Source: Solirubrobacterales bacterium (GTDB lineage Bacteria > Actinomycetota > Thermoleophilia > Solirubrobacterales > JACPNS01). From it: a stretch of DNA of 64,000 nt. Within the stretch, counting starts at the first letter, position 1, and the number at the start of each line of letters is the position of its first letter. Both the position numbers and the translations under genes were made by a program. The stretch is from the NCBI GenBank assembly GCA_016185345.1, contig JACPNS010000004.1, positions 1 through 64,000 on the forward strand. Direction: 5' to 3'. Of the stretch, positions 1 to 64,000 are shown in pieces. The notes beneath the pieces were generated by a model. The model was not told where the DNA came from, searched no databases, and saw only the letters and a program-made list of their open reading frames with translations.

Positions 1-3209
<3,209 letters not shown>

Positions 3210-3450
3210 GATCCAGCCGTAGCTGAATCGCAGGAAAGTTGTCATGTTCCGTTGAGCCCTAGTACACAAACGGGCTCGGAACGTAGACAGGGTGTTAGTT
3301 ACAGGCCGGACAAGCCGGCGAGACTAACCCTCTCCCCGCGCTCCTGTAAAAAGACGCGATGAGAGGTGTGATTCTTTAGCTCTAATCGAACCGCCCCGGC
3401 TGGGGACGGGTCGAATAGACAAATCTGGACCGACAAATAGTTGTGATAAC

Positions 3451-3484
3451 CATTCATCGTTCACGCTGTTGAGTTTTCAAGGAC
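3451..3484 (-). promoter_or_regulatory. rRNA leader processing/antitermination motif
   Basis: The minus strand reads CCTTGAAAACTCAACAGCG, a motif commonly found in rRNA operon leaders and flanks of Gram-positive bacteria next to 16S. It lies about 245 nt upstream of the 16S 5' end. Its role in antitermination or RNase processing is inferred from position. The surrounding 3210-3515 stretch has no credible gene. I could not settle which -35/-10 pair drives the operon. Confidence 0.45.
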
Positions 3485-3515
3485 CGGTGCAGTCGCGATG
3501 ACTGCGGGAAACGGG

Positions 3516-3550
3516 CAAAAAGAAAGCCTCTTCTAAGCGGAGAGGCCCCG
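3516..3550 (-). terminator. Intrinsic terminator between tyrS and the rRNA operon
   Basis: On the minus strand GCCTCT, an 8-9 nt loop and AGAGGC are followed by TTTCTTTTT. This is a typical intrinsic terminator 146 bp after the tyrS stop. It would separate tyrS from the rRNA transcript, unless the rRNA promoter lies upstream of it. In that case it would have to be read through by the antitermination complex. An extended -10-like TGCTATCTT lies upstream, near 3643-3651. Confidence 0.7.
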
Positions 3551-3695
3551 GGATAAAGCGCGTAAGAATTTGAGGCTCCTACGCCTGGGGATTTCTCCGT
3601 ATGTCAGAAAGAAGCGTCACAAAGACCTGTTTCCGGCTTGACCAAGATAGCACAGGTCAAACTGATTCTGCGCCGCCTTGGCGTCGTTCTGCAAT

Positions 3696-4871
3696 TTAGA
3701 TCGCGCGCAAGCGCTTGAAACGGCGCTTTCCGACTTTCAAAACCCGTCCATCGAGCGAATCTGCCGGGAGATCAAGAGTTGTCAAAGCCTCACCGTCAAG
3801 GCTCACTCCACCCTGTTCGATCAGCCGGCGGGACTCAGACCGCGACATTCCGAAGGCATCTGCGAGCAGGCCTGGAACGTGAATCTCCTCACCGTTCGCC
3901 GAAAACGAGAAGTCCTCGATGTCCTCGGGGATGTCGTGGCTCTTGAATAGACGGTCGAAGCGGGCTTCGGCGGCGATGCCATCGTCCTCGGAGTGGAAAC
4001 GGGCGACAATCGCGCGGGCGAGCGCCCGTTTCTGCTGAACCGGCGGTAGGGCTGAATCTGGCTCTGCGCCGAAGAGCAGGTCGTAGTACTGCGGCATGAC
4101 CTCGTCGGGGATGCTCATAACCTTGCCGAAGATTTCTTCGGGCGACTCTGTGACTCCTATGTGATTGCCCAGGGACTTGCCCATACGGCGCACGCCGTCC
4201 GTACCGGGCAGGATCGGCATCGTCAGAACCGCTTGCTGGGCCATGCCGTGGGCGTTTTGGAAGTCGCGGCCGAGCAAAAGATTGAACTTCTGATCCGTGC
4301 CGCCGAGCTCCAGGTCGGCCTTTACGGCGACCGAGTCATAGGCCTGAAGCACTGGGTAGAGCAGCTCCAGGAGCGCGATTGGCGTGCCTTCGTAGTAACG
4401 GTTCGAGAAGTCTTCTCGCTCGAGAAGCTGCGCAACCGTGGGAATGCGCAGGAGCTTGAAAAGCTCCATCATCGACATGTCGAGCCACTCGGAATTGCGC
4501 CGCACCTCGACACGATCTGCGTCGAGGACTTTGAAGGCCTGCTCCTGGAAGGTGGCGACGTTGGCGTCGATTTCCTTGGCAGTCAGCTCCGGGCGGGTCT
4601 TTGAGCGGCCGCTTGGGTCGCCGACTCGTGCGGTGTAATCGCCGAGGATCAGGACGACTGTGTGGCCCGCGTCCTGGAACTCGCGCAGCTTTGTGAGCAC
4701 CACCGTGTGGCCAAGGTGAATGTCTGGCGCGGTCGGATCGATGCCAAGCTTTATGCGTAGCGGGCGGCCAGCTTCGGCGGCCGCCTTGAGCTTTGATTCC
4801 AGCGCGCCCGCGGGGAGCGCGTCTACAGAATTGCGCTCCAGCTGCGCGGCGAGCGTTTTAGAGTCGGCCAC
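3696..4871 (-). CDS. tyrS: Tyrosyl-tRNA synthetase
   Basis: Charges tRNA-Tyr with tyrosine in the cytoplasm. The 391-aa protein is a class I synthetase: HIGH-type motif HLGH at residues 52-55 and a KMSKS variant RMGKS at 229-233. A C-terminal S4 RNA-binding domain covers roughly residues 335-385. Length and the TyrZ-like layout fit the family. The start MADSKTLAAQ leaves 175 bp to the divergent penicillin-binding protein. The gene is co-oriented with the rRNA operon, separated from it by a terminator. Confidence 0.97.
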   Translation of the reverse strand: MADSKTLAAQLERNSVDALPAGALESKLKAAAEAGRPLRIKLGIDPTAPDIHLGHTVVLTKLREFQDAGHTVVLILGDYTARVGDPSGRSKTRPELTAKEIDANVATFQEQAFKVLDADRVEVRRNSEWLDMSMMELFKLLRIPTVAQLLEREDFSNRYYEGTPIALLELLYPVLQAYDSVAVKADLELGGTDQKFNLLLGRDFQNAHGMAQQAVLTMPILPGTDGVRRMGKSLGNHIGVTESPEEIFGKVMSIPDEVMPQYYDLLFGAEPDSALPPVQQKRALARAIVARFHSEDDGIAAEARFDRLFKSHDIPEDIEDFSFSANGEEIHVPGLLADAFGMSRSESRRLIEQGGVSLDGEALTTLDLPADSLDGRVLKVGKRRFKRLRAI

Positions 4872-5046
4872 GAGGCGATGTTAACGGGCGGCAAAGTCTT
4901 CCCTTTGACCGAATCTTCCGAGTGGCACCGTTGTTATTCTCGATGGACTCACCGCTCGGCGGTGCTCGAGCGAGACCGAACCCAGCCGCATCGATTCGCA
5001 AATTCCGCGGCTTGTGGTTGTTCGACTTACGGTCTTGCGTGCATTT

Positions 5047-7275
5047 ATGTCACAAGGATCACCCCCGACAGGCGACGGCGCAAGGACACAGCGTCAAAGA
5101 GAAGAGGACTTGCGGAAGGCCGCAGGTCCAAAGCCGCGCGTGCGCAAGTGGCGCATCCTGTTGATCACCAGTGGATTGATTGTTCTCGCCGGGATATCCA
5201 CCGTCTTCGGAATGATGATGGCCGTTGCCAGCGAACTTCCCCAGCTTGAAGATCGCCAGCAATACAAGATCTCGAAGGCGTCGATCATGTACGACGACAA
5301 CGGCAAGGTGATCACCCGGCTGCGTAACAACCAGAACCGCATCCTTGTCACCAGCACACAGATTTCTCCGACGATGAAGCAAGCGGTGGTTGCGGTAGAG
5401 GATCGGCGCTTCTACGAACACGGCGGCGTGGACGCTCGCGGTATTGCCCGTGCTGTGGTTGCCGACGTGATGGGTGGTGGGGCGAAACAGGGCGCTTCGA
5501 CAATTACTCAGCAGTTCGTCAAGAACGCGCTCGCAGCCCAGGATCAGCGCACCGTGATGCAGAAGCTTCGCGAGTCGGCGCTGGCCTTCCACCTCGAAAA
5601 CCAGTGGACCAAGGACAAGGTGCTCACCGAGTACCTCAACGCGATCTACTTTGGCAACGGCGCATATGGCATCGAGTCTGCCGCAGAGACGTACTTCGCC
5701 AAAGCGCACCCTGGCTGCCAGCCCAAGTGTGCGCAGAAGCTTTTGCCATGGGAGGCCGCTCTACTTGCTGGTGTGATTGCCTCGCCGAGCGGCTACGACC
5801 CGCTCGTCTACCCCGCCCGCGCTACCGAACGACGCGACCTCGTTCTGACCAACATGTACAACCAGGGCTACATCACCAAGGAGATCCTCGAGCAGGGGAA
5901 GATCACGGCGGTGCCTACCGCTGATGAAATCACGCGCTCGAAGGAAGACTCTGCGGCACCATACTTCTCCACCTTCGTTCGCCAACAGTTGGTGGATCGA
6001 TACGGCGCGGGTACTGCGTTCGGCGGCGGACTTCGCGTGTACACGACTCTCAACCTTGAAATGCAGCAGGCGGCAAAGCGCTCGATCGAAGCGACCTTGC
6101 CAGTCGGGGGTCCGAGCGCGTCGATGGTCGCCATCGAAAACAAGACGGGGAAGATTCGCGCGCTGTACGGCGGCGACAACTACGACGAGCGCCCATTCAA
6201 CCTTGCGACGCAGGGTCAGCGTCAGCCGGGATCTTCTTTCAAGCCGTTCACTCTGATCGCAGCGTTACGGAAGTACTCGCTCGGATCGACTTGGAAGTCG
6301 GCGCCAATCGGTAAGGCTGGCAGCGGAACGAGAATCATAAATTACGACGACAACTACCTCGGATCCACGACTCTGCTGAATGCCACGACGACCTCAGACA
6401 ACACCGCCTACGTGCGCGTGGGCCTGCAGGTGGGCGTCAACAAGATCGCCCGACAGGCCAAGGCGATGGGAATCAGCACGCAGATCTCGCGCAACACCGC
6501 GATGATCCTTGGCGGGTTGAGTGAAGGCGTAACTCCGCTGGAAATGGCTTACTCCTACGCCGCGATCGCCAACCAGGGCAGGAAGCCAATCGGCACCTTG
6601 GCTCCCGACGAAAACTCACCGGTCGCGGTCGACAAGGTGCTCCAGAACGGCAAAATCTTCCGCAAGCAGCGCGACCGCACCACGTACAAACGGGTCTTCA
6701 GTCAGCGAGTCGGCCGAGACGCCCGGACTGCGTTGCGATCGGTGGTCATCAGCGGTACTGGTAAGAAGGCCAATCCTGGATTCTGGGTGGCGGGCAAAAC
6801 CGGTACGACCGAGAACTACGGAGACGCCTGGTTTGTCGGATTTTCAGAGAAGCTGAGCGTCGCGATCTGGGTCGGCTATCCCGACAAGACAGTTCCGATG
6901 CTGACTCAGTTCGGCGGGGAACCCGTGGCTGGCGGAACTTTCCCGGCGATGATTTTTCAGAACTTCATTCGCCAGGCGCACGCGATACTGAAAAACAAGC
7001 GGTCCGGCAAAAGGGGATCCACCGATCCGGTCACTGGCGCCGTTGGTCCGTCGGACACAGGTTCGTACGCAGGTGGCGGCAGCACAACGACCACCGAGCA
7101 GAACGGCGAGGGTAAAACCAGTACACCGGAGCCGAACAACACCGACAACGTCACGCCGCGCGAAAACACCCCCAGACAGCCGGCCACACAGCCGCAACCG
7201 CCCGCGACCGTGCCCGAACAGAACACCGGCGGGAACGCTGGCGGTGACGGCGGCGCAGCCGCCCCGGGTCAATAG
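5047..7275 (+). CDS. Class A penicillin-binding protein (glycosyltransferase/transpeptidase)
   Basis: Polymerises and cross-links peptidoglycan at the outer face of the membrane. Using the ATG at 5047 (MSQGSPPTGD) it has 742 residues. These are a basic cytoplasmic tail, a membrane anchor at about 37-60, a GT51 domain (EDRRFYEHGGVD 118-129, GASTITQQFVKN 149-160), and a transpeptidase domain (SxxK at 396-399, SDN at 450-452, KTGT at 584-587). A Gly/Thr/Pro-rich extracellular tail of about 90 residues follows, probably disordered. An in-frame GTG at 5014 would add 11 residues; no strong ribosome binding site decides between them. It runs convergently into argH with a 10-bp gap. Confidence 0.95.
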   Translation: MSQGSPPTGDGARTQRQREEDLRKAAGPKPRVRKWRILLITSGLIVLAGISTVFGMMMAVASELPQLEDRQQYKISKASIMYDDNGKVITRLRNNQNRILVTSTQISPTMKQAVVAVEDRRFYEHGGVDARGIARAVVADVMGGGAKQGASTITQQFVKNALAAQDQRTVMQKLRESALAFHLENQWTKDKVLTEYLNAIYFGNGAYGIESAAETYFAKAHPGCQPKCAQKLLPWEAALLAGVIASPSGYDPLVYPARATERRDLVLTNMYNQGYITKEILEQGKITAVPTADEITRSKEDSAAPYFSTFVRQQLVDRYGAGTAFGGGLRVYTTLNLEMQQAAKRSIEATLPVGGPSASMVAIENKTGKIRALYGGDNYDERPFNLATQGQRQPGSSFKPFTLIAALRKYSLGSTWKSAPIGKAGSGTRIINYDDNYLGSTTLLNATTTSDNTAYVRVGLQVGVNKIARQAKAMGISTQISRNTAMILGGLSEGVTPLEMAYSYAAIANQGRKPIGTLAPDENSPVAVDKVLQNGKIFRKQRDRTTYKRVFSQRVGRDARTALRSVVISGTGKKANPGFWVAGKTGTTENYGDAWFVGFSEKLSVAIWVGYPDKTVPMLTQFGGEPVAGGTFPAMIFQNFIRQAHAILKNKRSGKRGSTDPVTGAVGPSDTGSYAGGGSTTTTEQNGEGKTSTPEPNNTDNVTPRENTPRQPATQPQPPATVPEQNTGGNAGGDGGAAAPGQ

Positions 7276-7285
7276 CTCCGCGGCA

Positions 7286-8644
7286 CTAATCCAGAACGGC
7301 CGCGGCCAGCTCGAACTGGGCGTCGAGCGACGCGCTTGATGTGCCGCCCTGCGAGACTTTGCTCTCGATCCAGCCGTTCCCGGAGAGAAGCGCGCGGTAG
7401 TCGCCGCCGAGCTGATCGCTGAACTTTGCGAGCTCTTCGTCGGTGAGGTCACCGAGCAGTTTGCTCTGTTCGATGGAGTAGCGGACGAGTGATCCGACGA
7501 TTCCGTGTGCGTCCCGGAACGGAACGCCCTTGCGTACAAGAAGGTCAGCGATATCTACCGCGGCGAGCAACTGATCTGATGATGCCTCGGCCATGCGGTC
7601 GCGCTTGAAGGAGATTCCTTCGAGCATTCCGGTTGCCGCATCCAAGCAGAGCTCGAGCGTGTCCACTGCGTCGAAGAGCGCTTCCTTGTCTTCTTGCATG
7701 TCTTTGTTGTATGTCAGTGGGAGGCCATGCATGACGCCGTGGAGGGTGGTCAGGCTGGCCAGGACGCGCGGGGCCTTCCCGCGCAGGAGTTCGGCCGCGT
7801 CGGGGTTCTTCTTCTGCGGCATCAGGCTTGAACCTGAGGCGAATCCATCGGAAACCTCAGCGAAGGCGAACTCCTCGCTGGACCACAGGACGATCTCGGC
7901 GCCGAGACGTGAAAGATGCGTGGCGCATGTCGCCGCGGCCGAGAGGTAGTCGAGCACAAAATCCCGGTTGGCGACGGCGTCCATCGAATTCGGCACCACG
8001 GAGCTGAAGCCGAGCTTGGCGGCGACCATTTCGCGATCGGTGCTGAAGTTCGCGCCCGCGAGCGCTCCCGCGCCGAGCGGTAGTGCAGAGGCCGCCTCGA
8101 CGACCGCAGTGAAGCGACGCCGGTCACGTTCGAGCATCCAGAAGTATGCGAGCAGGTGGTGCCCGAGGTAAACCGATTGCGCGCGCTGAAGGTGGGTGTA
8201 TGCGGGCATCGCCCAATCGCGGTGGGCCTTCGCCTGGTCGAAGGTGACCTGCATCAACTTGGTCAGGCGATCAACCGTTGCCCGGGCGCGGCGGCGGGTG
8301 AAGAGAGTGACGTCTGTGGCCACCTGGTCGTTGCGCGAGCGCGCGGTGTGGAGCTTCGCTCCAGCGTCGCCGACCAGCTCGGTCAGGCGGCGCTCGATTG
8401 CCATGTGGATGTCTTCGTCATCGCCGTTGAACGGGAAGACTCCGGCGTCGAGTTCCTTCTTCACGGCGGCGAGGCCAGACTTGATCTCCTCGAGATCAGC
8501 TGCGGTGATGATGTGCTGCGCAGCCAGCATCTCGGCGTGGGCGACCGAACCCTCGATGTCTTCGGGGTAGAGCCGCTGGTCGTAACCGAGCGAGCTGTTG
8601 ATCGCCTTGAACAGGGCGTCCTGCGGGTCTTCGAAGCGGCCCAT
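7286..8644 (-). CDS. argH: Argininosuccinate lyase
   Basis: Last step of arginine synthesis: splits argininosuccinate into arginine and fumarate. The 452-aa protein carries the fumarase/lyase signature GSSLMPQKKNPD at 271-282, the substrate-binding HTARSRNDQ at 99-107, and the catalytic His of THLQ at about 151. Its ATG directly follows the stop codon of the upstream aminotransferase (TAAATG), so the two are translationally coupled. No other arginine gene is nearby. Its place at the end of a branched-chain amino acid operon is a little unusual. Confidence 0.97.
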   Translation of the reverse strand: MGRFEDPQDALFKAINSSLGYDQRLYPEDIEGSVAHAEMLAAQHIITAADLEEIKSGLAAVKKELDAGVFPFNGDDEDIHMAIERRLTELVGDAGAKLHTARSRNDQVATDVTLFTRRRARATVDRLTKLMQVTFDQAKAHRDWAMPAYTHLQRAQSVYLGHHLLAYFWMLERDRRRFTAVVEAASALPLGAGALAGANFSTDREMVAAKLGFSSVVPNSMDAVANRDFVLDYLSAAATCATHLSRLGAEIVLWSSEEFAFAEVSDGFASGSSLMPQKKNPDAAELLRGKAPRVLASLTTLHGVMHGLPLTYNKDMQEDKEALFDAVDTLELCLDAATGMLEGISFKRDRMAEASSDQLLAAVDIADLLVRKGVPFRDAHGIVGSLVRYSIEQSKLLGDLTDEELAKFSDQLGGDYRALLSGNGWIESKVSQGGTSSASLDAQFELAAAVLD

Positions 8645-9781
8645 TTAGCTGATTGCCCTCTGCAGAGTTTCGACTGCGCGCTCAACTTCATCGCGCGTCA
8701 TTGACGGATAGAAGGGAAGCGCGAGCGAACGCGCGGCGACGTCCTCGGCAATCGGAAAATCGCCAGGTGCGTAGCCGAACTTCTCGCGGTAGAAGGGCTG
8801 AAGGTGGATGACCGGCATGTACGGCTTGCTTGAGATGCCTTCGGCATTGAGGCGGCCGATGACTTCGTCACGATCGATCCCAGCAGGGAGCTGCACGACA
8901 TAGACGAACCAGCTCCGTTTGGCCGACCCCTCGTCGGGTGCCGGCGGCGTCACGCCGTCGAGCTCGGCTATCAACTCGGTGTACCAGGTGGCAACCTGCG
9001 CGCGCTGGTCGAGCAGGTCGTCGAGCTTCTCCACCTGAGCAACCCCGATCGCCGCAGCGACGTCGCTCAGGCGGTAGTTGTAGCCAAGGTTTTCGTGGTC
9101 AAGCCAACCCATGTCGGGCGCGCGGCCCTGGTTGCGCTCGCTGTCGATCCGGTCCTTGATCGCCTTCTCGCCAATCAGGACCATGCCGCCCTCCCCCGTT
9201 GCAATTTGCTTGTTCGGGTAGAAGCCGAGGACCGCGCTGTGCCCGCGCGTTCCGACCGCGCGGCCGTCTGCATCGATGGCACCAACTGCTTCGCAGGCGT
9301 CCTCAACGATCCAGAGGTTGTGGTGATCGGCGGAGATCTCCTCGATCGCAGACATGTCTGCGGCGGCGCCGAAGAGGTGCACGGGCAAGAGACCCACAGT
9401 GCGAGAGCTGACTGCGGCTCGGGCCTTGGCGGGATCGAGGTTCAGGGTGACGGCATCTATATCTGCAAAGACTGGCTTGGCGTTCTCGTAAATCATCACG
9501 TTCGCTGACGCCACAAAGCTGAGGGGCGATGTGACCACTTCATCGCCCGCAACAATGCCTTCGGCGCGGATTGCGAGGTGCAGACCTGCTGTCCCGCTCG
9601 ACACTGCGGATGCGTACGGCGCGCCGGTCCACGCGGCCAGTTCGCGTTCGAAGCGGGTGAGCATTGGTCCGAGCGAAAGCATGCCGCTTGAGAGAACCTC
9701 GGCGACAAGCTCTTGCTCGCGCGCGCCAATTTCCGGGCGCGCCATTGGCAGCACATCGAGAGCTGGCAGCGAATCGTTCAA
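8645..9781 (-). CDS. DegT/DnrJ/EryC1/StrS-family PLP aminotransferase
   Basis: A fold-type I PLP enzyme of the sugar aminotransferase family (378 aa). The PLP-binding Lys is in GFYPNKQIATGEGG, and the family landmarks SGTAGLHLAIRA and EDACEAVGA are present. These enzymes usually aminate keto-sugars for cell-surface glycans or antibiotics. The substrate here is unknown. I chose the TTG start at 9781: an AGGAG lies 7 nt upstream, and the TTG overlaps the cimA stop (ATTGA). The longer frame to 9835 would lie inside cimA. Its place between cimA and argH does not explain its job. Confidence 0.85.
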   Translation of the reverse strand: MNDSLPALDVLPMARPEIGAREQELVAEVLSSGMLSLGPMLTRFERELAAWTGAPYASAVSSGTAGLHLAIRAEGIVAGDEVVTSPLSFVASANVMIYENAKPVFADIDAVTLNLDPAKARAAVSSRTVGLLPVHLFGAAADMSAIEEISADHHNLWIVEDACEAVGAIDADGRAVGTRGHSAVLGFYPNKQIATGEGGMVLIGEKAIKDRIDSERNQGRAPDMGWLDHENLGYNYRLSDVAAAIGVAQVEKLDDLLDQRAQVATWYTELIAELDGVTPPAPDEGSAKRSWFVYVVQLPAGIDRDEVIGRLNAEGISSKPYMPVIHLQPFYREKFGYAPGDFPIAEDVAARSLALPFYPSMTRDEVERAVETLQRAIS

Positions 9782-11358
9782 TTTTGCGCTCCTGGCTGCA
9801 TGCCGTACTCGAGCGCGTCCACCAACGCGAGCCACGAGGCCTCGATGATGTTCTCGGAGACACCGATCGCGCCGAAGGTCGAGTGGCCATCGGATGCGTC
9901 CAGAAGCACGCGCGTAACCGCGCCGGTGCCCTTGGTCTCGTTCAGGATGCGGACCTTGAAGTTGACGAGGTCGATGTCTTTGAGGTGCGGGTAGGTCTCG
10001 CCGATTGCTTCGCGCAACGCCTTGTCGAGCGCGTTGACCGGTCCGTTGCCCTCTGCTGTGCGTACGAAGCGATCGCCGCCGACCCAGATCTTGATCGTGG
10101 CTTCTGTGAGGACCTTGCCGTCGGCGTTCTTCTCAACGATCGTGCGCCAGGACTCGAGTTTGAAGAGCGGCTCGTAGCTTCCGGTCTCCTTGCGAATCAG
10201 CAGGTCAAACGATGCGTCGGCTGCCTCGAAGTGATAGCCCTGTGCTTCGAGCTCCTTGACTTTGTCCACGACCTTGGTGGCCTCTTCGGAGGTCACGTCG
10301 ATCCCAGCCTCATCGGCGCGCGCCTGCACTGTGCCGCGACCAGAGAGCTCGGAGATCAGAATGTTTCGATCGTTGCCGACCTCGACCGGATCGATGTGTT
10401 CGAAGGTCGAGGCGTCGGTGAGCATTCCGGCGACGTGCATTCCGCCTTTGTGGGCGAAGGCGTCGTTCCCGACGTAGGGCGCCGAGCCATTGGGGCGCAT
10501 GTTGCAGATCTCGTCGATCAGATGCGCAGTGTTTGTTAGGTGCTTCAGCCGATCGGGCTCCACGCACTGCAGACCCATCTTCAGCTGCAGGTTTGGGAGG
10601 ATCGTGATCAGGTTTGCGTTTCCGGTGCGCTCGCCGTAGCCATTGACCGTGCCCTGTACGTGCGTTGCGCCGACCTCAACGCCAGCAAGTGAGTTGGCCA
10701 CGCCTACGCCGGCATCATCGTGCGTGTGCATGCCCACCCGGACGCGGTCGCCGAGCTTCTCGACAACGGCTACGGTCGCGGTTGCGATCTGGTGGGGCAG
10801 CGTCGCTCCGTTTGTGTCGCAGAGCACGACGGTCTCTGCCCCGCCGGCGACTGCGGCTTCGAGACATTGCATCGAATAACCGGGGTCGTCCTTGAAACCG
10901 TCGAAAAAGTGCTCGGCGTCGTAGATCACGCGCTTGCCCTCGTCACGCAAGAACGTGACGGAGTCGTTGATCATCGCAAGGTTTTCCTCGTTGGAGACCT
11001 TTGTGACCTTCTCAAGGTGTAGCGACCAAGTCTTGCCGACGATCGTGGAGACCGGAGCGAATGATTCGACAAGTACCCGGAGCGCCTCGTCGTTCTCTGC
11101 GGAGACGTCTTTGCGGCGGGTCATCCCGAATGCGGCGACGGTGGCGTTCTCGAACGTCTCCCCCGCCAACACCTCGAAGAACTCGACTTCCTTGGGGTTC
11201 GAACTGGGGAAGCCGCCCTCGATGAAGTGGAATCCGAGCGAGTCGAGGGCGTGCGCGACCCGCACCTTTTCCTCGACTGAAAGGGACATGCCTGGACCCT
11301 GCATGCCATCACGCAGGGTCGTGTCATATAGCTGTACTGCTGGATCGAACTGAGTCAT
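9778..11358 (-). CDS. cimA: (R)-citramalate synthase
   Basis: Condenses pyruvate with acetyl-CoA to citramalate, giving a threonine-independent route to 2-oxobutyrate and isoleucine. The 526-aa protein has the HMGL-like TIM barrel (DTTLRDGMQGPGMSLS near residues 12-27, metal-binding GMHTHDDAGVGVANS) and a C-terminal LeuA regulatory domain. DGMQGPGMSLS, in place of DGEQSPGISLN of the LeuA in this window, is typical of citramalate synthase. AAGGAATTTCAC precedes the ATG. It shares an operon with leuB and ilvE, and LeuC/LeuD-type isomerase can process citramalate. Specificity against 2-isopropylmalate synthase is inferred from sequence type. Confidence 0.92.
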   Translation of the reverse strand: MTQFDPAVQLYDTTLRDGMQGPGMSLSVEEKVRVAHALDSLGFHFIEGGFPSSNPKEVEFFEVLAGETFENATVAAFGMTRRKDVSAENDEALRVLVESFAPVSTIVGKTWSLHLEKVTKVSNEENLAMINDSVTFLRDEGKRVIYDAEHFFDGFKDDPGYSMQCLEAAVAGGAETVVLCDTNGATLPHQIATATVAVVEKLGDRVRVGMHTHDDAGVGVANSLAGVEVGATHVQGTVNGYGERTGNANLITILPNLQLKMGLQCVEPDRLKHLTNTAHLIDEICNMRPNGSAPYVGNDAFAHKGGMHVAGMLTDASTFEHIDPVEVGNDRNILISELSGRGTVQARADEAGIDVTSEEATKVVDKVKELEAQGYHFEAADASFDLLIRKETGSYEPLFKLESWRTIVEKNADGKVLTEATIKIWVGGDRFVRTAEGNGPVNALDKALREAIGETYPHLKDIDLVNFKVRILNETKGTGAVTRVLLDASDGHSTFGAIGVSENIIEASWLALVDALEYGMQPGAQN

Positions 11359-11441
11359 GTGAAATTCCTTATTGGCACTGCTTCAACGGACGAATACGGA
11401 CTCCTGACGCTGGTCGCGCGCATGCGCAACCGGTTTCGCGA

Positions 11442-11483
11442 TCAGGCGTTGGTAATTCGTCGGCTGAAGTTGAGGAAGTTCAC
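11442..11483 (-). CDS. Possible short leader peptide upstream of cimA
   Basis: In the 137-bp gap between ilvE and cimA the minus strand encodes a 13-codon frame starting GTG (MNFLNFSRRITNA) and ending TGA. A TAGAAT hexamer at 11493-11498 would place transcription start a few bases before the GTG. Only one Ile codon is present, so a classical attenuator is not obvious. The call rests on position and the -10-like box alone. Confidence 0.25.
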   Translation of the reverse strand: MNFLNFSRRITNA

Positions 11484-11495
11484 GAAGCTGAAATT

Positions 11496-12431
11496 CTATA
11501 CCTGTGCAGCAGGTTTGTCGGCCGTGACGTAGTCGAGCCAGGCTTCGTACTCGGGCGCCTTGCCGTGCAGGGCGTCCTCGAACTTGGACTGGAGTGCGCG
11601 CGTGATCGGGCCAGGCTCGCCGATCTTGTGATCGTCGATCTCGGCAACGGGTACCAGTTCGGCGGCGGTGCCGGTCATGAAGACCTCGTCGGCGAGGATC
11701 AGCTCGGTGCGGGTCACGTCGCGAACGGTCACGTTGTAACCGAGGTCACCGGCGATCTGGATCGCGGCATCACGGTTGACGCCTTCGAGAATCGCGGAGT
11801 TCAGGCCGGGCGTTGCGATCTCGCCGTTCCTGACGACGAAGATGTTCTCGCCGGTGCCTTCGCAGACCATTCCGCGTTCGTCCAAGAGGATCGCCTCCTG
11901 ATAGCCCGCGTGATGCGCTTCGACCTTCGCAAGGATCGAGTTGAGGTACTGACCGCTGGCCTTTGACTGCGGGATGAAGCTCTTGCTTGACATGCGCAGC
12001 CAGGACGAGATCATCGCGCGGATGCCGTGCTTCTTGCCCTCGTCGCCGAGGTAGCTCGCCCATTCCCACGCCGAGATCGAGTACTCGATCTTGGAGTTGA
12101 GCGGGAACAGGCCCATCTCGCCGTAGCCACGGAAGGCGAGCGGGCGGATGTAGCAATCGGTCAGGCCGTTGCGCGTGATGACCTCTTTGGTGATCGCGAG
12201 CAGTTCCTCGGGCGTGTACTCGAGGTCCATGTAATAAAGCTTCGCCGAGCGGTGCAGACGCTCCATGTGCTCAAGGCCGCGGAAGATCGCGGGGCCCTTG
12301 GGCGTGTTGTAGCAACGGACGCCTTCAAAAACGCCTGTTCCGTAGTGCAAGCCATGCGTGAGTACGTGTACGCGTGCCTCATCCCAGGGGACGAATTCAC
12401 CGTTCTGCCAGATGTACTCAGTTGGCTCCAT
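11496..12431 (-). CDS. ilvE: Branched-chain amino acid aminotransferase
   Basis: Last step for valine, leucine and isoleucine: transfers an amino group from glutamate to the 2-oxo acids. The 311-aa fold-type IV PLP protein starts IWQNGEFVPW and has HGLHYGTGVFEGVRCY. The PLP Lys is within SKASGQYLNS (about 155-165), followed by DERGMVCEGTGENIF and the GVNRDAAIQIA region. Length fits IlvE. It follows leuB by 25 bp and precedes cimA by 137 bp in the same direction. Confidence 0.96.
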   Translation of the reverse strand: MEPTEYIWQNGEFVPWDEARVHVLTHGLHYGTGVFEGVRCYNTPKGPAIFRGLEHMERLHRSAKLYYMDLEYTPEELLAITKEVITRNGLTDCYIRPLAFRGYGEMGLFPLNSKIEYSISAWEWASYLGDEGKKHGIRAMISSWLRMSSKSFIPQSKASGQYLNSILAKVEAHHAGYQEAILLDERGMVCEGTGENIFVVRNGEIATPGLNSAILEGVNRDAAIQIAGDLGYNVTVRDVTRTELILADEVFMTGTAAELVPVAEIDDHKIGEPGPITRALQSKFEDALHGKAPEYEAWLDYVTADKPAAQV

Positions 12432-12456
12432 GCTCGGACTCTCTTTTTGGTTCGGT

Positions 12457-13488
12457 TTACAGGGAGGCGATGACCGCTGAAGTCACAGAATCAGTATCGG
12501 CATCGCCCCCAAGATCAGCAGTACGCAGGCCGTCGGCCAGCACAGCGTCGACTGCCGATTCTACCCGCGCTGCATCGGATTCACGGTCCAGGCCGTGGCG
12601 CAGCATCATCGCGACCGAGAGGAACATCGCCATCGGGTTGGCCTTGCCGGTGCCGGCGATGTCAGGGGCAGAGCCGTGGACCGGCTCAAACATGCCCGGG
12701 CCATCGCCGCTGATGCTTGCGCTTGGCAGCATTCCGATCGAACCGGTGATCATCGCGGCTTCATCAGAAAGGATGTCGCCGAAGAGGTTTTCGGTGAGGA
12801 TCACGTCGAAGCCACTGGGCGCAGAGACGAGCTGCATTGCGGCGTTGTCTACAAGAAGGTGCTCAAGCGGGACATCCGGGAATTCGTTCTCGTGGACCTT
12901 GACGACGGTTTCGCGCCAGAGGCGGCTGGTCTCAAGGACGTTGGCCTTGTCGACGCTGGTCACCTTGGTGCGCGCCGACTTGAAGCCGACGCGGGCGATG
13001 CGCTCGATTTCTTCGATCGAGTACGAGCAGATGTCGGTAGCTATACCGTCTACGCGGGACTTGTCGCCGAAGTAGATGCCGCCGGTGAGTTCGCGGATGA
13101 CGAGCAGGTCCGTGCCAGCAATTCGCTCTTCTTTGAGCGGACTTGCGGCGTAGAGAGCCGGGATCGGCTTGACCGGGCGCAGGTTGGCGTAAAGGTTCAG
13201 GCCCTTGCGGATTCCGAGCAGGCCCTGTTCAGGGCGGGGGTCATCCGGGTTGGTCGAATCCCACTTGGGACCGCCGATCGCGCTGAGCAGCACTGCGTCG
13301 CTGGCCTTCGCAGCTTCGAGCGTTGAATCCGGCAGCGGATTGCCGTGACTGTCGATTGCCACGCCGCCCATGTCGTGGTCTTCCCACTCGATTCCGCCGA
13401 TCGTGGTGAGCAGCTCTTTGGCTGCGTCCATGATTTCGGGACCGATTCCGTCGCCGGGAAGCGTGACTATGTTTGAAGCGCTGCTCAT
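12457..13488 (-). CDS. leuB: 3-isopropylmalate dehydrogenase
   Basis: NAD-dependent oxidative decarboxylation of 3-isopropylmalate in leucine synthesis; the family may also handle 3-methylmalate in the citramalate route. The 343-aa protein begins MSSASNIVTLPGDGIGPEIM and carries the family signature NLFGDILSDEAAMITGS. The frame remains open for 24 residues upstream (to 13560), but those residues are unlike the family, so the ATG at 13488 is chosen. It heads the leuB-ilvE-cimA-DegT-argH gene string. Only 22 bp separate it from a divergent small gene. Confidence 0.96.
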   Translation of the reverse strand: MSSASNIVTLPGDGIGPEIMDAAKELLTTIGGIEWEDHDMGGVAIDSHGNPLPDSTLEAAKASDAVLLSAIGGPKWDSTNPDDPRPEQGLLGIRKGLNLYANLRPVKPIPALYAASPLKEERIAGTDLLVIRELTGGIYFGDKSRVDGIATDICSYSIEEIERIARVGFKSARTKVTSVDKANVLETSRLWRETVVKVHENEFPDVPLEHLLVDNAAMQLVSAPSGFDVILTENLFGDILSDEAAMITGSIGMLPSASISGDGPGMFEPVHGSAPDIAGTGKANPMAMFLSVAMMLRHGLDRESDAARVESAVDAVLADGLRTADLGGDADTDSVTSAVIASL

Positions 13489-13510
13489 CTGCGGCACCAA
13501 GGCTAACGCA

Positions 13511-13816
13511 ATGGATTCCGAGAACAAAGACGCGGTGGCGCTGCTGCTGGCAGCTTTCACAAAGGCCCTGTCGATCCGTGATCACGAGGCGCTCGACGTG
13601 CAGCTCGCGCCGTGGATCTCTGTTTCTGAAGCCCTCGATCTCGCGAAGGATCAGGAGTTTGACGTCTTCATCGGGGATCAGATCTTCCCTGATGTTGCCG
13701 ACCAGCTTCCGCCTCGCGTGGATGCGGACAACTTCATCGCTTGGGCCGTTCTGGGCAATTTGGATGCCGCTGTTGTGAAGATCGCCGGCGGTCTTTACGT
13801 TGGGTATCTTGGCTAA
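13511..13816 (+). CDS. Small hypothetical protein, divergent from leuB
   Basis: A 101-residue acidic, soluble-looking frame starting MDSENKDAVALLLAAFTKAL. I do not recognise a family. Support for coding: AAGG lies 8 bases before the ATG, the codons look like its neighbours (GC-rich third positions with many GCG, CTC and GAT/GAC), and DHEALDVQLAPWIS has protein-like composition. Against: an open frame of similar length exists on the opposite strand (13241-13915). If real, its 5' end covers the leuB promoter. Confidence 0.45.
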   Translation: MDSENKDAVALLLAAFTKALSIRDHEALDVQLAPWISVSEALDLAKDQEFDVFIGDQIFPDVADQLPPRVDADNFIAWAVLGNLDAAVVKIAGGLYVGYLG

Positions 13817-13849
13817 ATATCGCTCAACCATGCGAGTTTGCGAGAAAAT

Positions 13850-13879
13850 TTGAAATTCTTTCTGATCGGAGCGTAAGAA
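13850..13879 (+). promoter_or_regulatory. Probable promoter of the secreted repeat protein
   Basis: TTGAAA at 13850-13855, an 18-bp spacer and TAAGAA at 13874-13879 resemble a vegetative sigma-70-type promoter. It lies 72 bp before the ATG at 13952, and ACAGGAG is present as ribosome binding site. The 13817-13951 interval holds nothing else that I can identify. Confidence 0.4.
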
Positions 13880-13951
13880 ACCTCGATTTCGCCAGTTGAA
13901 CCGTTGTAACCGCAAACAAGCGGATCAACAATTCACACAGGAGAAATCAAA

Positions 13952-14602
13952 ATGCGCCTCATCAAGAACACAATCAAGAACAGCGGTCTTCTCGCAATCG
14001 TCGTCGTCGCAATGATGGTCGTCGGTGGCGGAAGCGCAATCGCCGGAAGCATGATCACCGGCAAGCAGGTCAAGAACAGCTCGCTCACCGGGCAGGACAT
14101 CAAGAACAAGTCACTGAGCGTCAGCGACCTCTCCACCAAGAGCCGCAACGCGCTGAAGGGCAACGTCGGACCGACTGGTCCGCAGGGAGTCCAGGGTCAG
14201 ACGGGCTCGCAGGGTCCGATGGTTGAGCGTTTCAGCTCGACCGAGAACGAGTCGACTTCAACGAGCCCCGCTCCGGTGTTCGAGAACGTCGAGATCGCCG
14301 TCCCGCAGGGTTCGACCAAGCTGCTCATTAACTTCAACGCTGAATGCGCAGTCGCTGACCCGGGCGCCTACCGCACTCAGTACGTGAACGTGGTCGTTGA
14401 CGGCGACGTCATCCAGAACTCCGCCGCAGCCTGCTCGAACACGCCGGACTTCGACGAGTTCCGCTACGCAAGCATCTCGGTGCAGCGTTGGGTCAACGTC
14501 GCTCCGGGCACGCACAGCGTGACAGTCAACCACTGGGTCAGCAACGCCTCGGCGACCGGCTCACTTGACGACCAGACGTTGACGGTCCTCGCCGCAAACT
14601 AG
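13952..14602 (+). CDS. Secreted protein with VKNSSLTG-type repeats and a collagen-like segment
   Basis: A 216-aa protein with a basic N-terminus and a hydrophobic segment (about 11-32, ending SAIAG), consistent with Sec export or membrane anchoring. Next come short hydrophilic repeats (ITGKQVKNSSLTG, QDIKNKSLSVSDLS), a collagen-like GPTGPQGVQGQTGSQGP run at about 72-88, and a C-terminal beta-rich domain with two Cys. Proteins of this layout are, to my knowledge, abundant in Solirubrobacterales, with unknown function. A strong CACAGGAG ribosome binding site sets the start. Confidence 0.85.
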   Translation: MRLIKNTIKNSGLLAIVVVAMMVVGGGSAIAGSMITGKQVKNSSLTGQDIKNKSLSVSDLSTKSRNALKGNVGPTGPQGVQGQTGSQGPMVERFSSTENESTSTSPAPVFENVEIAVPQGSTKLLINFNAECAVADPGAYRTQYVNVVVDGDVIQNSAAACSNTPDFDEFRYASISVQRWVNVAPGTHSVTVNHWVSNASATGSLDDQTLTVLAAN

Positions 14603-14641
14603 TACCCCCCAACACAGAGCTTCCCGCAGATCGGGGGGCGC

Positions 14642-14684
14642 ACAACAATCGCCTCGGTGCCTCGGCCCCGGGGCGACTTGTTGT
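14642..14684. terminator. Convergent (bidirectional) hairpin
   Basis: An inverted repeat with arms ACAACAATCGCC (14642-14653) and GGCGACTTGTTGT (14672-14684), one unpaired base and a GC-rich loop, lies between two convergent genes. It overlaps the last codon of the sigma-factor gene. There is no long T-tract, so its efficiency is uncertain. Confidence 0.55.
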
Positions 14685-16156
14685 TAAGGGACCGGGGTTT
14701 CGTTGCAGTTGTTGCTGCAGAAATCGATCGGTCCGACCGGGGGCTTCTTCGGTGGCGGAGGCGGGGGCATTGAACTTGGGGGTTCTGCCGGCGGAGTTGT
14801 CGTCTGCGGAGCTGGGTCCTCGGCGGGCGGGGTCTCTGTCTGGTCCCCGGAGGTCGTCTTCTGCCCGCCAGAGCCCTTCTTCTCGGGCCCGTTGGAGGGG
14901 TTGCCGCCGGACTTCACCGGCTTGTCGCCGCCAGCCTGGGAGTTCTGCGTGGTGGTGGGCTGATCGGCGGCAGATGCTTTGCTGGAAACTGGTTTGTCAC
15001 TCGAGCCCTTGCGGGGCTCTCCCCCGTTCTTGGCGGCGGTCGTCTGAGCAGTCGGTGCTTCGACGGTTGCCGCGCTGGCGTCGGGCGCCACTTCGTCCGA
15101 CTCGAGCGAGCCGGCAAGCAGAACGATGAGGATCAGGACTGCAAGTGCTCCAGCCGCGCGGCGTTGGTCTCGGCGACGGTCACCCGCCTCGTCAAAAGAG
15201 GGTTGGCTGTTCGCAGATGCCTGATCAGGTTTGGCGCCGAGGATGGCGCCGACAGCGGTTCCGACACCGGCGGTCGTGCCGGAGGCGCCGGAGCTTGATC
15301 CCCCATCACCGCCAGAGGATCCGGCTTTGGGATCGGATCCGATCGATTCGATCGCGCCTTGAAGCGTCCCACTGCGGAGGCTTGCAGCAACTACGACCGG
15401 CGCGATCCCGCGGTAGAGCGCAGCCGATTCCTGGATTGCCTCGGCGTTGATCCGGCTCGACTCGTTCTCCTTGAGATGCGCCTGCAGCCAGTCGAGGTCG
15501 TCGGTGTTGATCTTGCCGTCCTGACGTTGGACCGTCAGTTCGATCGCACGTTGCGCGGCGTCGTCGAGTGGCGTGATGACCACTGCTCCGGTGCGGAGTT
15601 GCTTGTAGAAGTTCAGGCGCGCGCGGGAGATCAGCTGGGCAACGGCGTTCGGCTTCATGCCCATCGTCTCGGCGATCTCGTCGTAGGAGAGCTCTGAGAC
15701 TTCGCGCAGGGCGAGCACCGTGCGCTGGCTTTCTGGCAGCCGGTCGCTGGCTTCGCGCGCGGCGCGTTGCTGATCGCCGGTCAGGAGCTGGCGCTCTGGA
15801 TCGGTGTCGATCGCGGCCGTCGCGAACGGATCCTCAGGGACCTCGTCGGTCGGTTCGGCGCGGCCGCGTTGTTTGACGATGTCCATGCAGGCGTTGCGCG
15901 CCGTCGTGAACAGGTAAGCGGCGAAGTTGAGGTTGGCCGTGTCGAGTCCCGGTAGGCGCTGGATCACGCTGCAAAATGCGTCTTGAGTCGCGTCGGCCGC
16001 GTCTTCCGGGTTGCGGCAGATGCGATGGCAGTAGCCGTAGAGCTGGCGCTCGTACGCGTCGTAGAGCTCGGCGACTGCAGAGCTGTCGCCGCCAGCCGCG
16101 CGCTCAGCGATCGACCGCTCAACCTGGACTGAGAATGGGCGCTCTTGCTCGGTCAT
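14684..16156 (-). CDS. ECF sigma factor fused to a degenerate anti-sigma-like domain, membrane span and extracytoplasmic tail
   Basis: A 490-aa protein. Residues 25-95 are sigma region 2 (AELYDAYERQLYGYCHRICR, ATQDAFCSVIQRL). Residues 125-188 are region 4 with helix-turn-helix (LPESQRTVLALREVSELSYDEIA). About 200-260 resembles a zinc anti-sigma domain whose CxxC is lost (HLKENESS). One membrane span lies at 335-351 after RRR, then a Pro/Thr-rich outside tail of about 140 residues with two Cys near the end (FCSNNCNE). Standard ECF factors have about 190 residues. The layout suggests a sigma factor tethered to the membrane and released or switched by an outside signal. No separate anti-sigma gene is adjacent. 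Confidence 0.85.
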   Translation of the reverse strand: MTEQERPFSVQVERSIAERAAGGDSSAVAELYDAYERQLYGYCHRICRNPEDAADATQDAFCSVIQRLPGLDTANLNFAAYLFTTARNACMDIVKQRGRAEPTDEVPEDPFATAAIDTDPERQLLTGDQQRAAREASDRLPESQRTVLALREVSELSYDEIAETMGMKPNAVAQLISRARLNFYKQLRTGAVVITPLDDAAQRAIELTVQRQDGKINTDDLDWLQAHLKENESSRINAEAIQESAALYRGIAPVVVAASLRSGTLQGAIESIGSDPKAGSSGGDGGSSSGASGTTAGVGTAVGAILGAKPDQASANSQPSFDEAGDRRRDQRRAAGALAVLILIVLLAGSLESDEVAPDASAATVEAPTAQTTAAKNGGEPRKGSSDKPVSSKASAADQPTTTQNSQAGGDKPVKSGGNPSNGPEKKGSGGQKTTSGDQTETPPAEDPAPQTTTPPAEPPSSMPPPPPPKKPPVGPIDFCSNNCNETPVP

Positions 16157-16222
16157 CAGTAGGTCAGGCTACAGAGCGCGCCACCGGTCTGCATGACCGA
16201 CCGGTAGCGCGCGCCCGCCTAA

Positions 16223-16783
16223 TCAGAGGCCTGTGGTGACGGGGCCGGACCGCTCGCGATTGGCCTCGTAGTCGCTGATCGCCTGCTCTTCCTGCAGGGT
16301 GATCGAGATGTCGTCGAGTCCGTGGATCAGGTTGTGGCGGATGCCCTCGTCGATCGAGAACGGGTACTCCTTGCCGCCGGCCTTCACGACCTTGTGTTCG
16401 AGGTCGATCACTGCGTCGCCGGCTGCGCCGATGTCCTTGCAGTCGTCTTCGGGCAAGGTGACGAGCACCATGCCGTTCTTCGAGCAGTTGTTGTAGAAGA
16501 TGTCGGCGAAGCTCGGGGCGATGATTGCGTCGAAGCCGTAGTCGTTCAGCGCCCACGGCGCGTGCTCACGCGAAGAGCCGCAGCCGAAGTTCCGGCCGGT
16601 CACGAGGATCGGGTTGACGGGCAGCTCGAAGTCGGGCTCCTTGCGCCAGTCGTAGAACAGGAACTCGCCAAAGCCCGTGCGCTCGACGCGCTTGAGGAAC
16701 TGCTTGGGGATGATCTGGTCGGTGTCGACGTCGCTGCGGTCAAGCACCGTGACGTTGCCTTCAACGGTTGTAACGGGTTCCAT
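16223..16783 (-). CDS. leuD: 3-isopropylmalate dehydratase small subunit
   Basis: Swivel-domain subunit that works with LeuC to isomerise 2-isopropylmalate to 3-isopropylmalate, and probably citramalate to 3-methylmalate. The 186-aa protein has DTDQIIPKQFLKRV and the substrate loop GRNFGCGSSREHAPWAL. The ATG at 16783 overlaps the leuC stop (TAATG), and GGAG lies just upstream. This is preferred over the ATG at 16795, which would sit further inside leuC. Translationally coupled to leuC. Confidence 0.97.
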   Translation of the reverse strand: MEPVTTVEGNVTVLDRSDVDTDQIIPKQFLKRVERTGFGEFLFYDWRKEPDFELPVNPILVTGRNFGCGSSREHAPWALNDYGFDAIIAPSFADIFYNNCSKNGMVLVTLPEDDCKDIGAAGDAVIDLEHKVVKAGGKEYPFSIDEGIRHNLIHGLDDISITLQEEQAISDYEANRERSGPVTTGL

Positions 16784-18177
16784 TAGTTGCTCCATTCACG
16801 GATGTCGACGAAGTGTCCGGCGACTGCGGCTGCGGCTGCCATCTGAGGGCTGACCAGGTGGGTGCGACCACCACGGCCCTGGCGGCCCTCGAAGTTGCGG
16901 TTGCTGGTGGATGCGCAGCGCTCGCCCGGGTCAAGCGTGTCCGGGTTCATGCCAAGGCACATCGAGCAGCCGGCGCTGCGCCAGTCAAATCCGGCATCGA
17001 TGAAGATCTGATCGAGGCCCTCTTCTTCTGCCTGGATCTTCACCTGGGCACTGCCCGGGACGACCATTGCGCTGACGGTGTCTGCGACCTTGCGGCCCTT
17101 GACGACTTCTGCAGCTGAGCGCAGGTCGCCGATGCGGCTGTTGGTGCAGGAGCCGATGAACACGCGGTCGAGCTTGATCTCCCGGATCGGCGTGCCGGCC
17201 TCGAGTCCCATGTACTCAAGCGCGCGCTCTGCGCCGTCGCGGTCGGTGTCGTTCTCGAATGCGTCCGGGTGGGGCACCTCGTCGGTCACCTGGGTGACCA
17301 TGCTCGGCGTCGTTCCCCAACTGACCTGCGGGGAGATCGTCGAAGCGTCGATCGTGATCTCTTTGTCGAACACGGCCTCGTCATCGGTGCGCAGGTTCTT
17401 CCAGGCGGCGACTGTGTCTCCCCACTCGTCTGCCGATGGGGCGGCCTTGCGACCCTTGACCCACTCGAAGGTGGTCTCGTCGGGAGCGATAAGGCCGGCG
17501 CGCCCGCCGCCTTCGATCGTCATGTTGCACATCGTCATGCGGCCTTCCATGTTCATCTTCTCCACGGGCTCGCCCGCGTACTCGACGACATATCCGACGG
17601 CGCCATCGACGCCCATCTGGCCGATCGTGGCGAGGATCAGGTCCTTCGGGGTGACGCCGAAGCCAAGCTCGCCGGTGTAGTTGATGCGCATCGACTTCGG
17701 CTTGCGCTGCGGAAGCGTCTGCGTGGCGAGCACGTGCTCAACCTCGCTCGTGCCGATCCCGAAGGCCAGCGCGCCGAACGCGCCGTGGGTCGCGGTGTGG
17801 CTGTCGCCGCAGACGATCGTCATGCCCGGCTGGGTGATTCCCATCTCCGGTCCGATCACGTGAACGATGCCCTGGTGCTCAGAGCCGATCGAGTGAACCG
17901 GCACGCCGAACTCAGCGCAGTTGTTCTCGAGCACTTCGATCTGCTTGCGGCTGAGCGCGTCCTTGATCTGGGCGAGAGTCGTTGCGCCGTCAGTCGGGAT
18001 GTTGTGGTCTGCCGTGGCCATCGTGCGATCAGGGCGGCGGACCTTGCGGTCGGCAAGGCGCAGTCCGTCAAACGCTTGCGGCGACGTGACTTCGTGGACC
18101 AGGTGGAGGTCGATGTAGATCAGGCCCTCACTCACTTCGTGGGCGTCCCAGATCTTTTCGAACATCGATTGCGGCAT
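16783..18177 (-). CDS. leuC: 3-isopropylmalate dehydratase large subunit
   Basis: Aconitase-family [4Fe-4S] subunit of isopropylmalate isomerase, 464 aa. The cluster ligands appear in [17 protein letters not shown] and in [12 protein letters not shown]. The N-terminal part contains [18 protein letters not shown] and [26 protein letters not shown] precedes the start at 18177. It lies 42 bp downstream of a cupin-type XRE regulator in the same direction, so the regulator and leuCD may share a transcript. Confidence 0.97.
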
Positions 18178-18219
18178 GGTTCTTTTCCTTTGGTGTTTCG
18201 GTGGGGTCGTGTTTGCGAG

Positions 18220-18846
18220 TCAGCTGCGGCGAAGGCCCGCCGCGGTGACCGCGAGAAAGGTGGTTGCTGACTTGGTCGGGTTTTCGAAGTGGTGCGGGAG
18301 GTCGGCGTCGAACGTGACGGAGTCGCCCTCATTGATCGTGCGGCGTTCGCCATCGATCATCAGATCGAGTGCGCCCTTCTCAACCAGGAGCGTCTCGCGC
18401 GAGCCGGGCTCGTGGATCGGGCTGTCGCCCTCCCCTCCCGTACTTGCGCCCGGATCGAGCGTGTGGACACTGAGCATCACTCGCTGGCCGGGCAGCGGGG
18501 GCGTGACCATTTCGTAGCGGTGGCCCGTTGCTTTGGAGGGACCTTGGCGGCGCTGGTCCTTGGTGACGATCACTACGTGCGCGGCCTCGTCGAGACGTAG
18601 CAACTGGCTCAGCGTGAGATCGAGGCCGCGGGCGATGCGTGCGGCGACGCTCAGCGTCGGGCTCGTCTCCCCTCGCTCGACCTGACTCAGCATCGGCGCG
18701 GAGACGCCGGAGCGTTCGGCCAGATCGCGCAGCGACAGCTGCATCGCCTCGCGCAGCGCTTTGACGCGCTGGCCCACGACGACGGGATCGACCTCGCCGT
18801 GCAGCGGAGCCCCTGATGCGTCAGATTGTTTCTTTGCGACTGCCAT
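18220..18846 (-). CDS. XRE-family regulator with C-terminal cupin domain
   Basis: A 208-aa DNA-binding regulator. An XRE helix-turn-helix lies at about 24-80 (LREAMQLSLRDLAERSGVS, LSQVERGETSPTLS). A cupin_2 sensor domain follows at about 135-205 (PGSRETLLVEKGALDLMI, EGDSVTFDADLPHHFENP). This layout is that of small-molecule-responsive repressors of the PuuR/SutR type. A perfect GTACGT/ACGTAC palindrome 8 bp before its ATG suggests self-regulation. Being directly upstream of leuCD it could control them; the ligand is unknown. Confidence 0.9.
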   Translation of the reverse strand: MAVAKKQSDASGAPLHGEVDPVVVGQRVKALREAMQLSLRDLAERSGVSAPMLSQVERGETSPTLSVAARIARGLDLTLSQLLRLDEAAHVVIVTKDQRRQGPSKATGHRYEMVTPPLPGQRVMLSVHTLDPGASTGGEGDSPIHEPGSRETLLVEKGALDLMIDGERRTINEGDSVTFDADLPHHFENPTKSATTFLAVTAAGLRRS

Positions 18847-18853
18847 TACGATC

Positions 18854-18869
18854 GTACGTTATCACGTAC
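18854..18869. promoter_or_regulatory. Palindromic operator between XRE-cupin gene and GNAT gene
   Basis: GTACGT-TATC-ACGTAC is a perfect 6-bp inverted repeat in the 49-bp divergent space. A further CGTACG occurs at 18880-18885. It overlaps a TGATAAC -10-like box of the regulator gene, as expected for an autoregulatory XRE operator. Assignment to this regulator is by proximity. Confidence 0.55.
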
Positions 18870-18895
18870 AGTTGTCCTGCGTACGCTTCGTGGCC

Positions 18896-19489
18896 ATGTG
18901 GGAAGAACTAACCAAGCCGCTCTCCGGCGAAGTCGTTTCGTTAGTGCCGATCGAAGCCGAACACGAAGACGCACTCTTCGCCGCGCTCGATCACGAAGTG
19001 ATCTGGAAGTGGCTGCCCGTTGCGCGGCCGGACCGTGCGGGCTTCGCCGACGTCTTCGGATTTCTCCTCTCTGAGAACGCCGCGGGCCGGATGGGAACCT
19101 GGGTCAACTTTGCCAAGGACGACGGATCGGCAATCGGTACTTCGAGCTATCTCGCTCTCCGCCCCGAGCACCGGGGACTAGAGATCGGTTGGACGATGCT
19201 CTCCCCTTCCGCCTGGGGGATCGGCGCCAACGTTGAAGCGAAACTTCTAATGCTCGATCACGCTTTTGGAGACCTTGGCGCGCAGCGCGTTGAGTTCAAG
19301 ACCGACGCAAACAACCAGCGCTCACGCGGCGCTCTTGCTGCCTTGCCGGCCGAGTTCGAAGGCGTCTTCCGCAAGCACATGGACACGAACCACGGCGTGC
19401 GCGACTCGGCCTATTACAGCGTGATCGATTCAGAGTGGCCTGATGTGCGGGCCAATCTCGAGACCCGTCTCAAAGAGCGGACTCAATAA
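18896..19489 (+). CDS. GNAT-family N-acetyltransferase (RimJ/RimL type)
   Basis: A 197-aa acetyltransferase of the RimL-like GNAT group: SLVPIEAEHEDALFAAL at the N-terminus, then FAKDDGSAIGTSSYL, EIGWTMLSPSAWGIGANVEA (acetyl-CoA binding region) and NNQRSRGALAAL. The ATG at 18896 begins family-like sequence, and the 45 upstream residues of the open frame are low quality and overlap the divergent XRE gene. The acceptor, a protein N-terminus or small molecule, cannot be told. Its 3' end overlaps the convergent dehydrogenase gene by 20 bp. Confidence 0.88.
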   Translation: MWEELTKPLSGEVVSLVPIEAEHEDALFAALDHEVIWKWLPVARPDRAGFADVFGFLLSENAAGRMGTWVNFAKDDGSAIGTSSYLALRPEHRGLEIGWTMLSPSAWGIGANVEAKLLMLDHAFGDLGAQRVEFKTDANNQRSRGALAALPAEFEGVFRKHMDTNHGVRDSAYYSVIDSEWPDVRANLETRLKERTQ

Positions 19490-20525
19490 GCGAGCGAATG
19501 TCGTCTGCGTTCGCGCCACCCGGTGCGAGTCGCAGCTCGGGCCGTTCGCTGGCTGCGGCGATGATCGGTTCAATTCGTTCGGGCGCGACGCCAAGCTCAG
19601 TCAGCGTCGTGGGGTTGCCCGCAGCGGCACAAGTACGTGCGATCAGAATGGACGGATCCTGCGTGCCCATCTCCTCGCTGACGAGCTGCCAAGTCAGCTC
19701 GTCGCGAACCTTGTAGAACTCGAGCGTGTACGGGAGCATCACGCCGTAGGTCGGGGCGTGCGGCACTTCCGCGATGCGCACGATGGTCTGGCAGATCACG
19801 TGATGGAGCGCGTAGCCCGTGGCGCCGACTGCGTAGCCGGCTTCAATCGCGCCGAGTGAAAGATTGAGTCGGCGCTGACGCTCATCAATCGTGTCGTCGA
19901 GCAGCGAGCGGAAGAGGAGCTTGACGGCGCGGGCACCAGCCAAGCGCGGGACGGCGCTTCCGGTCTCGACAAAGAGTGATTCGACTGCGTGCGAGAGCGC
20001 GTTCATGGCGCTGCCGGTGCGGAGCGACTCGTCCTGTGAGGCCATCAGGTCCGGGATTCCGATCACGATCGCGGGGCGAACAGTCTTCGCCTCGCCAGCG
20101 AAGCCCGCGGGAAGCCTGTGCACGCCAGTCATCGGAGCGCCGGAGAGCGTCGTTTGGATCGCAGCGACCTTCTGGTCATAGGTCCCGGCGATCGCCTTGG
20201 CCGTGTCGATGACCCGGCCGCCGCCCACCGCGACCATCGCGCGATCACCGACTTGCTCGCGGAGGTCGCGAGCCAACTCGGCGACGCCGCCCGGTCCAAC
20301 GGTCACGCGAACTTCGGCAGCCGCGATGGCCTCCCTTCCACCGACCTGCGCTGCGAACTGGTCGAGCGAGCGCTCCGTCACTAGAAGCGCGTACTGCTCC
20401 ATCTTCGCCGCCCGCAGAAAGCCCGGCAGGCTGGCAAGCGCAGAGCCGCCAAATGCGATCAGGCGCTCGCCGTCTTTCCAGACGAAGTCTTCGCGCGATT
20501 GGTCGAGGGCGTCTAGGAGAGTCAC
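19470..20525 (-). CDS. Iron-containing alcohol dehydrogenase family (maleylacetate reductase/glycerol dehydrogenase-like)
   Basis: A 351-aa NAD(P)-dependent metal-containing dehydrogenase. The nucleotide-binding region is VGGGRVIDTAKAIA, and metal-ligand histidines are suggested in NALSHAVESL, YALHHVICQ and VPHAPTYGVMLPY. The last pattern is most like maleylacetate reductases, but no aromatic-degradation genes are nearby, so the substrate is open. I start at the GTG at 20525; the longer frame to 20606 would run through the leuA terminator hairpin. Confidence 0.8.
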   Translation of the reverse strand: MTLLDALDQSREDFVWKDGERLIAFGGSALASLPGFLRAAKMEQYALLVTERSLDQFAAQVGGREAIAAAEVRVTVGPGGVAELARDLREQVGDRAMVAVGGGRVIDTAKAIAGTYDQKVAAIQTTLSGAPMTGVHRLPAGFAGEAKTVRPAIVIGIPDLMASQDESLRTGSAMNALSHAVESLFVETGSAVPRLAGARAVKLLFRSLLDDTIDERQRRLNLSLGAIEAGYAVGATGYALHHVICQTIVRIAEVPHAPTYGVMLPYTLEFYKVRDELTWQLVSEEMGTQDPSILIARTCAAAGNPTTLTELGVAPERIEPIIAAASERPELRLAPGGANADDIRSLIESAL

Positions 20526-20564
20526 GGGGCGAAGACTAATTGTGTTCGCCGAACGATTAGTCCG

Positions 20565-20600
20565 AAAAACGAGAAGGGGCCCGTGCGAGGGCCCCTTCTC
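20565..20600 (-). terminator. Intrinsic terminator after leuA
   Basis: Perfect 12-bp arms GAGAAGGGGCCC (20571-20582) and GGGCCCCTTCTC (20589-20600) with a 6-nt loop are followed on the minus strand by GTTTTT. It lies 80 bp past the leuA stop codon and is the strongest terminator in the window. Confidence 0.9.
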
Positions 20601-20681
20601 ATTCATCTAGAGGTAAGCGTGGAAACGCGCACTCATCTTGATGTGCCTTACATTGCTGGTCTCCGATTATACGGGATCCGC

Positions 20682-22289
20682 TTACGGCGCGACGGGATTG
20701 TTCACAGCAGCCTTAGCCGCACTCTCAGCCTCAGAAACAACCCCACGCCGACGTTCAGCATTGGTCAGCGCACGCGCATAAGCACGCCCACTCGCCCACA
20801 CTGTGTCGGTCGCAACACCTTGACCAGAAGCCTCGCGGCCGTCGATCTCGATGATCACGGATACCTCGCCGATTGAGTCGGGACCAGAAGTCACGGACTG
20901 CACGCGGTACTCATTGAGCACCGGCTTCACTCCAACGACATCATTGATCGCGTCAAACAGCGCCTCGATCGTTCCGTTGCCCGAGCCCTTGCCCTCGACG
21001 AGCTCGCCGGCGGGGTTGGTCATCTTCACGGTTGCGGTCGGCTGGCCCTCAGAAGCGCTGTGCAGCTCGAACTCCTCGAAGATCCAAGCCTTCGAGTCGT
21101 CGCGCATCTCGTCGTTGACGATCGCCTCGAGGTCCATCGCGTTGACTTCCTTCTTGCGGTCCACGATCTCCTTGAAAGCCTTGAAGGCGGCGTTCAGGCG
21201 CTCGCCGTCAATCTCGTAGCCGAGATCAGCCAGCGCGTTCTTCAGCGCGTGTCGGCCGGAGTGCTTGCCCAGGACGAGGTTGTTACCGGTGACGCCAACG
21301 GTCGACGCCTCCATGATCTCGTACGTCTGCGGGTTCTTCAGGACGCCGTCCTGGTGGATCCCCGCTTCGTGGGCGAACGCGTTGCGGCCGATGATCGCCT
21401 TGTTTGGCTGAACGGCGTATCCAGTCATGCGCGAGACCAGGCGGCTTGTGCGCGCGATCTCTTGCGTGTTTGCGCCGGTCCAGAGTCCGCCGATCTTCTC
21501 GCTGCGCGTGCGCAGCAGCATGATGAACTCTTCCAGCGAGGTGTTGCCGGCCCGCTCGCCGATTCCGTTGATCGCGCCTTCAACCTGGCGGGCGCCTGTC
21601 ATCACTCCGGCGAAGGAGTTGGCGACGGCGAGGCCCAGGTCGTCGTGGCAATGCACGGAGACGGTGACGTTGCGCAGGTCGGGCACGCGGTCGTAGAGCG
21701 CCGTGAACATGTCTGCGTACTCGTTGGGGATCGCGTAGCCGGTTGTGTCCGGCACGTTGATCGTCGTTGCGCCTTCGTCGATGGCGATCTGGATGACTTC
21801 AGCCATGAAGTCGATGTCTGAGCGCGAGCCGTCCTCGGGCGAGTACTCGACGTCATCGGTGTAGGACTTGGCGTGCGCGACGGCGGCCTTGACCTGACCC
21901 TTGACGTCCTCGCGCGTCGTCTGCAGCTTGTACTTGATGTGCAGATCGCTTGTGGCGAGGAACGTGTGAATGCGCGGACGCTCGGAATCCTTGATGGCGT
22001 TCCACGCGGCGTCGATGTCCTGGAAGGACGATCGGGCCAGCGCGCAGATCACCGGACCTTCGACGTTGCGGGCGATGGTCTGGACGGCCTCGAAGTCACC
22101 GGGTGAGGTGATCGGGAATCCGGCCTCGATGACATCCACGCCAAGGCGCGAGAGTTGCTGTGCGATCTCCAGCTTCTCGGCAGCGTTGAGCGAGATGCCT
22201 GGAGACTGTTCACCGTCTCGCAGCGTGGTGTCAAAGATCTTGACGCGGTCTTCTGGTTTGCCCGTGGAGGGCGCTACTTCAGTTGCCAT
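20682..22289 (-). CDS. leuA: 2-isopropylmalate synthase
   Basis: First committed step of leucine synthesis: acetyl-CoA plus 2-oxoisovalerate to 2-isopropylmalate. The 535-aa protein has a TIM barrel with DTTLRDGEQSPGISLN and the metal-binding SVHCHDDLGLAVANSFAG. It also has GAINGIGERAGN-type residues and a C-terminal LeuA allosteric domain (leucine feedback site). Its ribosome binding site GAAGAAGGAG precedes the ATG by 8 nt. It is preceded by a 57-nt leucine-rich leader frame and followed by a strong terminator, so it is a single-gene transcript. Confidence 0.97.
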   Translation of the reverse strand: MATEVAPSTGKPEDRVKIFDTTLRDGEQSPGISLNAAEKLEIAQQLSRLGVDVIEAGFPITSPGDFEAVQTIARNVEGPVICALARSSFQDIDAAWNAIKDSERPRIHTFLATSDLHIKYKLQTTREDVKGQVKAAVAHAKSYTDDVEYSPEDGSRSDIDFMAEVIQIAIDEGATTINVPDTTGYAIPNEYADMFTALYDRVPDLRNVTVSVHCHDDLGLAVANSFAGVMTGARQVEGAINGIGERAGNTSLEEFIMLLRTRSEKIGGLWTGANTQEIARTSRLVSRMTGYAVQPNKAIIGRNAFAHEAGIHQDGVLKNPQTYEIMEASTVGVTGNNLVLGKHSGRHALKNALADLGYEIDGERLNAAFKAFKEIVDRKKEVNAMDLEAIVNDEMRDDSKAWIFEEFELHSASEGQPTATVKMTNPAGELVEGKGSGNGTIEALFDAINDVVGVKPVLNEYRVQSVTSGPDSIGEVSVIIEIDGREASGQGVATDTVWASGRAYARALTNAERRRGVVSEAESAAKAAVNNPVAP

Positions 22290-22299
22290 TGGAGCAACT

Positions 22300-22309
22300 C
22301 CTTCTTCTC
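22300..22309 (-). promoter_or_regulatory. leuA ribosome binding site complementary to the leader Leu codons
   Basis: The minus strand GAGAAGAAGG contains most of the leuA Shine-Dalgarno sequence. It is the exact reverse complement of CCTTCTTCTC inside the leader peptide (22398-22407). A second register pairs CTCCTTCT of the leader with AGAAGGAG. Pairing would hide the leuA start. Because both strings are low-complexity, chance matching must be considered. Confidence 0.55.
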
Positions 22310-22376
22310 TCTAAAGGTTCTTTACGTATTCGGTGTGGTGTAGGCCAGCCCTTGATCGGCAGGGCGGCGCGCGCAA

Positions 22377-22433
22377 TTAACTCCCCGAAGGGAGAAGGAG
22401 AAGAAGGTGAAGGGTTGCGCGTGAAAAGTCCAC
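22377..22433 (-). CDS. leuL: Leucine-rich leader peptide of leuA
   Basis: A 19-codon frame: GTG GAC TTT TCA CGC GCA ACC CTT CAC, then five successive Leu codons (CTT CTT CTC CTT CTC), then CCT TCG GGG AGT TAA, giving MDFSRATLHLLLLLPSGS. A TACAAT box lies 6 nt before the GTG, so the mRNA probably starts at or next to the start codon (leaderless). It ends 87 nt before leuA. CGCGCAA in its coding region can pair with TTGCGCG just after its stop, looping out the Leu codons. Leucine-rich leaders that stall ribosomes are established for leu operons; this one is inferred. Confidence 0.75.
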   Translation of the reverse strand: MDFSRATLHLLLLLPSGS

Positions 22434-22439
22434 AGTTCG

Positions 22440-22445
22440 ATTGTA
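22440..22445 (-). promoter_or_regulatory. -10 box of the leuA leader transcript
   Basis: Minus strand TACAAT closely matches the TANNNT -10 consensus. Counting 6-7 nt onward puts the transcription start at the G of the leader GTG (22433). No good -35 hexamer was found at 17 bp, which is common for actinobacterial promoters. Confidence 0.6.
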
Positions 22446-22469
22446 GCCAGCTGAGCCCCAGCAGCGCCC

Positions 22470-22485
22470 CGGGCCGAGAGGCCCG
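22470..22485 (-). terminator. Short GC-rich hairpin after the reverse transcriptase gene
   Basis: CGGGCC-GAGA-GGCCCG forms a perfect 6-bp stem with a 4-nt loop, 10 bp after the reverse transcriptase stop codon and just before the leuA promoter. There is no T-tract, so it may be a weak terminator or an RNA 3' end structure. Confidence 0.4.
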
Positions 22486-22494
22486 CCAGTCACC

Positions 22495-24096
22495 TCACGG
22501 CCAGTGCCGCTTCACGTATAGGCAGGCAAGGCGGTTCCACTCGCCGTCGCCCTCAAACCGACTGAGAAACGAATTCCTCCTCTGCCTTTCCAGATCGTGA
22601 ATGGCGACGATGATCTCGATTTGCTGAGCACTCCCGTCGCACTGCGGATAGAGGTTCAAAAGACGTTCGAGGTCCGCTGGCGTACCGAAGTCACCGAGAG
22701 CTAGCCGCGCAATCCTGCGCATAAACGGATACCGAGCACGACCTTCAAACGCCCAGGTGCGGCATAGATCGAGGATCGCCTCGGGCGGCGACATGCCCGC
22801 CTTGTGAAAGCGGCGGACAATCTCAAACGCCTGGTATGGATAGATACTTGCTTCCACTCCGGCCGCAAACTCTGCAAGACGATCTGCGACGTCCTCTAAC
22901 GCTCCGATTCGCTCTATGTACGTCAAAACTTCGGAGGTTTCCTCGGGCCGGGAGACGAGCAAAGGTAGGCAGTATTCAAGGGCCGTTCGGTTTTGAAGCG
23001 CGGCGAGTCGATTGAGGAGGAAATGAAAGATCGACTTGTCCCACGGCTCACCGTTCACAATGAGTTCCGTGAATGCCGCTTCAAGGACTTCGGGAGAATC
23101 TTTCGGATCAGTAGCAAGCAACTCATCGATTTCGGTCATCGGGTAGTAGGGGCCTTCGTCTGCCGCCGCATCGATCAGTATCTCAACCAAATCGTCGCGC
23201 ACCCGGTCGATCGCGGGCGCTGTGCCGTCGATGATCGCGCGCGCATCCTCGCGTGTGAGGATGCGTGACTTTGCGGATTGGAGGTGAAGCCCTCGATGGC
23301 GGAGAATCGTTGAAAGCTCGACCATCGCCCGTTTGGCTTCCTCTTCCGATCTACAGAAGACTCGAAAGTCATCGACGTACCGAAGGTGCGTGTATCCGGC
23401 GGCCTGCAGCTGTGAGTCAATTTTGGTCAGGTAAAGCTTGACCATCGCATCTGTCGCGGCATGCCCCTGCGGAACACCTCGCAGGTTGTTTGCCCATCGA
23501 TTTAGCGATTTCGAAATCAGGTCCAAGATTTCAGCGTCACATCCTTGAGCGCGCAAATCCGACATCAACATCCCGATGTCGATGTTTTCGTAACACGCGG
23601 TGATGTCCGCCACGACGCAATGCGTGTAATTGCCGACAGGATTCAAGTAGTCGAGGCTACGTGTGCGGAAATCGCTCCAGCCGGAGAAAGCAGGGTCAAG
23701 AATTTCCGCCTCATCCGCCGAAAGCTTGAGCGAGCAATCGATCTCTTCGTTTCCGTCAGTTCCGGTCCGGATCTCATCGAGGATCGAAGCAACACAGGCG
23801 GAATAGACGATTTGATCTTCGATCTCGAGATGCACGCCAGGGCGGATATGGCCCGCGCCCTTCGGCTTTTCGACGATGGTGGACGATTGAGGTTGATAAC
23901 CGCCGTCATCGACTCGGACTCCGAGAGCAGCAATCCACACCTCTTCATCGCACGCAATGAGCCCCGGCTCGATCCGGTAGTGCACGAAATTGCGACCAGG
24001 AATGTCGCGCTTAGCAAGCTTCAGACCAAGCTCAAGGTCGATCTTTTCGGAAATTGGCACGCATTCTCGCTTCGGGTCTCGCGATTTATGAATCAC
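22495..24096 (-). CDS. Reverse transcriptase with C-terminal helical domain (putative defence-type RT)
   Basis: A 533-aa protein with the landmarks of a bacterial reverse transcriptase: VEKPKGAGHIRPGVHLEIED (75-94), motif A VVADITACYENID with catalytic Asp164, LRGVPQGHAATDAMVKLYL (205-223), the catalytic YVDD at 240-243, and GLHLQSAKSRIL (269-280). Residues from about 300 to 533 look all-helical and repeat-like. No maturase X domain, HNH endonuclease or integrase is seen, so it is not an obvious group II intron or retroelement RT. The form recalls the abortive-infection/defence RTs (Abi, DRT and UG groups); I cannot assign the class. Local GC is lower than neighbours. The GTG start at 24096 is tentative; a GTG at residue 13 is possible. 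Confidence 0.85.
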   Translation of the reverse strand: MIHKSRDPKRECVPISEKIDLELGLKLAKRDIPGRNFVHYRIEPGLIACDEEVWIAALGVRVDDGGYQPQSSTIVEKPKGAGHIRPGVHLEIEDQIVYSACVASILDEIRTGTDGNEEIDCSLKLSADEAEILDPAFSGWSDFRTRSLDYLNPVGNYTHCVVADITACYENIDIGMLMSDLRAQGCDAEILDLISKSLNRWANNLRGVPQGHAATDAMVKLYLTKIDSQLQAAGYTHLRYVDDFRVFCRSEEEAKRAMVELSTILRHRGLHLQSAKSRILTREDARAIIDGTAPAIDRVRDDLVEILIDAAADEGPYYPMTEIDELLATDPKDSPEVLEAAFTELIVNGEPWDKSIFHFLLNRLAALQNRTALEYCLPLLVSRPEETSEVLTYIERIGALEDVADRLAEFAAGVEASIYPYQAFEIVRRFHKAGMSPPEAILDLCRTWAFEGRARYPFMRRIARLALGDFGTPADLERLLNLYPQCDGSAQQIEIIVAIHDLERQRRNSFLSRFEGDGEWNRLACLYVKRHWP

Positions 24097-24133
24097 CCGC
24101 TAACAGGCTGACGATTGGATTACCGTAACGCGC

Positions 24134-24940
24134 ATGGATGACTACGTTGAACTTCTCAGCTCCTTCGTGGCGGCTTACGACGAAGTGGCCCCACAATCTG
24201 GCCGTCGAGAGCCGATCCTTTTGATCACATCGCTTCAGGTAAATCGTCTGATGCACCATGCCCTCAGGGGCGCCGATCGTCCTGAGGCTCCGGACGAAGC
24301 CACGTTGGAGTTGATGAACGCACAGGGCTGGATCGATATCGAGTACACGGGTTCCGGCCTGTCGTTCGTGCCAACCCCCAGCGGAAGATCATTTCTGGAG
24401 GCACACCAACGCATCGGCGCCGACCTAATCGTGAACGACATCAGCGGCATCATTGCGGCGGTCCGATCGCAATCTTCGACTGCATCGCCGTTCACATGGG
24501 GGCCGATCCGAGAAATCCTGATTTCACTCAAGTCCTATTGGGAGTCTGCTGGATTTCCGGCCACTGGGCTGGCTCTGCCGCCAGTCTACGAAGCCGTCGC
24601 CAAGGAGAGCTCCGAAACGGACGCCCGACTACTTTCCGGCGCCATCCGGCGACTATATGACGCGGATTATCTAGACACGGTGTACACCGAGCTCCAATCC
24701 TTGGACGGGCCTGCGGAGGTTCGTTTCACTGAAAAGACGTTCCAAGCGGTAGACGGATGGCCCGGAGCGTCGAACACCGATCTGGCGGAGGCCCTGCTTG
24801 ATGCGGTATCTGCCGCAGCTACGCATGAAACGGATTCAGAGAAGAAGGGCAAACTCGACGCGTTCACGTCGGCAGCCCGAGACATCGGAGTTGAAACTCT
24901 CAGCGAGGTGCTCGCAAAAGTCGCCTTAGGTGGAGTCTGA
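24134..24940 (+). CDS. Uncharacterised protein divergent from the reverse transcriptase; possible winged-helix N-terminus
   Basis: A 268-aa soluble protein without a family I recognise. The first 95 residues could be a winged helix: helices, then LELMNAQGWIDIEYTGSG and SFVPTPSGRSFLEAH, like the wing-and-helix end of such domains. The rest is mostly helical and ends with DAFTSAARDIGVETLSEVLA. The start codons of this gene and the reverse transcriptase are 37 bp apart, so they probably share one regulatory space. Both have lower GC than neighbours, which suggests they arrived together. It may be a regulator or an effector of the RT. Confidence 0.75.
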   Translation: MDDYVELLSSFVAAYDEVAPQSGRREPILLITSLQVNRLMHHALRGADRPEAPDEATLELMNAQGWIDIEYTGSGLSFVPTPSGRSFLEAHQRIGADLIVNDISGIIAAVRSQSSTASPFTWGPIREILISLKSYWESAGFPATGLALPPVYEAVAKESSETDARLLSGAIRRLYDADYLDTVYTELQSLDGPAEVRFTEKTFQAVDGWPGASNTDLAEALLDAVSAAATHETDSEKKGKLDAFTSAARDIGVETLSEVLAKVALGGV

Positions 24941-24950
24941 TTTTTAGGCG

Positions 24951-25202
24951 TCAGCCTCGCCCGGGAGGGATGTCCTTCACCCAACGCCAGTAAAAGTCAA
25001 ACCCAAGCACTCCAATGAGTCCGCCGATCACAGCGGCCGGTGCCTCGTTAGCGGTCGTCAACCACCCCAGCACCAATCCACCAACAACCCCAACTCCCCC
25101 AGCAGCCGTCGAAAGCGTGATCGGAGCGCCCTTGCGGTTGGTCCAATGCTCGCGATCGGGCTCTTGGTAGTCCTTGTGGTCCTTCGAGATCAGCGCGGCC
25201 AT
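24951..25202 (-). CDS. Small membrane protein
   Basis: An 83-aa protein with a charged N-terminus (KDHKDYQEPDREHW) and two predicted membrane segments (about 28-48 and 55-72), ending WRWVKDIPPGRG. No family recognised. It begins 2 bp after the serA stop codon, so it is probably co-transcribed with serA. A link to serine synthesis is not evident. Confidence 0.75.
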   Translation of the reverse strand: MAALISKDHKDYQEPDREHWTNRKGAPITLSTAAGGVGVVGGLVLGWLTTANEAPAAVIGGLIGVLGFDFYWRWVKDIPPGRG

Positions 25203-25204
25203 GA

Positions 25205-26791
25205 CTAGAAACTAACTACGTGCCCGTCTTCAAAGCCGTCAAGCGCGCGGATCTCGTCGAGCAACTCGACCGGGATCTCCTGCTGGGAGGTGATCGCGAG
25301 GACCGCGCTCCCCTCCTTGCCGGCGCCGATCACGGCGTTGTCGATGTTCACACCCTGCTTGCCGAACATCGTTCCGACGATGCCGAGCATGCCCGGGCGG
25401 TCTACGTAGCGGAAGAAGGCAATGTGGTCTGCGAAGTCGAGGTTGAAGTCCTGGCCGTAAACGAGCACGAGGCGAGGCTTGTTCTTTGCGCCCAGGCCGG
25501 TGCCGCCGACGACGATCTCGTCGCCGTTGGCCTTGATCGTGACCTTGATCAGCTCGGTGAAGTCTTCGGCTGCGCTGGTGGAGCTCTCGGTCACCTTGAT
25601 GCCGCGTTCCTGAGCGAGCGCCGGCGCGTTCACGAGGTTCACGTCCTCCTCGGTGTGGCCCTGGAGAATTCCCTGGAGGACCGCGACAGTGAGCAGGCGC
25701 GTGTCGAAGTTGGAAAGGCGGCCTTGGTACTCGATCTCGATCGAGCCAACGGCGGGCGTTTCAGCCAGCGAGACCGCGAGTTTGCCCAGGCGACCCGCAA
25801 GCGGAATGAACGGCTCCAGAACCTTCATGTCCTCGGTGCCGACCTTCGGGATGTTGACGGCGTTTGAAACCATTTCGCCGCTCAGCGCAGCATCGATCTG
25901 CTCGGCGGTCTGCACGCCTGCGCGGTCCTGGGCTTCCGTCGTGGAAGCGCCGAGGTGCGGCGTCACAACGACGTTGTCCAGCGCGAACAGCGGTGACTCG
26001 GTCATTGGCTCAGACGCGAACACGTCCAGTCCCGCGCCACCGAGCTTGCCATTGGTCAATGCCTCGAGCAGCGCGTCGTAGTCAACCAACCCGCCGCGAG
26101 CAACATTCAGGAACCTCGCGCCGTCCTTCATCATCCCGAAGCGCTCGGAGTTCATGAACCCCTTAGTCTCCGGCGTGTTGGGCAGGTGGATCGTGAGGAA
26201 GTCTGCGGCCTTCAGCACAGCGTCCGTGTCCTCAGCCTTCTCGACGCCGAGCTCGGCGTAGCGCTCGGCAGAAACGAACGGGTCGTAGGCGATCACGTTC
26301 ATCTGGAAACCCTTCGCGCGCGCCGCGACCAGCTGACCGATCCGGCCAAATCCCAAGATGCCAAGCGTCTTCTCATAGACCTCGACTCCGCCGTAGCGCG
26401 AGCGGGCCCAGTCGCCGCCCTTCAGCGCGCCATCAGCCTGCGGCACGTTGCGCGCGACAGACATCAGCAGCGCCATCGTGTGCTCTGCGGCGGTGACGAT
26501 GTTGCTCTCGGGCGCGTTGGCGACGATGATTCCGCGCTTGGTGGCTGCGGGCACGTCGATGTTGTCCACGCCGACTCCGGCGCGGCCGATCACCTTGAGG
26601 TTGGTCGCCTTCTCAATCAGAGCCGCATCAACCTGGGTCGCGGAGCGCACCAGAAGGGCGTCAAATTCGCCGATCTTCGCGCCTAATTCCGCGCTGTCCC
26701 AGTCCATTCCGAGAGTGACGTCGTACTTGTCCTGCAGCAGGGCTACGCCTGCGTCGGCGATCTTTTCTTTAACTAAGACTTTGGGTGTCAT
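25205..26791 (-). CDS. serA: D-3-phosphoglycerate dehydrogenase
   Basis: First step of serine synthesis: NAD-dependent oxidation of 3-phosphoglycerate. The 528-aa protein is of the long type: catalytic/NAD-binding domains (GRAGVGVDNIDVPAATKRGI, LGILGFGRIGQLVA, the His in TPHLGASTTEAQ). An intervening ASB domain follows, then a C-terminal ACT domain (RPGMLGIVGTMFGKQGVNID) that typically senses serine. A TAATCT box (26801-26806) lies 9 nt before the ATG and no ribosome binding site is seen, suggesting a leaderless transcript. Serine also feeds the cysK/cysE genes at 49-51 kb. Confidence 0.97.
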   Translation of the reverse strand: MTPKVLVKEKIADAGVALLQDKYDVTLGMDWDSAELGAKIGEFDALLVRSATQVDAALIEKATNLKVIGRAGVGVDNIDVPAATKRGIIVANAPESNIVTAAEHTMALLMSVARNVPQADGALKGGDWARSRYGGVEVYEKTLGILGFGRIGQLVAARAKGFQMNVIAYDPFVSAERYAELGVEKAEDTDAVLKAADFLTIHLPNTPETKGFMNSERFGMMKDGARFLNVARGGLVDYDALLEALTNGKLGGAGLDVFASEPMTESPLFALDNVVVTPHLGASTTEAQDRAGVQTAEQIDAALSGEMVSNAVNIPKVGTEDMKVLEPFIPLAGRLGKLAVSLAETPAVGSIEIEYQGRLSNFDTRLLTVAVLQGILQGHTEEDVNLVNAPALAQERGIKVTESSTSAAEDFTELIKVTIKANGDEIVVGGTGLGAKNKPRLVLVYGQDFNLDFADHIAFFRYVDRPGMLGIVGTMFGKQGVNIDNAVIGAGKEGSAVLAITSQQEIPVELLDEIRALDGFEDGHVVSF

Positions 26792-26846
26792 CGGGGTGGG
26801 AGATTAGCGACGAGCCGAGATCCCCGCACCTGGGCGAAACGCTGGT

Positions 26847-27287
26847 TCAGTCAAGTCTTGGATCATCGACGAACAGGTCACTGTCGAAGCTGGAGTTCGG
26901 ATCCGCGGCGACCATCACCAGAATCACGACCACCCAAAAGGCGATTGCGAGTACCGACAGGATGATCCCACCGATGCCCATCCAGAACCCGGCGATCGCC
27001 TCATCGCGCTGGCCGACCTCTGGGTCCCGGTCCGTGGCGCTTTTTGCCTTGTGCCCGAGGACCGTGCCGACGATCGAAGTGATCAGAGTCAGGGGTGCGA
27101 AAAATCCGATGGTGAAGATCAATGCGGCCAGAGAGCCGCCGGAGATGATCAAGCTGGCGGTCGCGTTCCCGTTTGGCTTCTTCAGCGGCACCGCGGGCAC
27201 TGGGTAGTAGGGCACGTAACCGGGCGGCGGCTGAGCGCCCGCCGGGACAAACACTGGTGCTGGCGGCGCTTGTTCTTGGTCGTTCAT
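26847..27287 (-). CDS. DUF4190-type membrane protein
   Basis: A 146-aa protein with a Pro-rich cytoplasmic N-terminus (PPAPVFVPAGAQPPPGYVPYYP) and two long hydrophobic segments (about 43-75 and 98-130). These segments are separated by GHKAKSATDRDPEVGQRDEA, the usual DUF4190 layout. Function unknown. It lies between ilvC (10 bp away) and serA in the same direction. A second protein of the same type is at 45166-45675. Confidence 0.8.
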   Translation of the reverse strand: MNDQEQAPPAPVFVPAGAQPPPGYVPYYPVPAVPLKKPNGNATASLIISGGSLAALIFTIGFFAPLTLITSIVGTVLGHKAKSATDRDPEVGQRDEAIAGFWMGIGGIILSVLAIAFWVVVILVMVAADPNSSFDSDLFVDDPRLD

Positions 27288-27297
27288 GGCGGCTGGA

Positions 27298-28296
27298 TCA
27301 GCCGTTCTTGAACTCCGTGTTGATCCAGTCCATGCCGTCGCGCAGCTCGCTACCGATCTTCTCGATCGGGTGATTTGCGTGCTCTTCGCGCAGGCGGGTG
27401 AAGTTCTCTTTGCCCGACTGGTTCTCGGCGATGAACTCGCGCGCGAAGTCGCCTGACTGGATCTCGGAGAGGATCTCCTTCATTGCGGCGCGCGACTCGG
27501 GACCGATCACGCGTGTTCCGCGGGTGAGGTCGCCGTACTCGGCCGTGTTGGAGATCGAGTACTCCATGCCGCCGATGCCCTTCTCGTAGAGGAGGTCAGC
27601 GATCAGCTTGAGCTCGTGGAGGCATTCGAAGTAGGCGAGCTGCGGGCTGTAGCCCGCCTCGGTCAGCGTTTCGAAGCCTGCGATGACCAGCTCGGTGGCG
27701 CCGCCGCAGAGGACTGCCTGCTCGCCGAAGAGATCGGTCTCGGTCTCGTCCTTGAAGGTCGTCTCGATGACGCCTCCGCGGGTGCAGCCGATGCCCTTGG
27801 CGTATGCCAGGACAATGTCCTTGGCGTCGCCGGTTGCGTCCTGCTCGATCGCGACGAGTCCAGGGACTCCTCCGCCTTCTTCAAACTGCGAGCGAACCAG
27901 GTGACCCGGGCCCTTGGGGGCGACGAGTCCGACATTGATTGTGGTGTCGGGTGCGACCTGTTCGTAGAGGATCGCGAAGCCGTGGGCAAAGAGCAGCGTG
28001 TTGCCCGGCGCGATACCGTCCTTGATCTCTGATTCCCATATCTCGCCCTGCTTCTCGTCCGGCAGAAGGATCATCACGACGTCGCCGAGGCTTGCTGCCT
28101 CTGCGATGTCTACGACCTTGAGGCCCTCGGCCTCGGCCTTGGCGACGGAGGAAGAGTCGGAGCGAAGGCCTACAACGACGTCTACGCCGGAGTCCTTAAG
28201 GTTCAGGGCGTGCGCGTGGCCCTGTGAACCAAATCCGAGGATTGCGACGGTCTTGCCGTCAAGCTTTGTGAGGTCTGCATCGTTGTCGTAAATCAT
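27298..28296 (-). CDS. ilvC: Ketol-acid reductoisomerase
   Basis: Isomerises and reduces acetolactate or acetohydroxybutyrate (valine/leucine and isoleucine branches). The 332-aa class I enzyme has a Rossmann motif [18 protein letters not shown] and a cofactor loop LRSDSSS whose serines favour NADPH. The metal-binding knotted domain has [16 protein letters not shown] and YECLHELK-type residues. The gene is divergent from menB across 77 bp; a GATACCCT stretch 7 nt before the ATG may be its -10. Confidence 0.97.
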
Positions 28297-28373
28297 GCGG
28301 GCGAGGGTATCGGAACCGCCACGGCCAAGCCTCTAGTATCCGCCGCGTCCCACCAGCCCCCCAAGGAGCAGTT

Positions 28374-29225
28374 TTGCCAGTCGAATGGACCAACGCCGGC
28401 GAGCAGTACGGCGACATCAAGTACGAGCTTCACCACATCGAGAACGGGAGCGGGATCGCGAAGATCACGATCAACCGTCCTGAGGTTCGCAATGCCTTTC
28501 GTCCGCAGACGCTCTTTGAGCTCTCCGACGCATTCAATCGCGCGCAGAACGACACGTCGGTCGGCGTGATCGTCCTGACCGGCGAAGGCCCCGACGCCTT
28601 CTGCAGCGGCGGCGACCAGCGCATCCGCGGCAATGACGGCTACATCGGCGACGACGAAGTCGCAAAGCAAGGCGTTGGCCGACTCAACGTTCTTGACCTA
28701 CAGATCCAGATTCGCCGCTGCCCCAAGCCTGTCGTCGCGCAGATCGCCGGCTACGCGATCGGCGGCGGCCACGTGCTGCACATCGTCTGCGATCTCTCGA
28801 TTGCAGCCGACAATGCGCGCTTCGGTCAGACCGGCCCGAAGGTCGGATCCTTTGACGGAGGCTTCGGTGCGGGTTACCTGGGCGCGATTGTTGGGCAGAA
28901 GAAAGCCAAGGAGATTTGGTTTCTATGCCGCCAGTACAACGCGCAAGAGGCGCTCGACATGGGCTTGGTCAACACCGTCGTCCCCTTGGATCAGCTCGAG
29001 GACGAAACGGTGAAATGGTGCACGGAGATGCTCCAGCTATCACCGTTGGCACTACGCATGCTCAAAGCCTCATTCAACGCAGCGACGGATGGCATGGCTG
29101 GCGTGCAGCAGCTGGCGGGCGACGCGACCTTGCTTTTCTACATGAGCGAGGAAGGCCAGGAAGGCCGCAATGCCTACGTCGAGAAGCGGGAACCCGACTT
29201 CAGCAAGTACCCGAAGCGACCGTAA
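28374..29225 (+). CDS. menB: 1,4-dihydroxy-2-naphthoyl-CoA synthase
   Basis: Crotonase-fold enzyme of menaquinone synthesis that closes the second ring of o-succinylbenzoyl-CoA. The 283-aa protein has [13 protein letters not shown], the oxyanion-hole segment [23 protein letters not shown], and the MenB-type [20 protein letters not shown]. Translation starts at a TTG (28374) with AAGGAG upstream; a TAGTAT box at 28334-28339 is a plausible -10. First gene of menB-menA-menC. Confidence 0.96.
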
Positions 29226-29226
29226 G

Positions 29227-30111
29227 GTGGGAACTCTCTCAGTATGGGTCAAGGCGTCGCGTCCCAAGACACTTCCGGCTGCGCTTGCTCCGGTCGCTGT
29301 CGGCACTTCTCTGGCTGCTGGCCCTGCTGGTGTTTTCGAGCCGCTGGTTCTGATCGCCACGATCGTTGGCGCACTGTTCATCCAGATCGGCACGAACCTT
29401 TCTAACGACTACGAAGACGCGCGTCGCGGCGCGGACACCGAGGATCGAGTTGGACCGGTTCGCGTGACGGCTGGCGGCCTTGTGCCGCCGAAGTACGTGC
29501 TGTACGCAACTTGGATCGCTTTCGCGATCGCTGCGGTCGCGGGCGTCTACCTGGTGATCGAGGCTGGATGGGAGCTGATCCTGATCGGCGCGGCTTCGAT
29601 CATTGCCGGTGTGCTTTATACCGGAGGGCCGCGGCCGTACGGCTACATCGGGCTTGGCGAGGTCTTCGTGTTTCTCTTTTTCGGCGTGGTTGCCGTCACG
29701 GGTTCCTACTTCGTGCAGACAACAGTGTTCGCGTGGGAGGCCGTCGCCGTTTCGATTCCGGTTGGACTGCTCGCCTGCTCGCTGCTGATGGTCAACAACA
29801 TCCGCGACATCGACACCGATCGCCGAGCTGGCAAGAAGACTTTGGCTGTGCGACTAGGGCGCGAGAAGATGCGCACGATCTTCAGCGCGACGATCCTGAT
29901 CGCGTTCCTACTGGTTCCGATCGTATGGCTGGCTACTGGTCTGACTGCCTGGATGAACCTTGCTCTGCTCGCCTTACCGCTCTGGGCGCCGCTCGCTCGC
30001 ACCGTCCGCGAGCGCACCGATGGTGCCGCACTCAACAAGGCCCTGGGCGAAAGCGCCCGCCTGGAACTGGTCTTTTGCGTGCTTCTTTCAATCGGATTGC
30101 TGCTCGCGTAA
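29227..30111 (+). CDS. menA: 1,4-dihydroxy-2-naphthoate polyprenyltransferase
   Basis: Membrane UbiA-family prenyltransferase that attaches the isoprenoid tail to DHNA. It has 294 residues from the GTG at 29227 and about eight hydrophobic segments. Two Asp-rich motifs bind the prenyl diphosphate: NLSNDYEDARRGAD near residue 55 and NNIRDIDTDRRAGKKTLA near residue 180. The GTG starts 1 bp after the menB stop, implying coupling. The frame is open further upstream but would lie inside menB. Confidence 0.94.
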   Translation: MGTLSVWVKASRPKTLPAALAPVAVGTSLAAGPAGVFEPLVLIATIVGALFIQIGTNLSNDYEDARRGADTEDRVGPVRVTAGGLVPPKYVLYATWIAFAIAAVAGVYLVIEAGWELILIGAASIIAGVLYTGGPRPYGYIGLGEVFVFLFFGVVAVTGSYFVQTTVFAWEAVAVSIPVGLLACSLLMVNNIRDIDTDRRAGKKTLAVRLGREKMRTIFSATILIAFLLVPIVWLATGLTAWMNLALLALPLWAPLARTVRERTDGAALNKALGESARLELVFCVLLSIGLLLA

Positions 30112-30134
30112 AGCGTTCGCTTTACCCTTGACCC

Positions 30135-31217
30135 ATGAAGATTGATCGGGTCGAGCTCTTTTCGCTGAGGTTGCCTCTGCGCACGCCGTTTCACTCGGCC
30201 GGAGGCACGACCGACTATCGCGATCTTGGGGTGCTTCGGCTGACCGACGAGGAGGGCCGTACTGGAGTCGGAGAGATCACTCCGTACCCCGACCCGATCG
30301 CTCCGCCGTTGGATGATCTGATCGCTGCCTTTGAGGGCGGCGCGCGGGACCAGCTGCTCGATGCTGAGATTTTTGACCACGGACTTACGCTTGATGTGAA
30401 GCTGCCGGCCACAGTCGAGTCTGCGATTGACGTTGCCTTGCTCGACCTACTGGCGCGGCGCGAGGAGATCCGCGTGGCCGACCTGATCGGCACGAGCGTT
30501 CAGGAACAGATCGCGGTCAACGCGACGATCACCGCGCTTGACCCGGATGAGGTCGCGACGCTTGGCGAGCGCGCGGTTGAGGCCGGCTTCTCGACGATCA
30601 AGCTCAAAGTTGGTTTTGCTGCCGACGATCGCTGGCGGCTTGAGGCACTTCGCGACGCTGTTGGTTTTCAGACTTTGATTCGACTGGACGCGAACGGCAG
30701 CTGGTACACCAGCGAAGCCATTGAACGCATCGCCGAGTTCCAGGAGTTCGGTCTTGAGTTGATTGAGCAGCCGGTGGCGCCGGAGGACCTGGCGTCGATG
30801 CATCGCGTTCGTGACGCGTCGATGGTTCCGATCGTGGCCGATGAGGGTGTGCGGTCGGTGGCGGATCTTGACCTGCACGTTGCCAATGGCGCGTGTGATG
30901 GCGTGGCGATCAAACTCGCTCAGGTCGGCGGGATCACCAGCGCGTCGGTTCTCGCCAGCAATGCGTCGAAGGCTGGCCTGTTGACATTCGTGACGAGCAC
31001 GCTTGACGGACCAGTGGGCCTAGCTGCCGGACTGCACTTTGCGGCGGCGCGGGCTGACTTCTCGGTGGCCAATGGCCTCGCGACGGGTGGACTTTTCGAG
31101 GAGAGCTACGCCTTCGGGCTTCCCGACGTCGTTGATGGCGCGCTGCAGCTGACCGACGCGCCCGGGCTCGGAATCGAGCTCGACGAAGACGCGCTGCTTG
31201 ATCTTTCGATCAGCTGA
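30135..31217 (+). CDS. menC: o-Succinylbenzoate synthase
   Basis: Enolase-superfamily dehydratase of menaquinone synthesis, 360 aa. The barrel shows the catalytic KLKVG Lys pair, metal ligands RLDANGSW (Asp), ELIEQPVAPED (Glu) and IVADEGVRS (Glu), and the second catalytic Lys in AIKLAQVGG. The same fold includes dipeptide epimerases; the men neighbours decide the assignment. Last gene of menBAC, followed by a convergent hairpin. Confidence 0.92.
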   Translation: MKIDRVELFSLRLPLRTPFHSAGGTTDYRDLGVLRLTDEEGRTGVGEITPYPDPIAPPLDDLIAAFEGGARDQLLDAEIFDHGLTLDVKLPATVESAIDVALLDLLARREEIRVADLIGTSVQEQIAVNATITALDPDEVATLGERAVEAGFSTIKLKVGFAADDRWRLEALRDAVGFQTLIRLDANGSWYTSEAIERIAEFQEFGLELIEQPVAPEDLASMHRVRDASMVPIVADEGVRSVADLDLHVANGACDGVAIKLAQVGGITSASVLASNASKAGLLTFVTSTLDGPVGLAAGLHFAAARADFSVANGLATGGLFEESYAFGLPDVVDGALQLTDAPGLGIELDEDALLDLSIS

Positions 31218-31240
31218 CTCAGTACCCAAGCCAGAAATAT

Positions 31241-31273
31241 TCCACAGTCGACCCCGCCGGGGCAGAGTGTGGA
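31241..31273. terminator. Convergent hairpin between menC and menH
   Basis: Outer arms TCCACA and TGTGGA enclose an inner CCCCGCCGGGG stem in the 67-bp space between convergent genes. There is no clear T-tract on either strand; terminator function is inferred from position. Confidence 0.5.
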
Positions 31274-31284
31274 CTAGATCCCGC

Positions 31285-32037
31285 TCAACCGAGCGACTCA
31301 AGGAAATCCGTCACGGCATAGGCGACCGCGGCGGGTTGCGCGAGGTGAACTCCGTGTGCCACCTCCGGCACGACGACCAGCTTCGCGCCGGGTATCTCCT
31401 CACTGAGCCTTTCCGCATGACGCGAGTACGTCACGTCGCGCTCCCCCGTCATCAGGAGCGTCGGCACGGCGATCTCTCCCAGCCGATCCCACATCGGCTC
31501 ATACGCGGACTGACCTAGCCCGCGCAGCGCCGCGGCGAGGGCAACGGGATCCTGCCGCAGCCGATCGGGCCGTTGCTGCTCAATCAAGACCTGAGACTGC
31601 TCACCCAGCGCAGGCACGCGTTCCCAGAGATTCACAAAGTCTTCGATCTTCCCTGCCTCGATCCGCGTGCTCAACGCAAAGTCGCGACTTCGGCGATCCG
31701 CACGAGCAATCGGATCCTCGATTCCGGGAATACCGCTTTCGATGATCAAGGCGGTGACGGACTCCGGCGCATTCAGGGCGAGATCAAAAGCTGCGCGTGC
31801 GCCCTGGGAATAGCCCCACACGACCGCGGGCCGTTCGATGGACTCCAAGAGGATCTCCCGGGCGAGCTCAGGTGTAGGTTCGCCACGAGTAAGCGCAGTT
31901 TCTCCATGCCCAGGCAACTCAGGAGCAACAACACTCACCCCGGCCGGTAGCTTTTCGATCGTCGCTTCCCATGACGCAGGTGTCTGCGCGAAACCATGCA
32001 CGAGGACGAGCGGATAGTCGGATGCGGCCACAATCAC
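31285..32037 (-). CDS. menH: Alpha/beta hydrolase, probable SHCHC synthase
   Basis: A 250-aa alpha/beta-hydrolase: oxyanion HGFAQTPASW, PELPGHGET, nucleophile elbow WGYSQGARAAF and catalytic His in VAHGVHLAQP. Lying back to back with menD, it is most likely MenH, which removes pyruvate from SEPHCHC. The start is uncertain. GTG codons at 32037 or 32031 keep it clear of menD, whose ATG is at 32043, while the ATG at 32064 would overlap it. It points away from the other men genes. Confidence 0.85.
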   Translation of the reverse strand: MIVAASDYPLVLVHGFAQTPASWEATIEKLPAGVSVVAPELPGHGETALTRGEPTPELAREILLESIERPAVVWGYSQGARAAFDLALNAPESVTALIIESGIPGIEDPIARADRRSRDFALSTRIEAGKIEDFVNLWERVPALGEQSQVLIEQQRPDRLRQDPVALAAALRGLGQSAYEPMWDRLGEIAVPTLLMTGERDVTYSRHAERLSEEIPGAKLVVVPEVAHGVHLAQPAAVAYAVTDFLESLG

Positions 32038-32042
32038 ACCTG

Positions 32043-33800
32043 ATGGATTTGACCAACGAGACATTTGCCCCGCTGCGCGTGATGATCGACGAGTTCGTTC
32101 GCGCTGGCGTTGAGTACGCGGTCGTTGCTCCGGGGTCGCGGAATGCGCCGATTGCCTATGCGATCGGCGACCACGCCGGGCTGAAAACTTGGAGCGTCGT
32201 CGACGAGCGCCAGGCGGGATTCTTTGCGCTCGGGCTGGCCAAGAGTACTGGCAAGCCGGCGATCGTCACCTGCACGTCCGGGAGCGCTGCGGCCAACCTC
32301 CACCCCGCGATCATCGAAGCTTCGCACGCTGGTATTCCGCTGATCGTGCTCACTGCGGATCGTCCGCCCGAGCTGCGCGACGTTGGCGCAGGACAGGCGA
32401 TCGATCAGATCAACCTTTACGGCGGCGCGGTGCGCTGGTTTGTCGAGGCGGGAAACCATCCGATCAGCGACCAGACCCTACGTCACTTTCGCGCGCTCGG
32501 CTCGCGGGCAGTGGCCGAAGCCACGGCGCACAACCCCGGCCCCGTGCACATCAATCTTCCGCTCCGCGAGCCGCTGTCCCCAACGGATGCGGACCTCGGC
32601 GAGGCCGTCGATTCGCTTGGTGCAGTCGGGCGCGCTGACGGCGCGTCGTGGACAGCGGAACCCGCGGCGAAGCCCGTTGCTCAGGATCTTTACAGCGCGC
32701 TGGCTGCGGCCAAGCGCCCGATCATCGTCGTCGGAGACCAACACCAGCGAGACCTTGCGCTTACGATTTCCCATCTTTCAACAGCGACCGGCATTCCAGT
32801 CTTTGCCGACTCGCTCTCGCAGTTGCGTCGGACACAGCTCGCCGAGCACTCGCCGATCGTGGCTGCGTATGACCTGATCCTGCGTTCGCAGCCGGTTCGG
32901 AAGCAACTCGTTCCCGACCTGATCGTGCGTGTCGGCGAGATGCCGACTTCGAAGCCGCTCCGCAGCTGGCTCGCAGAAGTCGATTGCCGGCAGATCGCGC
33001 TTGACCCGCGCGGCGGCTGGCGGGACCCAACTCGCAGTGCAAGCGGCGTCTGGGTCTGCGATCCGCTGGCGACCTTCACGGGGGCGGCTGCACGCGTCGA
33101 GGGACACCTGGCTTTGACCAGATGGACCACCGCGTGGACCGGACTCGAGCGCGCGACGCAGTCGGCGATCGATCATGCACTCAGAGAGGAAGCCTTTCCG
33201 TTTGAGCCCGCCGTGTACCGCTCGCTGATCGGCGGACTCCAGGGTGGGGCGAGCATCTTCGTTTCCTCGTCGATGCCGATCCGCGACGTCGAGTCATATG
33301 GACCGATCGGTCGCGACGATCTGAGGTACCTTTCGAACCGCGGGGCAAACGGCATTGACGGTGTGATCAGTACGGCACTTGGCGTTCGAGCGCCGTACAA
33401 CTGCGACCGCGTGATCGTGCTCACCGGCGACCTGGCCTTCCTCTACGACGCCAGCGCGCTGGCAATCGCCAAGCGCCACGACATTCCGCTCACGATCGTC
33501 TGCGTCGACAACGACGGCGGTGGGATCTTCTCGTTCTTGCCCGTGGCCGAGCATCAAGATCACTTTGAAGAGCTGATCGCAACGCCCTCGGGCGTTGACG
33601 TGGAAGCTGTCGCAAGGGCATATGGCTTTGAGTACTCAACACCTCGTGGCGTGGAGGAGCTGGCGGCAGCGGTCGAGCGGCCGGGGTTCGTGCATTTGAA
33701 GACCGATCGTGGCGCCAACAAGGCTGCTCACGATCGTGTTGCGGCGCACGTGCTCGAGTCAGTAGCTGCCGCGCTGACCGAGACAGGTGTATTTCACTGA
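32043..33800 (+). CDS. menD: SEPHCHC synthase (2-succinyl-5-enolpyruvyl-6-hydroxy-3-cyclohexene-1-carboxylate synthase)
   Basis: Thiamine-diphosphate enzyme that joins isochorismate and 2-oxoglutarate. The 585-aa protein starts MDLTNETFAPLRVMIDEFVR, has the catalytic-Glu region VVDERQAGFFALGLAK, LTADRPPELRDVGAGQAIDQ and the MenD-type SNRGANGIDGVISTALG. The ThDP-binding motif is GDLAFLYDASAL...DNDGGGIF. The ATG at 32043 begins family sequence; the 24 residues upstream are dropped. Its 3' end overlaps the convergent toxin gene by 7 bp. Confidence 0.96.
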   Translation: MDLTNETFAPLRVMIDEFVRAGVEYAVVAPGSRNAPIAYAIGDHAGLKTWSVVDERQAGFFALGLAKSTGKPAIVTCTSGSAAANLHPAIIEASHAGIPLIVLTADRPPELRDVGAGQAIDQINLYGGAVRWFVEAGNHPISDQTLRHFRALGSRAVAEATAHNPGPVHINLPLREPLSPTDADLGEAVDSLGAVGRADGASWTAEPAAKPVAQDLYSALAAAKRPIIVVGDQHQRDLALTISHLSTATGIPVFADSLSQLRRTQLAEHSPIVAAYDLILRSQPVRKQLVPDLIVRVGEMPTSKPLRSWLAEVDCRQIALDPRGGWRDPTRSASGVWVCDPLATFTGAAARVEGHLALTRWTTAWTGLERATQSAIDHALREEAFPFEPAVYRSLIGGLQGGASIFVSSSMPIRDVESYGPIGRDDLRYLSNRGANGIDGVISTALGVRAPYNCDRVIVLTGDLAFLYDASALAIAKRHDIPLTIVCVDNDGGGIFSFLPVAEHQDHFEELIATPSGVDVEAVARAYGFEYSTPRGVEELAAAVERPGFVHLKTDRGANKAAHDRVAAHVLESVAAALTETGVFH

Positions 33801-34252
33801 CTCTCGATCAGGAGCCGTGCCAAGTCCGACTGGTCGGATGGATCGACCCAAAGGTCGCCTGCTGCGCTGCCCAATCCCTTGTCGCGAGTGACGAGCGCCC
33901 GTGCTCCGATGCGATGTGCGGAGGCGAGGATAAGCGCGTCGCGTCCAGAGATTCGCTCGTGCGCCTCCAAGAGCGAAAGCGCATCTGACAACAACCCACG
34001 ATCAAGCTCGACGATTTTGTAGGCGCTCTCGACATGACGAGCCGCGGCGAGAGCCCGATTTCTGTCGCCCCCGCGACGAGCGGTCACGCTGAACACCTCT
34101 TGGACGGATTCGAGCGAAGCGTGAGCATCAATCCCGCCGTTGATGGCACTTGAAATCACATGTCTCGAGGCGTGACAGAGTCGCTCGTCGGATCCGGACG
34201 CGTCGAGGAACACCGTTGAGTCCAAAAGCGTCACCGTCGCGGAAGGGGCCAC
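33794..34252 (-). CDS. vapC: PIN-domain toxin (VapC-like)
   Basis: A 152-aa PIN-domain ribonuclease. The acidic active-site residues appear in LLDSTVFLDA, ESVQEVFSVTARRGGD, ERISGRDALILASAH and LVTRDKGLG. VapC toxins usually cut tRNA or rRNA. The GTG start shares its G with the antitoxin stop (TAGTG), so the pair is translationally coupled. It is inserted between menD and menF and reads into the 3' end of menD. Confidence 0.88.
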   Translation of the reverse strand: MAPSATVTLLDSTVFLDASGSDERLCHASRHVISSAINGGIDAHASLESVQEVFSVTARRGGDRNRALAAARHVESAYKIVELDRGLLSDALSLLEAHERISGRDALILASAHRIGARALVTRDKGLGSAAGDLWVDPSDQSDLARLLIESQ

Positions 34253-34527
34253 TACGCGTCCTCGAAAACCGACGAGGTGTGCGCAGCCTCGATGTCTCGC
34301 TTCATCTGGTCAACCGAACCGAAGTCGATTGGTGGAGCTGCTGAAAGGAAGTCCAGATGAGCCTGCTGTCGCTGGGTACGAGAGGAATCTTCGAGCGCCA
34401 GGTCGATCGCAGAACGAACAAACTCGCCAACGGAAACACCCTTCGAACTGGCCGCCGAGGACAGGCGGTCCATCCGTGCGTCGTCCACAAGCACTTGCAG
34501 TCTGTTGTTGAGCGTAGACATGCTCAT
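34252..34527 (-). CDS. vapB: Ribbon-helix-helix antitoxin (VapB-like)
   Basis: A 91-aa protein whose first 50 residues (LNNRLQVLVDDARMDRLSSA, GVSVGEFVRSAIDLALED) look like a ribbon-helix-helix DNA-binding domain. The C-terminal part, with FGSVDQMKRDIEAAHTS, would bind and neutralise the PIN toxin. The start could be 34527 (MSMSTL) or 34521 (MSTL). A CATGCT/AGCATG inverted repeat lies over its start region. Confidence 0.85.
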   Translation of the reverse strand: MSMSTLNNRLQVLVDDARMDRLSSAASSKGVSVGEFVRSAIDLALEDSSRTQRQQAHLDFLSAAPPIDFGSVDQMKRDIEAAHTSSVFEDA

Positions 34528-34538
34528 ACATTAGCATG
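34519..34538. promoter_or_regulatory. Palindromic operator of the toxin-antitoxin pair
   Basis: CATGCT-(8 bp)-AGCATG is a perfect inverted repeat overlapping the antitoxin start. Upstream on the minus strand TTGACC and TAATGT with a 15-bp spacer could be the promoter. Such repeats are typical for autoregulation by VapB/VapBC complexes. Confidence 0.5.
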
Positions 34539-34550
34539 TTTTTGCTCAGG

Positions 34551-36050
34551 TCAAGAAAGTGCCAACACGGGCAAAAGCGCCTGGAGTTTGGTTTCAGTCT
34601 CGGCCAACTCAGCAGCCGGGTCCGAATCTCCAACGATTCCGCAGCCTGCGAACAGCCGCGCCTGCGGCCCTTCAATCAACGCGCTACGCAAGGCCACGTG
34701 GAACTCACCGTCCTCGAACAGGTCTGTCCACCCCACGCCGCCTGTGTACCAACCACGGTCGAAGCCTTCGAGCGCCTTGATGCGGTCGCGCACGTCGCCC
34801 CATGGCTCGCCGCCGACCGCCGGAGTTGGGTGCAGGAAGCCGGCGAGTTCAATGACTGGCCGAGGCTCCGTGAGCTGAGCGCGGATTGGTGTTGCCAGGT
34901 GCTGGATGTTCTTGAACTTCACGAGCTCCGGGGATTCGCCCGCGGAGATCCACGCCGAGTAGCGACCGAGCGTGCGCTCAATTCGCTCGACCACGATGGC
35001 GTGCTCCTGACGGTTCTTGTCGCTCATCATCAGCTGGGTGCCGAGGTGGGCGTCGGTCTCGGGGTCCGCACCGCGGCGCATCGAGCCGGCCAGCGCCATG
35101 GTCGAGGCACGTCGTCCTTCGCGGCGGATCAACAGTTCAGGTGATGCGCCGAGGAAGGTCCTCTGACCCTGACCGAGCGCGAACGTCGTGCACTCCGGGA
35201 AGGCCGCTTCAAGGCCACGCACAGCATTGAACGGATCTATCGCCATTTCGCGTCGCAGATTCACTTCCCGCGCAAGAACGATCTTCTCGTACTTGCCAAT
35301 CTGAATCTGCTTGGAAGCATCTTCGACCGCGCGTTCGAAGTGTTCGGGAGAGGCCACAGAGCTGACAACTGCGGGTCCCGGTCGCGGCACGAACAGACTG
35401 GGCGCGAGGTCTTCGTCGAGGCGTAATTGCTCTACGGTGCGTTCGACTGCGTCCATCGTTCGCGCCACGGTGTCGCCCGGAGACATCTGAAGATTGAGCG
35501 TCAAACGAGCCTGCGGGTTCGCCCCGCCGCGACGAACGATCGAAGCTTGTGGCAGGACGAGTTCGCTTGACGGGTAGTCACGCCAGAGGTCCGACTGAAC
35601 TTCGGAGTCCAGAAACGCGAATCCGCCGACCCAGACGATTCCCGATCCCGATGGTGCATCTGGATCGTTGAACAGATCATCAATGAGGGCGGCCTCGAGG
35701 GCTTCTCCACAGGCTTCGGCAAGTCCGTCGAACCGTTGATCGCTCGCAGCAACGATGCTCTGAGTCCGGCCCAGCGTCGCAAGCACAAAATCGTCGCGAG
35801 CGGGCTGGGAGAACACAGACCAATCAACCTGCTGCAGCGCGGTTCCTTTTATGTGCGCCAACGGGTCGATCCCGGCCGGAAGGCGAACCGTGACTGATGC
35901 GACTACGGAGCGACTGCGGGTGCTGGCAAGGGTGAGGGCCTCTTCGGCACGCTCCGCCAGCCGCGCGTAAGCAGCCGCGTCAAACCCGTGCGAGACCCCC
36001 GGGGGCGCGGACCGGCCTGACGCCCGCCTCGCTCGCCCCCAGAAAACCAT
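34551..36050 (-). CDS. menF: Isochorismate synthase
   Basis: Chorismate-utilising enzyme that opens the menaquinone pathway, 499 aa. The C-terminal half has the family pattern: KYEKIVLAREVNLRRE, FLGASPELLIRREG, ALAGSMRRGADPETD, HLATPIRAQL, HPTPAVGGEPW and WYTGGVGWTD. The N-terminal 150 residues are less conserved. Salicylate or anthranilate synthases share the fold, but the men genes beside it favour MenF. It starts 8 bp after the ilvN stop on the same strand. Confidence 0.9.
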   Translation of the reverse strand: MVFWGRARRASGRSAPPGVSHGFDAAAYARLAERAEEALTLASTRSRSVVASVTVRLPAGIDPLAHIKGTALQQVDWSVFSQPARDDFVLATLGRTQSIVAASDQRFDGLAEACGEALEAALIDDLFNDPDAPSGSGIVWVGGFAFLDSEVQSDLWRDYPSSELVLPQASIVRRGGANPQARLTLNLQMSPGDTVARTMDAVERTVEQLRLDEDLAPSLFVPRPGPAVVSSVASPEHFERAVEDASKQIQIGKYEKIVLAREVNLRREMAIDPFNAVRGLEAAFPECTTFALGQGQRTFLGASPELLIRREGRRASTMALAGSMRRGADPETDAHLGTQLMMSDKNRQEHAIVVERIERTLGRYSAWISAGESPELVKFKNIQHLATPIRAQLTEPRPVIELAGFLHPTPAVGGEPWGDVRDRIKALEGFDRGWYTGGVGWTDLFEDGEFHVALRSALIEGPQARLFAGCGIVGDSDPAAELAETETKLQALLPVLALS

Positions 36051-36058
36051 CGCTCAGA

Positions 36059-36616
36059 TCAGGTCGTGTGCCGTCCGCGCTGCACGGCGATCTCGCCGGT
36101 GCGGACCATCTCGATCAGGCCGAAGGGCCGCACGAGCGACTCAAATGCCTCGATCTTCTCGTCGCTACCCGTCACTTCAACGGTGATCGACTTTCGGGCC
36201 ACGTCAACGACGCGGCCATGGAAGATCTCCGACAGCTGACTGATCTCCTGACGCGTGTGAGCGTCGGCGTCAATCTTGAAGAGCGCGAGCTCGCGAGCCA
36301 CGGTGTCGTGCGGCTCGAGGTCGCGGATCTTCAGCACGTGAACAAGCTTGTGCAGCTGCTTGGTCACCTGGTCGATCGGGTGCTCTGCACCGTCGATCGT
36401 CAGCGTGATGCGCGAGATCTTGTCGTCGTCGGTCGGACCGACGGCAAGCGTGTTGATGTTGTAGCCGCGACGCGCGAACAGTCCGCTGATGCGGGCGAGC
36501 ACACCGGGCTCGTTCTCCACGAGAATCGAGAGGACGTGCTTGCGGCCCATGATGCGCTGGCCGGTTGCCTGCAGGTCGGAGAGGCTGAATACTTCTTTGG
36601 TTCCTGGATCGCCCAT
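36059..36616 (-). CDS. ilvN: Acetolactate synthase small (regulatory) subunit
   Basis: Regulatory partner of IlvB that gives valine feedback inhibition. The 185-aa protein has an N-terminal ACT domain (VLSILVENEPGVLARISGLF, RGYNINTLAVGPT at about 25-100) and the ALS_ss_C domain. The frame begins MGDPGTKEVF; an internal ATG (MGRKHVLSI) would give a more usual N-terminus. The start at 36616 is 1 bp past the ilvB stop. Confidence 0.95.
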   Translation of the reverse strand: MGDPGTKEVFSLSDLQATGQRIMGRKHVLSILVENEPGVLARISGLFARRGYNINTLAVGPTDDDKISRITLTIDGAEHPIDQVTKQLHKLVHVLKIRDLEPHDTVARELALFKIDADAHTRQEISQLSEIFHGRVVDVARKSITVEVTGSDEKIEAFESLVRPFGLIEMVRTGEIAVQRGRHTT

Positions 36617-36617
36617 G

Positions 36618-38294
36618 TCAGCCCACCATGTCCCTTGCTGCCTGTCCGGCCGGAATCATCGGATACGTGTTTTCTTCCTTGGTCACTCGCACATCGACGA
36701 GCGCGGGGCCGTCGTGTTCGATGGCCTCCTTCAGGGTGCCGACGAGCTTGGTCTTGTCGGTCTCCTGCTTGGCCCAGATGCCATAGGCGTCCGCGAGCTT
36801 GACCCAGTCGGGCAGATTGCCCATGTCAACGTGGCTGTAGCGGCCGTCCCAGAAGAGCTCCTGCCACTGGCGGACCATCCCGAGGAAGCCGTTGTTCATC
36901 AGGAAGATCTTCACCGGGATCTTGTTCTCGGCGAGCGTTGCGAGCTCCTGGATGTTCATCTGAAGCGAACCGTCACCGGAGATGCAGACGACCAGCTGCT
37001 CGGGGTTGCCTGCGGCAGCGCCCATTGCGGCCGGCAGGCCAAAGCCCATCGTGCCGGCGCCACCTGAGTTGATCCAGCGGCGCGGTTCCGGGAAGTCGTA
37101 GTACTGCGCTGCCCACATCTGGTGCTGGCCGACGTCGCTGGCGACGATCGCCTGACCTTCGGTTGCCTCCCAGACTGCCTGGACCATGTACTGCGGCTTG
37201 ATCTCGTTGTCGGTGCTGTCCTCGTAGGTCAGCGGGTACTTCTCGCGCCAGTGCTCGATGCGCTCCCACCATTCCTTCATGCGGGACTCATCGGACTCGA
37301 GCGCGCGGTACTCCTCGGAGAAGCGCGGGAGGATCTCCTTGGCGTCGCCGACGATCGGAATGTGCGCCGGGACGTTCTTGCTGATCTCGGCCGGGTCAAC
37401 GTCGATGTGGACGAACTTGGCGTTCGGGGCGAACTCGCTGAGCTTGCCGGTGATGCGGTCGTCGAAGCGGGCGCCGATCGCGAGGATCAGGTCGGCTTCG
37501 TCCATTGCATAGTTGGCCGCGCGCGTGCCGTGCATGCCGAGCATGCCCAGCCACTGCGGATCCGGAGCCGGGTACGCACCCAGACCGTTCAGCGTGCACG
37601 TGACGGGGAACTTCTCGATCCGCGCGAGGTCGCGCAGTTCTTCTGAGGCGTTCGCGTTCACGACGCCGCCACCGACGTAGAAGACGGGACGCTTTGCGTT
37701 GGCCAGCGCCTTCGCCGCGAGGCGAATCTGCTTCGCGTTTCCGCTGTGGGTTGGCTGGTAGCCGGGCAGCGAGACGTCGTCGATTGGCACATAGTCAATC
37801 TCTGCGCGCGAGAGGTCCTGCGGGATGTCCACGAGGACCGGCCCCGGGCGACCTGTGCGGGCGACGTGGAAGGCCTCGTGGATCGCCTTCGGGATGTCGC
37901 GCGGGTCGCGGATCATGATCGAGTGCTTGACGATCGGCATCGTGATGCCGGTGATGTCAGCCTCTTGGAATCCGTCGGTGCCGAGCAGGTCGGTGCGGAC
38001 CTGGCCGGTGATGAAGACCGTCGGGACGGAGTCCATCATCGCGTCGGCGATCGGCGTGACGAGGTTCGTTGCGCCCGGGCCGCTGGTCGCAAGCGACACT
38101 CCGACCTTGCCGGTGGACTTGGCGTAGCCCTCGGCGGCGTGGCCTCCTCCGGCTTCGTGGCGCACAAGAATGTGGTTGATCCCTGCGTCGTAGATCGCGT
38201 CGTACGTGGGCAGATTTGCACCGCCCGGATAGCCGAACATGACGTCTACGCCCTCGTGTTTGAGCGCCGCCATCAAAGCTTCAACTGCTCGCAT
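36618..38294 (-). CDS. ilvB: Acetolactate synthase large (catalytic) subunit
   Basis: ThDP- and FAD-dependent enzyme that makes acetolactate or acetohydroxybutyrate. The 558-aa protein shows the catalytic-Glu region HEAGGGHAAEGYAK, QVRTDLLGTDGFQEADI, RFDDRITGKLSEFAPNA, and the ThDP motif GDGSLQMNIQELATLAE...NNGFLGMVRQWQ. AAAGGAGGG lies before the ATG. It heads ilvB-ilvN-menF. I found no leucine/valine-rich leader frame upstream. Confidence 0.97.
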   Translation of the reverse strand: MRAVEALMAALKHEGVDVMFGYPGGANLPTYDAIYDAGINHILVRHEAGGGHAAEGYAKSTGKVGVSLATSGPGATNLVTPIADAMMDSVPTVFITGQVRTDLLGTDGFQEADITGITMPIVKHSIMIRDPRDIPKAIHEAFHVARTGRPGPVLVDIPQDLSRAEIDYVPIDDVSLPGYQPTHSGNAKQIRLAAKALANAKRPVFYVGGGVVNANASEELRDLARIEKFPVTCTLNGLGAYPAPDPQWLGMLGMHGTRAANYAMDEADLILAIGARFDDRITGKLSEFAPNAKFVHIDVDPAEISKNVPAHIPIVGDAKEILPRFSEEYRALESDESRMKEWWERIEHWREKYPLTYEDSTDNEIKPQYMVQAVWEATEGQAIVASDVGQHQMWAAQYYDFPEPRRWINSGGAGTMGFGLPAAMGAAAGNPEQLVVCISGDGSLQMNIQELATLAENKIPVKIFLMNNGFLGMVRQWQELFWDGRYSHVDMGNLPDWVKLADAYGIWAKQETDKTKLVGTLKEAIEHDGPALVDVRVTKEENTYPMIPAGQAARDMVG

Positions 38295-38552
38295 CTTCAG
38301 TCCCTCCTTTCAATCTCCGCCCACGGAGTTTCCGCGGTGCGCGAGACATCAATGCGTTGGCCTCGTGTGAGTTCCACACTCGACCCTCAGGTGCCAGCCC
38401 CGACGCGCGTGGTGTTCGCGGGTCGCAACTGACCAAACGTTTGCGCTGCCATTCGCTTTGAGGGGCGAACGCGGCGCGTCTGAACAGACTACAGACTTCG
38501 GCAGGCTGGACGGCCAGCGTTAGCTGGCCTGCAAGATCTGTAGGCTGACGGA
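38295..38552. promoter_or_regulatory. Divergent control region of ilvB and a secreted-protein gene
   Basis: This 258-bp gene-free region holds three inverted repeats. They are GTGTG-AGTTC-CACAC near 38368-38382, GTCTG-AA-CAGAC at 38478-38489, and the stem GGCCAGC-GTTA-GCTGGCC at 38512-38529. The last lies 23 bp before the plus-strand ATG and would be in its 5' leader. Which protein binds them cannot be told. Confidence 0.45.
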
Positions 38553-39869
38553 ATGTTCACTTCGCTCAGGTTTCGCACACTACTGCTCGCTCTCATCATC
38601 GTCGGCACAGCCTCCTTCGCCAGCAGCGCGGCGGCCAGCGTCGCCTACATCGATGCGAACGAAGTCTGGGTCAGCTCGGACGACGGTTCGCGGAAGGTGA
38701 GGCTCTCAGCTGGCGAGGGCGACTGGCGCGAAGTGGCGCAGTCCGACCAGGGCTACATCCTCGCTACGCGCAGAGAATCCGGAAAGATCTCGCAGCTGGC
38801 GTCTTTCACGATTTGGGACCCGACGGGGAAGCTCATTCACTTCGGCAGTCTTTCGGGGGACATTGACGGTTCTGGAAGCAACGTTTACCCATTGAGCCTT
38901 GACATCACGCCAAGCGGAGGCAACTTCGTCTATGGCTACTCCCGCTATCGGTCTGGGCCGCCTTCATCCTTGGTCAAAGGCATCTATCTGAAAGTTTCGT
39001 CGGATGCTTCGACGGGCGTTCCGCTTTCACTCACCTCCGGGGAGTACCCGACGCTGGTTGGCACTCGCATCGTCGCCCGGCTCGGCAGTTCAACAGTCGG
39101 CGTACAGGATCCCAGCTCGATCGGATCCGACACCTTCAATCCGTGGATTTCATACAACACGTCGCTCCCCCAACTTTCCGGTCTTGAGGTGAACAGGACC
39201 GACGTCTCGGCAACTGGCTTGATCTCCGCGGCCGAGATGATGGACAGTAGTTTCAATACCGCCAAGATCATCGTTGGCAAGTGGAGTGCTTTTGCTGGCG
39301 ACTACTTGACGACCCTTGTTGACGACTGCTTCCTGCCATCGGCCGGCGCGCCAAGGGACATCAGTGTTTCGCAGGATGGCTCCACACTCACGTGGCGCGA
39401 TTCCCGCGGAGTTGTTGTCGCCGGAGCCCCCGACTTCTCGGGGCCGAGCGACTGCACGCTGACCCGTGCACCGTCAGTCATCTCGGCAACCGGCATTTAC
39501 CCCTCTTACGGCCCCTTCAACGTCCCGGCCGCGGCGGCGCCCGTGACCTCAAAGCCAAAAGTCACCGTCGGGAAGACGATCAAGCTCAATTCCCTCAAGT
39601 CCGGCTTGAAGATCGCCATCACGTCCGCGGTCGCTGGCAAAGCAAAGGTGACCCTCACGATCAAGCCATCGAAGGTCGGCAAGAAGGGCAAAAAGCTGAT
39701 CACGCTTGCGTCCGGCTCAGCCAGCGTTGCGGCGGGCGTCCCGAAGAAGATCAAGCTCAAGTTCACATCTGCGGGCAAGAAGCTGAAGAGAAAGCTCAAG
39801 GGCAAGAAGGCGACGCTCACCGTCACCGTTGGCGGTCAGAAGACCACCAAGACCGTCAAGCTCAAATAG
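38553..39869 (+). CDS. Secreted protein, possible beta-propeller with Lys-rich C-terminal domain
   Basis: A 438-aa protein with a signal peptide (LLALIIVGTASFASSAAA, about 10-28). The next 320 residues include WD40/TolB-like strands such as VAYIDANEVWVSSDDGSRKV and TWRDSRGVVVAG. A C-terminal domain of about 95 residues (VTVGKTIKLNSLKSGLKIAI onward) is very rich in Lys/Gly/Thr, with beta-strand periodicity resembling Ig-like domains of secreted Thermoleophilia proteins. Function unknown; probably extracellular or wall-associated through its basic tail. Confidence 0.8.
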   Translation: MFTSLRFRTLLLALIIVGTASFASSAAASVAYIDANEVWVSSDDGSRKVRLSAGEGDWREVAQSDQGYILATRRESGKISQLASFTIWDPTGKLIHFGSLSGDIDGSGSNVYPLSLDITPSGGNFVYGYSRYRSGPPSSLVKGIYLKVSSDASTGVPLSLTSGEYPTLVGTRIVARLGSSTVGVQDPSSIGSDTFNPWISYNTSLPQLSGLEVNRTDVSATGLISAAEMMDSSFNTAKIIVGKWSAFAGDYLTTLVDDCFLPSAGAPRDISVSQDGSTLTWRDSRGVVVAGAPDFSGPSDCTLTRAPSVISATGIYPSYGPFNVPAAAAPVTSKPKVTVGKTIKLNSLKSGLKIAITSAVAGKAKVTLTIKPSKVGKKGKKLITLASGSASVAAGVPKKIKLKFTSAGKKLKRKLKGKKATLTVTVGGQKTTKTVKLK

Positions 39870-39906
39870 TCCAGACGGCAGTCGGGAGGGCCGGCAATCT
39901 TGGCGG

Positions 39907-40262
39907 ATGATTCGTTCCCTCAAGATTCGCCAACTTGCTCCGTACCTTGTCGTCATCGCCGCCCTGTTCGCCTTGACCGGTGCGCAGGCAACTGCCGCCC
40001 CGAGCGCCTTTAAGTTCAAGCCCAAGAACACGAACGAGGGCCAGAAGGTCACGGTCCTGGGCACGGGCTACACGAAGAAGACGGCAAGTTCACCGCGATA
40101 GCAGAGGTCTTCATCAGCGACACCGTGCCGACCACTGGTGCGACCAAAGAAGCCTGTGCGGGCTCTCCGTAGCCGCCTTTCGAGGACGGCACATGCTGAT
40201 CGATGGACTTCAACAGCGGGATCGAAGACGAGACTCCCGACGAGAACGAACCGGACGCCTAG
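39907..40262 (+). pseudogene. Broken secreted-protein gene
   Basis: The frame opens MIRSLKIRQLAPYLVVIAAL (signal peptide), then KFKPKNTNEGQKVTVLGTGY, and stops at 40099-40101. Reading one base back from about 40080 continues as coding-like DGKFTAIAEVFISDTVPTTG, then meets TAG at 40170. The same frame goes on with PPFEDGTC, TGA at 40197, and MDFNSGIEDETPDENEPDA to TAG at 40260. One frameshift and two in-frame stops indicate decay. A sequencing error could explain the frameshift but not easily all three lesions. Confidence 0.6.
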
Positions 40263-40555
40263 ACCGACTCTTCGTCGACGACTTGATAGCCCTTCGGGGC
40301 GATCAACTCATCTGGATACGCAAGGTCCTCGCCGCAGCGCAGGCAGACCTGCGTGGTGATCGGCACCACGGCGTTGCAGTTCGGGCACTCACGCCGCGGG
40401 TCGTACTTCTCGGTCCTGAAAAGAATCGCCGCTACAAGCCCGATAACCGGCAGCACCGTGCCGATCACGAACCAGAGGAACAACGACATGCCTTTGTACT
40501 TGCCGACGCAAGCCGTGATCAAGCCGAAGACGAGTGGAACTAGCGCGTACTGCAT
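40259..40555 (-). CDS. Small membrane protein with zinc ribbon
   Basis: A 98-aa protein: two hydrophobic segments (about 3-17 and 22-46), then a zinc ribbon with CPNC at about 58-61 and CLRC at about 71-74, and a short acidic tail. Such proteins are common and uncharacterised. It stands alone, convergent with the broken gene (3 bp overlap) and 16 bp before gatB on the minus strand. Confidence 0.75.
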   Translation of the reverse strand: MQYALVPLVFGLITACVGKYKGMSLFLWFVIGTVLPVIGLVAAILFRTEKYDPRRECPNCNAVVPITTQVCLRCGEDLAYPDELIAPKGYQVVDEESV

Positions 40556-40571
40556 ACCGCTGTGAGGCTAG

Positions 40572-42005
40572 CTAGAGCCCGAGCTTTTCACGCACGATGC
40601 GCGTGACTTCGCCGCCGTCGGCTCGGCCCTGGGTCTGCTTCATGACAAATCCGATGATCGCGCCGATCGCCTTCATGTTGCCAGCGCGCATGTCGTCGGC
40701 GGCCTTCGGGTTGGCCTCGAGGGCGGCGTCGATGATTCCGGCAAGCTCGTCGGAGTCGCCCATTGCTGCGAGCCCCTCTGATTCGACGATCGCGTCGGGG
40801 TCTCCCCCGCTTTCTACAAGCTTGTCGAGCACCAGCTTCGCGCCAGTGTTGTTGACGGCTTTCTCCTTGACCAACTCGATCAGTCGCGCTAGCGCTTCAG
40901 GGGTGACCTTTGACTCGGCGGGATTGGCGTCTGCGCCGATCCGTGCGATCAGCTCGCCGGTGACCCAGTCGCCGATGCGCTTGGTGTCGGCACCGTCGCC
41001 GGCGACCGCCAGCACGGACTCGAAGTACGCGCCGAGGTCTGCGTTGAAGGCGAGAAACTTGGCGGTGTCGGTAGCAATTCCGAGCTCCTTCTCGTAACGC
41101 TCGGCCTTCTGCAACGGCAGCTCCGGCAAGGAGGCACGGATCTCGTCGATCAGGGCTTCCGAGGGCGCGACCGGAACGAGGTCCGGCTCTGGGAAGTAGC
41201 GATAGTCGTGCGCCTCTTCCTTTGAGCGCAGCGAAGTCAAGGATCCGCTCGCGGGATCAAAGTGCAGCGTTTCCTGCGAGACCTTCTCGCCGACGTCAAG
41301 CAGCGCCGTCTGACGCGCGATCTCTGCGTCGATGCCGCGTTCGATGAAGCGGAAAGAGTTCATGTTCTTCAGCTCGGTCTTGGTGCCGAGCTCGGTCTGG
41401 CCGACCCGGCGGATCGAGATGTTCGCGTCGCAGCGCAGCGATCCCTCTTCCATGTTCACGTCGGAGACGCCGAGCTGCTTGACGGTGGCGCGCAACAACT
41501 GCAGCCATTCCCGAGCCTGGGCGCCTGAGTGAATGTCGGGCTTGGTGACGATCTCAACCAACGGCGTGCCGCCGCGGTTGTAGTCCACGACCGTGCGGCT
41601 CGCGCCTTGCACACGGCCAGACTCGCCGACGTGGATGTTCTTCGCCGCGTCCTCTTCCATGTGCGCGCGCTCGAGCTGAACACCGGCAAGCTCGCCCTCG
41701 CCGCAGATCGGCGGATCGAACTGGCTGATCTGGTAGCCCTTGGGCAGGTCGGGGTAGAAGTAGTTCTTGCGGTGGAACATCGAGCGCGGGGCGATGTCGC
41801 AGTTCAACGCCAGGCCGATCTTGATTGCCGATCGGATTGCCTCGTGGTTGGGCACCGGAAGCGTTCCGGGGTGACCCAGGCAAACCGGGCAGGTGTGCGT
41901 GTTGGGCGTGTCCCCGAAGGAGAGCTTGCAACCACAGAACATCTTCGTCTGGGTCGAAAGCTGGACGTGGATCTCCAAGCCGATGACTGCTTCGTACTCG
42001 GCCAT
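40572..42005 (-). CDS. gatB: Asp-tRNA(Asn)/Glu-tRNA(Gln) amidotransferase subunit B
   Basis: RNA-binding and kinase subunit of the transamidosome, 477 aa from the ATG at 42005. It has IGLEIHVQLSTQTKMFCGC and THTCPVCLGHPGTLPVPN (zinc-site cysteines), YFYPDLPKGYQISQFDPPIC, and a C-terminal tail domain (GNMKAIGAIIGFVMKQTQGRA). The ATG overlaps the gatA stop (TGATG), so the start at 42026 is rejected. With gatC and gatA it forms gatCAB; the glutamate-tRNA ligase at 53 kb can supply Glu-tRNA(Gln). Confidence 0.97.
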   Translation of the reverse strand: MAEYEAVIGLEIHVQLSTQTKMFCGCKLSFGDTPNTHTCPVCLGHPGTLPVPNHEAIRSAIKIGLALNCDIAPRSMFHRKNYFYPDLPKGYQISQFDPPICGEGELAGVQLERAHMEEDAAKNIHVGESGRVQGASRTVVDYNRGGTPLVEIVTKPDIHSGAQAREWLQLLRATVKQLGVSDVNMEEGSLRCDANISIRRVGQTELGTKTELKNMNSFRFIERGIDAEIARQTALLDVGEKVSQETLHFDPASGSLTSLRSKEEAHDYRYFPEPDLVPVAPSEALIDEIRASLPELPLQKAERYEKELGIATDTAKFLAFNADLGAYFESVLAVAGDGADTKRIGDWVTGELIARIGADANPAESKVTPEALARLIELVKEKAVNNTGAKLVLDKLVESGGDPDAIVESEGLAAMGDSDELAGIIDAALEANPKAADDMRAGNMKAIGAIIGFVMKQTQGRADGGEVTRIVREKLGL

Positions 42006-43468
42006 CAGCTTGCGCTCCAGGTCCACGGGCCATCGGCGAAGTCGGTCGCCTTCTCGAATGCGTAGGCCGCGTCGAGCAAAGCGTTTTCCTTGAAGTGCGG
42101 AGCAACGATCTGCAGGCCCACTGGGAGTGCGCCGTCGGCGTCAGGCTCAACAGCGGCCGATCCATCCGAAGTCGCAAGCCCAGCCGGCACGCTGATCGCG
42201 GGAAGCCCAGCGAGCGACACCGGCACGGTGAAGAGGTCGCCCAGGTACATCGAAAGCGGATCGTCAATTTTCTCGCCGATCCCGAAAGCAACGCTCGGGG
42301 CAGTCGGGGTGATGATGAAGTCGCAGTTCGCAAAGGCCGCGGCGTAGTCCTCGAGGATCTTGGTGCGGACCTGCTGGGCGCGGTTGTAATAGGCGTCGTA
42401 GTAGCCGGAAGACAATGCGTATGTGCCGAGCATGATGCGGCGCTTGACCTCCGGACCGAAGCCCTCGCCGCGCGTGCGCTCGTACATATCGGTGAGCCCG
42501 GTCGGGTCGGCCGCGCGCTCACCGAAGCGCACGCCGTCGAAGCGCGAGAGGTTGGCGCTGGCCTCGGCCGGGGCGATCACGTAGTAGGCGCTGAGCGCGT
42601 AGTCGGCGTGCGGGAGCGGAACTTCAGTGAGTTCGCCGCCCAGCGCCTCGATGCGCTTGCACGCGATATCGAAGACTTCCTTCACGCCGGACTGCACGCC
42701 GCTCCAGTCGATCGGTGCCGGAATCGCGAACTTCTTGCCGGCCAGTGACTCGTTGCTGGGAGTCGCGACGTCTTCGTTCATGCCCGTCGAAGTCGAGTCC
42801 ATCTCGTCCTTGCCCTGCATGTACTTGAGCATCAGCGCTGCGTCGGTGACGTCGCGGGTGATCGGTCCTGCCTGGTCGAGGGAAGATGCGAAGGCGATCA
42901 TTCCGTAGCGCGAGATCGCGCCGTAAGTTGGCTTCAGGCCGACGAGGCCGCAGAACGCTGCTGGCTGGCGGATCGATCCGCCCGTGTCAGTGCCGGTCGC
43001 CCAGGGCGCAAGGCCTGCGGCGACCGCAGCAGCGGATCCTCCACTGGATCCACCAGGTACGCGCGACTCATCCCACGGGTTCCTGACCGCGCCGAATGCG
43101 GAGTTCTCGTTGGAAGAGCCCATCGCGAACTCATCCATGTTCGTCTTGCCGAGGTAGCTCGCGCCGGCCTCTTGAAGCTTGGAGATCGCCGTCGCCGTGT
43201 AGGGCGGGATGTAGCCGGTGAGGATCTTTGAGCATGCGCGGGTCTCGATGCCCTCGACGCAGAAGAGGTCTTTGACGGCGATCGGAACGCCCGCTAGCGG
43301 CGCATCCACGGATTCGGGCGTGACCGCATCGCCGACCGAAACGTAGGAGTTGATCGATTCAGTGCCGGCGCGTTCGCGGTAGAGCGCGTGCAGCTCAGAT
43401 GCGTCGGCTTCTCCGATCTTGATCGCGGCAACTGCCTGCGCGGCGGTCAGATTCAGAAGGTCCCTCAT
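42005..43468 (-). CDS. gatA: Asp-tRNA(Asn)/Glu-tRNA(Gln) amidotransferase subunit A
   Basis: Amidase-signature glutaminase subunit, 487 aa. The Ser-cisSer-Lys triad lies in PIAVKDLFCVEG (Lys) and GGSSGGSAAAVAAG (serines), within the family stretch SNENSAFGAVRNPWD. It releases ammonia from glutamine and passes it to GatB. Located 2 bp after gatC and overlapping gatB. Confidence 0.97.
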   Translation of the reverse strand: MRDLLNLTAAQAVAAIKIGEADASELHALYRERAGTESINSYVSVGDAVTPESVDAPLAGVPIAVKDLFCVEGIETRACSKILTGYIPPYTATAISKLQEAGASYLGKTNMDEFAMGSSNENSAFGAVRNPWDESRVPGGSSGGSAAAVAAGLAPWATGTDTGGSIRQPAAFCGLVGLKPTYGAISRYGMIAFASSLDQAGPITRDVTDAALMLKYMQGKDEMDSTSTGMNEDVATPSNESLAGKKFAIPAPIDWSGVQSGVKEVFDIACKRIEALGGELTEVPLPHADYALSAYYVIAPAEASANLSRFDGVRFGERAADPTGLTDMYERTRGEGFGPEVKRRIMLGTYALSSGYYDAYYNRAQQVRTKILEDYAAAFANCDFIITPTAPSVAFGIGEKIDDPLSMYLGDLFTVPVSLAGLPAISVPAGLATSDGSAAVEPDADGALPVGLQIVAPHFKENALLDAAYAFEKATDFADGPWTWSAS

Positions 43469-43470
43469 CG

Positions 43471-43755
43471 CTAACTGCCCGCCGCCGGGACACCGAAGCC
43501 GCCGTCGGCCTCATCGGGAGCGTTCTCCAGCGCTTTCTCGAGCGGAAGGCTGGGCCGCGGCGTATCTTCGCGCAGCACGTTGACCAGGTCAACCACGCGA
43601 GCAGTGGGCTCTACGCCATCAAGTTCAAGTTCGTTCATGTGCTCGACGTAGCCGAGCACGGCGGAGAGCTCGCGCGTCATCCGCTCCTGCTCTTCTTCAC
43701 TGAGCTGCAGTCGTGCGAGACGCGCGACGTATGAGACGTCCTCTGGGGTGATCAC
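43471..43755 (-). CDS. gatC: Asp-tRNA(Asn)/Glu-tRNA(Gln) amidotransferase subunit C
   Basis: A 94-aa assembly subunit that wraps around GatA. It begins MITPEDVSYVARLARLQLSE, the standard GatC start, then LSAVLGYVEHMNELELDGVE and LREDTPRPSLPLEKAL. First gene of gatCAB. Confidence 0.95.
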   Translation of the reverse strand: MITPEDVSYVARLARLQLSEEEQERMTRELSAVLGYVEHMNELELDGVEPTARVVDLVNVLREDTPRPSLPLEKALENAPDEADGGFGVPAAGS

Positions 43756-43775
43756 GCGGGAGAGTTTACGGGCCG

Positions 43776-44276
43776 TTAGTCGACGTGAATCGGCTCGGGC
43801 GGCGGGGCCTTCGCAAAGCCGTTGGGAACGGAGTCATCCCTTATCGCCCAACAGGCGCCTGCAAGGAGCGCCGCGCACCCGAGCAACGCCACGTAGAAGC
43901 CCGGTTGCGTCTCTGCATACGGACGCGGCGAATCAAAAAGGCGTACTAGCAGGCACAGGAACGCGATGCTGCTGACGATCACGAGCGGAGAGCAGAGGAT
44001 GATCGACCACTCTGGCGTCGTAGAGAGCAACGCCGCCAGAACCATGCAGACTCCAAGCAGAATCGCGAGGTAGACCCACCAGCGGGCAAATCCTAGGTCC
44101 CAAACGTTGAGGTCGATCGCGCCATCGTTGCCGCCGCCGACGAGCCGTGCGTTCGGCGCGAGCTTCACCAGCTCCGAGGCGGCCGGAAGCGCGAACCAGG
44201 GCAAGAAGGTCGAGGCGAAGAGAATCAGTGCGCCCGCACCGGCGAGTAGTTCAGATGGGCGGAGCTTCGCGGACAA
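43776..44276 (-). CDS. Integral membrane protein
   Basis: A 166-aa protein with four hydrophobic segments (about 10-28, 67-86, 93-112 and 127-145). The N-terminal LLAGAGALILFASTFLPWF resembles small actinobacterial membrane proteins of unknown function. It starts 4 bp after folD on the same strand and is probably co-transcribed. Confidence 0.75.
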   Translation of the reverse strand: MSAKLRPSELLAGAGALILFASTFLPWFALPAASELVKLAPNARLVGGGNDGAIDLNVWDLGFARWWVYLAILLGVCMVLAALLSTTPEWSIILCSPLVIVSSIAFLCLLVRLFDSPRPYAETQPGFYVALLGCAALLAGACWAIRDDSVPNGFAKAPPPEPIHVD

Positions 44277-44280
44277 GGAA

Positions 44281-45153
44281 CTATGCGCTCGCGCGTGCCT
44301 CTGCGGCTTTGACTGTGTTCTCGAGCAGGCAGGCGATTGTCATTGGGCCGACGCCGCCGGGTACTGGCGTTACCGCCCCGGCAACACCGAGCACGGAATC
44401 AAAATCAACGTCGCCCGAAAGGCCATCCTCGGTGCGCGAGGTTCCGACGTCGATCACGATCGCGCCGGGCTTGACCATCGAGCCGTCGATCAGCTTCGGC
44501 GATCCGACGCAGGCGATCAACACGTCGGCGCGGCGCGTTACCTCGCCGAGGTCGCGCGTGCGGGAGTGGCAAGTGGTCACGGTCGCATTCTTTGCGAGCA
44601 GCAAGGAGGCGACAGGGCGGCCGACAAGGTTGGATCGTCCGACCACCACAGCTTCGGCGCCAGAGAGCTCGGCTCCGGTCTGTTCGAGCAAGATCATCAC
44701 GCCGCTGGGCGTGCAGGGCACGAGCGCGTCGCGGCCCTGGACCACGCGGCCGGCATTCAAGGTTGTGAGCCCGTCAACGTCTTTGGCGGGATTGATCAAG
44801 CCGCTGAGCAGGTCGTCGTCGAGGCCCTCGGGGAGCGGGAGCTGCAGGAGGATTCCGTCGACGTCGGCGCGCTTGTTCAGATCCGTGATCAATCCGGTCA
44901 GGTACTCAGTTGAAGTATCGGCCGGGAGACGTTCGTCGGCGCTGTCGATCCCGACCTCGGCGCATGCCTTGTGCTTGTTGTTCACGTAGACGTTCGAGGC
45001 CGGGTCGTCACCGACCAGGATCGTGGTGAGCGAGGGCACGCGACCGCGCTGCTCCTCGAACTCGGAGACGCGCTCTGCGACCTTGGCGCGCAGGCCTGCG
45101 GCCACGGCCTTGCCGTCGATCACAATCGTCTCGGTTCCACTTTCGGTGCTCAT
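44281..45153 (-). CDS. folD: Bifunctional methylenetetrahydrofolate dehydrogenase/cyclohydrolase
   Basis: Interconverts 5,10-methylene-, methenyl- and 10-formyl-tetrahydrofolate in one-carbon metabolism. The 290-aa protein has the catalytic-Lys region YVNNKHKACAEVGI, QLPLPEGLDDDLL, the NADP-binding VVVGRSNLVGRPVASLL and the C-terminal TPVPGGVGPMT. Located 12 bp after a DUF4190-type gene in a run of co-directional genes behind pcrA. Confidence 0.97.
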   Translation of the reverse strand: MSTESGTETIVIDGKAVAAGLRAKVAERVSEFEEQRGRVPSLTTILVGDDPASNVYVNNKHKACAEVGIDSADERLPADTSTEYLTGLITDLNKRADVDGILLQLPLPEGLDDDLLSGLINPAKDVDGLTTLNAGRVVQGRDALVPCTPSGVMILLEQTGAELSGAEAVVVGRSNLVGRPVASLLLAKNATVTTCHSRTRDLGEVTRRADVLIACVGSPKLIDGSMVKPGAIVIDVGTSRTEDGLSGDVDFDSVLGVAGAVTPVPGGVGPMTIACLLENTVKAAEARASA

Positions 45154-45165
45154 CGGTCCCTTTGT

Positions 45166-45675
45166 CTAACGGCGGTTGCGGATGTCGTTCCACATCTCGT
45201 CAACGGTCGGGATCACTCCGGCGCTCGAGAGAACGAGCAGCAACACGCCGATCGCCGTACCAACAGCGCCCAGGATGATTGCAAGCCGGCCCTGGTGCTT
45301 TTCGCCGCGACGCACTGCCATCACGCCCATGATCACGGCGACCGGGCCAAGCACGACGTTGAAAACGAAGATCGAAACGATTCCAACCCAGAACGCGGTG
45401 CGGGCGAATCGCGCCTCCGGCGTGAGCGCGGCGGCCTTCTGCGCTGGGGTTTTGCCCGGCGGCTGGAACATCGGCGGCGCGCCGTACTCGGTGCGCGGAT
45501 CGTCGTCGTCGTGCTTGGGCAGATTGGCGGGCTCGCGGTAAGGCGCGGGCTCAACCGGTACGACAGGGACGCTGTCAGCATCAGTGAGAAACGGGGCCGG
45601 ATCAGCCGGGTCAGATCGGTACGGCGTGCCAATCGGTGCGGGCGGGACAAATCTGTCGTTGCTCTTGCTGGCCAT
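45166..45675 (-). CDS. DUF4190-type membrane protein
   Basis: A 169-aa protein with a long acidic/Pro-rich cytoplasmic N-terminus (about 90 residues). Two hydrophobic segments (about 93-115 and 131-150) flank GVMAVRRGEKHQG, as in DUF4190 proteins. Its ATG overlaps the pcrA stop (TGATG), so it is translationally coupled to the helicase gene, although no functional link is known. Paralogue-like to 26847-27287. Confidence 0.75.
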   Translation of the reverse strand: MASKSNDRFVPPAPIGTPYRSDPADPAPFLTDADSVPVVPVEPAPYREPANLPKHDDDDPRTEYGAPPMFQPPGKTPAQKAAALTPEARFARTAFWVGIVSIFVFNVVLGPVAVIMGVMAVRRGEKHQGRLAIILGAVGTAIGVLLLVLSSAGVIPTVDEMWNDIRNRR

Positions 45676-47909
45676 CAGGCTCCCGCCCCTACTCGCTTGG
45701 TGATCGGTGCATAGTCGGCGATGAACTTGCGCTCGGAACCGTCTCCGGTGAAGCGCACGACGATCATGTTGCCGGGCTCGACGCCGATCACGACGCCCTC
45801 GCCAAAGTTTGCGTGCTCGACGTCGTCGCCGATTTTGAATCGCGCCATCGGCAATGAACCGCCGCCGCCGGACGGAGCAGACCCGACCGAGGATGCGCGG
45901 TAGGTCGAACCCGAGCCGCGACTTGAATACGAACTGCCAGTTGAGCTGGTCTCAACCGTGATCTCAACGTGCTCCTCGGGAATCTCATCCAGGAAGCGTG
46001 AGCGATCATTCCAGCCGGACTCGCCAAAGAGCATGCGGCGCGCGGCGTGGGTCAGGTAGAGCTGCTCACGCGCTCGCGTGATCCCGACGTAACAAAGCCT
46101 GCGCTCCTCCTCGATGTCGCCCGAGTCAACGGCGCGTGAGTGTGGGAACACGCCTTCCTCAACGCCGATCATGAATACGACCGGGAACTCCAAGCCCTTG
46201 GCGTTGTGCAAAGTCATCAATGTGATTTGACCGTCATCGTCAACGATCGAATCCTGATCTGAGAACAGCGCGATCTGCTGGAGGAACGCTTCGAGGCCGG
46301 CCTCGTCGTCACCGACCGAGTTGAGGTCGTATTCACGCGCGAGCCCCACCAGCTCCTGCAAGTTCTCAAGGCGCGTCAACGCCTGCGGGTCTCCAGCGCT
46401 CTCAGACTTCAGGTAGTCGAAGTAGCCGCTCTGCTCAAGGACCGATTCGAGAATGTCGCCGACGTGTTTTTCGCTCGCGGCCTTTTCGCGCAGCGAGTCC
46501 ATCGTTTCTGAGAAGCGCGCGAGCGCCTTCAGCGCTGCGCCGCCCAGACCCGGGACTTCCTCGGCCCGCCCCACAAGATCGAGCACCGGCTCGCCGATCG
46601 TGTTTGCGTACCCGAGCAGTCGATCGACCGTCGTTTTGCCGATCCCGCGCCGCGGCGAGTTAATGATCCGCTGCAGCGAGACTGCGTCGTTGGGATTGGC
46701 AAGCATGGTCAAATAGGCAAGCGCGTCCTTGACTTCGGCGCGCTCGTAAAAACGTGTGCCGCCAATCACCTGGTACGGCATGCGGTAGCGAACGAGTGTG
46801 TCCTCAAGGACGCGTGACTGGGCGTTTGTCCGGTAGAAGACCGCGACGTCGTTGTTCGAAACGCCGGCCTCGGTCAAACGCTGGATCTCGCCGGCAACGT
46901 AGCGAGCCTCTTCGTGCTCGTCCGTCAACTGGCGCACCTTGAGCTTGTCGCCCTGCGGCCCGTCGGTCCAGAGCTTCTTGCCCTTGCGACCAGAGTTGCG
47001 CGAGACGACGGCGTGCGCTGCGTCGAGGATCCGACCGGTCGAACGGTAGTTCTGCTCAAGCTTGATCACGGCGGCGTCGGGGAAGTCTTTCTCGAAGTTG
47101 AGAATGTTGCTCACGTCCGCGCCGCGGAATCCGTAGATCGACTGGTCGTCGTCGCCGACCACGACGAGGTTGCGGTGCTCGTGGGCCATCAGCTCAACCC
47201 ACTTGTACTGAGCCGAGTTGGTGTCCTGGTACTCGTCCACGAGGATCTGTTGGAAGACGTTTCGGTACTTGGCCAGAACATCGGGATAGGTCTGGAACAG
47301 CTCGACCGACCGCAGAAGGAGATCGTCGAAGTCCATCGCGTTCATCTCGCGCAATCGGCGCTCGTACGTCTCGTAGACGGCGGCGACGACCTCGTCCACC
47401 ACGCCGTCAGTGTGCGTCGCGAACTGCGCGGCGTTCTCAAGCTGGTTCTTTGCGCGCGAGATGATCGACTGGATCATCCGGGGCGGAAAACGCTTGTTGT
47501 CAACGTCGCGCGCATCCATGCACTGGCGCACCAGGCGTTGCGAATCGGCTGAGTCATAGATCGTGTAGCCGCGGGTGTACCCGAGCCGTTCGGCCTCGGC
47601 GCGAAGGATACGGGCGCATGCCGAATGGAAAGTGGTCAGCCACATCGAGTTTGCCCGGCCACCAACCAGCTTGCCGGCGCGCTCGCGCATCTCTGTTGCA
47701 GCCTTGTTGGTGAAGGTGATCGCGAGTATGTTCTCTGGCTGAGCGTCGCCGGTCTGCACCAGATGGGCGATGCGGTGCGTCAATACGCGCGTTTTGCCTG
47801 AGCCAGCTCCAGCGAGGATGAGCAACGGCCCTCCACGATGCAGAACGGCAGCGTTTTGAGGCTCGTTCAAACCCGCAGTCAGGTCCGTGTCGGTGAAAAG
47901 CTGGCTCAC
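45675..47909 (-). CDS. pcrA: UvrD/PcrA-type ATP-dependent DNA helicase
   Basis: Superfamily 1A 3'-5' helicase for repair and replication-conflict resolution, 744 aa. Walker A AGAGSGKT at 33-40, TFTNKAATEMRERAG, Walker B LVDEYQDTN, GDDDQSIYGFRGAD, LEQNYRS and TLHNAKGLEFPVVF are all present. The C-terminal Tudor-like end (KIGDDVEHANFGEGVVIGVE) is typical of PcrA and contacts RNA polymerase in other bacteria. Divergent from the hydrolase gene by 95 bp. Confidence 0.96.
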   Translation of the reverse strand: MSQLFTDTDLTAGLNEPQNAAVLHRGGPLLILAGAGSGKTRVLTHRIAHLVQTGDAQPENILAITFTNKAATEMRERAGKLVGGRANSMWLTTFHSACARILRAEAERLGYTRGYTIYDSADSQRLVRQCMDARDVDNKRFPPRMIQSIISRAKNQLENAAQFATHTDGVVDEVVAAVYETYERRLREMNAMDFDDLLLRSVELFQTYPDVLAKYRNVFQQILVDEYQDTNSAQYKWVELMAHEHRNLVVVGDDDQSIYGFRGADVSNILNFEKDFPDAAVIKLEQNYRSTGRILDAAHAVVSRNSGRKGKKLWTDGPQGDKLKVRQLTDEHEEARYVAGEIQRLTEAGVSNNDVAVFYRTNAQSRVLEDTLVRYRMPYQVIGGTRFYERAEVKDALAYLTMLANPNDAVSLQRIINSPRRGIGKTTVDRLLGYANTIGEPVLDLVGRAEEVPGLGGAALKALARFSETMDSLREKAASEKHVGDILESVLEQSGYFDYLKSESAGDPQALTRLENLQELVGLAREYDLNSVGDDEAGLEAFLQQIALFSDQDSIVDDDGQITLMTLHNAKGLEFPVVFMIGVEEGVFPHSRAVDSGDIEEERRLCYVGITRAREQLYLTHAARRMLFGESGWNDRSRFLDEIPEEHVEITVETSSTGSSYSSRGSGSTYRASSVGSAPSGGGGSLPMARFKIGDDVEHANFGEGVVIGVEPGNMIVVRFTGDGSERKFIADYAPITKRVGAGA

Positions 47910-47964
47910 TCATCGAGCATAGCCCTGTGCGCGGAGCCGCCTTTCAGGGCGATTTGGCCATCCG

Positions 47965-47980
47965 GGAACGTGACCGTTCC
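47965..47980. promoter_or_regulatory. Inverted repeat between pcrA and hydrolase genes
   Basis: GGAAC-GTGACC-GTTCC lies in the 95-bp divergent space, 12 bp before a TAAAGT -10-like box (47992-47997) of the hydrolase gene. The 6-bp spacer does not fit the actinobacterial LexA box (4 bp), so the binder is unknown. Confidence 0.35.
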
Positions 47981-48004
47981 ATCATTTCGTGTAAAGTTCG
48001 CCGG

Positions 48005-48997
48005 ATGGAGGAGACACCGCTTGACGCTCACGCCGTTTCGGAGGTCCTCGCCGCCGAGGGCGACCAGGCCGCCTCAGAAGGCGCCGCCCGAATCGAATTT
48101 CCGTGGGCCGACTACGTCGACACCAGCTGGGACAAGTTCGACTTCACGCCGTGCGAGAAGATCACGATGATCGGCGGCCGCAAGCTCAACTATGTCGAGC
48201 TCGGCGACCCCGACAAGCCGGTCCTTCTTTTCGTCCACGGAATCATGGGCACTTGGCGCAACTGGATCTTCAACCTCTTGCCCTTTGCCGATCGTTTCCG
48301 TGTGATCGCGCTCGACCTTCCCGGCTTCGGCCTCTCGGAGCTGCCGGCCGGCGAGTTCTCGGTTGAGCACTACGCCGATGTCATCAAGGAGTTCTGCAGC
48401 ACTCAGAGAATCCAGAAGGTCACTCTGATCGGTAATTCGATGGGCGGACAGGTCGCCACGATCGTTGCCAAAAAGACCCCGGAGATCCTGGAGAAGCTGA
48501 TTCTCGTCGATCCCGCTGGATTCGCCACCTCTACCGAGCGGATGCGAAAGATCGCTCCGTTCGCCAAGTACTTCAACTGGATTTTCGCACTCGGCGTTCT
48601 GCTGCGCAACGTGATTGCCGGCAACCGCTACCTCGCCGCCACGTTCACAAAGATCGTCCTCTGGAGACCGATGAACGTCAGCTCGGAGCTGATTCTTGTT
48701 CTGCTGGCAGGCATCGGAAAGCCTGGCTTCGTGCCGGCCCTGAACTCCATAGCCAATACCCCGATCGACAAGTTCCCGGGCGATGTGACAACCGACACGG
48801 TGATCATCTGGGGACGAAACGACTCGTTGATCCCCAAGCGGGACGCGTTCCTCTTCGCGAAGATGATCCCGCACGCGAAGCTCGAGTTGATGGACGACGT
48901 CGGTCACATCCCGATGTTCGAGACGCCCGAAGCATTCAACGCCTTGATCGAGCAATACGCGCCGGCCGCGCCAACGGCCGAGTCCGTCGCCGCCTAA
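48005..48997 (+). CDS. Alpha/beta hydrolase
   Basis: A 330-aa hydrolase fold protein. It has an N-terminal extension of about 60 acidic residues, then VLLFVHGIMGTWRNWIFNLL, ALDLPGFGLSELP, nucleophile LIGNSMGGQVATI, acid IIWGRNDSLIP and catalytic His VGHIPMFETP. A hydrophobic lid is present at about 185-230. The substrate is unknown. TAAAGT ends 7 nt before the ATG at 48005, suggesting a leaderless mRNA. Convergent with cysE, overlapping by 4 bp. Confidence 0.88.
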   Translation: MEETPLDAHAVSEVLAAEGDQAASEGAARIEFPWADYVDTSWDKFDFTPCEKITMIGGRKLNYVELGDPDKPVLLFVHGIMGTWRNWIFNLLPFADRFRVIALDLPGFGLSELPAGEFSVEHYADVIKEFCSTQRIQKVTLIGNSMGGQVATIVAKKTPEILEKLILVDPAGFATSTERMRKIAPFAKYFNWIFALGVLLRNVIAGNRYLAATFTKIVLWRPMNVSSELILVLLAGIGKPGFVPALNSIANTPIDKFPGDVTTDTVIIWGRNDSLIPKRDAFLFAKMIPHAKLELMDDVGHIPMFETPEAFNALIEQYAPAAPTAESVAA

Positions 48998-49716
48998 CCG
49001 CCAGCCGGGTCGTGCCCCTGGCGCCGCTTGAGCGGGCGCACGTTGGACTGCTCCGGCGGATCCTCTCCCTGAAGTTCTGCGATCTCATGCTCGATCGTGC
49101 GCAGTCGGTCGCTGATACCGCTCAGCGCGTCGGCCACGGGGTCGGGAAGATGGATCCAGTCCGTGTCGGGACCCTCAGGACGCTCGCCGTTCACGCGAAC
49201 GGGATGCCCAGGGTTGCCGACGACCGTTGTGTTCGGCGGTACGTCGTGGATCACGACTGAGTTGGCGCCGATCTTCGCGCAACTGCCGATATGAATCGGT
49301 CCCAGCAGCTTTGCGCCCGAGCCGACAGTGATGTTGTCCTCAAGCGTCGGGTGGCGCTTTCCCGGGTCGAGCCCGGTGCCGCCGAGCGTGACGCCTTGGT
49401 AGAGCGTGACGTTGTCGCCGATCTCGGCGGTCTCGCCAATTACGACGCCCGCGCCGTGGTCGATGAAGAAGTTCTCGCCGATGATCGCCTTTGGGTGGAT
49501 TTCAACGCCAGTGACGATGCGGGCGAAGTAGGCAAGCATGCGCGGGAGGAGTGGGATGCCGGCCCTGTCTATGCGGTGTGCGACGCGGTGAAAGAGGATC
49601 GCGTGTACGCCGTTGTAGGTCGCGAGCACTTCGAGGCGCCCGAGGCCTCGTGAGGCGGGGTCACGCGCCTGTGCGGCAGCGATGTCTTGACGGATTTCAG
49701 TGAGGAAAGATGCCAT
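48994..49716 (-). CDS. cysE: Serine O-acetyltransferase
   Basis: Makes O-acetylserine for cysteine synthesis. The 240-aa protein has an N-terminal helical domain, then left-handed beta-helix hexapeptide repeats (IHPKAIIGENFFIDHGAGVV, TAEIGDNVTLYQGVTLGGTG). The ATG at 49716 (MASFLTEIRQDIAAAQARDP) begins family sequence; 32 further in-frame residues upstream look non-coding. It is a short form whose C-terminus ends in a charged tail. Last gene behind Rrf2-cysK-E1-like, after a 129-bp gap. Confidence 0.94.
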   Translation of the reverse strand: MASFLTEIRQDIAAAQARDPASRGLGRLEVLATYNGVHAILFHRVAHRIDRAGIPLLPRMLAYFARIVTGVEIHPKAIIGENFFIDHGAGVVIGETAEIGDNVTLYQGVTLGGTGLDPGKRHPTLEDNITVGSGAKLLGPIHIGSCAKIGANSVVIHDVPPNTTVVGNPGHPVRVNGERPEGPDTDWIHLPDPVADALSGISDRLRTIEHEIAELQGEDPPEQSNVRPLKRRQGHDPAGG

Positions 49717-49845
49717 GTGAGCCACTTCTAGTTTCGACTCACACGGTACCGCCGCACGTCCGATCGGCGCGCCTGCAATGGCGATTGCGTAGGTATGGGG
49801 CAAACACTCCATGCTCCCGTCACGTGGACGAGAGCGTGGAGAAAA

Positions 49846-50307
49846 TCAGGCTTGAGTACGCAGCGCGAGCGCCTCGCCGGCCTGATCCGCACCGACGGCG
49901 ACGGCACGCGCCACCGAATCCTCCTCCGCCACGAAATCCTCCGCCGGCGCAACAACCGGAATCCCAATCTCTTTCGCCGCCAACTCGATTGCCTCGGAGA
50001 TCTCAACCACCCCGGCACAATCAACCACACAATCCACCCCAGTCAAAATCGCCACAGCATTCGCCGCATCCAGATCCGCCGGAAACGCCTGCGCATGAAC
50101 GCGCGGATTCAACAACCCAAGCTTCGCCACCAACGCATCGGCCTTCCCCGCCCGCAGGTCAGGAGTGAACTGCAACGGATTCACGCCGATGTCGCCCTCT
50201 TCAACGAAGGCGCCGTCCACCAATGCGAGCTCCTCCACCCCAGCCCCCGCGAGCAACGCAGCCACGATCGACCCGCGAACGCCACAGCCAATTACGGCAA
50301 CGTTCAC
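49846..50307 (-). CDS. Short E1/ThiF-like Rossmann protein in the cysteine operon
   Basis: A 153-aa protein resembling the N-terminal half of ThiF/MoeB/HesA adenylating enzymes: nucleotide loop VIGCGVRGSIVAALLAGAGV, then LALVDGAFVEEGD and AKLGLLNPRVHAQAF. The arginine finger of the SNLNRQ motif, the DNxxxR segment, zinc CxxC pairs and the catalytic Cys are missing. It therefore probably does not adenylate a carrier protein, and may be a degenerate regulator or NAD-binding protein. Its ATG overlaps the cysK stop by 4 bp, so it is translationally coupled to cysteine synthase. Confidence 0.7.
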   Translation of the reverse strand: MNVAVIGCGVRGSIVAALLAGAGVEELALVDGAFVEEGDIGVNPLQFTPDLRAGKADALVAKLGLLNPRVHAQAFPADLDAANAVAILTGVDCVVDCAGVVEISEAIELAAKEIGIPVVAPAEDFVAEEDSVARAVAVGADQAGEALALRTQA

Positions 50308-51230
50308 TGCGTGAAGAACGGAAGCGAGATGTAGCGCTCGCCGCTGTCGGGAACGACCGTGACGATCAGCTTGCCCTTTGACTCTGGGCGCGCTGCAACG
50401 TCAAGCGCTGCGCGAACTGCCGCGCCGCCAGAGATTCCGCAGCTGATGCCTTCCTTCTGGGTGACCTCGCGCGCCGTGTCAACGGCGTCGTCGTCTTCAA
50501 TCGGAACGATCTCGTCGAGCACGCCGCGATTGAGCACCGGGGGCACGAAGCCCGCGCCGATGCCCTGAATTCTGTGTGGCCCTACTGCGCCACCCGAAAG
50601 CACGGGCGATGCGGCTGGCTCCACCGCGATCACCTTCACGCCGGCCTTTCGCTCCTTGAGTCGCTCGCCAACGCCGGTGATCGTTCCGCCGGTACCGACG
50701 CCCGCGACAAAGACGTCAACCTTCCCGCCCGTCGCCGACCAGATCTCTTCGGCCGTCGTGCGGCGATGGACGTCGGGGTTGGCCTCGTTGGCAAACTGGT
50801 CGGGCAGGAAGTATTCGTCGCTGCGCGCGAGCTTGCGAGCTGCGTCCACGGCCTCGCCCATGCCGCCCATCGACTCGACGATTTCGACCTTCGCACCGTA
50901 GAGCTTCAAAAGCCCCTGGCGCTCGCGGCTCATGCCCTCTGGTAGAGCGAGGATCAGTTTGTAGCCCTTTGCGGCGGCAACGAAGGCGAGGGCGATGCCG
51001 GTGTTGCCACTTGTCGCTTCGACGATCGTGGTCCTGCCAGGCTCGATACGGCCGTCCTTCTCGGCGGCCTCGATCATCGAGACGCCGATTCGGTCCTTGA
51101 CGCTGCCAGCCGGGTTGAACGCTTCAAGCTTCACGGCAACGGTGCCGGGCAGGCCGTCAGAAAGCCGCGTGAGCTGCACGAGCGGCGTGCCGCCCATCAG
51201 CTCGACAATGTTCGAAGCGATCGCGGGCAT
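50304..51230 (-). CDS. cysK: Cysteine synthase A (O-acetylserine sulfhydrylase)
   Basis: PLP enzyme that turns O-acetylserine plus sulfide into cysteine, 308 aa. The PLP Lys is in AFNPAGSVKDRIG (about 37-49). The substrate loop VEATSGNTGIALAFVAAAKG, the phosphate-binding GVGTGGTITGVG and GISCGISGGAAVRAAL are present. It starts within the stop of the Rrf2 gene and runs into the E1-like gene, forming a tight operon. Confidence 0.97.
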   Translation of the reverse strand: MPAIASNIVELMGGTPLVQLTRLSDGLPGTVAVKLEAFNPAGSVKDRIGVSMIEAAEKDGRIEPGRTTIVEATSGNTGIALAFVAAAKGYKLILALPEGMSRERQGLLKLYGAKVEIVESMGGMGEAVDAARKLARSDEYFLPDQFANEANPDVHRRTTAEEIWSATGGKVDVFVAGVGTGGTITGVGERLKERKAGVKVIAVEPAASPVLSGGAVGPHRIQGIGAGFVPPVLNRGVLDEIVPIEDDDAVDTAREVTQKEGISCGISGGAAVRAALDVAARPESKGKLIVTVVPDSGERYISLPFFTQ

Positions 51231-51628
51231 CAGATGTAGTACATCGCTCCGCCAGCGCCCGAGGACTCGGCGTCCGCGAGCGTTGCCAAGTCGCGTTCGG
51301 CGAGCTGTTTACGCAGCGCGCCCACGACCTCGCCCCACGGGGCGATCGAGAGCTGATCCTCACTTATCGCTCCATCGAGTGTCTGGACCACCTCCAAAGC
51401 GGTGATCTCGCTCGCAGGTTTGGCAAGCACATAGCCACCCTTTACACCGCGGCGGCTGGAGACGATGTTCGCGCGGCGCAACGTGCCAAAAAGCTGCTCG
51501 AGAAACTGAGCAGGGAGTTCGCGGCGACGCGCGATCTCGCTGACCGGGATCGGGTCACCCCCCTCGTGGTGCGCCAGCTCAACGAGGGCTGACAGCGCGT
51601 AAACGGATTTGGAGGTGATCGAGATCAT
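51230..51628 (-). CDS. Rrf2-family transcription regulator (CymR-like)
   Basis: A 132-aa winged-helix regulator: MISITSKSVYALSALVELAH, IPVSEIARRRELPAQFLEQL, SSRRGVKGGYVLAKPASEIT. The three Fe-S cysteines of IscR/NsrR are absent, as in CymR, the cysteine repressor that senses O-acetylserine through CysK. Being fused by overlap to cysK supports a CymR-like role (inference). A 9-bp inverted repeat sits directly before its start. Confidence 0.9.
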   Translation of the reverse strand: MISITSKSVYALSALVELAHHEGGDPIPVSEIARRRELPAQFLEQLFGTLRRANIVSSRRGVKGGYVLAKPASEITALEVVQTLDGAISEDQLSIAPWGEVVGALRKQLAERDLATLADAESSGAGGAMYYI

Positions 51629-51631
51629 CGG

Positions 51632-51661
51632 CCGGAACGTCCGATTCTACAGACGTTCCGG
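51632..51661. promoter_or_regulatory. Operator of the Rrf2-cysK operon
   Basis: Perfect 9-bp arms, on the plus strand CCGGAACGT (51632-51640) and ACGTTCCGG (51653-51661), are separated by 12 bp that hold a minus-strand TAGAAT -10-like box. The operator therefore straddles the core promoter, 3 bp before the regulator start codon. It has no T-tract, so it is unlikely to be a terminator of the upstream gene. Confidence 0.6.
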
Positions 51662-51685
51662 ACAAATCCGATCAGACTTACAGGT

Positions 51686-52834
51686 TTAGAGCCAACCGTT
51701 CTCGGCAGCACTGAGCACGGCCTGCGCGCGGTCCTTGACCCCGAGCTTGCCGTAGATGTTGTGAAGGTGCGTGCGCACCGTGCTGGTCGAGAGGTGGAGG
51801 TTCTTGGCGATCTCCTCGTACACATTGCCTTCGGCGAGCTGACGCAGAACGTCTGACTCTCGCGGCGACAAAGGGCTCGGGGAGGTCGGGCGCTTGCGCT
51901 CATTTCCACCACCGTTGGGGACTTCATACAAAATGCTGCGCAGCTGACGAACCGTCAGTCGCACGTTGCGGGACGCCTTGAGCAACTCGTCGGGCGAGAC
52001 GTCTCCGCCTTCTGCGTAGTGCGCGAGCATGTCCGCCAGGCGGATGATCGCGGCCTCGCCGCTCTCCTCGTCAGAGTGGTGGCGCTCGATTGCCGCCGCC
52101 ATGCTGTTGGGCAGGCCCCAGCGACGAGCAAGCACTCCGCCGACAAGTGCGTGGTCAACTCCGAGCTCGCGGCGTTCGCGCATGAGGCGCTCCTGCGGCG
52201 TGCGGGCTGAGCCATGAACCTGCTGGGGGTAGCCGTCGTAGGCGTAGGTCAGAACGAGCTTGCCGATGTCGTGCAGCAGCGCCGTGACCAGCAGTGCGTC
52301 TACATCGCCGTCCCAGTTGATCTCACGTGCGATTCGTTCCGCTGCCTGCTGAGTTGCGATGGCGTGCAGGCGGAAGCGATCCGGAGTAGAGTCCCACTGA
52401 GCGGTCCGCTCGAAAAAGTCAAATGTCTTTGTGCGAGTGACGATCGCCTCGACGCCGCCGGGGCTGAGCACCTCGACTGCTTCCCGGACCGTCACGACTT
52501 TGCGGCGGCCGCCTGTCGCTTTGTTGGCGTAGCGGATGACCGTGATCACAAGAGCAACGTCGCGCTCAATGACTTCAACCAGATCGGTCGTTGCCTTGTC
52601 GCTGGTGTTACCGGTGACCAGATGCAGCACGCGATCGCGTGACTCTGCGAGCGCCGGGAAGCGCTCGAGAGCCTCGAATGCGGCAGTCAGACGATGGCCA
52701 TGCCCCTGCTGGCGCTGACCTTGGGCGCCAATTCGGGGAGGCGTCTCATCAGAGGTGGCCTCGCGACGGGGCTTGAGTTCAGCGGTTGGTGCCGCTGCGC
52801 CAGACGCAGGCTCTTGCTTTGCGTTACGTGCCAT
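51686..52834 (-). CDS. HDOD-domain protein fused to a LuxR-type DNA-binding domain
   Basis: A 382-aa regulator. Residues 1-45 are a polar linker. Residues 50-290 form an HDOD/HD-like signalling domain (FPALAESRDRVLHLVTGNTS; HD pair at 188-189 in ALLHDIGKLV). Residues 320-382 are a LuxR/GerE helix-turn-helix (LSPRESDVLRQLAEGNVYEE, STSTVRTHLHNIYGKLGVKD). HDOD proteins usually act without DNA-binding parts; here the fusion suggests direct promoter control. It stands alone upstream of the cysteine operon, and targets are unknown. Confidence 0.88.
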   Translation of the reverse strand: MARNAKQEPASGAAAPTAELKPRREATSDETPPRIGAQGQRQQGHGHRLTAAFEALERFPALAESRDRVLHLVTGNTSDKATTDLVEVIERDVALVITVIRYANKATGGRRKVVTVREAVEVLSPGGVEAIVTRTKTFDFFERTAQWDSTPDRFRLHAIATQQAAERIAREINWDGDVDALLVTALLHDIGKLVLTYAYDGYPQQVHGSARTPQERLMRERRELGVDHALVGGVLARRWGLPNSMAAAIERHHSDEESGEAAIIRLADMLAHYAEGGDVSPDELLKASRNVRLTVRQLRSILYEVPNGGGNERKRPTSPSPLSPRESDVLRQLAEGNVYEEIAKNLHLSTSTVRTHLHNIYGKLGVKDRAQAVLSAAENGWL

Positions 52835-52974
52835 GTGGTGAGTTCTCCAGCTCTCGACATCCGTGCCCAGAGCGTTGGTGGGTAGTGCCCCTTTTCAGCG
52901 GGCAGAGCAAATATCGGCAGCATCGACGATTTGTTTAGTCGGGGTTCCCCCTTAGGGTCTGGACCCCATGCCGC

Positions 52975-54240
52975 TTAAGGCTTGTTCAACGCCTGTTCGA
53001 TGCGATTTAGGGATTCTTCTTTGCCCAAAAGTTCCAATGATTCGAAGATTCCCGGTGAAATCGTCGTTCCGGAGATCGCAACTCGGATCGGCTGGAACAC
53101 CTTGTTTGGTTTTAGATCAAGGGTTTCACAGACGGCGCGAAGGGCAGTCTCGATGCTCGAAGAGTCAAAAATTTCGAGCTGTCCAAGCGCATCACGCGCC
53201 GAGGCGAGGCGAATTTTTCCTTCTACGTCCAAAAACTTGGTGCTTGCCTTCTGGTCGTTGATCGGACCGTCGTAGAAAAAGGCGGCCATCGGCCAGAAAT
53301 CCGCGAGCGTGTGGATCTTTTGCTGACAGAGCACTACGGCCGGGCCGAGGCCCTCGCGGCCGGTGAAGCTCTCGATCAGCGCGGTCAGTTCCTCGACTGG
53401 CATCTCGCGCAGATAGAGCCCATTCATCCACTGCAGCTTCTTCTCGTCGAAGACCGCAGGGGACTTGGAGACGCGCTCGATCGTGAAGAGCTTCTGCAGC
53501 TCCTCGGTGGTGAAGATCGTCTGCTTGTCGTCGTAGCCCCAGCCGAGCAGTGCCAGGTAGTTGCGTACAGCCGCCGGGATGTAGCCAGCGTCACGCAGTT
53601 CCTGAACCGAGGCCGCGCCGTGGCGTTTGGAAAGCTTCTTGCCATCGGGGCCATGCAGAAGCGGCAGGTGCGCGTAGACCGGCGGCTTGTGGCCGAGCGC
53701 GTTCAAGATCATCACCTGGCGCGGCGTGTTCGACAGGTGGTCCTCTCCCCTGATCACGTGGGTGATGCCGGCGTTCAGATCGTCGATCGCCACGGCGAGG
53801 TTGTAGAGCGGCGTGCCGTCCGCGCGCGCGATGGTGAAGTCGTCGATGTTCTCGTGCTGGAACGTGACGTCGCCGCGGATCGCGTCGTGGACGATCGTTT
53901 CGCCGGTGTCCGGGACCTTCAGGCGGATGGATCCCTCGAATTCGTAGGCGTCGCCGCCGTCCTTGAGCTTTTCAATCGCCTGGCGATGGAGCGGCTCGGC
54001 CTCGGCCTGCGAGATCGGACCCTCGTCGTAATCAACCTCGAGCCATTCGAGCGCCTCAAGGATGAAATCAACGTTTTCTTTGGTGCTGCGCTCTCGGTCG
54101 GTGTCCTCGATGCGGAGGATCATCTTTCCGCCCTGGCCACGGGCCAGGAGCCAGTTGTAGAGCGCAGTACGGGCGCCGCCGATGTGCAGCAGCCCGGTCG
54201 GGGACGGGGCGAAACGGTCTATGAGGTTGGATTCAGGCAC
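52975..54240 (-). CDS. gltX: Glutamyl-tRNA synthetase
   Basis: Class I synthetase, 421 aa, with RFAPSPTGLLHIGGARTALY (HIGH motif), LRIEDTDRERS and the KMSKS variant GKKLSKRHGA. The C-terminal helical anticodon-binding part is shorter than usual (families often reach 460-490 aa), though the end LNRIEQAL looks intact. With gatCAB present it probably is non-discriminating and also charges tRNA-Gln. The 140 bp before it, up to the HDOD gene, hold no gene. Confidence 0.95.
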   Translation of the reverse strand: MPESNLIDRFAPSPTGLLHIGGARTALYNWLLARGQGGKMILRIEDTDRERSTKENVDFILEALEWLEVDYDEGPISQAEAEPLHRQAIEKLKDGGDAYEFEGSIRLKVPDTGETIVHDAIRGDVTFQHENIDDFTIARADGTPLYNLAVAIDDLNAGITHVIRGEDHLSNTPRQVMILNALGHKPPVYAHLPLLHGPDGKKLSKRHGAASVQELRDAGYIPAAVRNYLALLGWGYDDKQTIFTTEELQKLFTIERVSKSPAVFDEKKLQWMNGLYLREMPVEELTALIESFTGREGLGPAVVLCQQKIHTLADFWPMAAFFYDGPINDQKASTKFLDVEGKIRLASARDALGQLEIFDSSSIETALRAVCETLDLKPNKVFQPIRVAISGTTISPGIFESLELLGKEESLNRIEQALNKP

Positions 54241-54268
54241 GGCAGGATCCTAGTTAGACTGGCCCGCG

Positions 54269-55135
54269 ATGCTGATCGGCGCACACGTATCCACCTCCGG
54301 CGGGCTGCCCAGGGCGGTCGAGCGCGGCGTTGAAACTGAGTCCACCGCGATCCAGATCTTCAACCAGAGTCCGCGAATGTGGCGACCGACGAAGTACACG
54401 GACGAAGACTTCAAAGCGTTTCGTGACGCGATGGCCGATTCGACTGTAGAGGCGGTGGTCATCCACTCGATTTACCTGATCAACCCAGGCACCTTTGACA
54501 AGGAGCTGGAGAAGAAGTCGCTGACTGCGCTCACGCACGCTCTGACCGTGGGTGACGGGATTGGCGCATCGGGCGTTGTGCTTCACCCCGGTCCGGTCAT
54601 GAAAGGCCGCGACTACGAAGACACGATCAAGCACATCGCTGCCGTCTGCAAAGTGGCACTTGCCGAGACGGACGAGTGCAAGCTCCTGCTCGAGAACTCG
54701 GCCGGGGCCAAAGCCGTCGGCGGGAAGTTTGAGCATCTACAGGATTTGATCTCGCTGCTTGATGGCGACAAGCGCGTCGGCGTCTGCATCGACTCCTGTC
54801 ACTCGCACGCAGCTGGATATGACGTGCGATCGATCGAAGCCGTGACTGAGACCTTCGACGAGCTCCACAAGATCGTCGGGCTGGACCGCGTTGATGCTCT
54901 GCACCTGAACGACTCGCGAGACGAGTTCGGTTCGCATCGCGACCGGCACGACAACCTTGGTGATGGGTTCATCGGCGCCGACGGCATCGGTGCGTTCTTG
55001 TCCGATCCGCGGCTGCAGGACGTGCCTGCACTCCTGGAGATCCCCGGCAAGGAAAAGAGCGGCCCCGGCGCGGCTGACGTGAAGCTCGCATTCAAACTTC
55101 GCGACAAGGCCCTAAAAAAGCGCGCGAAGAAGTAG
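54269..55135 (+). CDS. nfo: Deoxyribonuclease IV (AP endonuclease, EndoIV family)
   Basis: Zinc-dependent AP endonuclease for base-excision repair, 288 aa. It begins MLIGAHVSTSGGL. Zn ligands are suggested in CKLLLENSAG (Glu), VCIDSCHSHAAGYD (Asp, His), HLNDSRDEFGSHRDRH and VPALLEIPG. TAGACT (54255-54260) ends 8 nt before the ATG and there is no ribosome binding site, so the mRNA is probably leaderless. Divergent from gltX by 28 bp. Confidence 0.96.
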   Translation: MLIGAHVSTSGGLPRAVERGVETESTAIQIFNQSPRMWRPTKYTDEDFKAFRDAMADSTVEAVVIHSIYLINPGTFDKELEKKSLTALTHALTVGDGIGASGVVLHPGPVMKGRDYEDTIKHIAAVCKVALAETDECKLLLENSAGAKAVGGKFEHLQDLISLLDGDKRVGVCIDSCHSHAAGYDVRSIEAVTETFDELHKIVGLDRVDALHLNDSRDEFGSHRDRHDNLGDGFIGADGIGAFLSDPRLQDVPALLEIPGKEKSGPGAADVKLAFKLRDKALKKRAKK

Positions 55136-55175
55136 CTCGCGCCAGCGGTCACCAAGCCGCCAAAAGTCGCGCAGA

Positions 55176-58100
55176 TTAGCTGCGCACCTCTGGTGCTGCG
55201 CCGGCGACTTGGACGCCTTCGATCTCTTCGAGTTCAGCGATGAATGCGCTGCTCTTAGAAACTTTGTACATGTCGCCGCACTCGAGAGCAACCTCGTCGT
55301 CGCCCTTGCGCACGACGATCTCGAGCGGCAGCGGGCCCTTGTGCATATCCACCACGCCCTGGATGTCGCGCACGAACGAGGCAACAGAGGGATGCTCGGC
55401 CGTGTCAGCGTCGATCACGACGCGAATTGGCTGATTGGCGAAAGGGCTGCCGGCCGACGCCGCAAGCTCCTCCTCGGTCGGCTCGAACGGCGTGACTTCC
55501 TGAGCGACGAGCTTGACCTCGCCGTCCTTGTGATCGATCCGCCCGCGAACGGTGACGATGGCGTCGTTGTGGAGGTGCTCCTTGACGGCGTCGAGCGCCT
55601 TCGCGAAGACGATGATTTCGACCTGAGCGGTGAGGTCGTCGATCCGCGCGAACATCATATGGCTGCCGTTCTTGGTGCGGATCGTCTTGGACTCGACGAT
55701 CATTCCGCCGACCGAGAGCCAGTCCCCGTCCTTCTTGCGGTCGAGGTCGGCGATCGAGCAGTCCACGCGGGCGCGCAACGCGCCGGCGAGCGTCTTCAAA
55801 GGGTGGTTGGACAAGAACAGTCCGAGCGTTTCCTTCTCTGCGGCGAGCATCTCGGGCTGCTCCCATTCGCCTTCTGGGATCGGCGGGCGGACGACTTCGT
55901 GGGTGGTGGCAACGGCGCTGTCGGCCATGTCGAAGATCGATCCCTGCCCCAGGCGTTCGTCGTTCTGTTGCTTGACGCCGGAGGCCTGGGCCTGCTCCAG
56001 CACCTCAAGCATTCCCTTGCGTGTAGCGCCGGTGGAGGAAAACGCACCGCACTTGACCAGGGATTCGATCGCCTTCTTGTTGACCGAGCGGTTGTCCACG
56101 CGCTCGCAGAAGTCCCACAAGGAACCAAACGGGCCGTCCTTCTCGCGCGCCGCGATGATCGCGTCCACGGCCGCGCCGCCGACGCCCTTCACCGCCTCAA
56201 GACCAAAGCGGATGTTGCCGTCGACAACATTGAAGCGGTGGCCAGACTCGTTGACATCCGGCGGCAGGACCTTGATGCCCATCGCCTCGCACTGCACAAC
56301 AAAGAACGGAACCTTGTCCTTGGTGCTCATCACAGAGCTGATGACAGCGGCCATGTATTCAGCCGGGAAGTTCGCCTTCAGCCACGCCGTGCGGTAGGCG
56401 ATCAGTCCGTAGCAGGCGGCATGCGACTTGTTGAACGAGTAGTCGGCGGCGTCCTCGTTCATCTTCCAGAGCGATTCGATCGTGCCCTCGGCAGTCCCGG
56501 ACGCGCGGCAGCCCTCGAAGAACTCGTCTTTCAGGCCGGCCATCTTCTCGCGGTCCTTCTTGCCGATCGCCTTGCGCAGGTCGTCTGCGCGCGGACCGGA
56601 GAAGCCGGCGATCTGCTTGGCCACGAGCATGTTCTGTTCCTGGTAGAGCACCACGCCGTATGAAGTTTCGGTGATCGATCGCAGTCGTTCGTCGGGGAAC
56701 TTGACCGACTCGGGGTTGCGCTTGCCGCGTGCGTACGCCGGGATGTGGCTCATCGCGCCCGGGCGGTAAAGCGCGACGAGCGCGATCAGGTCTTCGAACT
56801 CTGTTGGGCGAACCTTCTTCAGGGCTTCGCGCATGCCCTCGGACTCAAACTGGAATACGCCGATCGAGTCTCCGGCGGCGAGCATCTTGAACGTCTTCTG
56901 GTCGTCAAGCGGCAACGTGTCCATGTCGGGCCGCTCGTGGCCGGCGCGTTCGATGATGTCCATCGCCTCCTCGATCACGTCGAGGTTGCGCAGGCCGAGG
57001 AAGTCCATCTTCAGCAGGCCAAGCGCCTCGACCGGGCCCATCGAGTACTGCGTGATTACGCGGTAGGCCTTCTCGTCGCCGGGTGCGGATTTGTCTTCAG
57101 CGAGCTGCAGCGGCACGATGTCGGTCAGGGGGCGATCGGCGATCACGACTGCCGCCGCGTGGATCGAGCTGTTTCGCACGGTGTTCTCGAGTCCCATCGC
57201 AAGATCAACGATTTGCTTCGACGTCGGATCGTTCTCGTAGACGTCGTTGAGAGGCTGGCCCTTTTTCAGGCAGTCGGCGAAACTGGGCGAGCGACCCTGC
57301 TCCGGGTCAGGGATCATCTTTGAAAGACGGTCACCCGTGCCGTAGTCGTGGCCGAGCACGCGAGCGGCGTCCCGCACAGCAGCGCGCGGGAACATGCGAC
57401 CGAAGGTGATGATCCGGGCCACGGACTCTTTGCCGTACTTGTCAGAGACGTAGCGAATGACCTTCTCACGGCCATGAACGGAGAAGTCGATGTCGATATC
57501 CGGCATGGACACGCGCTCGGCGTTCAGGAAGCGCTCGAACAACAGGTCGTATGCGATCGGGTCAACGTCGGTGATGCTGAGCGCATAGGAAATTATCGAG
57601 CCAGCAGCAGAGCCACGGCCAGGACCGACAGCGATGTTGTTGTCCTTCGCGTACTTCACGAAGTCCCAGACGATCAGGAAGTAGCTGTTGAAGCCCATCT
57701 TGTCGATCACGGCCATTTCCATCTCGGCGCGCTCCTGGGCCGCTGCGGGCACTGGATCACCGTAACGCTTGACCAGGCCCTCCTGGACCAGCCCGCGCAG
57801 GTACTCGCCGTCTGACTCACCTGACGGCGTCTTGTAGGTAGGGATCAAGCGACCGCCGAGCTCAAAGTTCACGTTGACGCGGTCCGCGATCTCGATCGTT
57901 GACTCGATCGCGCCTTCCCACTGCGCGAACTCGGATGTCATCTCGTCGTTGGGCTTCAGGTAGAACTCATTCGTGTCGAAGGTCATCTTCGGTTCGGCGA
58001 GCGTGCTCTTGGTCTGAACGCAGAGAAGCGCGGCGTGGGAGTCGTAGTCCTCACGGCCCAGGTAATGCACGTCAGCCGTTCCGACGATCGGCCGGCCGAA

Positions 58101-58697
58101 TTCTTTGGCCATCGCGGCGATCTGAGGGTTTGCATTGTTCTGATCGTCGATCTTGTTTTCCTGGATCTCGAAGTAGACGTCTTCGGGGCCGAACACCTGG
58201 ATCAACTGGTCGACGTGCTCACGTGCAGCGGCCGGGTCGTTCTGGTTTATGCGGCGCACGAATCTCGATGCCAAACAACCGGTCAGCGCGATGATGCCCT
58301 CGTTGTACTGCTGCAGCAGCTCCATATCCACGTTGGCCTTGCCCCGGTGAAAGCCCTCGAGGAAGCCCGCGCTGCAGAGCTTGGTGAGGTTGCGGAAACC
58401 GATGTCGGATTCGGCGAGCAACGTGAGATGGTTGCGTTCGACCTTGCCGGACTCTTTGCGGCGACGGTCATCGACGTAATAGACCTCGCAGCCGAAGATT
58501 GGCTTAATGCCTTCCTTTTTGCAGGCCTCGTGGAGCTCGACCGAGCCGTTCATCACGCCGTGATCGGTCAGGCCCAGCGCAGGCTGGTCAAAGGCGGCCG
58601 CGCGCTCGGCGAGATCTTTGATGTGTGCGGCCCCGTCGAGCAGCGAATACTCAGAGTGGACGTGCAGATGCGCAACAGATTTGACGGGTCCGGTCAC
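55176..58697 (-). CDS. dnaE: DNA polymerase III alpha subunit
   Basis: Main replicative polymerase, 1173 aa. A PHP domain at the N-terminus (HLHVHSEYSLLDG) is followed by the C-family palm with catalytic aspartates in MPDIDIDFSVHGR and GPGRGSAAGSIISYAL. The fingers contain SGPRADDLRKAIGKKDREKM and NKSHAACYGLIAYRTAWLKA. Then come the helix-hairpin-helix and OB-fold regions (SVGGMIVESKTIRTKNGSHM) and a tau-binding tail. Length is standard for DnaE1. Confidence 0.97.
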   Translation of the reverse strand: MTGPVKSVAHLHVHSEYSLLDGAAHIKDLAERAAAFDQPALGLTDHGVMNGSVELHEACKKEGIKPIFGCEVYYVDDRRRKESGKVERNHLTLLAESDIGFRNLTKLCSAGFLEGFHRGKANVDMELLQQYNEGIIALTGCLASRFVRRINQNDPAAAREHVDQLIQVFGPEDVYFEIQENKIDDQNNANPQIAAMAKEFGRPIVGTADVHYLGREDYDSHAALLCVQTKSTLAEPKMTFDTNEFYLKPNDEMTSEFAQWEGAIESTIEIADRVNVNFELGGRLIPTYKTPSGESDGEYLRGLVQEGLVKRYGDPVPAAAQERAEMEMAVIDKMGFNSYFLIVWDFVKYAKDNNIAVGPGRGSAAGSIISYALSITDVDPIAYDLLFERFLNAERVSMPDIDIDFSVHGREKVIRYVSDKYGKESVARIITFGRMFPRAAVRDAARVLGHDYGTGDRLSKMIPDPEQGRSPSFADCLKKGQPLNDVYENDPTSKQIVDLAMGLENTVRNSSIHAAAVVIADRPLTDIVPLQLAEDKSAPGDEKAYRVITQYSMGPVEALGLLKMDFLGLRNLDVIEEAMDIIERAGHERPDMDTLPLDDQKTFKMLAAGDSIGVFQFESEGMREALKKVRPTEFEDLIALVALYRPGAMSHIPAYARGKRNPESVKFPDERLRSITETSYGVVLYQEQNMLVAKQIAGFSGPRADDLRKAIGKKDREKMAGLKDEFFEGCRASGTAEGTIESLWKMNEDAADYSFNKSHAACYGLIAYRTAWLKANFPAEYMAAVISSVMSTKDKVPFFVVQCEAMGIKVLPPDVNESGHRFNVVDGNIRFGLEAVKGVGGAAVDAIIAAREKDGPFGSLWDFCERVDNRSVNKKAIESLVKCGAFSSTGATRKGMLEVLEQAQASGVKQQNDERLGQGSIFDMADSAVATTHEVVRPPIPEGEWEQPEMLAAEKETLGLFLSNHPLKTLAGALRARVDCSIADLDRKKDGDWLSVGGMIVESKTIRTKNGSHMMFARIDDLTAQVEIIVFAKALDAVKEHLHNDAIVTVRGRIDHKDGEVKLVAQEVTPFEPTEEELAASAGSPFANQPIRVVIDADTAEHPSVASFVRDIQGVVDMHKGPLPLEIVVRKGDDEVALECGDMYKVSKSSAFIAELEEIEGVQVAGAAPEVRS

Positions 58698-58808
58698 GAG
58701 ACGATCCTAGGTCGGGACCCGGCGTCTTGATCAAGTGCGAATACCACCAGTTTCGCCGACGTCGCAAACTGCATGATTTTCCATGTCACCCAATACGATC
58801 ACTTTCGG

Positions 58809-59138
58809 ATGATTCGAGTCTTTTCCGAAACAGCCACGCGCAAGCGCCAGCACGCGATGGCGGCCTTGTTCGGCGTCGCGGCACTTCTGGTCGTGCTTGC
58901 CACACACGGCCTCGTGATGGACGACTCAATGCACAACGACAGCGCTGCCCAATGCGTCGCGGCAACAGCCGACGCTTCGCCCGCAAGGTTGTGCACCCCC
59001 CTCAGTTCGGTTCTCGCCGAGAGCGAGCGGCCTGGCCTTGATTTGCGTGCGATCCGGCCGCAAGACGTTTCTCGCCCCGCCTCCCCCGAGCTTCAGAGCA
59101 GGCACGGACCAAGTGACCTCCAGGTGTTTCGGATCTGA
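58809..59138 (+). CDS. Small secreted or membrane-anchored protein of the metal cluster
   Basis: A 109-aa protein from the ATG at 58809: basic start (ATRKRQHAM), one hydrophobic segment (AALFGVAALLVVLATHGLVM, about 16-35), then DDSMHNDSAAQC with Met/His/Cys and a Pro-rich tail. It recalls DUF6153-type proteins that accompany DUF305 genes in actinobacteria. It lies 65 bp before the DUF305 gene, suggesting a periplasmic or surface metal-handling role (inference). Confidence 0.6.
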   Translation: MIRVFSETATRKRQHAMAALFGVAALLVVLATHGLVMDDSMHNDSAAQCVAATADASPARLCTPLSSVLAESERPGLDLRAIRPQDVSRPASPELQSRHGPSDLQVFRI

Positions 59139-59203
59139 TTCACGCTCCGCGGTGCCCTTCTGCCGCCATGAGACCCTTTGAACCGATACCGAAAGAGAAA
59201 AAA

Positions 59204-59818
59204 GTGAAATTTAAAACATTTGTAGTCGCACTCGCGCTCGTAGCCATCGCCGTCGTGGCGTCTGGTTGCGGAAGCGACAAGTCCAGTGATGCGCAGAACA
59301 GCAACATGGCTGGAATGACCGGAATGGATGGCATGAACGGCATGGACGGCAATCAAGTCGACGCGATGTTCGTCGCGGGCATGATCCCCCATCACGAAGC
59401 CGCCGTTGCCATGGCGGAGCTTGCCATCAAATCGGCTGAGCGGTCCGAGATCAAGAAACTGTCCAAAAACATCATCGCTTCCCAGAACGCTGAGATTGAG
59501 CAGATGCAACAGTTGCAAGCAAAGCTGCCGGCCACGTCAAAATCGATGATGAACGACCAGGACATGTCCGCAATGATGAGCGAAACTGAGTCGCTGAAGG
59601 ACGCGAAGGACTTCGACAAGGCCTTCATCGACGCGATGATCCCCCATCATCAGTCGGCGATCATGATGGCCAAAAAAGAAATCGATCAAGGGACCAACCC
59701 CGAGGTCGTGAAAATCGCCAAAGCGGTGGTTGCCGCCCAGACAAAAGAGATCGCCGAGATGCAGTCCTGGCGAATCGACTGGTACGGCGAGCCACTCCCC
59801 ACCGCGAGCACTTCATAG
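59204..59818 (+). CDS. DUF305 lipoprotein
   Basis: A 204-aa exported lipoprotein from the GTG at 59204 (GAAAGAG upstream). It has a signal peptide with lipobox VVASGC (Cys22), then a Met/Gly-rich linker (MAGMTGMDGMNGMDG) that could bind copper. Two ferritin-like DUF305 repeats follow, each with MIPHHEAAVAMAE or MIPHHQSAIMMAK. DUF305 proteins often stand next to copper resistance genes. The ATG at 59168 would add a poor N-terminus. Confidence 0.88.
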   Translation: MKFKTFVVALALVAIAVVASGCGSDKSSDAQNSNMAGMTGMDGMNGMDGNQVDAMFVAGMIPHHEAAVAMAELAIKSAERSEIKKLSKNIIASQNAEIEQMQQLQAKLPATSKSMMNDQDMSAMMSETESLKDAKDFDKAFIDAMIPHHQSAIMMAKKEIDQGTNPEVVKIAKAVVAAQTKEIAEMQSWRIDWYGEPLPTASTS

Positions 59819-59876
59819 AGCTCTATGGGGTCAACGGGCCAGTGATCGATTTCGGCTTGGCCGATTTCTGACGCTC

Positions 59877-59906
59877 GAGGGGGCTTGCTATTGCGCGAGC
59901 CCCCTC
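59877..59906 (+). terminator. Hairpin after the DUF305 gene
   Basis: GAGGGGGCT (59877-59885) and AGCCCCCTC (59898-59906) form a perfect 9-bp stem with a 12-nt loop, 58 bp after the DUF305 stop. No T-tract follows, so it may be a Rho-assisted or weak terminator. Confidence 0.55.
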
Positions 59907-59974
59907 AGCTCGGGTCCGTCGGCTCGGTCGTCGATGCTCGCGGAATTGAGCGGTTCATCTAGTACTCTGCGCAG

Positions 59975-60877
59975 ATGAGCGAAGGTCATTCACACGCCAC
60001 GGCAGCATCGGCAGGTTCGCGGCACTTGCGGCCACTCGCCATCGCGCTCGCGCTGACGGCCACGTACATGGTCGTCGAAGTCGTGGCCGGGATCCTGACC
60101 AACTCTTTGGCACTGATCAGCGACGCCGGTCATATGCTGACCGACGTGGTCGGACTGAGCATGGCTCTGGCCGCGATCCGGTTCTCACAGAGCCGCCGCG
60201 ACACATCTCATACTTACGGTCTTTATCGGCTCGAGATCCTCGCGAGCCTCGTGAACGCGCTCTTGCTGTTCGCTGTTTCTGGTTATGTGATTTACGAGGC
60301 AGTCCAACGCTTCTCAGAACCCCCCGAGGTTCGCGGTGTCCCGTTGATGGTCGTGGCCGCGGTCGGCCTTATCGTGAATCTCATTTCCTTTCGGCTACTT
60401 GCTGCCGGCTCGAAGGAAAGCATCAACGTGCGCGGAGCATTCCTCGAGGTCATGGCCGACGCCCTCGGGTCTGCAGGCGTGCTTCTCGCCGGCCTGATCC
60501 TGATCACGACGGGGTGGCAGTACGCCGATCCATTGATCGGGGCGGGTATCGGTCTCTTCATCCTGCCTCGCACCTGGCGTCTCGCGAAGGCGTCGCTCAG
60601 AATTTTGCTCGAAATCGCGCCCGCGAATATCGACGTCGGGGAAATCCAGTCGCGCCTGGCTTCGATCCCAGGTGTGGAAGAGGTACACGACCTCCACGTA
60701 TGGACCCTGACTTCCGGCATCGACAGCGCCTCCGGCCACCTCGCACTCACCGAGGGTGCCGACGTGCGGGCCGTCCTGTCCTCGGCGACGACGCTGTTTC
60801 AGAACGAGTTCGGTGTCTCGCACGTGACCCTGCAGTGCGAGCCACAGGGATTTCGCGAAAAGCCGATCACGGTCTGA
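59975..60877 (+). CDS. Cation diffusion facilitator (CzcD/ZitB-like)
   Basis: A 300-aa membrane efflux carrier exchanging protons for Zn and related ions. About six membrane segments are seen. Site residues lie in LISDAGHMLTDVVGLSMA and FLEVMADALGSAGVLLAG (Glu where many family members have His). A C-terminal cytoplasmic domain has GVEEVHDLHVWTLTSG. A TACTCT box ends 6 nt before the ATG. Its stop overlaps the start of the P-type ATPase (TGATG). Confidence 0.93.
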   Translation: MSEGHSHATAASAGSRHLRPLAIALALTATYMVVEVVAGILTNSLALISDAGHMLTDVVGLSMALAAIRFSQSRRDTSHTYGLYRLEILASLVNALLLFAVSGYVIYEAVQRFSEPPEVRGVPLMVVAAVGLIVNLISFRLLAAGSKESINVRGAFLEVMADALGSAGVLLAGLILITTGWQYADPLIGAGIGLFILPRTWRLAKASLRILLEIAPANIDVGEIQSRLASIPGVEEVHDLHVWTLTSGIDSASGHLALTEGADVRAVLSSATTLFQNEFGVSHVTLQCEPQGFREKPITV

Positions 60878-63327
60878 TGACTATGAGTGACACGATCCAG
60901 GTTGAGGTGCCAATCGAACTCGAGCACGACTGTGAAGCGTGCGTGCATCGCCTGCGCGAAGAACTTTTTCTGCATCATGGCGTGATCGGGATTGATGACA
61001 CTTCGAGCCGCTCAAAGCTTCGCGTAGATATCGACCCCGTGCAGTGCTCGGCCAGCTGCCTGCTGGAGACCTCTGGCAACACGCAGGACGGCCTTCGCGA
61101 TCGCTTCGCTCATGATGAACTCAGGGTGACGGGCATGGATTGCGCCGATTGCGCCAACACGATTCAGCGCGCCGTAGCTCGCGCTGAAGGCGTAAGTCAT
61201 GCCGAGGTCAGCTTCCCGGCGTCCTCAATGCGCGTCGAATATGAGTCTCAATCAGTCGATCGCGCGCGAGTCACTGGTCTGGTCGAGCGGCTCGGCTACC
61301 GCGTGTCTGAAATGGACGACGATTCAACAGACACGCTGCCCGTGTGGAAGCGTGTGGAGACCCACACGTTCGCCGCCGCGGCACTGCTCCTGCTCGCCCT
61401 GTTTGTCGATTTTGGGCTCGATCTGAACACTCTCGCAGTCGTGCTGTATGGCGCGTCGATCCTCGTCGGCGGAACCCAGATCGCGCGCACAGGCCTCGCT
61501 GCCTTGTATGCGACACGCCGTCCAGACATTCGCTTTCTGATGACGATCGCAGTGACGGGCGCCGCCACGATCGGGGCGTGGCTCGAAGCCGCTCTCGTAG
61601 TGGTGCTTTTCTCCGTGGGTGAACTGCTCGAATCACGCGCTGTAGAGCATGCCCGACGAGAACTGACGGGTCTCGTCGCCCTGGCTCCAAACTTCGCAAA
61701 TCTGCGACGCTCGCATTCGCATGGCGACGGCCCCGCCCACTACGAAGAATCTCAGGTGCCGGCAAGCGAGCTTAAAATCGGGGACGAAATCGTGATCCGG
61801 CCGGGCGAGGCGATTGCGGCCGACGCCGTGCTGATCGAGGGCGCTTCATCGGTCGATCAGGCTCCAATCACGGGCGAGTCCACTCCGGTGGACAAGGCGA
61901 TTGGCGACGTGCTGTTTGCCGGCACGCTCAATGGCCAGGGAATGATGGTTGCTCGCGTCAGCACTGCGCCCGGTGATTCGACCCTCGCCCGCATCGCAAC
62001 CCTCGTGGCAGAAGCTCAATCTCGCAAGTCGCCGTCCGAGCGCTGGGTCGACAGCTTCGCTCGGATCTACACGCCCGTCGTGATGCTCGCCTCGGTCCTC
62101 GTCGCCGCGCTCCCGCCGCTTTTGGGCGACACCAGCTTTGCGGACTCGTTCTACAGCGCGCTCGCGCTTTTGATCCTCGCCTGCCCCTGTGCCCTGGTGA
62201 TTTCGACGCCGGTCGCGATCGTTTCAGCCCTGGCACGGGCATCCTCCGCGGGCGTCCTGATCAAGGGCGGCGCGCATCTCGAGATGGCGGTTTCGATATC
62301 GGCTGTCGCCTTTGACAAGACTGGGACCCTCACGGAGGGTCGACCTCGCGTGGTCGCGGTTGACGCAACGCTCGGAGAGGCAGACGAACTCCTCGCGCTC
62401 GCCGCTTCACTGGAACAGGGCTCTGAGCATCCGCTGGCCAAGGCGATTGTGTCCGAGGCGAAGAGCCGGTCGCTGCAGTTGTCGCCGGTAGAAGGATTTG
62501 AGGCGCTGGCCGGGCTGGGGGCACGCGGCACAGTCGATGGCTCTGAAATCCAGATTGGCAACACGAGATTGTTCGAGCGGTCGGATTTTCCTGACGTTGC
62601 ATCGATCGCAGCCATGAAAGAATTTGCGGACGACCCGCAGACGCGAGTTCTACTCGTCCGTGACGGCGCCCTGCTCGGTTCGATCGAGCTGGCCGACACG
62701 CCCCGGCCGGAGGCAGCCCAGGCCATTAGCGAACTGCACAAGCTCGGGATCAAGCGCACTGTGATGCTCACAGGCGACAATCATCGGACGGCGCGGGCCG
62801 TGGCCGATGGCTTGGGAATCGACGAAGTGAGGGCCGAGCTCCTGCCGGCGGACAAAGTCGCTGCGATCGCCGGCCTGGGTGCTGGTACAGCCATGGTCGG
62901 AGATGGCGTAAACGACGCCCCGGCACTCGCGGCAGCGGACCTTGGTATTGCGATGGGAAGTGCTGGCAGCGCGACCGCTATCGAGGTCGCAGACATCGCC
63001 CTGATGGGCGATGATCCACGGAAGGTTGCGGAGCTGATCGCCACGGCGCGCTGGACCAAAGCCGTGGTGCGGCAGAACATTGCCTTCTCCCTGAGCACGA
63101 AGGCTCTTGCGCTGGCGTTCCTTGCCGTCGGCGCGTTACCGCTGTGGGCGGCCGTGGCTACCGATGTTGGCGCCTCGCTGGTCGTTGTTGGCAACAGTCT
63201 CAGGCTTCTGAGCCGTACCCCGGGCGGCAGATTGCGCAACACGAACGTGCTAGCAACTGCAGTCTCGGCGCGGACTGGCGAGTTCCCGATCGCAGCCAAG
63301 AATGAGCGGTGCTGCGATGACTGCTGA
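60877..63327 (+). CDS. P1B-type metal ATPase, Zn/Cd/Pb class (ZntA/CadA-like)
   Basis: An 816-aa efflux pump from the ATG at 60877. A diverged N-terminal metal domain (CEAC at 19-22) precedes a regular HMA domain (GMDCADC, 86-92). Then come membrane helices with the CPC motif (ACPCALVIS), the phosphorylation site DKTGTLTEGRP, HPLAKA, GDGVNDAPAL and TDVGASLVVVGNS, whose Asp marks the P1B-2 (Zn/Cd/Pb) class. The C-terminus ends ERCCDDC, an added Cys cluster. Coupled to the CDF gene and overlapping the ArsR gene. Confidence 0.94.
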   Translation: MTMSDTIQVEVPIELEHDCEACVHRLREELFLHHGVIGIDDTSSRSKLRVDIDPVQCSASCLLETSGNTQDGLRDRFAHDELRVTGMDCADCANTIQRAVARAEGVSHAEVSFPASSMRVEYESQSVDRARVTGLVERLGYRVSEMDDDSTDTLPVWKRVETHTFAAAALLLLALFVDFGLDLNTLAVVLYGASILVGGTQIARTGLAALYATRRPDIRFLMTIAVTGAATIGAWLEAALVVVLFSVGELLESRAVEHARRELTGLVALAPNFANLRRSHSHGDGPAHYEESQVPASELKIGDEIVIRPGEAIAADAVLIEGASSVDQAPITGESTPVDKAIGDVLFAGTLNGQGMMVARVSTAPGDSTLARIATLVAEAQSRKSPSERWVDSFARIYTPVVMLASVLVAALPPLLGDTSFADSFYSALALLILACPCALVISTPVAIVSALARASSAGVLIKGGAHLEMAVSISAVAFDKTGTLTEGRPRVVAVDATLGEADELLALAASLEQGSEHPLAKAIVSEAKSRSLQLSPVEGFEALAGLGARGTVDGSEIQIGNTRLFERSDFPDVASIAAMKEFADDPQTRVLLVRDGALLGSIELADTPRPEAAQAISELHKLGIKRTVMLTGDNHRTARAVADGLGIDEVRAELLPADKVAAIAGLGAGTAMVGDGVNDAPALAAADLGIAMGSAGSATAIEVADIALMGDDPRKVAELIATARWTKAVVRQNIAFSLSTKALALAFLAVGALPLWAAVATDVGASLVVVGNSLRLLSRTPGGRLRNTNVLATAVSARTGEFPIAAKNERCCDDC

Positions 63328-63709
63328 ACCGACGCCACTCGACAGCTGCGAACAACGTCTCGTCAATCCCGTGCGAGTCGCGGAAATCCGCGGGCGCGTG
63401 CCTGCGCCTGAAACTGTTTCTGAGCTGGCGGACGTTTTTCGAGTTCTTGCTGAGCCGTCCCGCCTGGGGATCGTCGCTGCACTTCTGGAAGCCGGCGAGC
63501 TCTGCGTTTGCGACCTCGCCGCCACGGTCGGCCTCTCTGAAACTTCCACGTCACAGCATCTGCGAGTCCTGCGCAGCGGACGCACCGTACGCAGTAGGCG
63601 TGAAGGACGCATCGTGTATTACGCGCTGGATGACTCGCACGTGCGACTGCTGCTGGATGTCGCGCTCCAGCACGTCGCTCACGGGTCAGAATCGCCCGAG
63701 CACGACTGA
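63317..63709 (+). CDS. ArsR/SmtB-family metal sensor (CadC-like)
   Basis: A 130-aa winged-helix repressor. ELCVCDL (Cys63, Cys65) in the recognition-helix region plus N-terminal Cys11 match the alpha3N site of CadC, which senses Cd, Pb or Zn. DNA-binding residues SETSTSQHLRVLRSGRTVRS follow. It overlaps the end of the ATPase gene by 11 bp, so it is translated with the pump it probably controls. An ATG at 63302 would add five residues. Confidence 0.92.
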   Translation: MTAEPTPLDSCEQRLVNPVRVAEIRGRVPAPETVSELADVFRVLAEPSRLGIVAALLEAGELCVCDLAATVGLSETSTSQHLRVLRSGRTVRSRREGRIVYYALDDSHVRLLLDVALQHVAHGSESPEHD

Positions 63710-63799
63710 GCGGCAACATCTGCCATATCGGCGGCCTCACAGCAAGAAGACTCCGAAAGCTCGGCTCGGTGAGCCGAACGACCTTGCCAGACACTACGG

Positions 63800-64000
63800 C
63801 TAACGCTCGGCGGCCACCGGCGACGGGAGTCGAAGTCGTTTCAACATGAGGGCATTCACCGCGACAATAAGACTTGACCCCGCCATCGTCAACGCGGCGA
63901 TTTCAGGGCGGAGCACAAGCCCTGTGGACGGCTGGAAAACGCCGGCGGCTATCGGGAGTGCCAAAGCGTTGTACCCAATTGCCCAAGTGAGGTTCTGGCG
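63800..64000 (-). CDS. Heavy-metal P-type ATPase, C-terminal end (partial)
   Basis: The minus strand is open from the window edge to a TAG at 63800-63802 and encodes 66 residues. These match the end of a CopA-like pump: RQNLTWAIGYNALALPIAAG, then LVLRPEIAALTMAGSSLIVA and NALMLKRLRL. The order QNL-WA-GYN and MAGSS-V-NAL is typical of P1B-1 copper pumps. The rest of the gene is outside the window. It is convergent with the ArsR gene across 90 bp. Confidence 0.85.
   Translation of the reverse strand, partial: RQNLTWAIGYNALALPIAAGVFQPSTGLVLRPEIAALTMAGSSLIVAVNALMLKRLRLPSPVAAER

What the first reader, a model, noticed from the sequence alone, without database searches (positions are those of the whole stretch)
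22300..22445. Leaderless leucine leader peptide that is antisense to the leuA ribosome binding site
Seen: TACAAT box, GTG 6 nt later, an 18-aa frame with five consecutive Leu codons, and a 10-nt perfect complement between those codons (22398-22407) and the leuA Shine-Dalgarno (22300-22309). A second 8-nt register covers AAGGAG fully. A CGCGCAA/TTGCGCG stem can also enclose the Leu codons. Model (inference): with leucine plentiful the ribosome leaves and the CU-rich codons mask the leuA site. When leucine is short, stalled ribosomes keep it open. This differs from terminator-based leu attenuation because no terminator is seen in the leader.
Basis: partly seen in the sequence, partly recalled or inferred. 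Interest (0 to 1): 0.8.

Follow-up and report, generated by a model that had tools for sequence, protein, structure and literature searches.

The report
Leucine-sensing leader that masks leuA
Upstream of a leucine-synthesis gene lies a tiny gene, almost all leucine codons at its core, whose RNA can pair with and hide the start site of the enzyme gene unless a ribosome is stuck on those codons for lack of leucine; the idea was partly described for other Actinobacteria in 2005, but this version is a simpler one that is nearly universal in the Solirubrobacterales.

Summary
On the - strand, TACAAT (22445-22440) is followed 6 nt later by GTG and an 18-aa frame, VDFSRATLHLLLLLPSGS* (22433-22377). 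Its Leu codons (22407-22398) are perfectly complementary over 10 nt to the leuA Shine-Dalgarno region (22309-22300). In the order Solirubrobacterales 136 of 143 leuA upstream regions carry such a leader, usually with a TANNNT box directly before the start, rare CTT codons in the Leu run, and no intrinsic terminator. Thermodynamic modelling supports the mechanism: opening the window's leuA start site costs 17 kcal/mol in free RNA, about 10.5 with a ribosome on a Leu codon, and about 21 with one at the stop codon. The idea is not new. Seliverstov et al. 2005 described the actinobacterial 'LEU element' (Leu-run ORF whose codons pair with the leuA SD), and leaderless LeuL peptides without terminators are published. 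This lineage differs: the LEU pseudoknot was not found; two plain hairpins stand in its place; and the leader can pair with the leuA upstream region along most of its length, not always on the SD itself. Verdict: real and conserved, best read as terminator-free translational attenuation; a new variant of a known kind. No wet evidence; pair-by-pair covariation is inconclusive.

The parts
22440..22445 (-). TACAAT, candidate -10 box, 6 nt before the leader start codon
   Evidence: TANNNT within 16 nt of the leader start in 105/136 relatives against 7% in shuffles and 1% in windows further upstream
22377..22433 (-). Leader ORF, GTG start, VDFSRATLHLLLLLPSGS*, presumably leaderless (leuL)
   Evidence: Leu-run leaders in 136 of 143 leuA upstream regions of the order
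22391..22408 (-). Leu-rich codon stretch (CTT-CTT-CTC-CTT-CTC run); 22407-22398 is the exact complement of 22309-22300
   Evidence: Leu codons in the order's leaders are 34% CTT against 3% in leuA
22381..22394 (-). Hairpin P2, CTCCC-TTCG-GGGAG, at the 3' end of the leader frame
22344..22368 (-). Hairpin P3, GCCGCCCT/AGGGCTGGC; other families have GCGGC/GCCGC here
22298..22309 (-). Purine tract GAGAAGAAGGAG with the leuA Shine-Dalgarno (AAGGAG 22303-22298), complementary to the Leu codons
22282..22297 (-). Small local hairpin (GTTGC/GCAAC) around the leuA start codon, a second possible obstacle to initiation
22370..22421 (-). Alternative stem CGCGCAA (22421-22415) / TTGCGCG (22376-22370) enclosing the Leu codons; would cross the Leu-SD pairing
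   Evidence: genus only
20682..22289 (-). leuA, 2-isopropylmalate synthase (HMGL-like, LeuA_dimer), the controlled gene

Best explanation
A leucine-responsive translational attenuator of leuA. Transcription starts at or within a few bases of the leader start codon (inferred), so the leader is translated as a leaderless or nearly leaderless mRNA. With enough leucyl-tRNA the ribosome reaches the stop codon in hairpin P2 and leaves; the leader RNA (in the window its CTT/CTC run) pairs with the purine-rich leuA Shine-Dalgarno region and leuA translation is low. When charged leucyl-tRNA is short, ribosomes stall on the Leu codons, occupy that strand and free the leuA start site. No intrinsic terminator takes part. 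Shown: the parts, their conservation, codon bias, absence of terminators, complementarity above controls, and the modelled change in opening cost. Inferred: start of transcription, translation of the leader, stalling, and the direction of the leucine response.
For: 136/143 leuA upstream regions in the order have the Leu-run leader; two of the exceptions are cut by contig ends. TANNNT directly upstream in 105/136. Leu codons CTC+CTT 84% in leaders against 47% in leuA, CTT 34% against 3%. Leu run x P3-to-AUG duplex better with own partner than with swapped near relatives: -1.9 kcal/mol, p=1e-5; leader x leuA codons and leader x upstream controls near zero. The global fold contains the 10-bp pairing, z=-2.55. 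Cost of opening the leuA start site in the window: 17.0 free, 10.3-11.0 with the A site on any Leu codon, 20.4-21.0 at the last codon/stop, 17-21 for control masks; mean over 136 relatives about -3 on the run, +1 near the stop. No T run of 5 or more between leader and leuA in 136.
Against: Single-pair covariation is not above slid controls. One of three swap controls (upstream DNA x leuA-side segment) also gave p=0.014. In only 59/136 does the optimal duplex cover the SD hexamer. In the window the SD can also pair locally, so stalling lowers the opening cost only to about 10 kcal/mol and does not raise mean unpaired probability. Seliverstov et al., citing Craster et al. 1999, report that leucine-codon mutations in the S. 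coelicolor leuA leader did not behave as attenuation predicts. Footprint size in the model is assumed.
Confidence: 0.66

Rival explanations
1. The leader region is a structured binding site for a regulatory protein, as Seliverstov et al. proposed for the LEU element (ML1624-like DEAD-box protein); the Leu run is not read as a leucine sensor.
For: PMC1262725 argues this from S. coelicolor mutations and phylogenetic co-occurrence. Hairpins P2 and P3 are almost invariant in the order.
Against: The invariant hairpins can equally serve folding; the Leu run is kept at 3-7 Leu codons with variable length and the frame stays open; the pseudoknot thought to be the binding form is not found here.
Confidence: 0.1
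2. Transcriptional control: stalled or released leader ribosomes decide Rho access or an unusual terminator, and the SD pairing is incidental.
For: Leu leaders in other actinobacterial lineages have terminator-like hairpins with T runs between leader and leuA (L154; L165). The 60-90 nt gap could expose a Rho site.
Against: No terminator-like site on the leuA strand in the window and no T run of 5 or more in 136 relatives; P2/P3 lack U tracts.
Confidence: 0.1
3. The complement is a by-product: CTT/CTC codons chosen to sense one tRNA-Leu isoacceptor are automatically antisense to any GGAG-type Shine-Dalgarno, and the leader acts by some other route.
For: CUY codons necessarily contain anti-SD-like CUCCUU; in the window alone the 10-nt complement has P=0.02 and the duplex energy P=0.065 under synonymous recoding; single-pair covariation inconclusive.
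Against: Own-partner advantage in the balanced swap test for the Leu run (p=1e-5) and extension of pairing into non-Leu leader codons, e.g. L013/L026 and L007.
Confidence: 0.14

Closest known systems
Actinobacterial LEU element upstream of leuA (Seliverstov et al. 2005, PMC1262725)
   Same: Upstream of leuA in Actinobacteria; short ORF with a Leu codon run; base stem formed by Leu codons with the leuA SD; no obvious terminator.
   Different: The LEU pseudoknot between Leu run and SD, which I find as crossing helices in L161, L162 and (weaker) L164, is not found in the window or in 14 of 17 order members tested; two plain hairpins are there instead, and pairing can extend through the rest of the leader. 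Thermoleophilia were not among the genomes of that study.
Leaderless leucine leader peptides LeuL of Streptomyces lividans / leu leaders of Corynebacterium (PMC8079986, PMC5784534, PMC4046766)
   Same: 15-18 aa, Leu run, leaderless transcription mapped in S. lividans, no typical terminator before leuA; RGE-like tail.
   Different: Those papers call it attenuation without a mechanism; the RNA around the run differs.
Poly-cysteine leaderless sORFs of mycobacteria (Canestrari et al. 2020, known here only by citation)
   Same: Leaderless short ORF with a run of the regulated amino acid upstream of the biosynthetic operon.
   Different: Cysteine, different operon; mechanism details not read here (paper not held).
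Inducible translational attenuation of the erm/cat type (own knowledge)
   Same: Ribosome stalling in a leader ORF frees a sequestered downstream ribosome binding site.
   Different: Those sense antibiotics and usually rearrange hairpins; here stalling by codon starvation on the antisense strand itself is proposed.
Terminator-type leu attenuator of Enterobacteria (own knowledge)
   Different: No terminator/antiterminator pair here.

Membership tests
LEU element (actinobacterial leuA) | Located upstream of leuA of an actinobacterium | tested here: met
   leuA by Pfam; relatives are Solirubrobacterales, Actinomycetota
[quoted passage not shown]
   Five consecutive Leu codons; 136/143 relatives
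LEU element (actinobacterial leuA) | Base stem between the Leu codon run and the leuA SD | tested here: met
   10 bp in the window and in the sister species L003; in many other relatives the run faces a segment upstream of the SD
LEU element (actinobacterial leuA) | Conserved pseudoknot between run and SD | tested here: not met
   No crossing helices of >=5 bp in the window or in 14/17 order members; found in L161, L162 and weakly in L164 as positive controls. The paper's figures were not available, so its exact helices could not be compared.
Terminator-type amino-acid attenuator | Intrinsic terminator between leader and structural gene | tested here: not met
Rfam leader families (e.g. Leu leader) | Match to a covariance model | tested here: not met
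   No match at E<=5 in 22100-22700
Translational attenuator | Stalling on the leader changes access to the downstream RBS | tested here: inconclusive
   Supported by a thermodynamic model with an assumed footprint; no experiment
Leaderless leader peptide | Transcription starts at the leader start codon | not testable with these tools
   TANNNT spacing of 6-10 nt in 102/136 is consistent; 5' end mapping needed

The most novel reading that the evidence does not exclude
In the Solirubrobacterales the leuA leader ORF as a whole doubles as the antisense strand of the leuA ribosome binding region: a terminator-free, pseudoknot-free, protein-free leucine sensor in which the position of one leaderless ribosome directly sets access to the leuA start site. 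The same logic, hidden under a pseudoknot, would explain the unsolved LEU element of other Actinobacteria.
Probability: 0.4. Interest if true: 0.62.

Novelty: new variant of a known kind. Interest (0 to 1): 0.47.

Why it matters
How leuA leaders of Actinobacteria work has been open since mutational data from Streptomyces (1999, as cited in PMC1262725) did not fit classical attenuation. This lineage offers a stripped-down version with no terminator and no pseudoknot, in more than 130 genomes, so that a simple ribosome-position model makes direct, quantitative predictions.

Tried and rejected
Rfam scan: nothing. Column-pair mutual information over a 131-sequence alignment: dominated by clade structure and misalignment, not usable. 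RNAalifold on a 38-sequence alignment gave only P2 and P3, no leader/leuA stem, because the leuA-side segment does not align by sequence. Pairwise nearest-neighbour count of compensated base pairs: 16 double compensations against 2-10 in slid controls, but the kept fraction among varied pairs is not higher (0.27 against 0.27-0.36), so single-pair covariation is not claimed. Mean unpaired probability as a measure of access: no gain on stalling in the window because of a local hairpin; opening energy used instead. Phylum-wide search with a P2/P3 model: strong hits only in the order; in the class the hits of G126, G089 and G074 lie just upstream of leuA; most others are chance-level. Reinitiation from the leader: rejected, the stop-to-AUG gap is 87 nt in the window. 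Canestrari 2020 not held.

Full report
What is there. On the - strand TACAAT lies at 22445-22440, a GTG follows after 6 nt (22433-22431), and the frame GTG...TAA (22433-22377) reads VDFSRATLHLLLLLPSGS. The stretch 22407-22398 (CCTTCTTCTC) is the exact reverse complement of 22309-22300 (GAGAAGAAGG), which runs into the leuA Shine-Dalgarno AAGGAG (22303-22298) in front of ATG 22289-22287. The minimum-energy fold of the whole leader contains this 10-bp pairing, a CTCCC-TTCG-GGGAG hairpin (P2) that ends the frame, and a second hairpin (P3) (z=-2.55). The downstream gene is leuA by Pfam (HMGL-like, LeuA_dimer). The only terminator-like site within 22200-22700 is on the other strand.

Is it more than chance? 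For this one sequence the answer is weak: recoding the peptide synonymously with local codon usage yields a 10-nt complement in 2.1% of trials and an equally stable duplex in 6.5%. The reason is that CTY Leu codons are by nature complementary to GGAG-like sites. The comparative evidence is what counts.

Comparative evidence. The genome belongs to the Solirubrobacterales (inferred: a genome of its order, G041, has a contig of the same length, 435968, as a contig of Conexibacter arvalis). Of 143 leuA upstream regions taken from this order, 136 have a leader with a Leu run, typically MSFxLDLRLLLLPLRGE or MTxRxxSLALLLLLPPRGE. Of the seven others, two are cut by the contig end, one has an extended frame, three (genus g31) keep the leader with a degraded Leu run, and one lacks it. 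TANNNT lies within 16 nt of the start in 105/136, 6-10 nt away in 102, against 7% in shuffles and 1% in windows further upstream (my start-codon choice favoured starts with such a box, so this is somewhat inflated). Starts are ATG (114) or GTG (22). Leader Leu codons are 34% CTT and 12% CTG, whereas the following leuA genes use 3% CTT and 49% CTG. In 17-aa leaders the Leu run varies mainly at third positions. No leader region has five consecutive T between stop and leuA, and four have four.

Does the leader pair with the leuA start region? The best duplex between the leader and the stretch from P3 to the leuA AUG averages -28.2 kcal/mol. It weakens to -25.8 when that stretch is taken from near relatives (own better in 97/136, p=7e-9) and to -21.7 when it is shuffled. 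In a balanced test on 68 disjoint neighbour pairs the interaction is -3.7 kcal/mol for the whole leader (p=3e-5), -1.9 for the Leu run (p=1e-5), -1.2 for Leu run x last 20 nt (p=0.006). Controls: leader x leuA codons p=0.61, leader x upstream DNA p=0.77, but upstream DNA x leuA-side segment p=0.014, so the test is not perfectly clean. Counting base pairs one by one did not show clear covariation. The geometry varies. In the window, its sister species and family f4 the Leu run lies on the SD. In most of f3 and f2 the run faces GGAGAA 20-45 nt upstream of the AUG, while earlier leader codons (for example UCGUUCC) face GGAACGAC directly before the AUG. The optimal duplex covers the SD hexamer in 59/136.

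How it most likely works. Masking a ribosome footprint in the partition function gives the cost of opening the leuA start site (-18 to +6). In the window it is 17.0 kcal/mol free, 10.3-11.0 with the A site on any of the Leu codons, 20.4-21.0 at the last codon and stop, and 17-21 with control masks elsewhere. Over all 136 leaders the mean change is about -3 kcal/mol on the run and about +1 near the stop, with controls at +0.8. This is what translational attenuation by codon starvation requires: stalled on Leu = open, finished = closed. A local hairpin around the leuA start remains, so the predicted change is graded. Start of transcription, leader translation, stalling and leucine response are inferred.

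What is already known. Seliverstov, Putzer, Gelfand and Lyubetsky (2005, PMC1262725) described the LEU element of most Actinobacteria: an ORF with a Leu run, a base stem of Leu codons with the leuA SD, and a pseudoknot. They doubted attenuation because of the S. coelicolor mutants of Craster et al. and proposed a protein. Leaderless LeuL without terminator is reported for S. lividans; Leu leaders for C. diphtheriae and C. glutamicum. The locus L164 encodes exactly the S. lividans peptide MRFGLLLLSCRGEGL.

Same or different? I searched for crossing helices of 5 bp or more. L161, L162 and weakly L164 have them (CCGCGACGGG/CCCGUCGCGG with GACCGGC/GCCGGUC in L161), L163 no better than shuffles; the window and 14 of 17 order members in all have none. 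So the element works like a LEU element as far as its parts go, but lacks the pseudoknot that marks the family. I therefore call it a new variant, not a member. In other actinobacterial lineages a Leu leader is followed by terminator-like hairpins with T runs (L154; L165; L064 and L139 by inspection only, the scans did not call them), so transcriptional and translational versions seem to coexist in the phylum.

Verdict. Interest comes from the simplicity of this version, which makes a long-open mechanism testable.

Noticed in passing
window 22495-24096 (-): The gene directly upstream of the leuA leader encodes a reverse transcriptase (RVT_1) best matching the defence-associated class RT_UG21 (PADLOC DRT, E=6e-125, nearly full length); it ends 61 nt before the leader start.
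   Followed up: partly
L042, L049, L260 (genus g31): Leaders in which the Leu run has drifted: MARSAHTIRSILILPLSGE and MARFAQPTISLLFSPLSGE, with the P2 and P3 hairpins apparently kept. A natural test case: a Leu sensor that has lost its run.
   Followed up: no
L154 1425-1444, L165 1385-1399, L064 and L139 upstream of leuA: Other actinobacterial lineages have Leu leaders followed by terminator-like hairpins with T runs, suggesting switching between transcriptional and translational leu attenuation.
   Followed up: partly
L135, L137 (same class, other order): Leu leaders with a different tail (LLGLLLLPxxGEII*) and a hairpin-like stretch followed by a T run before leuA.
   Followed up: no
L055 / L261 (CAMCVN010000001.1, 176665 bases): Record titled 'Bifidobacterium breve MAG' encodes a LeuA and leader of Solirubrobacterales type; its contig length equals that of G246:C1, placed in the window's order. 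The title looks mislabelled.
   Followed up: no
window 16783-20606 (-): Genes following leuA on the same strand: an iron-containing alcohol dehydrogenase-like protein, an XRE/cupin regulator and an aconitase-family gene (leuC-like), i.e. leuA is not directly followed by leuC.
   Followed up: no
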